In this document: positions 1 through 64,000 of the stretch, piece by piece
How the letters are laid out: each line of letters opens with the position of its first letter
Position numbering within the stretch: position 1 is the first letter of the stretch
DNA from: Tubulanus polymorphus
Lineage: Eukaryota; Nemertea; Palaeonemertea; Tubulaniformes; Tubulanidae
Length of the DNA: 64,000 bases
Direction: 5' to 3'
Assembly: GCF_964204645.1 (NCBI RefSeq)
Contig: NC_134025.1
Coordinates: 27,682,001 to 27,746,000, forward strand
The notes under the pieces: model-generated
Told to the model about the DNA's origin: nothing
Seen by the model: the letters and a program-made list of their open reading frames with translations, nothing else
Database searches by the model: none
Program-made: the position numbers and the translations under genes

Positions 1-3000
1 TTGCTTAGAAATCAATGAGGCAGGTGATTACGTCTTTAGGAATGAAAGCAATACTCGTATTCCACGTCAAATTGGCCCCATAAATTGCCATCAGTTTCAT
101 CACCTTCATCCGTGTCGTGGATGGAAAATCACGGAGGTTCCTGACATAACAAACCAATAAAATGTTAACCCCAACCACAGGCCTGCTGCTGTCAGGATTT
201 CAGATATGAGATAATTCATGCGTGTGGGAAATATTTTGCACCGAAGTGGTGATACAGATTAACGTCGATTCTGAAATAATCATTTACGTCAAGCGTCGAT
301 GTATGTACGTCTAAACATGTGATCCTCCCCATTAGCCCAGATTCGATTGGAAACCGCAGCGAAATGAAATCAATCAATCCATCAATAAAGTGTCTCCCGA
401 TAGGTAACAATATGGACTCGTCGAATCCTATTTTCTATTGAACCAGAAGGTAACGCGATACTTGTTCATCATTGCCATTAAGAGCTTCATCTTGTCGGTG
501 ACAGGAAACCATCGCCATCTCCCAATATATATGTATACATGTTTGATAAGTAGCTACTGAAAGCTTCGCAAGATCGCGGTTCATCACGGCTATCGGGAAA
601 ATACAAATCTAATCTCCGAAACTGGGAGTCTTCTTGAACCTTAAATCAGCTTAATGTCCATTAATGTAGTATAGTCCTATATTATACTTAGGTTAAATCG
701 CTTTCTAATACCGCATGTCTTCGCGTGCATCGCAGTTGTTAAAATCTTCGATACCTCGAGGGTTCGATTGTCTCAACTGTCTAATTCAGTTCGTCGTAAA
801 TATACACGCAATTGTCGAATTGCGTTTAATGACGACTCGACGGAAGATACTAATTGTCTTTTCTCGGAATTTCTCTTTTGGATTAGATTGTTTACTTAAC
901 CATCTTATCAAAGAAAAGACGTCAATACCAGATAATTCTTCGTGATAAAAATCCCTTTGTATTTTTCACCGTTTGGGTAATTGCACTTAGATTGAAAAGA
1001 ATACAAGTGAAACCCGTGTAATGAATGTAACTGGAATCCAAAGAAAGTGATTCTATATTGAACTGCATTTCCTCCATTGCTTCTTCACCGTTCGGAATGA
1101 TAAGGGCAATTTCTCGTATAGCATTGATTGCTATTGTACCGGTTTTCTATTTTCTCTCCCCAAGCTTAGTTACCCCCGTGGGGATACCATTTTCTTATCA
1201 CAGCACGTTCGTTACCGCCGTGTGGTTGCAGGGGATATTTTATAATACGCCTCTCTTTTCTATCAGTAACGACGTAAGATTAAATAAGCATAAGTCAACT
1301 CTGGCATGAACGCCATATATGACATTACCTAATTTGGTGTAAAAATTTCGAAGCCGAACCGTTCAAATGCTCGGTTTTCGAATTTTCACGCGACACGCTT
1401 ACGAAAACATAAAGGTATCCCGGCGGTGTATTAAGAGTTTTATATCTTTTCTAGTTCATCCGATTAATCTGTTTCTTCAGACACTTCATTTCCTCACCCT
1501 CACGTGAGCATCGCCGATGGGGCAGTGTTAGCGGATAAGGTGAAACGGTTCATTGCCATAAATGTGCCAGTGACAGCTTCTTTCTCAGACCAATAAGTCT
1601 ATTCACACAGCATACAAGCATTTGTCAACCATTTCTTCATCAATCTACGTGGTCTACGTTCCAATTAAAAGCTAAACATTCGTTCAATATTGGAAATAGG
1701 TCGATCCAACGTGATAATGACTTAAATATCAATCAAAGGGTGATTTATATTGACTGCAAGATTGGTCAATAATAATGACATTTTCATCAACAACAAATCT
1801 CAGGACATATATAGAATATCAATGGTTGAGAACGAGTGAGCTCTTGAGCTACTTCCGCGTCGCGGTCGCCAGTGATCCGAGCGAAGTCGATGCATCGTGC
1901 GCGACGCTGGAGTTGACTCGTTGGTTTATTTTCTTCTGCGATCATTTCTGAAGAGTTGTTTCAGATAAAAACATTCCTAATTTTTGTACAGACAGTAAAA
2001 GATAAAAATAATGAAGTTGTGTCGTGTTATGGAACTGAATGAGTTCGGATTTATTTGAATTGACAGATGGATTAATGGAATGTTTGGTGATACTCGTGCG
2101 GGAAATATGGAATTTTGGGCATAAACTATTATCGATCTATGTGTTGCTTTTATAAAAAAGAAACATTCAAACAGCTTGTCTACCTCTTCTGCTCATCTGA
2201 CCACATACAGGTATGTCCGTTAAAAAACTTCACAGTTTTGAAAATCCGACGATATTTCTCAAATGTGCGTTATATGTCCGCAAAAATAGTTAATGTTGTG
2301 GTATAGAGTTGAACCAACCTTGGCAGGAGCGGGTGTTTGCAAATAATTCAAAAGGATCTTAATAATCAATATGAGATGATACGTATGAGAATAATTTATA
2401 GTGGTTTATTACGCTATTATTAGATTTCCATTAAAACTGGATAAAACAAATTAATTCGTACATGATGATTTAGCACGGCGTATTGATAGCACTTAGCATT
2501 CACATTGACTACAGAAACGTCTGTAAGTTTTTTGATTTGGTGATAACTAACTAACTAACTGGCAAACGAATTCGTGTAAAACGGACACGACGAGAAAATA
2601 AATAGCACCACCTGGGAATATCGAGATAAGACTTGGCTATGAATATTTTACTAGTCTCGACCGAGTTAATGACATGGGGAATTTATCTATAAATTGCAGA
2701 TTGAGATCAGTCTGGGCTCGAATAATGATTATGATACTTAGTCAAAAACGAGAAAACTTGGTCCATCTGTACTCCCGCTATTCTTTTAAACTAGCGTACG
2801 CCGTAATTTCAGTTGTAAAATTCTGACAGCATTCTTCTCAAATGTTCAATATATGTACAGAATATAAATGGTAACATTTTTACGAATCTGAATAAATAAT
2901 TTAGTTCAATTGCGTTAGTTTAGCCCATAGCAAATATAGCTTACGTGACGTGTAGTTAGATGAAACTCGTGGGATCCAGACAGCGTGATGGTCTCGTAGA

Positions 3001-3296
3001 TTACCCCGGGTTAAAACATCACCATTCATCTGGAAATTTATTTTTTCCGTCTCGAGTTCTTAACCGTCGACACAGCACGGGGACGAAACTCAATTTAACG
3101 AGGCCTTCTTCAACCGCAAAGACAAGAACATTTTTCCCTTAAGGGTGTAAACCACAAATCAATACATCCAATTTTTATGGTTTGGTAGAAATGGATGGCT
3201 TACGTTTAGAAATTGTTCACGACGATATATCTTAAGTGGGGCTTAAGTGAATATGTAGAAACCTATAAAGCTATGAAATTTGTTTATCATTTCAGA
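1..3296. other. Mostly non-coding left flank
   Basis: I see no complete gene here. Two short minus-strand reading stretches at the left edge (about 1-170 and 216-510) encode related peptides and are described in the findings; they may be a gene fragment or an old repeat. Further right there is a (CTAA) run near 2550 and a CRE-like half site (CGTGACG) near 2945, about 350 bp before the secreted-peptide start. The rest is AT-rich with no long open frame that looks coding. Confidence 0.5.
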
Positions 3297-3701
3297 ATGA
3301 ACGCACACGAAATTTCAATTTTTATCATTTCTGTGCTGTGTTTGCTCGTGTCATATATACCAGCAGTCTTGTCGTCAATTAAGAAGGACCATCTTTCTCG
3401 CAGTTCACTCATCGAGCACTGTTTATTAAAATGTTTCTATTGCGATGAAATGACTAAACGCTACGATATAGCGACATGTAAAGATGATTGTTGGAGTAGC
3501 GCCGGGGTTCAAATTGACGACGGCTGTATCTTATATGAAGAGAAGTTACTCGTTATCAAATCAAAAGAGGTTACGAAGGCACCGCCGGTATCGAAAAAAC
3601 ATCAGCATCCACGCCGAGTGCGTAATGGACGCGGACGACATGGGAAACATCACAAAAAACACCTCGAAGAGAACGCTACGATTAAAGTGTTAAAAAATTG
3701 A
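3297..3701 (+). CDS. Small secreted cysteine-rich peptide, eclosion-hormone-like
   Basis: Encodes 134 aa. I chose the ATG at 3297 because a pyrimidine tract and AG acceptor end at 3295 and the protein then opens with a clean signal peptide (hydrophobic core about residues 8-22, IFIISVLCLLVSYIP). The mature part holds six cysteines spaced C-x3-C-x2-C-x11-C-x3-C-x11-C. Arthropod eclosion hormones have nearly the same spacing (C-x3-C-x2-C-x12-C-x3-C-x10-C, recalled). Eclosion hormones are secreted neuropeptides that act through receptor guanylate cyclases. The C-terminal 40 residues are very basic (His/Lys/Arg-rich, GRGRHGKHHKKH), unlike classical members. No single dibasic-flanked short peptide is evident, so the whole cysteine domain is probably the active unit. 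The family call rests on spacing only; another six-cysteine secreted family is possible. Confidence 0.6.
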   Translation: MNAHEISIFIISVLCLLVSYIPAVLSSIKKDHLSRSSLIEHCLLKCFYCDEMTKRYDIATCKDDCWSSAGVQIDDGCILYEEKLLVIKSKEVTKAPPVSKKHQHPRRVRNGRGRHGKHHKKHLEENATIKVLKN

Positions 3702-4320
3702 ATTCATGTTGTAGTTCAAATTACTGATACAATTGCGCATGTGTGTATGGCTCAAAATGTAATTTCTGTTGTAAATTGATTATAAATTCGTGTCAAGTTT
3801 AATTAGTTCCTTTTGTTGTTGATCGTTCGACGATTTTTCACATTCCTTTCCATTCTGTGTAGCCTGAGAGGTCTGATTAGTCAAAAGAAGCGAACATTCC
3901 ATTCGGTAAATATGACGTAATCATTTTGCCACGAAAGTCTGAAGTCGAAGCCGCTATGTGTCACTCGAACTATTTCCAAAATAGTTCGATAAAACCATAT
4001 TGGAACTGGTCTATTAGATTTCCCCAGTCATGAACGAGATGTCATTGTATTGAGAGATGTGTCGTGCGACATCTGTAGGAGGATACCTCAACCTGTGACA
4101 AATTGAAGCATTGACCGTGCGACAAACTAGCACATCCCAGTCGATTATTAATTATTGACAGCATGATTCCGTCTGACGTCGATATCATTCGCCAGGAATT
4201 CCAGTCACAGATAAGAACGATAAAAGTATTTTACTTCCTTGGCAAACGACCAGTTTGTAAGTGGTTACCTATACCACTCTACAGTACTATACAGGTATGA
4301 CTAGAATATCGTGGTGAATT
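3702..4320. other. Intergenic, 619 bp
   Basis: Holds the 3' flank of the secreted-peptide gene and the 5' flank of the kinesin gene. I see no gene, repeat or strong motif in it. Confidence 0.5.
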
Positions 4321-7300
4321 ATGTCGGATTGTGTCAGAGTAGCGGTTAGAGTTCGTCCTTTCAATCAGGTAAAATAATCTTAATCATCACTGAAACAATA
4401 TCCAATTAGGTTTATAAAACATGTTTTTAGAGTCACGTTTTAACGAAAATTTACCATACGTATATCTAATACTATCAGAATTATCCAAACGTGTTTTCGG
4501 AATGTTTCTTGTAGTAATATATATGATATATATCTAATACCTTTAGAGGGAAAAGAACGCGAATTCAAAATGTATCCTTTCGATGCATGGGAATTCAACA
4601 GACATTATCCACCCGAAAACTAAGCAAAGCAGGACTTTCGCGTTCGACTATTCGTATTGGTCACACGATGGATGTAGAGTCGATGATGCGGGAATTAGTG
4701 TGCCGGAATCCTCGTCTTCTCTGTATGCCGATCAGGTCAGCATTTTTCTCTTACATTATATTTTCCTCTCAGAAATTACACGAATTAGCTGCCGTATATG
4801 TGTTTGAATCTGAATGAAAAATTTAAATCAGTTTCTATCCGCCGCGGTATAGCCAGTGTATAACGTCCTGCAATTTTATACATAATTCATACGGTACTGT
4901 GACTACCTGAAGCACACGCAATAACAATATAATTTTATGTCCATGCTCCCAATAACATCGAGTTCGTAGTCTGGCCATCGGATGCTCAAATCATGCCTAT
5001 CTATATAACTCATATTTTTCAGATGAAGGTTTTCAATGATCTTGGTCAAGGCGTTTTGGATAACGCTTGGAAAGGTTATAACGCGGCGCTATTCGCGTAC
5101 GGGCAAACGGGATCTGGTAAAAGCTATTCGATGATCGGGTATGGGGCCAATAAAGGTATCGTCCCTATTGCCTGTGAAAAACTCTTCCAAAAAATTGAAG
5201 AGAACAGAGATAACACAAAACAACTGCAGGTATATATGAATTAGGAAGGAATTAGCCTTGTACTTATGACACCGGTCACTCAATCTATTAGATTAAGCTA
5301 TCTCAGTATGTCTTATGTGTAATGACTTTATTGTATTTACTTTCGTTTATTGACAATGTCCTTCAGCTTAAATTGAAAGTAAGCTCTAATTGTGAGCAAA
5401 TAATAACTACTAATCTTGTGAATGTATCAGTGATGTATATCATGATTATTACGTATATGCGATGCATTATGTTGAATCGATTTCTACAATTTTTTTTTAA
5501 TCATTTGCATAAGATATCTCTACGCGCAAGGCGATATAGATCTCAGTATATCAAATCAAAGTAGTTTTTAAATGAAATTCAGAACATGGCCTACGGCACG
5601 AGAAAGTTTATTACTGGCATTATCCCTTTGATGAAATTACATATAGGTTCTCATGTTCTTTGATTCAGGTTTCGTTCAGCATGCTAGAAATTTATAACGA
5701 ACAAGTAAAAGACCTACTGGTTAAATCAAAACCGGAACGTGGGGGATTAAAGATTCGACAAAACCCCAAAACTGGATTTTATGTTGAGGGATTAAAGGTA
5801 TAATAAAGCAAGTGAATTGATGATCGTACTCAGAAGTACGTTTTGCGTCTGCTATAACATGTAATCCAGTATCAATTTCATATTCCCATTTTACCATTTG
5901 ATTAACAGCAATTCCCAGTGCGAAGTTACAAAAACATAGAAGAATTGATGGACCAAGGCACAATTAATAGGACAACAGCTTCGACGAATATGAACGCAAC
6001 CAGCAGCCGCTCACACATGGTCATAACTATCAGATTTAAACAGGTAGAAATGATCACGCGAAACTATTTACCACGTTCTCTCTGGCGTCCAATTCATTCA
6101 CGCACGGGCTCTTCGTCTCATCTTCTTTAGGTTTTTCTAAACGAACACGGTGAAAGTACGACGAAAACTAGTGAGATAAATCTCGTAGATTTGGCAGGAA
6201 GCGAACGTGCTGATTCAACGGGGGCGACGGGGGACAGACTGAAGGAAGGTTCAGCAATTAATCTAAGTCTTACAACACTAGGAAATGTTATTAGGTATTC
6301 ATTTTAGCTCTTCCCTAATCATTAAATAATGATGGGGATTTCTTAATACCTGGAAATAAATGTATAAAATCCACCTTATTCTTATTTTCGCGTTCAAAAT
6401 CAGTTTTCAAATCGTTATTGTTTCTATCAATTTTCTGTAAAGCGCGCTCGTCGAAGAGTCGAAAGGAAAAAAGAAAGGGTTAGTGGTACCGTACAGAGAT
6501 TCGGTTCTGACTAAATTATTGCAGTCAGCATTAGGAGGGAACAGTAAAACTATAATGGTACGTAAAATTTATTTGATGTTGATTTTTGAGAAATCTTGAA
6601 ATGAACGATAACAGATAAAAATCTAAACCCCAGTAAGGACAAATTCAGGTTTGAAATCTGGTATCATCAAAGTCAACTAAGGTCGTGTATTTTTTATCTT
6701 TATTTCTTATACTTTCTCGTCTTTGTGATACAATTTGTACATAATATTCTTTTCATTGCGTTCGATTATGGATATTCTTGATATAACAACTGAATTCATG
6801 TTTTACAGATCGCTGCTCTCAGTCCAGCAGATATCAATTATGACGAAACTATGTCTACTCTCAAATTTGCGGACAGGTTCGTTTTATCGCTTCTTGAGAA
6901 TTTTCTTATTTCGTTGGAAATAGTGAACATTTTAACAACTATTAATTCATTCTATACATGATAAAATCCAGGGCGAAAGCCATCCAGAATAAAGCAGTAA
7001 TAAACGAAAGTCCGACCGATCGATTGATTCGGGAACTGAGAGAAGAGAATGCAAGATTGATGAGCCAGTTGAGTACCCAAGGAGGAACAGGTCGAGATGT
7101 CAGACAAGAGGGTAATTGCCATCTTAACCTACACGGTCGCGTCCTCTTCAGCGCTGATAAATCAATGTATTTTTGCCACGTGTTTCATCCGTTTCATATA
7201 TGAGAATATGATTAATTTTCTGTCCGGGGATAGATATCTATCTGGCAACTGGACACAATTACCATTTTCGTGCAATAATTTAGATTTATGAAAAAAAGAT

Positions 7301-10300
7301 TCGTTTATTCATTACGTATTTTTATAGAATTAGAATATTTGATCGAAGAAAACAAGCGTCAGATGGATGACCAAGTCAAGTCATGGGAAGAAAGACTAGA
7401 AGAGGCGAGGTATGGTTGAAATATTATTAGATTTTTAATACAACTTGAATCCGATTCTTTGGAAGTTCCCGTTATTTAAATCATTAAATGTAAGATTTAT
7501 AGTTAATGTAGAAATCTTACATTTATCGTTTCATTTGGGATATTGTGATCTACTGATTCATACTTAAATCATTAAATCGTCAATTAAGGAGAGAATGGGA
7601 GAAAAGTGTCGATAAAACGAGCAAAGAGCGAAAAGTATCGACGACCGAAGATATGTGTCCTTATCTGCAGAACGTGAACGAGGATCCACAACTAAGCGGA
7701 GTAATCCGTTACTGTCTCAAAGGTAAGATGCTCGTGTCATCTACAGATGATTGATAATCTTGTCGGAAATGTGAATTATTAAATTTCATCGACAGGAAAG
7801 AAAGTCGTAGGAAGACCGGGTGTCAAAACCGTAGATATCGAAATGAGAGGGCTAGGGTAAGGACCAAACTGTATTTGCTACGTTGTATTGGCGTTTATCT
7901 TGAATGCACAAAATCATTCCAAATAGTAATGTGGTGCTAATTTCCTAGGATTCAAGCGAGGCACGCGGTATTCTCAGTATCCGATAAAACAATTACTGTA
8001 GAACCGGCATCAGCGCAGGCTGTTGTAGTTATCAATGGAAAACAAGTCTCAAAACTATCTCAAATCAAGCACAAGGTGCGTTCAAAGATTGTATCTTAAA
8101 ATAATGGTCATTTCAATGCGACTAAAAGATATTAGCAACTAAATTAATCGACATATTATGGAAATGGAAGGAAAATATGATTTTCTCTTCGATGATATTT
8201 TGATAGGATCGAATAAAACTTGGATCAAATTGTCTATATTTGGTCATCGGTTTCCCGGAAGAACGGAAAATCGAAGATGGCGATTATGGAGATTTCGATT
8301 ACGATTTCTTCCAAACAGAACTCGCCGAAAAGTCGTCAATACCAACAAACGTAAAAGACTCCGATTCAGCTGCGTCTTTACAAGATCTCGGAAATACGGC
8401 TATTTTTCACGATTTCATCGCAATTCTCCCGAAAGTCTACGAAGCTAATGCGATGAGCGATGACATGAAAAAGGGAATTCGATTTGAACCGACAGTGAAG
8501 AATATGGCATCTCACGATAGTCTGGGACGGAGTAAAGCGAAAGAGATACTTGTGAAAGTCACAAACACTTCAACCAATCAGGTGCGATGGTGTAAACGTC
8601 ATCGACTGAATTTCTAAAAATTGTCTGCCCTTATATTTACCCAGTTTTCCTCTTATATTTACGCTTGTTGAAGGTGTGGATGTGGCCGAAGGGTAAATTT
8701 ATCAACAGAAAATATCTGATTGAAGATATGTATCTGAAATGGCAGGATGGCGAGGATGTTGAATGTAGCAGGAAAGACGATCCATTCTGGGATCCGATCG
8801 ATGATATATTTCTTGGAAGGTATAACGCTTATCAAAATTGATCAATTCGAACCAAGGTTACACAAATATCTAAATAGTGACGTCAATATTATTGTGTTTT
8901 CTTGTTTTTGTTTCAGCTGCCACATTTGGTTACAGTGTTTGTCATATTGTATAGAGTTGGATGACTTTTTTGAAGTACAGAATTACCGAGGCGAGGAAGA
9001 AGCGTCTCTTAAAGTCGCTGTCAAACCGTGTGACGAACACGGCAAGTAAGTCCTCTCGATCGCGATTCATTCTACCGTCGAGAATCGATATTTTCATGAT
9101 CGAATTTGTTTTTACGAAGGCCCGTTGGTGACGAAGCGATGGTTCTGAATCCAGATGAACTTATCGGTAAACGCGTTGATCTGATAGTATCCGTAAGAGA
9201 TTGTATGGGCTTAAAATGGATAAGAGAAGATAATTCAAGAGGGGTTTACTGCAGGTACACCAGAGAAAACAGTTTTACTAAACTATACCTATCGTAGCGA
9301 TGGTTCTTACTTATGTTCCTTTGATTCTACGAAAACTTCTAAATTCCAGATTTTATTTCTACGACAGCAAGAAGATGTTCCGAACTAAGATAACGAAAGG
9401 TCAAACGAACTTTTCGTTTGATTTCAAAAAACAATTCACTATTCATTCAGTAACTGACGAAATTATGAATTACATTCAAACCAACGCGTTAGTCGTTGAA
9501 CTGATGGGGACCCAAGGTAAATCCAACCCTCGACTTAACCTAAATATCGAACTGTTTTTCGTCGTTAAAACACTGTTTTCTATGCGGTATTACAGTGAGT
9601 TATGATAATGCAGAAACTGCAGCTCTCACAGAAGAAGATGACGCAACTGATAGTTGTTTTTCGTCCGAAGGAGATGGAGCAGAAATGGTATTTACAACTG
9701 GCCAAATTTACTGCTTTTAGTAGATCAATTTTATTGCTAAATCCGACAAAACTAACCAAAGCAAAAATAACTTGACAGCCTATGACGATTCATGCTCAGC
9801 TTCTTTTAATAAATTCAATCCGATAAAATATTCATCTTCGTTATAGGTTGGTTATTCGGGAGATCAGTTGGCGTTGAAATTGAAGCTCAAGGTATACTAT
9901 TGAATGATTTTAATAGATTTTAGAAATTATCAAGATTCCACTATTCGTTGAGTCGAATTAATTTTCTATTGACAGATTGATGAAGTAGAAAGGTTGAATA
10001 AGAAATGCGAAATTCTTAAATCTGAAAATATGAAACTGAAAGATGAAATGGGTAAACTGAAAGAGACCGCGCACCACATGACCAATGTAGGTCGGCGCCG
10101 AACTCCCTGTAAGTAAAATACCAGCCAGGAATCCATTTGGTCTAAATCTAGTGACCTCAAAATCATGTTAGTTTGAAAATGATTTGGCTTTAAACCGGCA
10201 ATGATTCGATTAGTAAAAAGATATCAAACTGTATATTTTGTACTCTCGACATCAGGATTGTGTATAGATGGCATCATAAGCGAGTCTGTTCATAATTCGA

Positions 10301-11086
10301 ATGATAACGAATGTTCGGCTTTCAACTTTCAGCTAACGCCAGTAGTATGACTATACAAGAATACATATACACGGAAGATCATCGTGATAAAGGAGGAATT
10401 ATTTTACCAAAAATAGACAACTATCCTCATAATATCCGTCATAATCAAGGACGAACGTCGCTGACCGATCACATGAACGCATTCAGTCCCTCTGTTTACT
10501 TCACGAATAGGTCTCCTGACCGACAGTTTTCGATCAGTCCGCCTCATGTTTTTAGTCCCGATGTCAATATTCCCGTCACTGATAGACGCCCGTCTCTTGA
10601 AATAAAGAGTATGCCGTTAGTCAGTCCCGAAAGGCGATTTTCTCGCCGATTGTCCAAAGATATTACACTCGTAAAAGAGGCGAATGAACAAATTCATAAA
10701 CCGCCTGCTCAGAAATCTACAATCGATCCGGTTTTGGTAAAAGCGTTGAAAGTATTCTTCAAGGAGATCAAGGACATTGAAAATATAATCATCATTTCAG
10801 AACAGACGTGTAAGTAAAATGACTGCGTTCTACAATGAATATTTTGATGATGTATTAATTCCTAATGGAGTGAAAAAGTATACATGTTATTTTTCATGTT
10901 TTGATATCGTCCCTACATATTTTTTCAGGCACAAGTCGTAACGAGCCGAATGTCACATTGGGGAAGTTACATGATGATATTTCACGCCTGCGTAAAGAAT
11001 TAAGTTCGTCCGTCGGTTCCCTAAAGTCTGCTCTCATGGAAACGATTAAAAAAATCCAACACCAGACATCTTCCTCTAATAAATAG
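4321..11086 (+). CDS. KIF28: Kinesin-3 motor, KIF28/KLP-6 type (multi-exon)
   Basis: Plus-end microtubule motor of the kinesin-3 family. Exon 1 (4321-4368) gives the start [16 protein letters not shown]; the next exons are 4547-4735 and 5023-5228, followed by many short ones. Motor landmarks in order: P-loop [12 protein letters not shown] (near 5095), switch [11 protein letters not shown] (near 5990), switch [13 protein letters not shown] (near 6185), then the neck [16 protein letters not shown] (near 6870-7005). After the motor come a short coiled coil, an FHA-like domain (about 7800-8250), a segment [14 protein letters not shown], and a KIF1-type central domain including a C2-like stretch (about 9000-9520). 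The tail has a short coiled coil (near 9990-10060), a Ser/Pro-rich region (10331-10810) and a C-terminal helix ending at the stop. AATAAA lies at 11106. The FHA plus short tail, with no PH or PX domain, points to KIF28/KLP-6 rather than KIF1 or KIF16. In worms KLP-6 acts in cilia of sensory neurons; the role here is inferred. Confidence 0.88.
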
Positions 11087-13592
11087 CCAAATATAAATAA
11101 TTGTAAATAAAAGCATGTACAAATATTAATATATTGAAATACTCGGTTTCTTTCTGTATCAATTAATCTGTGATAGATATAATGCTTGTGCTCGAAAGCG
11201 AATGCTATAATTGGAAAAACAAAATAAATCTATTTTGATATTTTATATACTTAATATTCATGCTTCATGATGTCGAATATTTTATCATTGATTGTAACAC
11301 GAGTTGAGTTAGTGGTGATCGTGTTTTTCTCCAGGAATTTCCGAGGCGATTGATTATTCGTTAATTATCGAGCGTTGGTGTATCTTTCGCCCACACACTC
11401 TTTATAGCTATCGATTCACTGACAATGGATTTATTGCTTGATTTCCAAAGACGTAAATGAATTCTCTTTAAACAGAAGGCGATCAATCAGGAAAAAAAAT
11501 CATATTCCACGACGGTCACTTGGCAACGATGATCATTCTTAATAATAACGTGAATGTACCTCAATTACTATGATTGATTGAAGTTAATCGTATAAAATCT
11601 TTTATCATCAACGATGGAAAATAACAAATCATAAATGGCAAGAACGGTTCGAAACCTGTTTGTCCGTATGATATCATTTCGACAGTATTGTATAAAACCC
11701 CGAACACTGTAGATAGCAGCTACTCCTACGTGATAGATCCGTTGCAGTTAGCGACTGACCTATACATACTCAAAATAGACCGTTTCGGAGTTCGCATCCA
11801 GTATTTCCAGTATCCAGTATTCGCATCCAACATTTTTCCTTACACTAAAACAACATTTATATGTGAGCCAACGAGTGTGAATGATGCCGCGATTTAACTA
11901 GATTTGAGGAAGCTAATAAGCCATAAGGCATGAACGTTATATGCAGTATAAAATTCAAACTGAAAATCTGCATGAAGGGTAACCATGTCGACAAATGCGA
12001 AACAAACAAAACTGAAATCTATTTATGAATCGCGAACATTTCGTGTTCATAAATGACAAGTGATGGACAGGCATTATGAATCTTTTAAATAACTCTGTTC
12101 GACTAATCTGCATATATTTTCCTGATCCATCATTCTTGTCGTGTAGTGAATTGTGACGACGGGTTTTTAATGGCGTGCATTTACGGGGCGTAGAAAGTTG
12201 TATATTTGGAACTTATTACAGCAAAGAGAAAGAACGAGGGTAATAGAAGATATTCTCTTTTTTATTGTGTTATTTATTGTATTCGGATTTACTATATGAA
12301 AACAAGAAAATTGAGAAAAATATGCTAAAAAGCTGTTTTTCAATTTTTCAGACATGATTTTCAAGGTAAACGTTTCGACATATATAAGAATGATATCATA
12401 GACTGATATACATATCCCTGAACAACAGTTTTCTGCGACAAACGCTTTGCAGAAAAAAATACATTAACAAGTATAAGCAACATTCTGAAAACAACGAGAG
12501 ACAATTCTTTTTCAATAACATTATTAACATGAGAAAATACTATTTTGAAATTTATGTACAAATTGATACGATATGTAAGGAATACCATTCTGAAATGTTG
12601 ATATACATAAACATTCACGGTTTCCATTGAGTTCCATCTATATTTCATGGCCGCGTATTGGTTTTTGAATTATTTTCGTATTTGTGAAAAGAACAATTTT
12701 TCAAAACAGATCTATCGTCATGAGTTCGTGAATGAGAATAATTAGGAACGGTATCACACGGAATGCAACAATATAGAATAATCACACTTGTACATCTAAG
12801 GAAATAGCAGGAGACAGTTTGATATTAGACATATTCATGTTTACATATTCCCTTTCTTAATTCAGTTGAACAGGTACGAGTAAATGGGAACCCGGTATAG
12901 ATCCCCTAGAGTATACCTTATGTAGTATTTCTGTTTAAAAAATATGTCGACTGGATATTTTATATGGCATCATTTCATAGATCAACATTATTATATGCCC
13001 GATATGGGGGTCCTATTCACGCGTTGTTGCAGTAATTGGCCACACATAAAAGGATTAGACAACACCGTTGGCGTCCAATTGCTGGTGAATAACAGCCTAA
13101 CAAAAATAGTTGCTTTACGAGTAGTTATGCACACAGTCAATCTGATTGTATTTTTATCATTTTTGGTGATGTGGATCAAATCAACGGTGGGGAACCAAAT
13201 CCTCAAAATTTCGAGATTCAAGATTACAACATCCGAATGAATTTAACAGCTTAAATACACGCGCGGATTACACGCTTGATTATCCGCCATCTGAGAAAGA
13301 TTCGTTTCATCTTAAAAAATCAAATTAATTTTCATAGCCAGGAGAATTATCATTATCTGTTCCACAAAACGTTGCGGATTTAAACAAGAAAAATTTAATA
13401 CTAAAATAACCCATTATTGAATGTAGAATTAAAGGCAATCTAAAAATAATCTGAATCGTCAGTCTTATTCGAATCCAGATAAGCCTCCTCTCAGCAAATT
13501 CATAAACCTTATCTTTGCAACTGAATTTATCGCAGTTGCCTAAAACTTACAGATTATATGAATATATCCAATATTCAAAATAAACACACTGT
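11087..13592. other. Gene-poor intergenic stretch
   Basis: Contains the KIF28 poly(A) signal at 11106 and then AT-rich sequence. Open frames here (for example 12361-12648 minus, 12944-13240 plus) have no recognisable domain, no coding-like codon bias and no splice context, so I treat them as chance. Confidence 0.5.
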
Positions 13593-14768
13593 TCATTCAA
13601 GATCCATATAGTCTATCGGTTCCTCCCTAATGTCATCATCAAAACAATCGTCGAGAGAGTCTGGATGAGGGGGAGTTCTATTCGGTTGAGGACATGATGG
13701 TCGGTCTGGGAGATGTTGTTCCTCTTCGTGTATCAATGGAGGTAGATGGTGTCCAGCCGTCATTCGGCGGGTTAAAGGCACTAACTTATTTCCCGTATTC
13801 ACCATTCTCGTATTTCTCGTGTTTAGATTCATTCGATGTCGATTTGAATTTGATCCGTATTTTCGCGACATGGACGGTGACTGATCCGCGTCATTCGAAT
13901 TGTTCGTACCGAATTTTCGAGAAGTTGGCGGTGATTCGGCTGGGTCCATTGGGAACTTTCGTGAGAGACTCGGAGAATCAGTATTTTCGCCGAACCGTTT
14001 TCGAGAAAGAGACGGAGAGTCACAGTTTTCTAAATATCCAAGTTTGCGAGGGAATTTCGGCGATTCCTTTGCCTCAAATTTATGAGACATTTTTGGCGAG
14101 CTGCGAATACTAGCGGGAGGACTCGGAGTCCTCCGTTTCAAATCTTTGTTGTTTATCCGTGAAAGTTCAATGTCTTCATCAGATTCCGGAGAAGGTGCGG
14201 ATAGATCGGCGTATCGTTTACCGTCGCCGAAATTCTTCTCTTCAGAATTAACACACGTAAACGGAACATCCAAACCTTTATCGCGAGGAGACTCGCCAAT
14301 ACCGGGTAAAGGCTGCTTCCGACGCAATCTAAGATCTGTAGTCTCTCTTTGAAGACCTTGTCGATCTCTCAAAATCTGCATGAATTGTTCCACATCGCGA
14401 CCGGGCTGCTTTTTAGCGCGTTTCCTCTCGTGTCTATTAGTTTGCTGCATATTGAAACGACTATTTTCCCGCATTATTCCCATGTTTAATAAACTTTCTT
14501 CGCGTTTTAGAGGCAAATGTATTCGACTACCCTCACGATTTAACGGACCCAAATTCAATTTACTATTTTCTCGATTGAGATACAAGCGGCTGTTCTCGCG
14601 ATGTAAATATAATTTGCTTTTTTCTCGATTTAGCCATAGTCGACTATTTTCTCTGCCTATTCCACGCGGTGCATCCCCTGGATCCATACTCTGTGATTGG
14701 TAATGGCTATTGTCCCCGTACCCATTACTATAATCCGATCCTATTTGATTATCGCTCCTCCCAGGCAT
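13593..14768 (-). CDS. Disordered repeat-module protein, function unknown
   Basis: A 391-aa single-exon coding region. A good acceptor (TATTTTTAG) at about 14906 suggests a 5' UTR intron just upstream of the ATG at 14768. Residues 39-107 hold seven tandem units of the pattern R-E-x-S-[RKL]-[LIF]-x-[LM] (RENSRLWL, REKSKLYL, RENSRLYL and so on), spaced 9-11 residues. Residues 113-150 are basic (RHERKRAKKQPGRD, then LRDRQGLQRETTDLRLRRK). Residues 235-304 hold about five units of SP-x-x-SRK-[FY]-G (SPSLSRKFP, SPPTSRKFG, SPSMSRKYG). The C-terminus is acidic and ends EEPIDYMDLE. The first module matches basophilic-kinase sites (RxxS), the second proline-directed sites (SP). No globular domain, signal peptide or membrane segment is visible. 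I do not recognise the family; a scaffold or cytoskeletal regulator is only a guess. Confidence 0.8.
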   Translation of the reverse strand: MPGRSDNQIGSDYSNGYGDNSHYQSQSMDPGDAPRGIGRENSRLWLNREKSKLYLHRENSRLYLNRENSKLNLGPLNREGSRIHLPLKREESLLNMGIMRENSRFNMQQTNRHERKRAKKQPGRDVEQFMQILRDRQGLQRETTDLRLRRKQPLPGIGESPRDKGLDVPFTCVNSEEKNFGDGKRYADLSAPSPESDEDIELSRINNKDLKRRTPSPPASIRSSPKMSHKFEAKESPKFPRKLGYLENCDSPSLSRKRFGENTDSPSLSRKFPMDPAESPPTSRKFGTNNSNDADQSPSMSRKYGSNSNRHRMNLNTRNTRMVNTGNKLVPLTRRMTAGHHLPPLIHEEEQHLPDRPSCPQPNRTPPHPDSLDDCFDDDIREEPIDYMDLE

Positions 14769-17700
14769 GGATACCTACAGTTCCTGGTCACACCCTCTCT
14801 GTCGTGACAACTGCACTGCTTTCATAGGTCGATTCTCTTTTTTCAATTTCCGCTCGTTGCTTCCCTGGAGACGGTCGTTGTGCAAACAACCAAGCTAGAA
14901 TTCACCTAAAAATAAAATAGAACACTGCATCATAAATAAAACTAACAACCGACGCCACATTGGGAAATCAATTTTACCACATCTAAAAAAAGTATCAAAA
15001 TCGTCAACACGCACGTATACATACATATACATATACTTCAAAAATATCAAACAGGAATAACTTTACGAATAATCTGTTCACAACTTGACGTAAAATAAGC
15101 TTTAAATGAAAATCTAGAATCAGATACAAAATAAGAAGTGATCTCAAATCGAAAATAGATCAAGGTTTTTAGAAAATTACCGCGACCAAAAATTACACAC
15201 CAAACTATGTCATGTATTGTACGTTCGTGACGTTTTCTCATTAAGCGATGAAGTAAATGCTTTGACATTTGAGACGAATATTGAGCAAGTCACTTTGAGT
15301 TCTAATGTTTGTGTACGCACTTCCCAATATTTGCGCTGTTTAGGTAAATTAGCTGAGTAAACAAGTTGGCAGAGCTGGCTAAATGATAAACAGTTCCCAG
15401 ATTACGCGACTTCACTGCTTCTGACATTTTCGCGCTGTATTGTTCGACTGAAGGCGAAAATATCGGATAGTTAGCACCACCACCGAAGTGCGATGACACA
15501 TGCCACAATTTAGACCACTATCACCTCTATCTCTTTAATTAGCAGTGTAATTTTCACTTCCAACCTGACCATTCACGATGTTATACGAACAAAATATAAG
15601 AATGACTTGTATATCCATTACACTAATAGAAAACTGAAATATTGAAGCCGTAGGCGAAAGAACGTCGTCGACCGATCTTGCTATGGTTACATTTCAAAAC
15701 CCCCGAGATATTTTACAGCTTTCACATTGACAATCCAAATAAAAATAATTCAAACGTATACGCATTCAGAAACTGAATCCTTGAAATATGAATATTGCGT
15801 CCAACGAATATATCGATCCTTTCAAAAACACATGAAAATGCCCTATTTGCGACCTGTGAAATGTGTATTTAACAGAATGTCAACAAAGGGACGATTTGCC
15901 CTTTTTTCAATGCAAACTATCAAATTACCAGTTTTTTTCTATACATCTTAAAAAATGACATTTTGAACTTGGTGAACAAAGTTCACAGGCAGAGTTTCTC
16001 AAGGGCGATAAATATCGAAAGGTTTTCCGAGAATTGTTTGCGTGAATAAATGTACTATGATAAACTACAAATTAGTTATGCTTATTCAATACGGCTGTGG
16101 AGTTTAGTTTATTACGTTATAACTGGAAATGAAATTATTCGCAGTAAGAATGATGACTTTCTACTTTCGGTTCCCATAGACTAGAAAAGAAGAATGGAAA
16201 GAAGACCCAGATATGAATGAACACGGGAATGTATATCAGATGGGTAATTTGGCAGTTTTAATAGCCGCCCATTGCTCGAACATTATCCTTTCTTGAACTC
16301 TTTTTTCTTTGAAAGAATTTTCACTGACAAGCTTCAAAAACCTTTTTACGTCGATTCAGTTGACATAATAAACTACGTTTTAATACACGGCTGCGTGCAT
16401 GCGCAGTGGTTTCCACAAAAGAGTTATTCGGATAATTATTCAGGAGCCACAATACTTGCTTTTACTATCATGACGACTCGAATTGTGTGTTCGAATGAAT
16501 GTTTTGACTTTGAATTTATAAGCAACAACCTTTAGTCCGTGCGAAGCAGACCGGTCTTAAATCATCAAATACCTTTTATACGTGTCAAGCTGATTTTTTT
16601 CGCACCGTTTTGCACATTTCCAACACGCAAATTCGTGACAAATATTATTGTACAGACAGTAATGTTCAGGACCAGGCCCGTGCCGAGTGGGGGTTTGGGA
16701 ACCCCCTAACATTTTCAAAGTGCCCTTCAAAGTCAATTTTTCGAAATTTGAATACAATTTTCATCTTTTTTATCATTTTGGGAAATGAAAAGCAATCCAT
16801 TCTCAAATTATCTATCCAGGTACCCGGGCACTTCATATTTAAGGTCTGTCCTTTTTCTATAGGGAAATGCCCGTTTTCACGTCGAAAAAGTGCCATATTT
16901 CTTGAAATAGAACTGCCCCTCGGCAAAGCTCGGCACGGGCCCGAGGACAGCGAAATAACCTGAGAAATCACATAACGCGTATCGACTCAGAAAAGTATAT
17001 TAAATCATTGACCAAATCGAATATCAACTGGTTCAGCTGAAAAACATTCGGCCCATATCAATTCACGACTTTGTTTATAAATTGATTGTAAAAACCAACA
17101 TCTCTGATCGATATCAATAACTCTGTAGCTACTGCATAGATAAATAGTAGAACATACCTGTATATATTTACCAAAATCAAACGAACACGTCCACGTATAC
17201 CATAAATATGAGTGAATCCATTTCTTTTTATCCGTATTTGAATCCAATTTATTGAACAATACGTTGAATTCGCCATATTTTTGTATCATAACGGTATTTT
17301 TAGACGGAATTTTCTGACTCTTTGGAAGTAAACACTAAAATATACTCCTGCGCTATTGATAATATTTGGAGTTCAACTGTCTATCATTTTACCGAGAAGT
17401 GACGGCCAGGAATATTTGTTGATTAATACGAAACCTGTTCATTAGATTAGAGACTCACTGGAAATCTATTTCAGTATTTACTCATACTTATTTACACCAG
17501 TAGCGTGTTGTCCATTTACCTAATACGATCTCAATTACCACTACAATACATCAAAGTGATAGAACATCACAAGTCAATAATCAAACGGAAATCTTATTTA
17601 CAGAAATGATAGCAAATTTGACTTTTGATCTAATAGAAAGATGAGCTCTAGGTTGTTCTTTTGAAATAAGATACGATAAAAGTTTTAATCGAAATGGTGT

Positions 17701-20700
17701 TGTTCAATATGTGATAGCCCAGCCTACGCGGCCACCATGAATAAGTTTAGGCCACTTTCAGTTACTTAACAGTGATGGAGCGTAGTTTGAAGAGGTTGAT
17801 CAATTTTATTTCTATGGTTCCAGACGGTATTTGTTATAAACAATGATTAGTTATATCATTTTCATAGCTGTGACGTCATACGCAGACGTTTTATAGCGTT
17901 TTATTGACAGGTTGATGAGTTATGGGTAATTCATATTCCAAGGAGCACTCTCGCGTATTTTCAACACGTCTGGGTGAAGTTTATTGCCTTGTATTTCATA
18001 TAATATTTTTCTCATGGGATTTGTCTCCAGGCTTGAAGCCATAAAGTATGCATTTACCTTATCGTACCAAAACTAAAACCTGTATTTTTTCGACTCAACT
18101 CATTCCATATCCCCCTCAAAAAAAAACAATTGTGTCGATCAATTTGAATACTTTGCAGCCCATGTTCAGGCCCTGCTTTGATCGACATCATTTCGAAAGC
18201 TATATACTTGACTAGTTTACATTTTTCATACGTTTCACGTCGATACTGAAATATTCATGTTCACCCTCTCACCACTGAACAAATACTAATTACCTCATAA
18301 AATACGTGAATTGATGGTATTGAAGCTTCGATGAAATTGAAACCGAATCAGAGAAGCAGTTTTTAGGTAAGGCTTGTGACTCACATTATTGCAAATGATC
18401 ATAATGACATGATTTTAGTTCACTTATTTTCAATCATATTTTCAAAGAATATTTCATTGGCTGTTCCTCCGATGGATAATATATATCATTAGTTTCCTAA
18501 TTGGTTATACCTAATAATTGGATCTGGTTCTAGTATATAGCACAGGTCGAAACAACCCGTATTTTTGACACGTCTGTAAATAACGTCAACAACATTAATC
18601 TAGCAACCAAAAATTCGTTACAAAAATTCTAATTTATTTTCTATTCTGTGGTGATTGTTATTCATTGATTATCCACCTACGCCAATTTGCTGCAGGTCGA
18701 TATTGAATCTAATCCTTCTTTTCTATCGATACGTTCTAACCTTATTTATAGCAACCGTAGTTGGTTTGGAAAAAGCTGTCAAGAGATTAAGCCACATATC
18801 GACTGAAGGTCGCTCTGGGTGCAGATTTATTGATGGATTAATCGTGTTTTTTTAAAGCAAAGCAACAGAACTAGAACACCATGATTCCCATGATTTTGCC
18901 ACAAAGAAACGTGTACACATATGTATGATATATTTTGAAGCATAGCCTGCAATGCGCATGATCCGTTTGTAATTATGAATTATTAATGTTCTTTCGAAAA
19001 ATATCGACCGTAAAAAACAAGAAATATTACAACATCAGATTCAAAAGTTTCACATTTCCCACACGGGTTGTCAGTATTTTTCATGTTTATATTGGAAACG
19101 ACGAATATTATATCGAAAGATACGGAATCACATCAACATTCTATGCAGACGATGTTAGTCTGGTGTAACGCATTAAGCAGATGCGGACTGGGACCTAGGC
19201 AATATCGGTTGACAACGTCAGGCTTGATGATGAACAAACCTACTAAAACCCTAGCATTGTGTTTTAATCATACAAAATTACAATATCTCGTTATGAAATT
19301 AGTGATATATCATAGGGGCCATATCATATACTAATGCCATAAAATGCTTTATTTTTACGAGTACTACTTACTTTCCGTTACCAATGACGAGCTGTTGTGT
19401 TGGAAATAGCGGCGGCGTCCATAAAGCAGCAACGCAAACACGAATCTCGTACTCGAGCAAGTCTCGCTGCCTACACGTCTCCGATCTATATCAACGATTT
19501 TCAGTACCGGCGCTCGTCGCTACAATGGAATCCATTAAAGACCCTCTGGGTCTGATTTCTTTATTTAATTTTTGGCTTTAAGAAGACGACCCACTTTCAT
19601 TTAAACTCGCTAGCTGTCACTGATATATTGAATTCTTCGGGCCGTTTGTGACAGCTATTCATATACACCAGGTTTAAAAAACAGCCTAGCGCTACTTTCC
19701 TTACAAACAACCATGTACATAGAGCCAAACGCTTTCATTCTCACACTTTCTCCAATTTCTATTTATTTCTTGTGCCTATAATCAGGTGTCTGCATTTTAC
19801 ATAGTTGAGAAGTTTAGAAATATACGCATGTACACTTTCTCCAAGAGCTCTAACAGGAAAAACATAGGGATGTAACGTATGCATCTCTTTTTTCATGAAC
19901 TTTTGAATCAATGTATAAGAATGCGTAATGTACGTAAATATGTTTGATAGATTTTGTTCTCGGTTTCATGAGGAATTCGGAATAAATAAACAAGATAAAT
20001 ATAAACGTTTCTCACAATCAATAACATAGAAGAAACAGGCTTCACGACAAAAGAGTCGCTTTTAAGTAAACATATCCAGAGTAGTCGATGACACGTTTTT
20101 TCAGCTCGGTAATTTATGCGTTAATTAAATTTCCATTAAACCTCGAGACGAACTCGAATTAACGGGCGCTCTCCTGAGAATCGAGAATTTTCTCATGAGT
20201 GTTATACAAATGCATATTTCTTTTAAATCGCTATTTTGAATAAAACAAAAATATGCGGGATCATTCCGAAGTGTTCTTGTCACGAAATATTGGAATTTCG
20301 AAATATGAGAAAAACTTTACCCGAGTTGCCACCAAATATGGCAATCATTAGCAAGAAATCAAGAGTTACGTACAGGAAATCTTTTAGCGATTTCTAGAGC
20401 CTAATTTAAGAATCGTCATAATTTCTTTCTAACCAGACGAATTATTCTTTATTTTATGAAATGATTATAATTGACCCACACAAAAATGCACTTCATATTT
20501 ATCGGTCTAGCAGAGTACTTGATTCGAGAAAGCCTATCTATGTCTGACTACTTCTGGACGGCGATAGTGATTGAAAGGTCATTTCAAGGTGATATATTTA
20601 TCATTTAAAGGAAATAACAGTTATTGAAAGATAAAATGAAATATCTATTCGTTCTTCACCTAATTCAAAGTGCTTTTCGATAAACTTTATACAACGACTC

Positions 20701-21195
20701 ATATTGGAAATAATACACAAGAACATCCTTGCGAGAAGTTACTTAAATCTAACTATTAAGAGCCGTCTTCAAATTAGGTACAACCTGTATTGGTAGAAAC
20801 ACGGATTTATGACAATATCTTAAAATCACTTTGCACCTTCTATCAAAAGGGCTTCTATCCAGAAAATGTGCGAAAATATAATAAGTCGGTTTGTAGAATA
20901 TAGGGTCACAATAAGTCAGAGAACTGTTGTTACAAACAATTATACAAGATAATTTTTTAGATCAAAGTTCAATGATTATGCTTATTTGTACCGGATATTT
21001 TTCCAGAATTTTTACTGCGCCAGACTATATTCTAAATTGGCAGACGACCACATAATCTTTCATTTCATTAGCATCTGTCGGATAAGGTAGGATATCCGTG
21101 AACGGGAAACTAAACTTCTCCAGTTTAGTTCAATTACTGGTAATAGTAATCAAAGCGATAAGGTTTGATGAGTTTTGATGATATTTCAGTGCGAA
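14769..21195. other. Gene-poor intergenic region, 6.4 kb
   Basis: Begins with the probable 5' UTR exon of the repeat-module gene (to about 14906). I recognise no other gene. It contains the inverted-repeat element at 16675-16941 and a perfect CRE palindrome TGACGTCA at 17871-17878. Short open frames such as 15302-15508 (minus) and 19384-19581 (plus) carry no recognisable motif. Confidence 0.5.
16675..16941. mobile_element. MITE-like element with 13-bp terminal inverted repeats
   Basis: The ends GGCCCGTGCCGAG (16675-16687) and CTCGGCACGGGCC (16929-16941) are perfect inverted repeats, 267 bp outer to outer. Just inside the left end is a hairpin GGGGGTT-TGGG-AACCCCC (16689-16706). The ends are much more GC-rich than the surroundings and no transposase is encoded. 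This is the shape of a non-autonomous DNA transposon; I cannot see a clear target-site duplication. Confidence 0.6.
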
Positions 21196-22020
21196 ATGAA
21201 GTTTTTGCTCGGTTTTCTTATGCTGGTCGGTGTGCAAGGATGGATGTTTCAGACGAATGATGAACAACAAGCCGTCAAACGTAAGATATCTAGTATACAC
21301 CTTTTTTGAAATATTCAAAATTCACGGGAAAATGATTTTCTAAAATTACGATTCCCTACTATTAATTTTCAGCTGTTGATGATTCTTGTCTAGCGAAAGC
21401 TGACGCTCTAAACTGCGATTTTTGGGATTGTTTTGAAGAGCGACACCCATGCAGTGGATTTATCATCAATAGGGCCAAGTCGAATTGTCTTACAGTCGAT
21501 CGAAACCGACCACGATTCGACGACAGGGTAAAGGACATCTCGATGCAATAAATCACATGCTGTGCTCCTATTATTACACAGTTTTTCTTAATATTATAGG
21601 GGAAGGAATTCTTGGTGTCAAGTCGTCGGTGTCTAATGCAGTCATTCAAAGGATTATATCTAGCAGATCATTTGAGCTGTAGTAATTTATCTAGTTACGG
21701 TTACAAACGAATCGGCGATTGCTCGTTAGAAGCGACTCCCAGTATCTGTGACGTGTACTGGCCAAATAAAGACCATTTCACACAAGGATTCGATTTTAAT
21801 CTGACGTAAGTTGATTTCAAATTGTTCATTAGCAAATCTGGGATCTGGGATCTACATCATGTTCAAAATTGAGTTTATCTTTTCCTTCATTGTAATATCT
21901 ATATATCGTTTGTCATATTCCAGTGTACTGAGACATATTGCTAAGATGTTTATGAAGTGTGGCCGATCCGCCGCAGCACGAGCGATTCAACATTTCACAT
22001 CAAAAGTTGGTTTGTCGTAA
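21196..22020 (+). CDS. Stanniocalcin-like secreted protein, copy A
   Basis: Four exons (21196-21280, 21373-21527, 21600-21805, 21924-22020) with GT-AG borders give 180 aa. Residues 1-15 form a signal peptide (MKFLLGFLMLVGVQG). The mature chain follows the stanniocalcin layout: an early C...NC-x-FWDC-x-E...C block, then FDDRGKEFLVSSRRCL (compare the family pattern F-D-x-x-G-K-x-F...S-x-x-C), then CSLEA...ICDVYWPNKDHF, and a last helix with RHIAKMFMKCG. Stanniocalcins are secreted glycoprotein hormones linked in vertebrates to calcium and phosphate balance; the role in this animal is inferred. The chain is shorter than the roughly 250 aa of vertebrate members. Exons 2 and 3 (155 and 206 nt) match copy B in length exactly, so the pair arose by tandem duplication. 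Confidence 0.78.
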
Positions 22021-22365
22021 TAAATCAAACAAATTTTTTTTCTGCGTCTGTAAAATTTTTAATATTGTCTCACTACTCGTGATAAAGAAATATATTCTAG
22101 TAATAACAAATACGGTAATTCGTTCAGCGTTAGATGTAAGGCAAACAACTTCCTTTTCCAAGAACTGCGGAGTGATAAGTATCACATCTTTATCTGTGCC
22201 AAAAACAGAACGAGAGCGCGGTCAAAAGGTTTCGTAAACAACTGAAAAACCAATACGAAGTGCGCAATAAATGACCTTTATCGCAGGCTATTGTTATCGG
22301 AAGGAACTTCATTTCAGTTCGTGATTTTGATATACGAACTGATATAATCTCGATCGAGCATCGAT
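22021..22365. other. Short intergenic gap between the stanniocalcin-like copies
   Basis: 345 bp between the stop of copy A and the ATG of copy B, so it must hold the 3' end of A and the promoter of B. No repeat or other gene is visible. Confidence 0.5.
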
Positions 22366-23193
22366 ATGTCGCATTTTGGAGTTTTATTTTTGTGTTTTAT
22401 TTCGGTGGTTTTTGTCACAACCGTGAATGGGACGCCACGGTTGATGCCACATACCCGTAAGTATAATCACCTATACTTTGCTTACGATGTCATTAATATG
22501 AATTCTAGTATAAGTATCGAGATCCAGGTTCATAATTTTCTTTCAGCCCTCAACCAAACATGCGTGCAATTAGGTGCAAACTACAAATGCGAGTTTTGGG
22601 ACTGCTTAGAAAGACGATTTCCATGTCATCAATTCGTTTTCAAACGTGCAATGGGCGATTGTAAGATGTTCGATCTTAAACGATTCATGTTTAATGAAGG
22701 GGTACGTGTGTTGTTTAAATCGACGTTAATCTCGAGATAAATGATGGAAGCCATGGCGCAAAATAAATGGGGCGCTGATTTTTTTCATTTTCAGGGAAAG
22801 CAATTTCTGGATGCGAGTCGTAAATGTTTAATGGATCAGTTTCATGAGATCTACCGGCGAAGTGACGTCAGTTGTGATGAAGTTTCTGAATTTGGGTACA
22901 ACACAATCAGTCACTGTTCGTTGGTATCGAGGCCGAACATCTGTCAGGTTTTCTGGCCGAACAGACATCATTTCACCCAAGGATTTCAAGTAGATTTCCA
23001 GTGAGTTGATCAATATTGACCGTGCTTCTGTTAACTGAATAAATATTGAAACAAACATGATAGTCAGCACGTATTTTGAAATTGCAGGGAAATGCAAAGG
23101 ATTATGAGAGTTTTTATGAAATGTGGAAGTGTGACCTCTTTACAGGCTATCGGCCATCTGATGTCAACACTTGGTTCCAGCGTCAGATCTTAG
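22366..23193 (+). CDS. Stanniocalcin-like secreted protein, copy B
   Basis: Four exons (22366-22456, 22547-22701, 22795-23000, 23088-23193) give 185 aa with signal peptide MSHFGVLFLCFISVVFVTTVNG. It keeps the same framework as copy A: C...YKCEFWDCLERRFPC, GKQFLDASRKCLM, CSLVSRPNICQVFWPNRHHF and MRVFMKCGS. The strongest identity between the copies is around the motif [VI]C-x-V-[YF]-W-P-N-[KR]-x-HFTQGF. AATAAA follows at 23200. The ends outside the cysteine core differ, so the two have diverged and are likely separate ligands rather than a very recent duplicate. Which vertebrate stanniocalcin they match best cannot be told from reading. Confidence 0.78.
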
Positions 23194-23320
23194 TTATGAA
23201 ATAAATAAAGAGTACTTCAATAAATTTGCACTTTTTTCAAAAACCTCGACCTTGAAAGACTTCTTTTCTCCAGGCTTGCCACGTCGTCATTTTAAATAAT
23301 ACAGATAAGATTTCTTAGAT

Positions 23321-23443
23321 AGACTGGATCTAAGATTTCGATCAGTCAGTCGGCATCATCGATTTGTGAATCATGGAATTACGATTACCTCTGCTGCTGT
23401 TACTTTCCTTTGGAAGAAGTACGAAATTATTCTTATCGATACA
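23321..23443 (+). pseudogene. Broken duplicate of GFM2 exon 2
   Basis: Positions 23375-23443 match GFM2 exon 2 (27853-27921) with about 7 differences in 69 bases, and 23321-23374 match the end of GFM2 intron 1 (27724-27770). The two parts are joined directly, so 82 bp of the source, including the splice acceptor and the first 56 bases of the exon, are missing. The copied frame runs [12 protein letters not shown] and then hits a stop soon after the homology ends. Without an acceptor it cannot splice as the original does. Because intron sequence is included, this is a DNA-level duplication and not a retrocopy. Confidence 0.85.
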
Positions 23444-24239
23444 ATATCATAGAGCAATTCTCAGCGGATATATGTCATATGTCACACAGTTTACCCACTA
23501 GGCGAATAAGGATCGGCGTAATACATGGCAGACTGTGTTCAGGTGTTCAAAAGTTGGTTAGAGTTAACCAGTGCGGAGCCCGGGTCTATCTGCTAATCCG
23601 ACCAAAGGTTTTGCAACGTTAATCAGTGCGGGTTCGATTCAATATAATATGATCAAATCTAAGTCAGCAGTCTCTGTGAAAGTTTGGAGCACGTGGTAAG
23701 GCCAGATTTTAATATATTGTGGAGAATTTTGTTGCTGTGATCGATAGATTCATCTAAAGAGAAGATCTGTACTGTAAATCTGTAATTATATCGTTGCTTA
23801 GACTCATTATAATCAGACGATTCGACTTTCCAGATGAAATCACGCACGAGCGAGTCAATTAAATAATGACAAATTGTCACCAATCTCTTCATTTCTACTG
23901 GGAGGACTATCAGCTGTAGCCGTTTTCTTCGGCCTTGAAGGTTACTTGAAACAAAACTGCCAACGGGCCCAGTGTAAGTGCTGTCAGTCAGTCGTATTGG
24001 TTTTGCCGTTGATATAATCGAAGTAAAAGCTTGTCCTCGGCAGACCAGTTGGTGGGATTATTTTTTGGGTTGAAAAAGAGAAGTAGATTGCAAGAATAAA
24101 ACACAGGGCTTGGTTTCATAATAGTGGAAGAGAAGTAATACCTGGGAATATTTTGAAATTTGTCATTTATAACCATGGTTTCTCATTGTTACTATGGTGG
24201 TTTTCACCCAGATTGAGGATTTGGGATAACTTTGATACT

Positions 24240-24485
24240 CAGTCTGTGAAACTGGGCTCAGGAGTTTCATAAAAAGGTTTAACTCTTAAATCGATTTAAT
24301 TTCTTCATTAATTCAGTTTATCTTAAAACAATTTAGGCCTCGAGCAATCCAGGGTGCAGTTTCACGAAAAAGTTTAAGGCTTAAACGGTTAAGTCTGAAT
24401 TGTTGTCCTCATTGAAGAAATGAAGTAACCAATGGTAATTACACCAAGAATTTGAGTGTAACTTTTTTGTGAAACTGGGCCCAGG
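24240..24485. repeat. Inverted-repeat element with GAAACTGGG-type ends
   Basis: The core element is 24349-24485. Its left end CCAGGGTGCAGTTTCACGAA and right end, read on the other strand, CCTGGGCCCAGTTTCACAAA match over about 26 bp with four mismatches. A second partial copy of both ends lies immediately to the left (TGAAACTGGGCTCAGG near 24246, then GTTTCATAAAAAGGTTTAA near 24265). No coding capacity; most likely a MITE with an adjacent fragment. Confidence 0.6.
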
Positions 24486-24514
24486 ATTTGCTAAAAATAT
24501 TAAACTTAACTAAG

Positions 24515-24730
24515 GCTAAACAAAATTGATACCTTGTTTCTCCGCTCTGCTGAGAAAAGTTGACCCGGCCGGTCGCCTATCTACCCTGTACATTACTATT
24601 TTTAAAATCGAGATCAATTTTACCATAACAGACCCGGCCGCTATTAAATGAACTGTTTACAAATTTTATCATATTTTACAAAAAATGACCCGGACGCTGC
24701 GGAGAAACAAGGTATCATTTTTGTTTAGTC
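24515..24730. mobile_element. MITE-like element with about 31-bp inverted ends
   Basis: The left end GATACCTTGTTTCTCCGC (24528-24545) and the right end GCGGAGAAACAAGGTATC (24699-24716) are perfect inverted repeats. The match extends outward through CTAAACAAAA with one mismatch. Inside are three copies of GACCCGG[CA]CG, near 24562, 24631 and 24687. The element is 216 bp and non-coding, as expected for a non-autonomous DNA transposon. Confidence 0.7.
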
Positions 24731-25229
24731 TAAACGAATGACACATTTTAAAATCAATCATATTTATTCTCATACAACAATTATACAAAATGCCAGGAGT
24801 GCTCGAAGAATCAAGCTTAATTTTTGCTCCTCAAAAACATGGACTTTCAAAAACAACTAGTCCAACCACCATAGGCGTATAAACTATAAACGAGAGTTTA
24901 GACACCTATTATTAGGTTATTTGTTTTGTTCATTACAATAACTGAGTTGATAGAATGCTTTGTATAACAACAGAAAAGATCTCGGGTTTTCGCTATACTT
25001 AGGGAAGGTTGTTTGATGAATGAAGAACCTTGTTGATAAATATTCGAAAAAATGCCTTTTCATGTAAATAGCGTATTAATTTGTTGTTTGTTTGTATCTA
25101 TTTTTTACATTATCTATTTATTTGTGTGCTTGCATTTTGTATAATTTACTATTTATTATTATTTATTGGTTTTTTAAATTAATCTAATTTTTATTAATTC
25201 ATGTACTTGTAGTTTGTATTATGTATTAT

Positions 25230-25265
25230 CAAAAATTCATAAAGACTAGTCTTTATGAATTTTTG
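25230..25265. repeat. 36-bp perfect palindrome
   Basis: The half sequence CAAAAATTCATAAAGACT is followed directly by its exact reverse complement, with ACTAGT at the centre and no spacer. The match stops sharply on both sides. It lies in AT-rich non-coding DNA. It could be a collapsed foldback transposon or a very short cruciform-forming site. Confidence 0.9.
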
Positions 25266-25738
25266 CTCGGAGTTATCCTACATATTGGCGTAAAGCGTAG
25301 AATGATTAATTTTTGGGTTGAAACGATTTCGTGCAAACGAGCTAAACTCAGGTCAATTCTCTATAAAATCTTTTAATTTGTATTTCAATTATGAGCCCTG
25401 GTTGTTATTTATTAAGAAGATTTTAGATGACTGCGGTCCTACGTCTTGTCATCGTTCGGAAGGTTGACCAAATTTCATCTGGTTTTGTATGCAGACTTTG
25501 AATTTGTCTGCCCAGGCTTTCTTCGCGTTTTGAATACTTAATTGGTGGTCCTCAGCAAAGTCCTGGAGATCGGTTAGTTCGTGGGTGGAAGCTTTTATAA
25601 TCGGATGGATTTGTGATATGCGAGATTTTGAAACTTAAGCAGACTCCAATGAAAATGAGTTTCAGTTTCTCTTTCAGTTTTGACTATTTTATATCAGCTT
25701 TTCGATAGAAATTTTAGAGTCCACAATCTTCAAATCCG

Positions 25739-25768
25739 CATCAAATCACCTCTCGAGGTGATTTGATG
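25739..25768. repeat. Perfect 13-bp hairpin with CTCG loop
   Basis: The stem CATCAAATCACCT (25739-25751) pairs with AGGTGATTTGATG (25756-25768) around the four-base loop CTCG. No gene is nearby and no function is suggested by context. Confidence 0.85.
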
Positions 25769-26469
25769 ATTTGATAAATCGCTTTGAATTTAATATTGTG
25801 TTCAAGATGGATTTGTTAATCTTAAGCTATTTAGAGTGATTTCATAGGTTTTATCACTTATGCATTTATGTTGAACTGTTTTTTAAACTAAATTCACGGA
25901 CACAAGTTCGTCCAAGTTTTTGGAACTTGAGAGGCACCAATACGTATCTGATTTGAATGTGCATGACGATTGGTTTTTAAGTGAGCGACTTTTGAATTGA
26001 TGTTGATGATGTGGGTTTGTTTCAATAATATTCATCAAGACTGGAAATAGTCTCAACTCATACAAGCAGATTCACCGTCTAGATTCACTGGCCGGAGTTC
26101 AACGACGTATTCGCAATGAAAATAAAATTTTTCATAGTTAAAATAAATTCAATTTCATACGTCTGAAAATCTGCAATACATGACAAATCTATTTAATCAC
26201 AGTTTTGCCAGGCCACATCTAGCCGATTCCCGCGACATGGTTCGCGCGCGTCTCACCGGCCGCCACACTCCCGGCGCTCGCGGGCCGACAGCAAGTACAA
26301 AGAAAATCAGTTTCTGTTGATACTTAGGAATCTATAAGTGGCGTATTCTCAAGGTCGTTGCGCGTGCACACGAAATTTTTCAAAATTATGTACAAGTAAG
26401 GAAGAATTGTGCCAGGAAGTGAGCATTAGAGTCTAAGAAAGAGTGATAGGTGTTGTTCCATCCATTTTT

Positions 26470-26945
26470 AAGGATTCAGGTATTTTGATAGAATGTCTGA
26501 CAGTAATTTTACGGTAATAAACACTTGTGAAACAATGAGACAACCTGAATTGAGAATGGCGAGGTTGATTCTATCTAATAAAGTATTATCTAGCCATATA
26601 GACATTCCCAAACGATATTGCAGGGAACCGTAACAACGACTGGTATTCAGACTACCTCCTATCTCCTTGACAAGATCCACATCATGTGAGGGGTGGGTTT
26701 TACCATGGACCTTATTAGTCAGTGTCTGATATGTACCATTGACTACAGGGTGACAGACCATAGACACAAGGCATGAACAACATTTTTTTGATACTTCTGT
26801 GGCTTAAAACCACCAGAAAAAACAAACCATCAATACGTACCTCACATATTCAGTTTTCTTGTTATTATGATGTTGATTCAAGGGAGCGTTGATCATAGTC
26901 AGTGCATGATGTGAAACAAATGCAAAATTAGCAAAAATGACTCTC
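26470..26945. repeat. Dispersed repeat, copy 1 (related to 46.2-46.8 kb)
   Basis: AACAACGACTGGTATTCAGA near 26633 matches the reverse strand of 46.27 kb. GATACTTCTGTGGCTTAAAACC near 26790 and ATTCAGTTTTCTTGTTATTA near 26848 match 46.55-46.66 kb in direct orientation, as does the tail AGCAAAAATGAC near 26930. A further shared piece is AAGCTTTTATAATCGGATGG near 25589. The mixed orientation suggests a composite or rearranged element. No coding potential is seen. Confidence 0.6.
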
Positions 26946-27111
26946 TTATGTCTAATCCAACTACAATGTACACATGTACATATCTACTGGTGTTTTCAGT
27001 ACAGACTAGGCCCCATCCTTTTATACACACAGTACCAGTATATCTCTTTAAACAAACAAGTGGCTTCATTCTTCATTAATAAAGATAATGATATACATTT
27101 CAGGTGTTAAA

Positions 27112-30100
27112 ATGCTAGAGTCCATTGTTAGTTGCAATAAGCTTCTTATGAAACAGAGTTCACTGTTTCGTTCGATGTCGAATCCTTGCTGGATGAGAAA
27201 AGTGAAAATTCATTCGTTTAATCAAACTGATAGCGATGATATCAAACGAATTCGAAATATCGGAATCATGGCGCATATTGATGGCGGTAAAACTACAACT
27301 ACAGAACGTATGCTTTATTACTCTGGATTGACACAACAATTAGGTAAAACCGCTACTAATAGTATAGTATAGTATGAATGGATCATCAAGACTTTAAGTC
27401 ATGAACATTGTAAATTTCTTTTTGAGGTTGCTGGTAATGTACTTACACTAACTTTATATGAAAACTAATTCTGAAGTTATACTATTTGGATTCTATTGTT
27501 TACATCTTTCTCTTAATTGCAGCGATTCCTCTTTAGGGAGACAGTTTGCCAATACCATACGATGTATCAAAATTCTTTTCTTTTGTCATCTTATATTCCT
27601 TTACACAATTATTCTCAGCTTGTAGTAATGGTCCAACGATGACTTAGTATTCACTCCTTTGCCTTAAACTTATATACCGATTCTTCTAGCTTTCCTCATA
27701 TATAAATAAGACTTCATAGATAAAGACTAGATTTCGATCAATTAGTCGGCATCCTCGATTTCTGAATCATAAAGTTTTATGATTTTGTTTTTTCAGGTGA
27801 TGTGGATGATGGAGACACTGTCACGGATTATATGGAACAGGAAAGAAATCGTGGAATTACGATTACCTCTGCCGCTGTTACTTTCCTCTGGAACAAGTAC
27901 AAAATTAATCTCATTGATACACCTGGTGAGTGAACTACTACTGTTTCATATGGCTGAAGATTGGGCCAAGAATTGCTTACCATTTGATAAACATAGAATT
28001 GTTTAGTGTAAATCTATATTTTGCGATGAAAATATGAAATCTGATTTGTCCACCTGATCAAGAAAATCTGGTACTCTTTACTCTTAAGTTATCCTAGAAT
28101 TACGTTTCATGTTGATGTAAAAATTAGGCGAAAAGCATTTCTTAGTCTCCCAATATCCATCTTCAGCGCCTCACGTTTTCTGTCTATTATCCTCAAACGC
28201 ATCAAAGTGATGGATAAAAAACTCATTCTTATTCTAATCAAATACTTTATTAACAACTCTACAACAATATGATTAAATGCATTATCATGCAAACTTTAAA
28301 GCACCATTTGATAATTTTAACATCGAAAATTGGATTCTTATTTAAGTGTTTCTGCTAAGAACCTTCTTAATTTCCTCGGCCACGTAAACGTTATCCAGCT
28401 TTCGTCGTTTTCCATCGTTCATCAATTTCTGACAAAGTTTCACGAGACGTTCTTCCAATTTTCGTTTTTGAGTGAACGGACTTGTATTGCTCGATCGACA
28501 TCGCTTGTTTGAGAACCACACTTTGACTTGATGCACCGAAATTCCCGCCGTTTTCGCTAGATATTGTTTTTCGATTTCGGTCGGATACGGATTTTCGATA
28601 TGTTCGTGATACCACCGAGACATCGTTTCAACCGCTTCTTCCGATAGCGGAGACGATCGCTTTTTCTTCTTCGCAACTTTCGATTTCTTGAGTTCGCCGA
28701 GTACCGTACTGGGTGCGCAGCTAGTGAAATCCGCGGGGATTTCAACACAATCTTGAAGCGCGGAATATTGCGAGAATATTTCACCGGGAGGCACTTGAAG
28801 CGAGACGGATTTTGAATCGACGATTGCTTCGTTGTAATCGCTGGTATCCAGAAAATCGAGATCAAACTTCGGGACATCGCACAATGCATTCAGTCGAGTA
28901 CTGGCGTAATCTGCGGTGAAGTCGAATTGTGGCTGTCGATCTATGAATTCATAACCGCATTGAGGTTGATCAAGATTTAAAGACGGTGTCCGATTATCTG
29001 ATGTCAGCTGAGTAGATGCTTCCAATAATTCATCGTTGAATTTGATGAGATCTTCAATACTTGTAGCAACTTCTGGTAGTTGATTACAGTCGATTATTTC
29101 TTCCCTCTGTGGTGATTGAAGCTGTAGGCTGGTTTCATCGCTGTAGTATGCAGAATCTGAAGCAGTGTAGTCGATGCAGTTGACGAATTCTTCCATCTCT
29201 TTGAAAAACATATCATATTCTGAAGACTGTTGATCGTACATTTTGTGGAACTTGCTGTTTTATTCAGTGTACTGAGAAAATACTGATGTCTTCAACATTT
29301 TTCCAGGTTTATTTATATGAAATATGAAATTTGGCAGAGATTCTCAAATGTCATTTGTCATAAAACACTTACCACAATTCAACTGCAGTGAGTTAAGTGA
29401 ATAATGTTTAGCTACTTAGTGTGAATTAAGTTCACTAATTAATCAACTTGGGTTGATTAGATTTTGCTAATTATCCAGAGGAATTGTAATAAAAGCTAAT
29501 TAGTTCAATCAATTTGTTCAATCCGTTTGTCGGCTAATTAGCTGTTCTGGCAATTTTTTTCTAATTTTATCAAAGGATGTACCTCCCTGTCTCATCTTGT
29601 GTCTGGATGGAATGCCTATTTTTGTACACTGAATTAAACATGACAAGGGCTGAACAACAGTTCCGGTATCTTTTTGTCCGAGACAAGATTGACTGAGATT
29701 GCTAGGCAAACACACGAAATGGTAAGAGCTTTTTGTCAACCAGCAGCGAGACATTCCTAGAATCATTAGAAACATCATTGGTTACACAGTGGAACCTCGG
29801 ATGAATCGTTGTATCCGAGTTGGTTATAATGAGGTTCCACTGTATCATTGTTTTAGTTGTCAATTCTACGTGCTAGTTCTGATTTCACTTATTTAATCAA
29901 ACCTACTAATTATCATGGATAATCAGAACCCTTAAATTACCTTTGGTTAATACCATTCACTAATTATCTTAATTTAATGATCACTCAATTACATACTTAA
30001 TTAGCCAAAACTGAATGAAATGTGATAAGTTCTGGTGAGTGAGAATGATATTAAACTCGATGTCCCAGTTTTAAGACATCGTTATGTTCAGAGGTGAACT

Positions 30101-33100
30101 TGCTTGACAAGTCATGTGTTTGAACGGAGGTGTATTTTTCAATGATGGAAAACTAAAGTAAAGTCTACGTGCTTCACCTTATGACTGTTTTGACACTGCA
30201 TCAATCACTGGTAGGGTCATAATCTGGTTATAAACTGCTAGTTACTGAATGTCGTGTTCAACATATTGTAGCAGCTACTCATCTGAGACATGGCAGAGGA
30301 AATCGCTGAGATCACATCTCATGTTTTCCCTGATCATGATTTTATAGATCAAGAGCCATTACACAAATTCCCAACTTTCTTGCCTTCTCTTAAATAACCA
30401 AGAATTATTCACCGTACTGAATATTCCGAATATTCAATTCTATTGAAATCCCCGCTGAGATTCTACAAGAATTCATCCACAGATAAACAATTTTTCTCTC
30501 AACTATCAGGAGAAGCTGTTGAAGCGATGTCTCTGCGGGTATCATGATCATGTTAATAAATTATACCCTTCAGATGATGAAAAACACTGTCTAGTCAGTA
30601 AAGCAGGAATTTTGTGCATCAAGTCAGCATCCTGCTTTAGTTAAAGATCTTTGCTGGGGATAAAGAATGATTAATTTCAGATTCTGTTTGGAAGTTCGAT
30701 TCACAAAATTCATATCAGGACAGGAGACAAAGTTAAGAATAGATTCTGATGGTGAATGAAAGGGAAATCATCTCCCTGTATTCAGAGATTCTGATGCTGA
30801 GTAAAGTCTTATTTCGTCTGCTGCTCCGTGATGATGCTTTTGTTGCCTCTAATTGGCAATATGTTAAATATGATATTTCCTACAACATGAGATGATTGAA
30901 AAATCATGTTTTATTTAATGTTTGAGATAGAACGACATTCACATCAAACATAATATGCATCTACTCAGTATTCCAGTAGTCGGGTTATGTCCCCATCAGG
31001 TTTACACATCAATGAGTTTTTAAACAGTTTATTTTTCTCCTGACAAAATGTTGTCTCTTCATGACTAATATGATTCTATTCATTTCTCAAACTCGGCTAA
31101 AATAAGAACAGACAACATTTATTTTAATTATGCGGTTCCTTCATTTTTAAGTTATCAGGGTTTTTTTCCAAATTCACCAGTTTTCCACACGTGGAAAATT
31201 CTCTAATCTCATCGATGAATATTGAATTACATGTACGTATCACAGATACCACTATTATCAACACCTTCCACTGAACCGCTTTTAATTGAACCGTAATTAT
31301 TATCTACGAGATTCATGTTCGATTGATGGTGCTGTTTGTTGCTGCTATTTCTCTTCGTACTCATATCGGTCAAAGAAGGGTTTGTCGATTTACTGTCCTC
31401 GCGGCAAGTAAACAGTGAGATCAACTCTCCTCGAAATCTCGGGCCACTTATCGAGTAGATATAAAAGTTTGCCGCGTTGTTCGTATACATTAATAGATTC
31501 AGAATGGCCCAAATCAACCAATCGATAGCGTTTTGATGATCTGTATTGGGTTTAAATATGTCTAGATTGTAAACCGTCAGCGGTAGGTTACAGATCAGAA
31601 ATACGAAATTCACGCTGATCAACATCGCGGTCATCGAATTCAAGCGAGATTTCGTAGTCACACCCGACGATGATTTCGTAACTTTCTTCGCGCTCTCGTG
31701 CACTTTCCAGATGATGACGGCATTGCATAGCATCAGCACGACGAACGGAATCAACGCGTTTATACACAAGTCGATCTTCGGCCAGACGTGATCCCACCAG
31801 AAGGATTTTTGCGGCATGCACCGACGGTCGTGCCATTCGACTGTCCACAACATATGCAAATTCAACGTTAATGAGAAGATGAGAAGCGCGAGCATCGTGA
31901 TGAACAATGATTTCATTGTAAGCATTGTTTTTGCCTTTAATGGAACGACTACAACTATCAAACGATGAATCGTCACCGTCACTAATATCCAAACAGAAAT
32001 CGTCACAAATACATACAATAAGTATGTGTGTACAAGACACGTAGTTAATGAGTAAGAGCGTATGTCGTATTTCCAAGTCGCCAAAATCCAATAACGTAAC
32101 AGTCCCGTGTATAGTACGAGCGTGTCGAATATCGCGAGCAATCTCATCAGTATCGAAGTCGGTTTCGAGCTGACCGGTCTCGCGCTGAACACGATGATAG
32201 CGAGGATGTTTCCGATTGTTCCCAGTATTATGATAATCGCCGACCCGTAGATGAGAAGGGAATCGGCGATCTCGGTTTCCACGTACGACACCGACGACGA
32301 TGTTGTCTGATTTCCGCTGATGTTCGCCATGTTTTCTGTTACTGTTGTTGCATCGTGAATGCTGCAATTTTCTGTAAATAGAATTGATATAGAATTAATT
32401 AATCAGAATAAACACTCTTATCCACAAGAACCCTAGATAACATTCTATTGTAAGTCTTTTTTGTATATTGGTATAGAATTCTTACTGGTGTCATCGAATG
32501 AACTTACAAATGATCTCAGGATTAAGGGTTAGGTTCAGGATCAGCAGCCCTATTATGATTCTGTCGACCGCTGTTTATTGCAGCTTTACCTTTGCTCATT
32601 GTTTGGTGTTTAGATATTGAATATTATCATCCAAAAGCAGATGTTTGAATATTCATCATGAAACATGTATCACTTGAAATGTTTGTAGTATCTATACTGA
32701 TTGTGGTTGGAAAACTTTTGAATCATTCATCAACTTTAATGATGATGATGGTGAGAAGTTCAATCCCATCAGTTTCACGAGATCGGGGTTAATCATCATT
32801 TTAAAAAGTCTGCTACAATGAATCCCGGCATAAATCATGATATCCACTTATTCAGTGATTGCATGATTCCGTAATGGAAAAGTATGTTCTTCGTTAATGT
32901 TAAAAGATGACAGATATTTCGGTGCGTGACAAGATCATTATGTGAAATACACATGGAATGATTTCATCAGGATCAATAATTAATCAGAATCAAACCTCAC
33001 ACTATCATTGACTATCGGTCAATCGTCTTACTTTTAAGATTTGAAAAATTCGTGCTCATTTTTAAACTGTTCAACTGAAAGAACTTCGATGAAAAATGTT

Positions 33101-36100
33101 GCCTTGTAACATAAAGTAATATTTACCTCGATAAACAGTTCAATTCTCTGCAGTAAATCAAGTGTAGTTATCCTGGAAGATGGGAAGTTTGTTTGCGAAT
33201 GAACTTTATACACAATAGCAGTTACTATTAAAAGGGGGCTGGGTTCGAGGGTATAGTAGAGAGTTATAAACAGACTCAGCTGTTGGAAGAATAGTTTCTC
33301 CATATCTAATCACTGAATGAAAAGCATTTATATTGTACTACATAGGATAGTAACAGATTTATTGGATGTTTATGAATATTCCCTAATAAATAGAGAAGAG
33401 ATATCGAAAATAATAAATATGATGAATCATGAACGCCACTTAGGTGAACATTCATTGTCTATATATATATATATATATATATATCGTTGAGTATTATGTA
33501 TAATTGCAATTGATAATCATGGTGCAGACATTGATGATGATGATGCCATCAAGTTCGTACATGTGTACCCATTAATTTTGCTGTCCACTTTCCTAATAAG
33601 TGTTCCTTTGTTAATCTGTTGGTCCATAGAATTGGCCTCATCATTACCTATACCAAACATGAATTTAGTTGTTATTGTAGCTGGTTGTTTTTGTCTTCTT
33701 TTTGCTATTCCATTATCTAAGCATTACCTGTTAATATTGACCAAACTGATTTCTATCAAAAACAAACAACTTCTTGTCAACTTCTCAGTCAGTGCAAATT
33801 TGTTTTGTCATAATGTGAGAGCCCTAGATTATTGTTAACCCTTTCCTTTCGATCCAGACGTTTTAGTCTATATTAGTTACCATTTTACTCGAAATGTATG
33901 AAAAATACTTCCGCGTTCTTTACCTGTTATGACACGAGAGTTGTGTTGTGATGTCTTGTTTGCTAACCTATGAGCTATTATGTCTTAAATAGTTCATGGT
34001 AATTAATTACTATTCACTGAACCATTTAAAAGTACTCAATTATCTGATGTTATGCTACATTTGATAGGATTTAGTTAGTGTTTTGCATGTAAGTGTAGTG
34101 TTAATCTTACATAAAATCTATGATATATTCAAATATGTAGGATATTTGTTTAGCAAATCCGTATTCATAACATCATGAACAGTTAAACAGACATCTATTT
34201 GTTGAGCGTTTTTATTTGCCTTATTTTGAATCAACTTGAGTTTTTTCCGCAGTATACATGACGTATTTGGCTTCTATTTGCTTTGTCATGTCATTTATGC
34301 AGATTTCAATTAAGTTCTAAATGAACTGAACATTAAGCGACACCTCGCAGACAATATCAGAATGTTTTTGAACTATTAGACTTTCAACAAAAGCCCGGAA
34401 CATAAATAATGATTATCATTATCCATAACTTCGTAGATGATTTCCTTTTATCATTTTCTGTGGCCATTTCTAAACCGTAAAAACATTATTACCCGCTTGG
34501 CTAGGCGATGATTTAGTTTTCCCGATGTGCAAAATCAATTATGTTAAATGATGCAGAAATAGTGCGTTCGCTAATGGTTTGTATTCATTTAGAATTTTTC
34601 TCACATGAGACCAAGACTGATACTGAACTGAGCATGCTATTTAAAACAAATACATATCCTGGGGTCAGTTGCACAGTTGTGACTTAAGTCCAAAAGTGGT
34701 CTTAAATCATAAGACTGGTCTTAGGTTGTTCCACTGGCTATAGAACTAAGTTGGTCTTAGACTGGTCTTAAGTCTAAGCCATGACTATGCATCCGACTCG
34801 TGCATTTTTTTGTCATTAATATCTAAAATGAAATTGAAATTGTAGAATTGGAGTAGCATTTCAATATTTTTGGGTAGATGTAATATCTTTCTGAAAACAG
34901 TTTTTTATCTCATGTATAAACAGAAATTCTGTTTAAAATGTAGTGAAGGACTCGAACAACCAAATTATTAGATTAAACATCAATCAAATGCCTGCATTGT
35001 TATGCGTTTGACAGTAATATCTCGGTGAATGAACCCTGTGGATCCCTGGAGAGAATGCTGCTATGATACTGTCACTAGTGTCAGTAGTGCATTTACACCA
35101 GAATGGTCAAGTTGTGATCAGAATGAATGTGGCATTTTCATCCACATAAAATGTGCATCATCCGCATTAAATGGCAATATTTCCTCGTTCATTTGACATT
35201 TTCCTGTATGGTAACTTTTTGTTGTTCCATATGCGAGTATCGTAGCAAATCAACGAAGTATCCGAATGATGCTTCCAAGGTTCTTGGCTGAGGAATGAAG
35301 TACCCTTTCATTTAATGAAACCTACGTATGATCGTAATTGTTTCATGGTTTTGTGTTTCCTTACATTTGCATCAACTAGCAGGATTTGCTCTGAAATTAC
35401 CACTCGTCTGAAATATGCTCGGTTAATCCTATTTTGCAGGTCATGTCGATTTTACAGTAGAAGTTGAGCGAGCGTTGCGAGTTCTTGATGGCGCTGTAAC
35501 TATCTTAGACGCATCTGCTGGTAAGACAAGAGAAATTCGTATGAAATGAATAAGTAATCTTATTTGTTTGCCGGTATTTATTTCTGCATCAATTTCGATC
35601 GTCAGTACGGATCGCGTTCTAATGCCTAAGTAATGAATGTGTGTCTACGATCGGCAAACTGATCGAAGAAGAAAGGAAGATTTTCGTATGCTAACAGCAA
35701 AATATCCCGATATCAATGATCATCATCCAATTGTAGCATATTCTCCTCGACATCATACATCACTACTAATCATTCTTTAGCCCGCAATGTCGCGATATCG
35801 CATGCGGCTCTGAAGGTAAACAGGCATATATAATGCGGATAAATAGTCCCGCCGCACAATCCGTTTACAGGGTGACTAAAACTGTTATGTCATCGGACGG
35901 TGAATATCAGACTGCATTCGCACTAACCCAGCATCTTATTTCAATGAAACGGTTCCCTGTTATTATTTTAGAAATATAGATAGATAGATAGTTTATTCTT
36001 AATCAAAGTGTGTACTACACTTGTATGACAGATAATCAAAATTACAAATCTTAACAAAATAATTTAGTCAAAATTACATCTTGAAAAAACAGAAATATTT

Positions 36101-39100
36101 AGTTGATGGGGTAGCTATATTTACTCGGTTTCCGATATGATCATCCGATAGGGCATGGAATTCACGAGATTTCTGATGTCCTTTTAGTGAAAGTTCATTC
36201 ATTTGTCTTCAAATTATACGAATGCTTACTATTGTCTTTATAGGGATTTTAAGGTAGAAAGAATATATACACGGATTTATTTGAAGTCCCGAAAGCACCT
36301 AGAATTATTACATATAGGTACCTTCCTTTTAAAGGAAAATTGTGAAACTCACGAAGGTGTATATTTTGACATGATCTTGCCCTGATCTTTCTTATTAGAT
36401 ACTGGCGTATCAATCGGCTAACCAATGATATACCGCCTACTGACTTGCAGATGAAGGACTATCAAATTAGGGAAGCAAAATTAGACCGTTCCGATCGGGC
36501 ATGACCGTCCATATTGATTCATAGAATCCCGAGCAAACACAATGTAGATATCGCAAATTAATGTTTCCAAACATTGATTCACGTGATGAAATGTAGAACA
36601 GGTTTTACATAAGATACAAAATAAATTATATTCTGACATTCTCATAGAGGAAGCGAGGATACGAGTGATATTTGAAAGTGTCCTGGTTGCGAAGTGTTTG
36701 AGATCCACTTGTACTAAGCAGCAAACATGATTAAGAATTCATTAGATTTTATTGTAGTTTTGTTTCAGTGCTATTCGCATGTCATTCAGTAATTCATACG
36801 TTGTCGTAATTAGTTCAAAAAACATCTTAGACTAATGGATTGTTTGGTAAAAAAGTCATGATTTAATGATTGGCATCTAGTGATTAATTAGAAAACATAA
36901 TTGATAACTCAGATAATGATATGTTAGAATCATGTCACAGGTTTTTCCATGGAATAAAATCTGTAACTAAGAATATTACTTGACCTCTTCTACGTGGACG
37001 TATGAAACACTCGACGTGTTCATAAACGTCCTATTATTAGATTGTTTCCTATTTTTGGATGTACGTACGAGTACTGAAATATTGATAGACCTCTCGTGGC
37101 TTATGAACCCTCGTCAGAGCTGTGTTTGATTCGGACATCGAAATGCTCCATATTTTGTGTAATTTATGTATTTCTTATGCCTTGTAGGTGTTGAAGCTCA
37201 AACGCTAACCGTATGGAGGCAAGCCGATCGATACAATATTCCTCGTATCGTGTATCTCAATAAGATGGACAAATTTCGAGCAAATTTCAACTTATGTTTA
37301 GACAGTATCGAGGATAAACTGAAAGTCGAAACGTTACCGCTACAGATTCCTATCGGCGTCGAGAAGTCGTTTGTCGGTTTGGTCGATCTCGTAACGATGC
37401 AGAAATTCCAATGGAAACGAGATTCCGTTAAAGACGACGGTTCCGTTTACTTAAAAAAAGAACTATCGCAAAGCGACGGCGATATCTGGGAGGAAGCGCA
37501 CGAAGCGCGTAACGCTCTAATCGAGAAACTCGCCGATTTAGATGAAAACATCGCCGACCTGGTTTTAAAAGACGTGAAATACGAAGACATCGCGAAGTTA
37601 GATATATACCAAGCGTTACGTCGTGTAACAGCGTCTCGAAGCGCTGTTCCCGTTCTTTGCGGTAGTTCGCTAAAAAACATAGGAGTTCAACCGCTACTGA
37701 ATGCTATCACGTGGTTCCTGCCAAACCCCAACGAAGTCAAACACAACTTTCTGAAGTATTATCGAGACAATTTTTGCGCGATGGCGTTCAAGATTATACA
37801 CGATAAACAAAGAGGACCGTTGACTTTTCTGCGTGTCTATTCCGGTCGTATTAAATCTGGTGCTAATATCTATAATATCAATCGAGACTGTTCGGAGAAG
37901 ACTACGCGATTGTGTCAAGCTCAAGCCGATGACTTCAAAGATATCAGTCAAGCATCCGCTGGAAACATAATTGTAGTGACTGGTTTAAAACAGGTCGGTA
38001 TAAGAAATCAGTCGTGTCACGCTCGGTGATAGATGGTGTTGTAGTTTTAAATTCCGCTTTCAAAATCGAATTTTAGCGAATCAATTACAGAAATCGATTT
38101 GAAATGCTCTTTCTTATCATTCTGAAGTGACTGTTTTCCGCGAACTTCAGGGATTGACATTTGATGTTCATCTTTACAGACTTTTGTCTTAAGAGATAGC
38201 ATCCCGAGAATAGCCATTAAATGCTTCCTGTTTTGGATTACATTTGAATTTTTATGATATAAATGGTAACTTTCCATTTGCCATTTATGGTAACGCATAA
38301 TCAGTTATTGTCTGATCTTGTCTTCCTGCTCTATTTTGATGTAAATTTTCACAGAAATCCCGTAATCTGAGCGAAGATGATTTTAATCACTAAATCGCAG
38401 TTTTAGTAACTGTACTTCAGTGACATCGTCTCAGTACTGTATTGTATGGTTCTAAGAAAAGGAATATTTCAGTGGTACAAACAACATAACGCAAAGGTCA
38501 CAGCTTTCTATTACTTGTTGATCTTACTTTCATTCAATATTTGACACAAATTTGCAAATATAATATACACAATGTAGTTATTACATATATAACATATTCA
38601 AATATCATCAATATCATTGTTTAACATGGACTCAAACATTGTTTTTTGGAGTTTATGACCAATTACGTTATTTGGAAGCTTTTATATTGTGTATTTGTCT
38701 GTTAGACATTAGTGTGCACTAGATTTAGTTATTTTTATTGAACTAGATGAAATGAGTTATCGTGTTTATTAGTATAACATATCTATTGGATTTCAGAAAA
38801 TATCTGATAAGCGAGTTTTAATGTTCATGTATTCCGGAATTTTAGTTTCGGTGACTCATATCTACTAAACGGATCTTATTCCCTCGCTGTTTTGTTGAAA
38901 AACAACTCTTTTACCAAATATGACAGTTTTTGACTATCATCGCAGTCGCAGAAAGTCTGTATGTCTTTCGATGGATTTGGTTGAACCGCGCTGCGGGACA
39001 GATTGAATCTCTGAGGAGAATCAATAATGATTTGTGATCATGCGGAATCTATATGACATCTTTTATGCAGTCTGTTCAACGGGGATCAATTTCGGGGGGT

Positions 39101-42100
39101 TGGTTCTGAAAACGGCTCTGTCGGGATATTATTGTGACCGTAAATCATCAATCATTCGACTGATATCAGGTCTCACTCAGGAAATCTAATCAACTGCGTA
39201 AAAAAACCAATAATCGAACATCAGCACCAAGAACCGCGCGGATGAAACTCTTTCAAAACTTGTATATTTTACGGAAGTGTTTCCTTCGTTTGAAGAATTC
39301 AATCTAGATTAGTTTGTCATCGGTTTCTGAGTAGGTCGCATTCATCGTGAGAAAAAATAAGCGTAGAGTTCCCCGATCTATATTTAGATTGCTTTATTGG
39401 ATTTTTCGTTGATTGTTTTATGTCAGGATTAGGAGGCTATTGTAGAGGATAATTGCCTGTTGAGATTTTACGCTTGTTGACTGTCAATTTTCTGATTCAT
39501 ATCAGCTCTATTTTTTCGTCGTTCGTTGTTTATTCAGATTGTGGACCGGGTATCCCGTAATTCATATGACATCATATCCAATCTTGTCGGGATTTTTTTC
39601 CATCCTTTTTTACGTTTTATGCTTTTCTCACAATATATGACTTTCAGCGGAGTCTCTGAGTTACAGTTTTTCACATAAGCCTGTGATATATGGCTGGGTA
39701 ATTTATATTAATGCTATTAAGGCCACGATTTATTCTTATTTTACACCACTCCAGCAACTTAAGTCAATATATTGAGTGTGGCAAAATTAAATTGGGACTG
39801 GTGACTTATGACTGATTATTCAAAGCAGGATGTAAGTGAAGCCAACAAATATTTTATGTTGAACTTCAAACAATTGTTCAGCCTGTTTTTTCCTCTTCAA
39901 AACAGTAACAAGAACAAAAAATACATGCAGGTAAATTTTGTGGCATTCAGATTTAGCATCAAGCTTTAAAAACACCACAATACCTTATTATCATATTCTA
40001 TGAATGATTTATGTTTGTAAATCTATATAGATTTCATAATTGGTATATAAAACCTGGTGCTTTTCAAATTCATATGAAATGTGCATAGAATATCAGAGAT
40101 AATAGTTGTTTTTTTTATTTAAAAAAGATGATAAATAGGCAAAACTGTTCTAACAACAGATAAAGGATAGGGGATGTGTGTATTAGAATATAGGGTATAA
40201 GAATGCTATTCAGAAATATTCTTTTAGTAAATAAATAATTACTTGGGCTAGATTTATTAGATTTGTTGCCTAACTCACCGTTGACAAAACATCATATGAA
40301 AATGATGAATTTTTCTATGCAAAAAGTGAAAAACTTACTGTTATGTTTGGTGTTAATCCTGTCTACGAACAATTTTGGCAATTATATGTATGTTTCACTT
40401 ACCGGTATTTCACCCGTCACTATTTTCTGTGTTTATCCTCGTTTGTTTTCTGTCACGCTCTGTTTTTCGTTCACATTCAGTGTTTACTTTCTGTCACTGA
40501 GATATCGTACGTATGTCTCTACATTCTTTCGGTGTAGAGAATACGTCCCGTTGTTCATATGCCGGATGAATTCAGTCGAGAAATGACTTTTCCCCTCATT
40601 CAGTCATTAGTTATTCGCATAATACCAGACGATTGTCCAATTTTCTTTTAGAATTTAATCTGTTAAATCTTTCGCGCTTCTCAGTTTGCACTTCCCTGAT
40701 TTTTTATAAGTAACGTTATTAGTTTCTCTGTATGCAGTAAGATTTTTTTCGTTGTGTCACTCCATGTGAATTGTAACATTCTGGTTAACTACAGCTGCGT
40801 GAGCGTGAGTGTGTGTGTGACAGTTTGCCTTGTAGTTAGTGCGCATGTCTCCCTTAGTCTTAATTAACCAAGCATTCACTGTCCATGCGTCAGTTCAGGC
40901 CAAACAGGATTCTGATACACGGGTTCTATCTTAAATGACGTTCACTATGTATTTGTTTGTCAAGCCAGTTTTAATTAATGCAATCGTATTAATATCCATG
41001 AACACTATGAATATTTCATGCGGTACGCTAACTTGCCAATTTCTAAGTCTAAGTGTTCTTTTTTCATCTTATGAAATGAAGATTTTCAATTCAAGTCACT
41101 AAGACTCGTACGTTAAATTATATGAAAAATTCGAATTTTGGCTTAAAGGCGCAGGTATATAGTAGTTCACACAAATAACTTGTAGAACGAAGTCGTAAAT
41201 ACCAGAGTAATTGAAGCAAATCAGTCGACAATTTCGTTAAGCTATCCGTGTCAGCAGATTTATTAATTACGTAATTGTACAGTTTATAGTAACTGCTCGG
41301 TAAATAACACGCAAATTACGAGAAAAAAAAGTTTAACAGAGAATTATCTAATCGTATGAAATAAGTGAGATATATATATGTGTTTGTATCACGTACATAG
41401 TAAAAAATACTGGACTCAAAATTCAAAATTTCTGATGATTACTGACATAATATCACCACATATAATTAACCATACAGATATATAAGTATTATTTCATTTA
41501 GTCACAATAGAAAATATGGCAAAACTAATTGAATGTATTATTGCTATTTTACAGACTGTCACTGGCGATACTATCGTATCATCTCAGAATGTTGCATCAA
41601 TGGCGAAGAAAGAAGCTCTGAAAGATAATCTAAGTGACACGAGTAGCGATAGTAGTGATAGTAGTCATAGTGAGGAGGATTCCGATTCCGAAGATAGCGA
41701 TCATGATTTTCTACCTATTTTGGCTACTATGGATATACCGGCTCCGGTTTTCTTCCGCGCAATTGAACCTCCATCGTTGAGTCAACAAAAACAGTTAGAA
41801 CACGCGTTACAGTGCCTTCAACGAGAGGACCCGAGTTTTACCGTCACTAACGACACCGAATCCGGACAAACGATTATCGGCGGTATGGGAGAACTTCATT
41901 TGGAGATAATTCAGGATCGAATTCGCAGCGAGTACCGAGTCGAGGCCGATCTCGGGCCGTTAATGATCTCGTATCGTGAAGCCCTCGTCGATGAAGTTAG
42001 TCAAAGTCTCACGATCGATAAAACAATCGGCGAAAAACATCACCGAGTGTCTTTGAAGATGTCCGTTCATCCTAGCGAAGGTGTCGGCGTTACAAAATCG

Positions 42101-42868
42101 ATAAGACTCATTCATACTAAAGACAATCAACTCGATGATATTAAACGGCATCATTTGAAAGCTATTGAAGCGGGGATGAGATCAGGTTTATCGCAAGGTA
42201 GATACCATCATCAACAATGCTCACACACGCAACTGTCCTTTGAATTGATCGTTACAGTAATAGCATCTTATTAAAAATTTATCAATGCTATTATTTCAGG
42301 GCCAAAACTATCCGCTCAAGTCATTGATGCTGAAGTTCGTCTGCATGAATTTTCTTATTCTTACGGAACGTCCCTTGCTATTATCTCGGCATGTGCCGCT
42401 GAATGCATTCAGAGAGCTCTCGGACAATCGGACAGCGTTCTATTACAACCTATGATGAAAATTGAGGTAAGAATTAAAAACCTCGAAATTAGAGGGTGAA
42501 ACTTAATCTATGTCACGGCCAAACGTGTTTGAAATGATGATCATTTTATTGATTTTCACTCGTAGCTGTAATTAGTTTTAACTATTTATGAATGGTTGTT
42601 CCAGGTGAACACCGATGAGGATAGACTGCACACAGTACTCGGTGACCTGGCACAAAGACGTGGTCAAATACTCAATATACAGGCAAGACACGATGTTAGA
42701 TCCATTAATGCGATAGTACGTTTAGAGGAAATGATGGGTTATTCTACTGTGCTTCGAACTATAACCTCCGGCACTGCTACGTTTTCTATGCATTTGGACA
42801 GTTATGCTCCGATGTCGGCTTTGGAACAGAAAACCGTCATTCAAAAATTAACCGGCTACATCGAATGA
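27112..42868 (+). CDS. GFM2: Mitochondrial ribosome-releasing factor 2 / EF-G2
   Basis: Translational GTPase of the mitochondrion that, with the recycling factor RRF, splits ribosomes after termination. Seven exons: 27112-27343, 27797-27925, 35440-35520, 37188-37993, 41555-42197, 42300-42466 and 42605-42868, all GT-AG, giving 773 aa (human protein about 779, recalled). Exon 1 has a basic, serine-containing leader that fits mitochondrial import and then G1 [11 protein letters not shown]. Exon 2 has [12 protein letters not shown] (G2) and reaches the G3 motif DTPGH, which is completed by exon 3. Exon 4 has NKMD (G4) and domain II. Exon 5 has [11 protein letters not shown] (domain III). Exon 7 has the C-terminal fold with [26 protein letters not shown] lies at 42978. 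Odd points: a Gly where the P-loop usually has Ala, and an acidic Ser/Asp-rich insert in exon 5 (41632-41706). Introns 2 and 4 are long (7.5 and 3.6 kb); intron 2 hosts two minus-strand genes. Confidence 0.95.
28342..29241 (-). CDS. Divergent TALE homeobox transcription factor (PBX-like, SPILE candidate)
   Basis: A 299-aa intronless coding region inside GFM2 intron 2, on the opposite strand. The N-terminal 180 residues are acidic and Ser/Gln/Asp-rich, a likely activation region. A basic stretch [11 protein letters not shown] (about 185-196) leads into the homeodomain (about 194-256). This keeps the TALE three-residue loop insertion [15 protein letters not shown] and a recognition helix [14 protein letters not shown], with the invariant W, F, N and R. 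In the loop and helix 2 it reads most like PBX, but there are no PBC domains upstream, so it is not a normal PBX. Spiralians have an expanded set of divergent TALE genes (SPILE), used in early embryos; a gene with this shape fits that group, though I cannot place it by reading. A basic C-terminal tail follows. TTTATT at 28246-28251 (AATAAA on this strand) is 90 bp past the stop. Confidence 0.88.
   Translation of the reverse strand: MYDQQSSEYDMFFKEMEEFVNCIDYTASDSAYYSDETSLQLQSPQREEIIDCNQLPEVATSIEDLIKFNDELLEASTQLTSDNRTPSLNLDQPQCGYEFIDRQPQFDFTADYASTRLNALCDVPKFDLDFLDTSDYNEAIVDSKSVSLQVPPGEIFSQYSALQDCVEIPADFTSCAPSTVLGELKKSKVAKKKKRSSPLSEEAVETMSRWYHEHIENPYPTEIEKQYLAKTAGISVHQVKVWFSNKRCRSSNTSPFTQKRKLEERLVKLCQKLMNDGKRRKLDNVYVAEEIKKVLSRNT
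29786..29843. mobile_element. Short foldback with pogo/Tc1-like ends
   Basis: ACAGTGGAACCTC (29786-29798) and GAGGTTCCACTGT (29831-29843) are perfect inverted repeats 58 bp apart, with an inner pair CTCGGAT/ATCCGAG. The end CAGTGGAACCTC resembles termini of pogo/Tigger-type elements (recalled). It is far too short to encode anything and is best read as a solo end pair or tiny MITE. Confidence 0.6.
31227..32330 (-). CDS. Rhodopsin-class GPCR, probable neuropeptide receptor
   Basis: A 367-aa intronless coding region within GFM2 intron 2, on the opposite strand. Seven hydrophobic segments are visible at about residues 27-50, 60-82, 97-120, 141-163, 186-208, 231-254 and 268-292. There are N-glycosylation sites at N3 and N7. 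Conserved marks: GTIGN in TM1, D69 in TM2, the C98-C171 disulphide pair, and P250 in TM6 (CNLPLTVY). Two marks are altered: the DRY box reads IHRL and the TM7 NPxxY region reads NAANFYIY followed by SGPRFR. The N-x-x-x-N-F-x-x-Y form is common in FMRFamide/TRH-receptor-like invertebrate peptide receptors, so a peptide ligand is likely. An acceptor (TATTTACAG) at about 32380 suggests a 5' UTR intron. TTTATT at 31118 (AATAAA on this strand) is about 100 bp past the stop. Confidence 0.9.
   Translation of the reverse strand: MANISGNQTTSSSVSYVETEIADSLLIYGSAIIIILGTIGNILAIIVFSARPVSSKPTSILMRLLAIFDTLVLYTGLLRYWILATWKYDIRSYSLTTCLVHTYLLYVFVTISVWILVTVTIHRLIVVVVPLKAKTMLTMKSLFITMLALLIFSLTLNLHMLWTVEWHDRRCMPQKSFWWDHVWPKIDLCINALIPFVVLMLCNAVIIWKVHESAKKVTKSSSGVTTKSRLNSMTAMLISVNFVFLICNLPLTVYNLDIFKPNTDHQNAIDWLIWAILNLLMYTNNAANFYIYSISGPRFRGELISLFTCREDSKSTNPSLTDMSTKRNSSNKQHHQSNMNLVDNNYGSIKSGSVEGVDNSGICDTYM
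33461..33484. repeat. (AT)12 microsatellite
   Basis: Uninterrupted AT dinucleotide run of 24 bases inside GFM2 intron 2. A variable-length site is likely; no function is inferred. Confidence 0.95.
34659..34795. repeat. MITE-like repeat rich in GGTCTTA
   Basis: Begins GGGGTCAGTTGCACAGTTGT and holds four copies of GGTCTTA (near 34698, 34716, 34752 and 34763) together with inverted CTTAAGTC/GACTTAAG-type pieces. It sits in GFM2 intron 2 and is non-coding. The opening resembles the GAAACTGGG-type repeat class at 24.3 kb in style but not in sequence. Confidence 0.45.
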
Positions 42869-43451
42869 ACCAGCGTATGAAATTGATTGGTGATAATCAA
42901 TCGTGACTTGAATATATCAGAAACCATAAATCTTCAAAGTACATTGCTGGTGAAGTAGATATAAATTATTACTGTGTAATAAATTGTTTCTAGATTATTC
43001 TTATTTATGACAGTAATGATCCTTTGATTGCCGAGTGATAATATAGTCAATACTCCATCTATTGGGTTTTGCTGAAGTGATTCCTGCCTGATATTCGCAC
43101 ATAAAAAACAAACGAGTAAACTTCATCAATAAATATTTTATTTTCAAATATACAGCTATGTATGTAAATACCATAAATAATAACTATACTGAAATTGCAC
43201 AGATTTTAATTAAGGCTGAAAATAAAACAAATGGAATCGAATGCATATTTTATCCATTGTTCATTAGACGGAGAGCCGTTTGGACCCATTTCGATGTAAA
43301 AACACAGCAAATGAAGTTTCGCAACATGTAAAATGATGCGTAAAAAGATTCGGCACTTTCTATGAAGCACAATAAGTTACGTCATACATGTATTTAAGAA
43401 TCTAACTATATACCTAAACCAATACTAATCTTCTCTGAGTATGAATTGATA
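42869..43451. other. Convergent 3' ends of GFM2 and the SOCS-box gene
   Basis: GFM2 has AATAAA at 42978-42983. The minus-strand neighbour has TTTATT at 43137-43142, which is AATAAA on its own strand. The two transcripts therefore end tail-to-tail with about 150 bp between signals. No other gene is visible. Confidence 0.7.
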
Positions 43452-44681
43452 TCATTGATATTTGAGATATTGTATCAATCTAGGAGGTAGTGGCAATACG
43501 TTTAGTGAAGCCCTCGTGTCTACTGCTTGTACGATACGACTGCGACACAATTTCTGTAAATCGAGTCGTCTCGGTAAATTTTCAGAACAGATTATATCAT
43601 TCCACTTACAGAAATTAGTGTGTTTACGTTTTCCGAGAATAACAACAGCCGTATCGCAATCAGTGAAAACTGGAGCTTGTAGAGGCGACTGACATACACC
43701 GGTAACATCGGTCATTAAATGAAAATAATGTCGAATCAAATTGAAATTCTCAGAATTGAACATAAACAGTTGAATTTCTTGATGTAGATTATGATTATTA
43801 GCTACCCAACAAGACACAACTATTATATCCCCAGTTTTCGAGTACCTAACATCGCATTGTTTTATATGGCAGTTTATTCGAGTATTATCGACTACATCTT
43901 CAGACGAAAATAACTTAACGAGACTGTGATCACGTTCTCGGACTACGATCTTTCCTCGTATATCGATCAACGCTAAACGACATTTCGAAGAATCATCTTT
44001 GATTAATGTAATCAATGTGCAGTCGTAATTATGCGGATCCATACATAAAGCCTGACGATCGAACTCTCTCATATCTCCCTGGTATAAATCGGGAATTTCG
44101 TATTGTTTACTGAAAGCTGCTTCCGGACTGTCGAGCTCGAAGTCGCTCGTAAGGAAAACCGTCGACCATTTATGCCGACTGAGTACAAGTCCGGGTAATC
44201 TCAATAACACCGTCTCTTCGCTAGGAGACACGTGACATTCGACCGGTCCGATTAAATTGATAAATTTCTGCAAATCTCTTTTGAAATAATGGTGTAGATT
44301 TTGTAAACATATGACCGTTTTGTATTTCAAGTTAACAAGAAAGAATTTAAGGTATTGCGATCCATTGGTGATATGCTGAATCATCAAAACTTCTCCAAAT
44401 ACGCCGATAACAACAGGACACATTATCAGTCTCTCCTCGTAATATTCGGCCGGAAGCGCTATTCTTATTATATTCTTATACGATGCCAAAGAGATGATTT
44501 CATTTTCACTTCTTTCCATACGTAGAGCATTTTTATGGCTATTTGTCGACAGCTCCGAGGACCATCGGAAATAACGTTTTCTCTGTAAGATCTGAAGGTA
44601 CGGCCTCCCATCGCTGGTCAGTACTCCGGCTGTGTATACAGGCTCGTGCCATAGTTTTCCGATGCTCCGTTGATGCTCCAT
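43452..44681 (-). CDS. SOCS-box protein, probable Cullin-5 substrate adaptor
   Basis: A 409-aa protein in one coding exon, with the ATG at 44681. The last 40 residues form a clear SOCS box: an LQKLCRSRIVQAV segment (BC-box pattern with conserved L and C, for Elongin C) followed by LNVLPLPPRLIQYLKY, which includes the LPLP-type Cul5 box. SOCS-box proteins bring substrates to a Cullin-5/Elongin ubiquitin ligase. The preceding 360 residues show no SH2, ankyrin, SPRY or canonical WD motif. They are rich in alternating hydrophobic strands, such as VVIGVFGEVLMIQHI and RLALIDIRGKIVVRERD, that would suit a degenerate beta-propeller. The gene converges on GFM2. The SOCS box is secure; the substrate-binding part is unrecognised. 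Confidence 0.82.
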   Translation of the reverse strand: MEHQRSIGKLWHEPVYTAGVLTSDGRPYLQILQRKRYFRWSSELSTNSHKNALRMERSENEIISLASYKNIIRIALPAEYYEERLIMCPVVIGVFGEVLMIQHITNGSQYLKFFLVNLKYKTVICLQNLHHYFKRDLQKFINLIGPVECHVSPSEETVLLRLPGLVLSRHKWSTVFLTSDFELDSPEAAFSKQYEIPDLYQGDMREFDRQALCMDPHNYDCTLITLIKDDSSKCRLALIDIRGKIVVRERDHSLVKLFSSEDVVDNTRINCHIKQCDVRYSKTGDIIVVSCWVANNHNLHQEIQLFMFNSENFNLIRHYFHLMTDVTGVCQSPLQAPVFTDCDTAVVILGKRKHTNFCKWNDIICSENLPRRLDLQKLCRSRIVQAVDTRASLNVLPLPPRLIQYLKYQ

Positions 44682-47651
44682 CTTTCAAGGACCTAAAAAT
44701 ACAACCAAAGACAATTGATTAAAGTTTCGAGTTAATTCATCAAGCTTAAAATGTTGATTTAAAAAAAAATGTGAAGGCTTACGCCTTACTTCCATCTCAA
44801 ATGCATAAAACCTTTTATTCAACAAATAATGCCCGGACAAAGTGTTAGTAAATCACACATGACGCGTGTCATATTACCTTAACCCATACTGGTATATGTA
44901 AAACAAGAACGTAATGTAATACACTAGCCTATTGCTAATCAAACCTTTCTGTGACAGCTGTGTATAAAAGAGTACATCAACAGTTTGTAAATGAGTAATA
45001 TATCAAGAGATTTTCTTTTTCCTGATTGATGATACATATGTACAATATATTGCAAAAAATCGATAGGATCTGATATGGAAGATATGCATCGTTTATGTCA
45101 TCACTAATCACTAGGTTTATGTAAGAGAAATTTCAAAACCCAAAAATTCTTATTGAAACAACAGTATTATTTCAAATTCACAAACGATTTGAAGCTATGT
45201 ACAAAATATGTTACCATAAGTTATGTAGATGTGTCACAGTTATAACAACTGTTGAAAACATGACCTTAACTGCTGTTACCTTCATCAAATACTAATAACT
45301 CGTAATTAATTCTAAACAGTGTTAAAGCCATAAATGACTGGATATTAAAACAATTGAAAGGATTTGCATACTTACAACAAGTTACGATTCAGAGATGCTT
45401 CGCCATGCCATGTATTCTAACAATGTGGTAATCTACCTTATATTGAGGACATCATAAATGCATTCAACTAGAAATAACAAAGAGAAAAGAGTCTGACTCA
45501 CGAATATGTAATTTTCAAAAGAGTCATATTTTTGCGATGAATGACCGAGGAATGGGAATATATCAACAGATTTTTATATGCTGGAACTCTGGAAAACAGA
45601 GAAATAAAGGTGCGGTGATATTTAGTTTTAGATAACAGGTAGGCTTGATAATTTAACAACTTGGATTCTAACTTAAAAGCTATAGATATCATGTCTCCCA
45701 ATTGAATATACTATAATACAATAAGGTGTATATGACATCTGCGACCAGACAATAACCCGCACCCTAAACCAGGTGTCTCCCAAATACAATGGATGCATCC
45801 TTTGTTTAGAAGTGGGGTAATCGCCTCAGTGGGAAACCGTATTAGATTTTTTTCAAGACAAAAAGCGAACATAGTAGATTAGATAATTTCTGCAGCCTAT
45901 ATGCTCGAACTCAACTTTCTCTAGGTATTCCATAGGACCAGGCTTAATTCAGATTTTGAGTGGATGCAGCTTAAAGTTAGTTCAACAAGTCACTGCATGT
46001 TACCGAAACAACAAGAAGTAGGCCTTGGTGACCGCCACGCAGTCAAGCAAGACTTGTTGATTCTCGCAGCAACAAAAATGAAAGGACTGCAATGATGACT
46101 GCAGAGACATGGAACTACAAACATTATCTCGCTATTTCTATCGTAGATGAATTAGCAGACAGAATTTGGCAGCAACTCGCCCACTGTGGGGATTCGATAT
46201 ATAGTCGGTCCACAGCAGGCTCCATCCACACCATCAGTCAGTCCCCTGGAATGGATGGATACTCTTAGTCTGAATACCAGTCGTTGTTCCGGTTGTTTGT
46301 GGAACGACGGCTAGGTACTAGACTAGTAAGTTACCTCTAAAAAATCGTTGGTGGTAAGCTTTTTATAATCGGATGGGCTTGTTTGTGAAAATATCCGATC
46401 GTGAAAGTAAACCACAGACAGGTTACTGACTCAGTGCCAGGCCCTGTGGTGTGTGGCCGTGGCCCAGGGCCCACAAATAATACCCCCAGCCTTCACCAAG
46501 AATCTTAGTGTCTGATGTACCACAGACACTAAGATGCGAACGACATTTTCTCGATACTTTTAGATCACTGCAGCTTTAAACCACCAGAAATCCAGTTTCA
46601 CTAAACCGATTGTGAAAAATAAACTATCGTTACAAACCTCATACATTCAGTTTTCTTATTATTATATTCATTTGGAGGTTCATTCATCATAGTCCGTGCT
46701 TGATGCGATATAAATACAGAAATAGCAAAAATGACACCATTTTTTCACTTTGAAACTAGGCATTGTAACACTGTAGTTCGTTAGCAACAAGACAACTTGA
46801 GCGATGCGTGTCTCATCGCTAAACAGCGCATCATTTTTGTATCTTAAATTTAATCGTACTAAAATCAGATTTATCGTCAAAAAGTTATAATGAACAAACG
46901 TAAGACATCATAAGGTTAGTGTAGATAGTTTATTCATCAAAATCGGTTGTTTATTTGCTGAGATATCGCAGTTTGAACACGGACAAAAAAGCCGACCAAA
47001 TTCTGGTCGGCAACTGTACAGCGAATTTGAATGCACGCGTCTGGGTGGTTGGTTACACTAGGATCGTAGAGCGACGGAGATCACTGGTGGAGACAACCGC
47101 TGCCAGTGCTGGGTGAACCCCAGCCAGGCCCAGATTAATAATATATCTTGCATAGTGTTTCAATGAAAATAGCGAAAGTTTCATGCATACCAATCTTGTT
47201 GAATAGGCTATGGCTCTGATTGGATTCTGACCAAAAACTGCTGTTAACAAAAAAATTCTGAACACTCAGTAAACAAAATGGAATTGAATTGATTATTAAT
47301 GGTTTAGTTCGACACCAGGTGGTGCTTCAGTCGATTATTAGCTGGCCGCTATCTAAAACATTACGATAAGAACATTAAGTTTTCACCAGGTTTGTACATA
47401 AAACATTACGGCCATTGCTTAAATGGTATACGGGTATTGTGAAGTCTTAACTGGGCATAGAACTTAAACTTTATTGAACTCTAAAATTTTACAATAATGC
47501 ATATAATACCGCGGCGCAGGCTTACAATTTGGCTAGGCCTATTTATTTCCCTCTCTTGCCATGGCTGCCAACAAGAAAAAAACAGGCAATCATTTCATTT
47601 CATTCGATTCATTCATTCAGTTCATTCAACTTTCAGATTTTGAGGCCGAGA
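44682..47651. other. Intergenic region with dispersed repeats
   Basis: Upstream flank of the SOCS-box gene and of MRPL14. From about 46.2 kb it carries sequence shared with 25.6-27 kb. A possible further repeat with CCAGCC/GGCTGG-like pieces lies near 47.04-47.14 kb. No gene is recognised. Confidence 0.5.
46240..46735. repeat. Dispersed repeat, copy 2 (related to 25.6-27 kb)
   Basis: AGTCTGAATACCAGTCGTTGTT near 46269 is inverted relative to the copy near 26633. AAGCTTTTTATAATCGGATGG near 46357, TTTAAACCACCAGAAA near 46573, ATTCAGTTTTCTTATTATTA near 46648 and ATAGCAAAAATGAC near 46720 are in the same order and orientation as the pieces between 25.59 and 26.94 kb. Non-coding. This copy is more compact than the first. 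Confidence 0.6.
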
Positions 47652-48185
47652 ATGAATCGGCTGTTTCAAAACCGAAGAAGTGGCGTCAGCCTCTTTTCAC
47701 AAGTCTTTAAAAATTTCAGGTACCGTACCAAACTTAAAAAGTTTAATTCTTCCTTTTTGTTTTATAATTTTCTTTAGCGTTCTTCATGATTATTGTATTT
47801 CATTTCTTGCAGCACGACTAGTGTCAATCAGCACCTGATCAAATTAACAAGAGTTCGTGTAGTGGACAACAGCGCGATCGGCAAAGCAGCCGCTATTTCT
47901 GGCAAACCTGCCTACGTGATTCACGTTTATAATAAAACCGGCGTCGGAACGATCGGTGATAAGGTTTTAGTCGCTATTCAAGGACAAAAGAAACGCGGAT
48001 ACATCGTCGGATGTAAACAGAAACAACGAGCGATGGTTCCGCGATTTGATTCGAACAATATCGTACTAATCGAGGACAATGGAACCCCGACTGGTACACG
48101 TGTAACAGTTCCTCTACCTTCGATGCTTCGTTCGATGAAGGGCGATTTCACTAAAATACTCTCGTTAGCTACGACATTTGTTTGA
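47652..48185 (+). CDS. MRPL14: Mitochondrial large-subunit ribosomal protein uL14m
   Basis: Structural protein of the mitochondrial 39S subunit, placed at the subunit interface in the uL14 family. Two exons, 47652-47719 and 47813-48185, join as NF-S-TTSVNQ and give 146 aa (human about 145, recalled). The first 25 residues are basic and free of acidic residues (MNRLFQNRRSGVSLFSQVFK), as expected of an import leader. The uL14 core follows: LTRVRVVDNSAIG, GVGTIGDKVLVAIQGQKKR, and PRFDSNNIVLIEDNGTPTGTRV. ATTAAA at 48217 is a possible poly(A) signal. Together with GFM2 this is the second mitochondrial translation gene in the window; they are separated by other genes, so I see no co-regulation. Confidence 0.95.
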
Positions 48186-50007
48186 GATTTATTTGTGTGA
48201 TTAAGATTGTATACGAATTAAATACGAAGGATTATGATATCATATTATTCGCTTCGTTTCATGGTTTATAGCAAGTCTATACTTAAGTGCCACTTTTTGG
48301 AAAAACAAGGCCCTGATTTGTGTTTGTGTTTGTTACTTATTACAAAAATTGTTTCAAGTGTATCCTGATATCAGGAATACTGGAGGTTTCCTGATGATAA
48401 CTATTTGGATATAGTTGAAATGTCAAATCAATTACTATCTCAAAGAAACGTTTTTGCACTTTATTTTATCGTTATTATTGTGGGATTCTCTTCACATTAT
48501 CATTACAACATGTATAGTATCGTATCAATGGTGATAAAGCAGTTAAGTTTATCATGGAGGCAATTCATTAAAAAAGTGCTACCTTTTTCCGCGCTAAAAG
48601 TTCTTACCAATACTATGCCTTACTATTAGAAACCATGTTTTTGTTTTTGCATTAAATTCGTTTACATCTTGATTTATGGATTGTTCATTAACCTCAAGGA
48701 CGTTGCCCACACACTGCAGCCAGCCTGACTGGAACTTACATGTCGCTCAGCACCGATAGTGAATACAATCAGCATCACGCCTTCATCCCACTGAGACACC
48801 GAGGCAACTGTTACGTTTAGTTCGATCTTGGAGCTCCAAGGTCGGATGTTGCTTCGATGAAGCCGATTCCTTCGCTATTGAATCCTCGAATATCCATAAT
48901 CAAAACAAATCAAATGGAATAAGATAACTTTTTTGAATATCCATTTATATTATTATTGCACAGCATTATTAGAAAGAGACTACAAAGCGCTTGTGTAGCC
49001 AAGACATTTATTATAGATGGCAAGTCAGGTGAATATTATTTCATGCTGTTATGACACGCGTAAACAAATAAATTTCTTATGCCTCTTTACAAGTACATAT
49101 TAGTATCACAGACAACTATTTGAGCTCTACAAAAGACGGATCAAGAGGCGGACAGAAGTAGACATGCCATTCATTACATATTTTACAAGAAAAGATGAAT
49201 TCGAAGGTGGTAAAATGTGTCTCGATGAAGACATGATTACACATGAAGATTGTATGTTCTATTAGCCCTCCACTTTACCATGACGCATCCACGTTCCAGA
49301 ATTTTGAATATAGTGGGTTTTAAACCTCTTAGGTAATTTGACAATCCATGAATGGGGTGTGTGGTTTATCTGTCAGAGATACGAAAAAAGGAGCATAATG
49401 ATGACACGATTGCTAGATGGTAAATTTTGTGAATCTGGGAACGAGTATGTCCTAACTTCTTACTCAAGAAGTGAAGGGCCTGGCTATGTTCAACGTCTAT
49501 GTACATAACTTGATTTCTGTGAAAAGAACTCATCATACCGGTATCTCGTTTTTAAAAACATGATCATTTTTTATAAAACATTGACATATCTCTAACACTA
49601 TTTGATACTCAATAAGCAAATGCATTTGATATATTCCTAAATGTTCTACCACAATATCAATTTATAAAATATCAGTGAATTAAAATATGAATCGCTTAAA
49701 CATAATCCATAAAAGTGAGTCATCGAATGACAATAGAACGAGGTAATGGAGACAAAACAATTAAACTTCTCAAGATTCTTCAATAAACAACATTAGCAGC
49801 TTTTAAAATGTGCTTCATTCAAAGGATAACAACCATAAAATCAATATCATGGAATGTTGTTAAAATTCTCACTTCTCAGGAAAATATCTTACAGCCACCT
49901 CATATTAAAATGCAATTGCAACACACTCAAACAATGTAATGTTTTTAGGCTGGCTCACACTCCCAGAAGATAAAATCTGGCAGAATCAACGATGGCGTCG
50001 CGGATCT
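48186..50007. other. Intergenic between MRPL14 and KIF16B 3' ends
   Basis: 1.8 kb containing the 3' UTR regions of two converging genes. AT-rich; no open frame looks coding and no clear repeat is visible. Confidence 0.5.
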
Positions 50008-53000
50008 CTATCCAGTTGTATGCTTGGAAGACTCAAACACACCTTTTTTAAAGAACTGCGAAAACTCGACGAGAACATGTTTTGTGATGGCTTTGTTTTT
50101 GTTTGGATGGAGAGGACAACATGGATGCCGTGCACAGATTTCGATTATATTCCGTAAGTAGCTCTACAAAGGATTTAGATTAAAAAAACAGCAATAAATA
50201 AAACATCTTTTCTTCAAAAGGTATAAGTGATTGATCAGTTCCATACCTCGAGCTGTCCTCGCCTTTCTGCTACAATTTTTTCTGAACGGTTTCCAAAGAA
50301 ACGTTTTGGAGGGAATGCTAAAGCAGTAACCTGAAATTGCCAACATCAATACTTGCATATCATTTACTCTCAACATGGAACATTTGTAAAGAAACATCAT
50401 CAAAATATCAATGATGGACTTACATCGGGATAAAGGTGTTTTAATCTGGCATGTAGTTCTCTAAATTTGCTGTACCTTCGGAATATGGACCAAGTATCTT
50501 CATTAACTGTGATCTGTAAAGGGAGAACACAACATATCTATTGTCTATTATATAGAATCAATGATCTTCACCACTCTCTAACATTGATAAGTGCATACCT
50601 TCACTTCAAACTCATAATGTGCATCTATGCCATAACCTCTCAATGTAAAGGTAGGGATGATCATCTGAATAGCTTCAGAGGCTGTCAACCTAGTAGGTGA
50701 GGGATGGAAGTGAGGTCGGTCATTATCCTAAAAAGAGAAAATGAAGATGAAGGCCTAGAAATCAAATTTATTTTCTTGACAATATTTGAATGATAGTTCA
50801 CAAACTTCATATTTCTGACGAATTTTTTCTCTGTTCGTATTTGCTTCTGGACTCTAGAAAAAATATAAAGAAATTTACGTGCATGACAAGAATGAAACTG
50901 AAGAATCACAGGATTCTATCATTATAAACTTACCATGTGACTTGCATAAGGATTAGCAATTGTCTGTGGACCGTTATGGTTAAAAATATTAGGCGACAGT
51001 CTAAAATATACAATCAAACTCAATTCATATTCAAAACGACAAATGACAAATGTATGCACATCATATTGAAGGAAGATTATACAATGAATACCTGGCTGGA
51101 GATGATTGCTCAACATTCAATCTAGACTCATATTGCTGTCTCAACTGTTGCATTTCTCTATCATGCTGTCGTTTCATTTTTGTCATTTCGTCTTCTCTTT
51201 CTTTTCGTTCTTTTTCGCGTTCCATTCGTCGCTGTTTTTCGCGCTGGACTTTCTCCTCGAATAAACGCTGCTTTACTTCTTGTTCAACGAGGGCATTTAT
51301 TCTAAAGTACAAATACTAGGGCACTACATATCACAGTAAAATATTACTCAATCCAAAATTCGTACAACTAGTCAATTATCTTTAGTACCTTTCTTCGTTT
51401 TCCATTTCCTGCAGTTTATATTTCTCTAATTCAATGCGCTCTTGTTCTCTTTGTCTTTCATCCTCGAATGCTCTCCTCTTCTCCTCCAGTTCTTCCTCGC
51501 CTTGCACAAATTGTTGCTTGCATTCTTCCATTTCCTGGGATTCAATCACAAATAAAAGCATACAGTAAAACCTGAGTATCGCTAAAAGTAACTACCATTT
51601 CACAGAAAGCGAAAAATACAGACCTTGATTTTAGCTTGAAGTTTCTCTAGATCAGTCTCCTTTCTCTCTAATTTCTGCGAATCTAAAAAGCGATTTCGAA
51701 ACTCATGTTATCGGCCCATGTCCAAACATGACTTGTACAAAAATTCAATGAAATTTTCATAATACCACATCGTACCTTCTTCGATTTCTATTTCCTGTTT
51801 CTTTTCTTCTGCCAACCTAAAATCGCATTCCACAAAAGCAAAATTCATAAATTGACTGGTAAGGCATATTTCTCATGTTATAGGCGAATGCTTACTTGAT
51901 CATTTCCTCAGCTATTTCGTCAATCTCTTTTTCTGCATCACCACTTTCATCAGCCAAATAATCTTCATCCGATTCAGAGATACCAATTGATTCATCGGTT
52001 TCACTTTCTTTGTATTCAATGTCAATATCAATTCTATCAATCAAATAACTGTGCATGTTGAATATGGTATTTTATGGTTTTGTAACTTATGCACGATCAT
52101 TTATAAGACAATTGAAAACCTCATTCAAATGAAATTTATCTTACTTTTGAATATATTCAGATTCTGCAGCTACTGCAGCCAATATACTATTATTCAACTC
52201 TTCAATTGTACGTTCCATTTTCTCGACATTGCGATATCGATTTTCTATATCCTGACGTATCACAGTAATATTTTCATTTTCTCGATTAGCTACCAGTTTC
52301 TTATTTTCATCGAGAAGTGCTGCTTCATTTTGTGAGTACTCTTTTAATTCTTGTGATTCTCTTCCTATCTCAGCTTCTTCTTCGCTTTGTTTCGAGTCAA
52401 GGGTTAATTCAAATTCCTTCAATTCCTCTTCAATTTGATCCAATTCAGCCCATTCTTGTTCCAATATTTTACGTTGCTCATCGGTCTCGACCAACTCGAG
52501 CTTGTTTTTTACTTCCTTTTGTCTTTTTGCTAATTCTTCTCCAGCTTCAGTTAGTTTTTGTCTTTCTTCTTCGATATTCTTTTTACATTTGTCTTTACGT
52601 TCTGTAAGTTGTTTCTCTCTATCAGTCACATACTGATGAAGTTTTTTCTCCCGTTCCAATAACTTATGTTTTTCAACATAAAGTTCAGTATTTGGTGATG
52701 AAAAGTCATCAGTAATTTCTATATTTTCACCGTTTGCGAGTCTTTGAGCTATACACAACTCTTCTTTCAATTTTTCGATGACATTTTGCTCGTTTTCAAT
52801 ATGTTTCAATTCTTTTTCTTTGTTGATTTCTAGTTTTTCCTCTCGTAATCTTTCTTTCTCAATTTGGTGCTCTTGTATCTGTTTTTCCATGTCAATGCTC
52901 TTACGCCTCAAATTTTCTTGAAGCTGAAATGTAAAAACCCAGAATTATCGAAAATCTTTTTGAGGTAATGTACCAAACTGTTCGATGTAGACCAACCCGT

Positions 53001-56000
53001 TGAACTTCATTTTTGGTTCGTTCTGCATCTAGTTTTAACTTGTCTAAGAACAGACGTTTGGCTTCTAATTCATCTTCTTTTTCTTTCTGTTCCAACAAAC
53101 GAGCCTCTTCAGCTTGTCGGAATTTATCTTCCAATTCTTCTATTTGTCTCCTGAATTAGGAAAAAGGCAATAAATATTTTGGTCTTACCAGTATAATAGA
53201 GTTGTTCGGGCAGGTGTGCATTAGATTACTCCGTTGAATTACAGACAGATTAAGAAAACCACCATAAAACATTGGAAAAAGACAATGAAAGAGCGAATTC
53301 CAAAAAATTTTCCCTCACAAAAATATATGAAAAATTAAATAGCGATAAAGGCGACATATATCTGAGCTTCACCGACATAGTCATGGTATAGTAAACTTCT
53401 ACATAATGAGATGAGTCCCTGTCAAAAGAATAATGTAAAATTATCATGATATTATGATATATATCACACCATACATACCGGTACATACAATATCAAATCA
53501 AGTTTCTCGTACCTTTTCTCTTCAAGTTCTTCAAGTTGTTTTGTATTACGGTCTTCCATTTCCCAACTGAAATGTAATCAAATAGACAAAAATGTCGGTA
53601 GTTTAAACGCAAGTAGTTAGTAAAATAAACGAAGAGTCTCTTGAAATAACAAGTATCAAAACTAACCATGCTGACAGATTATCAGTGGATCTAGCTATAT
53701 CAGAAATTGATTGACTTAGAAACGATGTTCGACTCAAATTAGCATTTGACTGAAATTACAAACAATGAAGATGTATTATAGCAGAGTCAAAATTCTGTAA
53801 ATATGTTAATACGTACAGAATCGAACAGTCATAACGAAAAAACATTATAAGTCCAAAAATATAGTCGAAACTATACTAGCTCAAGGAACCATTTTCAGAC
53901 TTAATATTCTTTTTTCGTTATTATTGCGAGATTCTCTGATTATAGATCATCACAACTCAGATATAGTGTTTTATCAATGGTTATCTGTAAATACGTATTA
54001 TTTTCTTACTCCAGTCTCACGATCTTTTCGTAATTGTTGGGCCTCGGCAGGATTGTTGAATCGAAACATGTTTGTTTTCCCGAGAAGTATAACGGCTCCT
54101 TGCTTCAATTGAACTTGATCTCGTACATAAGCTCCGTTTACCATACACATCGGACTTAACGGATACAGTGTAACTACACCATTGTCATTTTCTATCACGC
54201 AATGTTCACTTTTCAATTCCAAACCGGCCAAAACTAAAAATATACAGGACTTTTCAATGGCAGCTTTATTTACACAGTACTTATGTTCACCAATCGAAAG
54301 GCTCACCAATATTCTGCTCTAATTCGGCTTCACCAGTTCCAATAGTTGTCTTGCCTTCCTTCAAATGGTATAACATGATTCCAGTGCTTAGTATGTCATC
54401 ATCAATTCCGATCAAATGAGGTAACTCCGAATCGAGGATGACTCCGAGTCCTTCTTTGCGTAACTCCATTCTTTGCTCCTGAAAACCACAATAATTGAAC
54501 ATGGAATACAGAGACTGAAAAACAGTTTTTAAGTTAATCTTACCCTTAAAATATGATGTGCTTCCTTCCATTTCCCGGTCCATTCATCGGTCAAAACTTT
54601 GATCTAAATAGAAAATTTGTGGTTTCATTTGAAACTGGCTCAACATGATAACTCAATAAGTGGTTTAAGTTTGTACATAAGGTATACACACCCTGGCTTC
54701 ATTCTCGTGAAGTCTTTCCTGGACTTTTGGTGAAGTCATTTTATCCTGCAAGAAATCAGAATTTTTACTTCTTCTTATGGCAGGTACAATATCTATTCAA
54801 TACTATCTCCCGAAATTCCGTACTCACGATATTTCCACCCAGCAAAGCTTTCAATCTATCTATTTCAGCTCTTAGCTCACGTATAAGTTTCACATTAGGA
54901 TCCTGGAATCAAATAATAGGTACTATTTCAAATTTGCTAGTTACATATTACATGTTTGTTTAGCAGTACTAGTCTTAATACCTCATTAACTGTAGGTTTG
55001 TTGATTATGTCCTTAGCTCTATTTGCATAACGTAACGTACTCAAAGATTCGGCATAATTCACATCAGCAGGAGATATAGCTACAAAATAATAATAGAATT
55101 CATCTTTTTCAGTTTTTAGTAGACTATACTAAATCATTTATTGGCCAGACATTGAAATTAACTTACTTGCTACCATGATTGTTTTCGCATTTCCTCCAAG
55201 ACTATCTTTTAACAGCCACGTAAGTACAGAGTCTCTGTATGGTATATATGCTTGCCTTCCTTTCTTTTCACTCATATCAGCTTCAATTAAACATCATCAC
55301 AAAATGTAATGCATACGACTATCATTAGCATTGAAGCTGGGTTCTGGTTTATTCTTACCTAACAGTGATATAACATTTCCTAATGTTACTAACGATTTGT
55401 TAATGCTAGCACCTTCTTTTAATCTCTGTCCAGTAGCACCAGTTGCATCTGCTCGCTCACTGAAGCAAACAGTTTTAGATATATATCGCAGTATCTTATA
55501 TACCTACATCTTATCCCAGTAATAGTATCAAACCTTAACTTACCTTCCTGCTAAATCGACCAAGTTGATCTTACTGGTCATTTCACTCGGCATATTTTTA
55601 TTAAACTTGGCCTGAAATGACATTCAAAGTTTCAGGTGGACAAATGTGAATAAAAATTCATATTAACAAATCTGTTTTTATTCTTAATTTACCTGAGTGA
55701 ATTTGATTGTAAATATCGCATGGGAACGACTGCTTGTATCATTCATGTTTGTACTCGCTGTAGTCCTATATTAAATACAATAACATAATTCATAGAAAAT
55801 TCAAGTTCCATTGTTTATCAAAAGCGTAGTTCATGTTCTATATAGCTCATATTCTACCTCTGCACATTCCCTTTATCCATGAGTTCCTTTACATCGCTAT
55901 AATTTGCAACAATGTGGTTTGACAATTCTGAAAGTTACCAAAAATAAAAGATCTAATTAATTCACAATCATGATTGTAGAAAGCTATTGATTTTTCAAGA

Positions 56001-57301
56001 CATACCTTGGACGTACGGTCCATACTTAGGATGTTCGCGCACTCTGAGTGTATGAAGTTCAGCGTTATCTTTCGCTGGACAAAGCAAATCTCGAACTTTT
56101 TCATTGTAAATCTCTAGATAACTACGTAATGATGAAATATTTATAATATATCGTAATACATTCATTATTCATACAACCGGTATTTCTAGAATCGGAATTC
56201 TATTGTATACCTAACTTCCACTCTGTACGTGACTTCATCCATATCACGAGAAACCATTTTTGAAAATAAACCCTTAAATGAAAAAGAATCAATAAGAAAA
56301 CCACACATTGGATTAAGAAATACGTTATCCGATAAATCTAAGGACACTATAAAATCTTACATGGCAAATTCTTGGAATCAGTCCTTCATCAGCCTATATA
56401 AGAGAGAGAGAGTATCATATTAAGTACTGGTTAAATGTGGCTGATAATCTACAGTAATGAAATTGGTAGCGTTACCTCTGTTCCCATCATTGTATAAGTT
56501 TTTCCAGATCCAGTCTGTCCATAAGCGAATATACACGCATTGTAACCATCATACGCAAAATTTATCACATCTTTACCAATATCATTGAAGACCTATGATT
56601 GAATTACAGAGCATTATTGATGTATCATGACGCTTGGATCAGATAGTTTGAAAACCAGTTGGATTAACCAACAATACCTGTTCTTGTGACGCATAATTCT
56701 TATCTGTTCGGTCCATCGTGCAGTATGAAAAATCGAATGTAAATTTTTTCTCTCTTTCCCTGCCGACATCTCCCACTGTTTGTCCTAGCGAAACCGGCAG
56801 CTAAAATTACAAAAATCTCATGTCGTTAGAATCTGTTAATCCTTACATACAGAAATACAATTCCAACAGACATTCATTAGATTTACCTTTGTATTTGTAA
56901 TAGTTGTTGTTTTCGCATTCATACTGATAATAATGTCACTCTCCATCCTTTTCTCCCTAAAAGAAAAATCACAATGACATTTCAATTAAGTTGTTCGAAT
57001 AGAATCCAAAATAATGAAGAAGGTAACGAAAAGAAACTTTTTAAGGATATTGATCCAACGAATATTTTGAAGGCAAATGGCTCATATATTACCAGTCCCA
57101 TCAAATCGAAGCTAAAAGGATGTTTTATTAGGTTTTTCAATGGATGCCGAGTGTTTCTGAACCCCCGACGTTAGTTTGACAGCTATATGTTATGCTACAG
57201 GCACCTATGGCAAGTGAGTATATTTCTCCACAACAGTGAATTACGCATTAATACCTCTCATTAATCGGTCTAACCCGCACAGCAACTTTTACTGATGCCA
57301 T
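50008..57301 (-). CDS. KIF16B: Kinesin-3 KIF16B, PX-domain endosome motor (multi-exon)
   Basis: Plus-end motor that carries early endosomes by binding PI3P. The start [16 protein letters not shown] is at 57301. Motor landmarks: P-loop [15 protein letters not shown] (near 56530), switch I in the exon near 55720 (SSRSH) and switch II in the exon near 55560 (VDLAGR-type start, continued in the next exon). After the motor come [20 protein letters not shown] and an FHA domain (54000-54500, [11 protein letters not shown]... and [14 protein letters not shown]). A long coiled coil fills many exons between 53.6 and 51.0 kb, with one large exon at about 52.15-52.9 kb. The PX domain is in three small exons: [18 protein letters not shown] (near 50450), [20 protein letters not shown] (near 50290), and the last exon 50163-50008 ending [18 protein letters not shown]. 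This final peptide closely matches the vertebrate C-terminus (recalled), so the gene appears complete. It is head-to-head with ACTR10. Confidence 0.94.
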
Positions 57302-57542
57302 TTTTATACTTTCAAACGTTCTTTCTAACTGTATTTATCCCATAACGTGCTGATCGTTGCTTTAGATATGATAAAAATTGTATTTTATGCGGAATTTCCA
57401 GCTTTCGATATCTGTCAAAACTGCGCGACAAACATAATGCTCGTAGCTACCGAATCGTGGACCCGGAAGAGAAAATTACTGATGACAATTCCTGAAGAGA
57501 ATCCGTAATAAAAAGCGTCTATCGTGGGATAAAACATCAATA
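57302..57542. promoter_or_regulatory. Putative bidirectional promoter KIF16B / ACTR10
   Basis: Only 241 bp separate the start codons of KIF16B (minus) and ACTR10 (plus), so both 5' UTRs and core promoters must fit here unless a hidden 5' exon exists. There is no obvious TATA box at a useful position. The middle (57420-57470) is less AT-rich and has a few CpGs, as is common for paired housekeeping promoters. Confidence 0.65.
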
Positions 57543-60101
57543 ATGCCTTTATTTGAGGGTATTGGATTCACTTCTGAAAAAACAGCCGTCATTTTGGATA
57601 TCGGTGCCGCTTATACCAAGTAAATATATCGATATTTAAATCGTAGTTGTACTAAGTACCAAAAGAAACCGACATACCTATTAAAACATTTTTGTTCTAT
57701 TGGCCTTGAATATCACGATTTTATTTGTAGGTGTGGATTTGCAGGAGAAATTGCGCCCAGATGTATAATCCAAACCAAAATAAAAAACAGATCAGGCCAG
57801 GTAAGAAAATAATACACAATATATGCCTTATGCCATATATAGCCTACATTGTTGTTTGTTGTTGATTTGTTGGTTTAGGCCTATCATCTAATCTTGTCAA
57901 TACTTCATGTTCAAGAATATCATCGGTGCTTCTTTTGATAATTATGAAAAAAATGATATTATTCCAGGAGGTGAATTTCTGTAAATCAACAAATCCAGAT
58001 GAATTGTTTGAACTGTTAAAAAACTTTCTACACAAACTGTACTTCAGGTAGTTACTCACTAATACATAGGCCTATAGGCTAGCTTAGAACATTTGAGAAA
58101 TTTATTTTACATTGGTTTTTATTTAGGCATTTACTTGTGAATCCAAAGGACAGAAGGGTAGTGATTTGTGAATCATTGCTTGCACCTGCTTATTTCCGTG
58201 ACACATTAGCCAGGGTTCTTTTCAAGCACTACGAGGTAAGTTTACAGATTCAGTAATTGGAAATAGATGGGACTATTTCTTTTAGTATAATATAAATATA
58301 TATTTCAGGTTCCTTCGGTTTTGTTTGCTCCCCATCATCAGCTGTCATTATTTACGCTTGGTAATTCATCAGGATTAGTTATGGATCTTGGTTACTCTGA
58401 AACACTAGTCATACCTGTATCCTTTTACAATATATGCAATTTCGAACGTTGAACGAATCATCACATCATATATCATATCAACTAGTTTTCTATTGTCTTT
58501 AACTGAGATTTCATAGATATATGAAGGAATCCCTGTTCTGAAAGCCTGGGAATCTGTGCCACTAGGCGGAGAGGCATTACACAGGTGATTTTAACATATT
58601 TTCACTTTTAAAGAGATATTTTAAAAGTACAGAAAGAGACTTTTAGATTTGAAATGGTCCAATGATTTTTCAGTCGATTGGAGAAGATATTACTAGAAAC
58701 AGCTACAGTGACAACGGATCAGGATTCAGAGAAACCTTTGTCATCCGCTGTTAGTAAGTATCACAGCAAAAACATTGGCCATAATATTTGATACAAGTAA
58801 AACTTTTCATAGATATTTGAATTCACAATTCTCTCATTCCAGGTTCTCTTAGTGAAAAGGTGTTAGAAGATATCAAAGGTGTGTACAACGTATAATGATT
58901 GAGAGCATTTCAGTGTAGATTTCAGAAATGTCCATTTTGTGAATGTTTTATTTGATTTGTTTCTAGTTCGTTGTTGTTTTGTCACTAAGTTAGAACGTGC
59001 CAAATTAATACAAGATAATGCATTGAAAGCGCACGGATTTAAAGAAGGTGACAAATCCGAGGTCAGTATTATGGCGGATTGCTTCAATGGATAACAGTTT
59101 GTATCATGTGTCTGATTTTAAAGTACATCTTACATTTATAGTTACCGCCTCCACCACCAGGTGTAAAATATCCATTAGACGGAGGCAAGATGCTATTTAT
59201 AGAAGGCAGAATAAGGTAAATATGAAATCTTTTTATGTGGAACATCTTACTCTCTAACCTGTCTATAACGAATTGTTATAAAATTCGTGATTGATTTCAT
59301 AATGGATATGATGTGATCTGATATGATTTAATTGCAAAATTTTTTTACAATAAATACACTATTCTAGCAAATCAATGTTCCATTAGATTATGAGGAATTA
59401 TGATGAAATCAAATTTTATGGTCCTTTGAAGTTTGACGTAACCACAAGCTTGTTCTATTGTGATAATGAGATGTTTTTGATTATTTTATGGTTTTTCAGA
59501 GAGAATTTGTGCGAGTTGTTGTTTGAACAGGATAATGAAGAGAAGTCAGTTGCAACTCTTATCCTCGATTCTATCTTAAAGGTAAGTGTTAAACAGTTGA
59601 ATGAACAGTTGAACGTTAATAATCGTTTGTCTTCAAATCGATTTATTTTCGATGATAATTTCAGTGTCCTATCGACATGCGGCGGTATATGGCTGAAAAT
59701 CTGGTTATAACCGGTGGCACTTCTATGTTACCCGGTTTTAAAGCGAGGTTAAAGGACGAGTTGATCAGTCTTTCTGAGCAGCCGAAATACAAGAATAAAT
59801 TGACTCTCGGAGAGTTTAAATTCCATGAACTTCCAGCAAAGGAGAACTACGCCGCTTGGCTCGGAGGTAAATGCTGAATGTTTAAAACCAATAAAAAGTC
59901 CACTTTCTTCCTATAACAGTCTTTTTTATGGTGTGCGTATTTATACTCTTAGGAGCTCTATTTGGTGCGCTGGAAATCCTTGCAGGACGTTCTCTGACTA
60001 AAGAGAAGTACAAGGAAACTGGATTAATACCAGACTGGGCTTCGATAGCTAAGGAACCCGAAGCTGAAGAAGAAAAGACCGCTCCGTTGAGGCAACGATA
60101 A
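57543..60101 (+). CDS. ACTR10: Actin-related protein 10 (Arp11), dynactin pointed-end subunit
   Basis: Part of the dynactin pointed-end complex, which helps dynein bind cargo. About a dozen small exons from ATG 57543 to the stop at 60101. In order: [32 protein letters not shown] (actin-fold phosphate-1 loop), [38 protein letters not shown] (phosphate-2 loop), [28 protein letters not shown] (the conserved GG of the adenosine motif), YAAWLGGALFGAL, and a C-terminal extension [16 protein letters not shown] followed by a charged tail. The order and the ending agree with the animal ACTR10 of about 417 aa (recalled). AATAAA is at 60319. It shares a short head-to-head promoter with KIF16B. Confidence 0.94.
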
Positions 60102-62047
60102 AGAGGCTTTCATCATTTCTATTTGTGCTATAGACTCCAGAATATTCAATAAGCATCGGTGGTGACCGTGAAAACCCTTTAAATCCCTGTGAGGAAGATC
60201 AGATAACTAGACTGAAAACATTATTGTTCTGCTTAATTAGCTGTGGATCTGGGATCTTTTATGTGCTGTCGTTCAGTGAAGATCATGTATAAAAATCTTA
60301 ACGTCATTTTCATTTAGGAATAAAACTATAATGATATTATTATTATTCAAACGCATTTTATCGTTATTACTTCGTTATAAGCTTGTTTACCAGAGGATTC
60401 TGAAGGACAGAATATGGGCTTTAAAAAAACGAAGATGCACAAATTATTCTAATCCCTAGCATGAAGTCGGTTGAACGTGATTGCACTACTATGTGTACTT
60501 ATTATATCCTTAGTTCGTTCGGTGAGGTACCGAAATGGTGCTGGGTAAAAAACACCGCGAACGAAATCCGGTCTCTAGTTACATAAATGCATTTTTGAAG
60601 GCATTCGATATTTATTTAACTAGCAAATCTTGCATGGCGTGGATTCCTAGACGAGTTAACTATAACAAAATAACCAACGACGTTCTCTTATCATGGTTAC
60701 CAGTGTTGACTCAACAATTCTCCATTTCCGTCAAAACCCGCTAGAAATGCGGTGGCTGTTTGCATAATATTCCCCTAGTTATTTGCAGAAATCATAACTA
60801 TCCATGATTCGCTTCACCCTTTCGTTTTTCTAATAGTTGCCGTATCGTATTTTGTTATGTAAACTGGTACATTTGTTGTGGGAATAACTGGTCCGTGTAC
60901 TGTATGATACGGTTCCCATAGATTTGTACGAGTTCTCTTAAACGGCTTGGCCCCCGATCCATCATTGTAGATAACCTGACAATGATATTTATACACGATA
61001 TTTCTCTTGAGAAATACACAATGTTATCAGCTTTTTCGACGGATTCTCATTGATAGAAATTACATATATACCTTTATCCAGACATTGGAAGTATAAAACC
61101 AACCGAGATCAAGTATGATTACGGCGCAGTTAAGTGAAAAAAACCCGCATAAGCATTTCTATCAAATTAAAAAAACGCCAAAACTATTTGTAAAACCACA
61201 AATCCTGTTACGCGGTATTTGGGCTCTCGTCAAATCTCCTCAGGGGACATTTGCATTCTTCATTGTTCAATGAATGTTCACAAATATTCTTCAGAAATGA
61301 CATCCAACGTCCCAGACTTCGGGTTCAGACAGTCGAACATAGAAGGTACGAAGATAAAAAAGAAAATCTGACTAGTAAATGGACAGCTTTATGGTAAACA
61401 TACGTATGAAAATATTTATTACATGATCATATAACCATCCGAATTTATATACAGGATATAAAGTCTACCTAACACTAAAACAAAAATATCTATTTGGATT
61501 CTTAACATCAATTCTCCAATCTAAAAGAAACCACTACAAATAAAGAGTAGAATATACAAAACAAATAGTTACATTAAAAACCAATCAAAAATTATTATTC
61601 ACAAATCAATTTTGTCCTACAAACTTACCAATAGTATGAACAATACGTATTTATGTTTGAAATTCGTTAGAACATCTCTACACAAATTGAATTGACACGC
61701 GATTCTAAATTGCATCACAAGCAATTTTGTACAATCATATAGAAATATATACAAAAGCGTTTATATCTCTTATGTTCATCACCATTGAATTATTAAGGTT
61801 TTTGGAATATGAAAAATAATAAAGTCACTCAATTATATTTTGCAAAAACAAACTTGATTGGAAATCGACACTCGAGTTAGTGAAAACTGGTACTAGCCAT
61901 ATGCATGCAGTTTAATTTGAAAATATATATGATATTTTACATGCCATTTTTTATGCCACTGGAAACATACTGGAAATAATAGTAATTACAATCTCAAATC
62001 GAAAACAGTATCGCGAGCAGTATCTGAAAAGTTGGTCATGATTCGCC
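60102..62047. other. Intergenic region with one candidate exon
   Basis: Holds the ACTR10 3' UTR and the candidate minus-strand exon at 60814-61007. A short plus-strand stretch at 61297-61345 starting MTSNVPDFGF and ending at a GT could be a small exon, but nothing downstream joins it. The 61.4-61.98 kb part is very AT-rich and probably 3' UTR of the FAM181-like gene. Confidence 0.45.
60814..61007 (-). CDS. Candidate terminal exon, unknown protein
   Basis: About 63 codons ending at a stop (TGA, 60814-60816). Translation begins after either of two possible acceptors (TTTCTCAAG at about 61008 or CATTGTCAG at about 60979). It reads VIYNDGSGAKPFKRTRTNLW, then EPYHTVHGPVIPTTNVPVYI and TKYDTATIRKTKG. 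The balanced composition and codon choice look coding, but I find no upstream exon with confidence and no family. It could be the end of a gene between ACTR10 and the FAM181-like gene, or chance. Confidence 0.35.
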
Positions 62048-62665
62048 CTACCGGACATCTGCGAAAGGATGATAGCGCGATGAAAACGTTTTTGTCGGGA
62101 TCGGTCTCCAGATATTTGGTCGTTCGTTGACGGACGAAAGTTCCCATAATGACTGACTGGATGGCGCGCGTCTGGGCACTGCCCCTGGAAAACCTTTTAC
62201 ATGTTCGATCGGTAATAAGTTCGCATAATTCCACAAATATCCATACGGTAATGTCGGTTCTAGCTGTAGTTTTTGATTCGAGGGTAATCCTGTCGTAACT
62301 ATTTGTTCCATCGGCGCTGTTTGAGGCCGGGGTGGCTGGACAGCGCTACTGTGATGATGCCCGCTATAGTTTTGACGCAACGGATCGAATAGTTCTTTCC
62401 CGTAAAATGTACATTGATTACAGCACGGTAATCCGCACGAAGCTCTAGTCATTGTCTGGCTGTATTTTGGAACGTTTGGTTCCTGCCAAAACGAAGCGGG
62501 AAGGTTTCTTAATCTGAGAGGAACGCTTCTCGAATTATCCGAATTTCTGATTTCGGGGCCGACATCTGTTTTTCGCGATGGAGAAGGCGATGAATCGCTA
62601 TGAATTTTTGTCGCTTCTCGTTCATTTTTCTGTTCATCTGCAGTTATACTTGGCGGCGTCGCCAT
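62048..62665 (-). CDS. FAM181-like protein with TEAD-binding omega-loop motif
   Basis: 205 aa if the ATG at 62665 is used. I prefer this to an upstream ATG because a clear acceptor (GTTGACTTTTTAG) at about 62680 lies just before it, so the upstream frame is probably intron. Residues 51-63 read RLRNLPASFWQEP. Vertebrate FAM181A has LPASFWEEP at its TEAD-binding site (recalled), and YAP uses the related LRKLPDSFFKPP, so binding to TEAD transcription factors is a reasonable inference. A second FAM181-like feature is the near-C-terminal RPIPTK (about 187-192). There are no WW domains, so it is not YAP. A Cys cluster (SCGLPCCNQC, 76-85) follows the motif. The rest is Pro/Ser-rich and probably disordered. 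Function in Hippo/TEAD control is inferred only. Confidence 0.7.
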   Translation of the reverse strand: MATPPSITADEQKNEREATKIHSDSSPSPSRKTDVGPEIRNSDNSRSVPLRLRNLPASFWQEPNVPKYSQTMTRASCGLPCCNQCTFYGKELFDPLRQNYSGHHHSSAVQPPRPQTAPMEQIVTTGLPSNQKLQLEPTLPYGYLWNYANLLPIEHVKGFPGAVPRRAPSSQSLWELSSVNERPNIWRPIPTKTFSSRYHPFADVR

Positions 62666-64000
62666 CGCGGAATGAAACACTAAAAAGTCAACAGGTAAAA
62701 CGTACAACCACTTTGAGATAAGGTAGTTGTAAACTGGCGAGACTGGCGGGCTTGTATTCCTCCAGGAACACGAATTACCCTGTAACGTTCTCACGGATCG
62801 ACAGAAAACTAACTTCTTCTACATAAAGAGTTATCTTCAAACTGTTGAAGAACATAAGTAAACCCCGGTGATATACGCTTGGTAGTTACAGTTATATTAC
62901 CTTTTCTAACCGATTTCTACAATCACTCGTTAAAAAATTGGGACAGTTCAGTCCACCTGTACAAAAGAAAACATTCACTAGAATCTCAGTAAATTGCAGA
63001 TTTTCTGAACCGAAATATATTCCTCTTGACAAAGAATTTGAAAAGTTCCCAGTAATTTAATTTTCGTAACGAAAAGTCAGATTTTGTAGACAATGTTTTT
63101 TTCATTGCAAACTTTTTTTCCAAAAATAAAATCCGTATGATTATTGTAATCCGAATAAGCGAAGATCTTTAAAATAGTTGAATCGTGTTTTCTCCTGACA
63201 ACCGATGTAGTGATCCCGTGAGCAATAACTAACCACACTGAACTCACAAGAAGATTTTCACTTCCTGCCGTGTGACGTCACATGATGATGACTTTATTAT
63301 TTGCCTTCGTGAGTTTCCGGAATTTCTCGGGCTTTACGAGGTCAGCTTCTTGGCGTGTTCTTAGTTGCTTTGGAATGTTAGTCTCTTATTAATGTTTATT
63401 CTAATGCAGACGTGGAGCTTGGCGGGAATACAAAACGAAGAACGCGAGCGAATGCAAACAAAATCGCTTACCTTTCGCATATCTGACATTTCACGCGTTC
63501 ATGGAATAAAGTTGTACCTGTTTCGCCCTGTTATTTAAAACAAAGGGCACGCCTTTTACGTGAGAAAAATCGGCGATATAGGAAACTAATAAATCAAGTC
63601 CACGATCTTTTATCCAGTAAAACAGCTTGCCGACAGGTCTAAGCCCTAACTGTCAGCATCAGCAATGATTCACGAAGCGCAAATGGTTCGAGCTATTCTC
63701 AGGTGGTTCTAAAAACTTGGGGGGCCCGGCCAACTGTGCGTGAACGTTCAAAATCGCTAAACTTGAAAGAAATAATCGATGTTTCAGTAAATATCTGTGA
63801 ATTCCGACGTTTAGAGAAAAATGCACCGGAATTCTAACATGACCTATAGGTTGCATATTTGTTCACACGTGAACTCCTATCGAAACATTTTCATGAGTTT
63901 TATTTCAAATTCTCGAACACTTTTATTTTATCGTCTAATTCAAGAATTTTATGATCCGTTACTATGCGGTCATCAAAATGGTTCAAAAGCCAAAGTAAAT
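62666..64000. other. Upstream flank of the FAM181-like gene
   Basis: Includes the upstream part of the FAM181-like exon and its intron. A region at 63240-63480 looks like a promoter: a perfect CRE palindrome TGACGTCA (63273-63280), an E2F-like GGCGGGAA (near 63421) and locally higher GC. Beyond it I see no gene. The minus-strand frame at 63659-63856 has no recognisable motif. Confidence 0.5.
63273..63280. promoter_or_regulatory. CRE palindrome
   Basis: Perfect TGACGTCA, embedded in GTGTGACGTCACATGATG. It is about 600 bp upstream of the FAM181-like start and near an E2F-like site, so it may belong to that gene's promoter. Binding by CREB/ATF factors is the family expectation; nothing here proves use. 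Confidence 0.4.

Follow-up and report, generated by a model that had tools for sequence, protein, structure and literature searches.

We asked what kind of gene occupies an intron of GFM2 in the nemertean Tubulanus polymorphus, where this gene came from and in which cells it might act. The gene codes for a TALE homeodomain and bears on the SPILE-type genes, a fast-evolving homeobox group that helps to distinguish the earliest embryonic cells of molluscs and worms. These genes are considered to establish quartet identity during spiral cleavage, but little is known of where they came from or of what controls them upstream. The window (the whole stretch of DNA that was analysed) is 64,000 nt long, and the gene within it is called L007 below; its relatives in the genome carry similar labels.

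A single-exon homeobox gene antisense to GFM2

ORF inspection revealed a reading frame at 28342-29259 on the reverse strand that is open for 305 codons. The L007 coding sequence within it is intact, complete and free of introns, from the ATG at 29241 to the stop codon at 28342-28344. As a stop lies in frame six codons 5' of the ATG, with a TATA box and a TCAGT initiator nearby and AATAAA on the 3' side, an upstream coding exon is not needed. The features are as follows (intron numbering takes as the first GFM2 exon the one whose apparent start Met lies near 27112):

27241-27351, 27797-27925, next from 35440, + strand: exons of GFM2 (mtEFG2)
27926..35439, + strand: host intron, the second coding intron of GFM2, 7.5 kb, donor gtgagt, acceptor ttgcag
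28246..28251, - strand: polyadenylation signal AATAAA, from sequence inspection
28342..29241, - strand: orphan TALE homeobox coding sequence (L007), single exon, 299 aa
28345..28476, - strand: C-terminal flank common to the subgroup, two extra helices predicted
28486..28674, - strand: TALE homeodomain, residues ~190-252, NPYP loop, WFSNKRCR
28687..29241, - strand: N-terminal region, acidic, no PADRE or PBC, STRLxALCDxPKxDLDxL block
29282..29286, - strand: initiator-like TCAGT ~30 nt 3' of the TATA box, inferred start site
29310..29317, - strand: TATA box TATAAATA, from sequence and L010 alignment
29330..29360 (approximate limits), - strand: promoter block conserved with L010, GACATTTGAGAATCTCTGCCAAATTT, from the upstream alignment
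29436..29540, unstranded: TAATTA homotypic cluster, four sites (29436, 29468, 29497, 29535)
29569..29575, unstranded: TCF/LEF-like ATCAAAG, from sequence inspection

L007 thus lies antisense to its host, inside the second coding intron of GFM2 (27926-35439), where the first-pass annotation had placed it as a nested gene on the opposite strand. The same intron holds, on the same strand as L007, an intronless rhodopsin-type GPCR gene (31227-32402, -), and a degenerate copy of GFM2 exon 2 is found at 23369-23443 (+), ~4.4 kb 5' of the real exon. A search of Rfam gave no match, and a bacterial promoter scan, whose model is not relevant to a eukaryote, stayed at chance level. Three phylum-marker models (COX1, the molluscan hemocyanin beta-sandwich and the annelid erythrocruorin linker) had no match either.

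The domain search with L007 returned Homeobox_KN (E 4e-14) and Homeodomain (E 1e-9) and no further credible domain, and the top relatives of solved structure were the homeodomains of PBX1 and extradenticle (E 6e-12). Together with the intact 299-aa frame, these matches bear out the earlier description of a TALE gene with one coding exon and an NPYP loop that lacks PBC domains. When numbered through an alignment with PBX1, the homeodomain reads V47 S50 N51 R55; the canonical Asn47 is replaced by Val, and the homeodomain arm is without the usual Arg5. The pairing of Val47 with Ser50 is typical of paired-class proteins, and judging from these residues the DNA specificity of L007 may have changed. 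The N-terminus contains 37 D/E versus 16 K/R in 196 aa; an acidic N-terminus is found in many activators. After the homeodomain, two extra helices are predicted for L007. The fold search returned ordinary TALE homeodomain matches, and among the matches listed the C-terminal helices had no separate one. The C-terminal flank is common to L007, L010, L008, L013, L014, L016 and L028, and the STRLxALCDxPKxDLDxL block of the N-terminus is common only to L007 and L010.

L007 and its paralogue L010 are 61% identical over 188 aa. Their synonymous sites are saturated, and the overall dN of 0.44 falls to 0.22 for the homeodomain plus C-terminus, which indicates purifying selection. L007 is therefore not a chance ORF.

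The orphan TALE genes and their class

Relatives were collected by scanning the 268-Mb assembly with Homeobox_KN and by a search with the L007 protein. The canonical TALE genes found were TGIF, MKX, three IRX and PBX, plus MEIS and PKNOX exons. In addition, there are ~11 orphan TALE genes (L007, L010, L008, L013, L014, L016, L019, L020, L023, L011 and L028), most of which have an unsplit homeobox, and L025 is an additional, very divergent TALE match. L011 has two homeodomains, and L016, L019, L020, L023 and L011 have in common a ~130-aa region N-terminal to the homeodomain that we call PADRE-like, a label given for its fit to the published description in place and size and not from a sequence comparison. 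With the second homeodomain of L011 and the PADRE-like region of L019, L020, L023 and L016, these genes match the published hallmarks of SPILE genes (PMC8524836, PMC6118893). The published mollusc clades A/C, B and D carry PADRE or a second homeodomain.

Compared with the PADRE-like region of these five genes, the N-terminus of L007/L010 gave an hhalign probability of 0.1%; PADRE is absent there, and a cryptic PADRE domain in L007 was rejected. In L008, L013 and L014 the absence of PADRE was judged by inspection. In a PBC search of the genome this domain was confined to the PBX locus (C7:1.18-1.20 Mb) with none near L007, and hidden PBC exons were thus rejected as well.

Two pairs of orphan genes are closely placed. 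L008 and L010 stand head to head (C1:31218263-31220137) with 1.9 kb between their ATGs, and the 1.9-kb region common to both has TAATTA clusters at its two ends. L013 and L014 (C5:20.74 and 20.775 Mb) are nearly identical (dS 0.037), a very recent duplication. The last 10 Mb of C1 holds five of the ~11 orphan genes (at 22.0, 27.0, 27.7 and 31.2 Mb), a possible loose linkage.

In trees, the homeodomain of L007 fell outside PBX, MEIS, PKNOX, TGIF, IRX and MKX. The homeodomain-only tree paired L007 with L010 (support 95/93) and gathered the orphans to one side of a weak branch (66/83), with the exception of the second L011 homeodomain, so that support from the homeodomain by itself is modest. When the C-terminal flank was included, the orphans used there formed one clade apart from the canonical TALE genes (97/95), with PBX as the nearest canonical class. 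PBX was not the sister of L007 and L010 in the best tree, and uniting the three cost 10.3 log-likelihood units but was not formally rejected (p-AU 0.168). This evidence is moderate, the homeodomain alignments being short and noisy; standard sequences supplied the reference homeodomains of human and fly, with PBX alone checked against PDB alignments.

How does L007 compare with the known groups? Like NfSPILE-A to -E of Nipponacmea and MvSPILE-1 to -13 of Mytilisepta, it is an orphan TALE gene outside the canonical classes, and both sets are multi-copy, fast-evolving and devoid of PBC and MEIS domains (PMC8524836). Its conserved flank outside the homeodomain is also a property of the lineage-restricted orphan TALE clades I-XIX (PMC5322547, PMC6118893). 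The PADRE or modified PADRE that lies 5' of the homeodomain in SPILE clades A/C and D is lacking in L007, which has one homeodomain and not the two of clade B (TALE-IV); since L007 also pairs with L010, by published features it belongs to none of clades A/C, B and D. Clade E (TALE-III) has no PADRE, but here L010, L008, L013 and L014 lack it just as L007 does. L007 is thus E-like by exclusion only, and there are several such genes here versus a single E gene per examined mollusc. Of the two marks of the PBX class, a PBC domain and an intron at 44/45 of the homeodomain, L007 has neither. Taken together, these features and the position outside the canonical classes support the assignment of L007 to the spiralian orphan TALE, or SPILE-like, genes. 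The two-homeodomain and PADRE-like genes elsewhere in the genome likewise favour the SPILE-type identity that had been suggested for it.

Promoter elements in common among orphan TALE genes

The 1 kb upstream of L007 and that of L010 align with a score of 98, versus a shuffle maximum of 59, over a region that covers the TATA box, the initiator and the GACATTT.GAGAA.TCTCTG block. Selection has probably preserved this promoter. We then counted hexamers in the 500 bp upstream of L007, L010, L008, L013, L014 and L019. TAATTA was the top hexamer (28 versus 1.4 expected) and occurred in all six genes; the top 7-mer CTAATTA (23 versus 0.32) and the top 8-mer ACTAATTA (13 versus 0.14) were each present in 6/6 upstream regions. 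These counts come from a grouping of six promoters that was chosen after seeing the data, with few controls. Shared ancestry was limited by taking one gene per lineage (L007, L008, L013 and L019, 4 x 400 bp), and TAATTA still occurred 17 times versus 0.98 expected, whereas 20,000 random quartets matched for AT content reached at most 9. No comparable rise was seen for other hexamers made up of A and T, save those that overlap the TAATTA motif.

All six genes with TAATTA clusters also have a TATA-like box 63-80 bp 5' of the ATG, and in five (L007, L010, L013, L014 and L019) it is followed by TCAGT at fixed spacing, a combination with a background of 0.05 per strand-kb. TAATTA clusters were absent from the controls, namely four SIX genes, GFM2, L026, the GPCR gene (one site) and L028 (one site). 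They were also absent upstream of L016, L020, L023 and L011. For L016 and L011 the sampled sequence may be intronic, and their promoters were probably missed because the sequence used just 5' of the ATG resembles a splice acceptor. Across the genome, triple TAATTA at the tried spacing was rejected as a diagnostic because it is too common, in part through a satellite, and does not exceed its control (1221 matches versus 1429 for the control). It is the combination of TAATTA, TATA and initiator beside orphan TALE genes, and not the cluster alone, that stands out. The sharing of such a promoter among orphan TALE genes is new, and it names candidate control sites for them.

At C1:202653-204506 there is a 42-bp satellite array with TAATTA and a CAAACCACGGTTTG palindrome. 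Upstream of L010 and L013, TCF/LEF sites of the TGATCAAAG type are interleaved with TAATTA sites, hinting at a possible beta-catenin input.

Origin of the gene and a proposed early role

We asked next how an intronless gene of this kind arose. L028 is the only gene of the orphan set found with a split homeobox: its intron lies between Q44 and V45, in phase 0 (NISVNQ|VRSWFSNKR). In this genome PBX is split at the same 44/45 site, and MEIS and PKNOX are split inside W48. The 44/45 and 48 sites are alternating, ancient introns of two groups of TALE partners (PMC6219170). The phase 0 intron that L028 has in common with PBX therefore assigns the orphan subgroup to the PBC side, and this relative supplies evidence from gene structure for a PBX-side origin.

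The first-pass annotation had suggested retroposition from a PBX-type gene. Of this proposal the ancestry on the PBX side stands, given the L028 intron and PBX as the nearest canonical class. A retrocopy, either L007 itself or the founder of its subgroup made from a spliced PBX-side transcript, would account for an intronless gene beside an intron at 44/45 in L028 and PBX, and for a dispersed copy lying antisense in the intron of a host. However, a retrocopy brings no promoter, and L007 has its TATA box, initiator and upstream DNA in common with the ancient paralogue L010. As this promoter is common to both despite saturated synonymous sites, the two genes go back to a duplication of DNA, promoter included. 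Moreover, no poly-A tract was seen in the stretch inspected 3' of the AATAAA signal. For these two reasons retroposition was rejected as the origin of the L007 copy, and a retrocopy at either level is unlikely. In the tree the intron-bearing L028 also falls within the subgroup, a weak sign that introns were lost more than once (p-AU 0.094). Loss of introns in an ancestor more likely explains their absence from L007; such loss, possibly repeated and possibly selected for fast early transcription, accounts for the data at least as well as retroposition.

Could L007 then be a divergent PBX paralogue, outside the SPILE radiation, that lost PBC and competes in a dominant manner at PBX/HOX sites? 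It resembles PBX/extradenticle in its top solved matches, its WFxNKR core and the PBC-type intron of L028. Nevertheless, PBX was not its sister in the best trees, Asn47 and Gly50 of PBX are Val and Ser in L007, PBC is lacking, and the C-terminal flank is that of other orphan TALE genes and not of PBX; we consider this reading highly improbable. A later role, such as one in larvae or in regenerative tissue, would be in line with the six non-SPILE orphan TALE genes expressed in operculum regeneration of Spirobranchus (PMC6118893) and with the lack of PADRE in L007. In contrast, the short intronless unit and the TATA/Inr promoter, common with the PADRE gene L019, resemble the earliest zygotic genes (PMC3743134), and a later role also has the odds against it.

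The reading that we favour, with a probability of about 0.68, is a SPILE-like, PADRE-less gene from the PBX side, duplicated at the DNA level, that acts as an early zygotic blastomere-specific factor. L007 would belong to a spiralian-specific expansion of orphan TALE genes, in a PADRE-less subgroup with a single homeodomain and its own C-terminal helical flank. In its PBX-side ancestry, loss of the PBC domain would have been followed by loss of the 44/45 intron, and the subgroup would have spread by duplication of DNA. Factors bound at the TAATTA cluster, 200-300 bp 5' of the ATG, would switch L007 on in particular blastomeres, a transcript of ~1.05 kb would be made from the TATA/Inr promoter within short cleavage cell cycles, and the protein would bind DNA through its TALE homeodomain and specify blastomere fate by way of its acidic N-terminus. 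That expression is zygotic and early, that it is specific to certain blastomeres and that the protein is an activator are what we infer from sequence and from comparison with known systems.

In a limpet, SPILE genes are expressed in a staggered, blastomere-specific manner and help to specify quartets (reviewed in PMC8524836), and zygotic onset of SPILE A/C and B falls at the 4-16-cell stage (PMC8524836). In Owenia, >10 unclassified TALE genes go up at zygotic genome activation (PMC12550047). The earliest zygotic genes of Drosophila have a median length of 1.2 kb, are 54.6% intronless and are TATA-enriched (PMC3743134), and avoidance of splicing has been put forward as the explanation (PMC3989599). 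Such pre-MBT genes (PMC3743134) are not homologous to L007 and serve as a comparison of how it may work; like them, it is short and intronless with a TATA promoter, and its inferred ~1.05-kb transcript thus favours an early zygotic blastomere factor.

The presence of one kind of promoter at L007 and in at least five relatives suggests that these genes may be switched on jointly in the early embryo. In the proposed grammar, (A)CTAATTA sites form a homotypic cluster within ~400 bp and are followed by TATA and, after it, by the TCAGT initiator. That it forms one early zygotic switch for PADRE and non-PADRE orphan TALE genes alike, possibly within a cross- or auto-regulatory blastomere network driven by the SPILE proteins themselves, is a tentative proposal with somewhat less than even odds; the SPILE proteins are suggested as drivers because the recognition helix of the L007 type, with V47, S50 and N51, resembles that of paired-class readers of TAAT. 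If true, the common switch would open to direct test the unsolved question of how quartet-specific genes are turned on during spiral cleavage.

Finally, the PBX gene has three tandem candidate exons for the homeodomain from residue 45 onward (L046 nt ~1490-2010; C7 ~1.2005-1.2010 Mb). They read VCNWFGNKR..., VSNWFGNKR..TLSK and VSNWFGNKR..NIGKAQEEANLY, each with a splice acceptor before it, and may be mutually exclusive homeodomain exons that differ in their tails.
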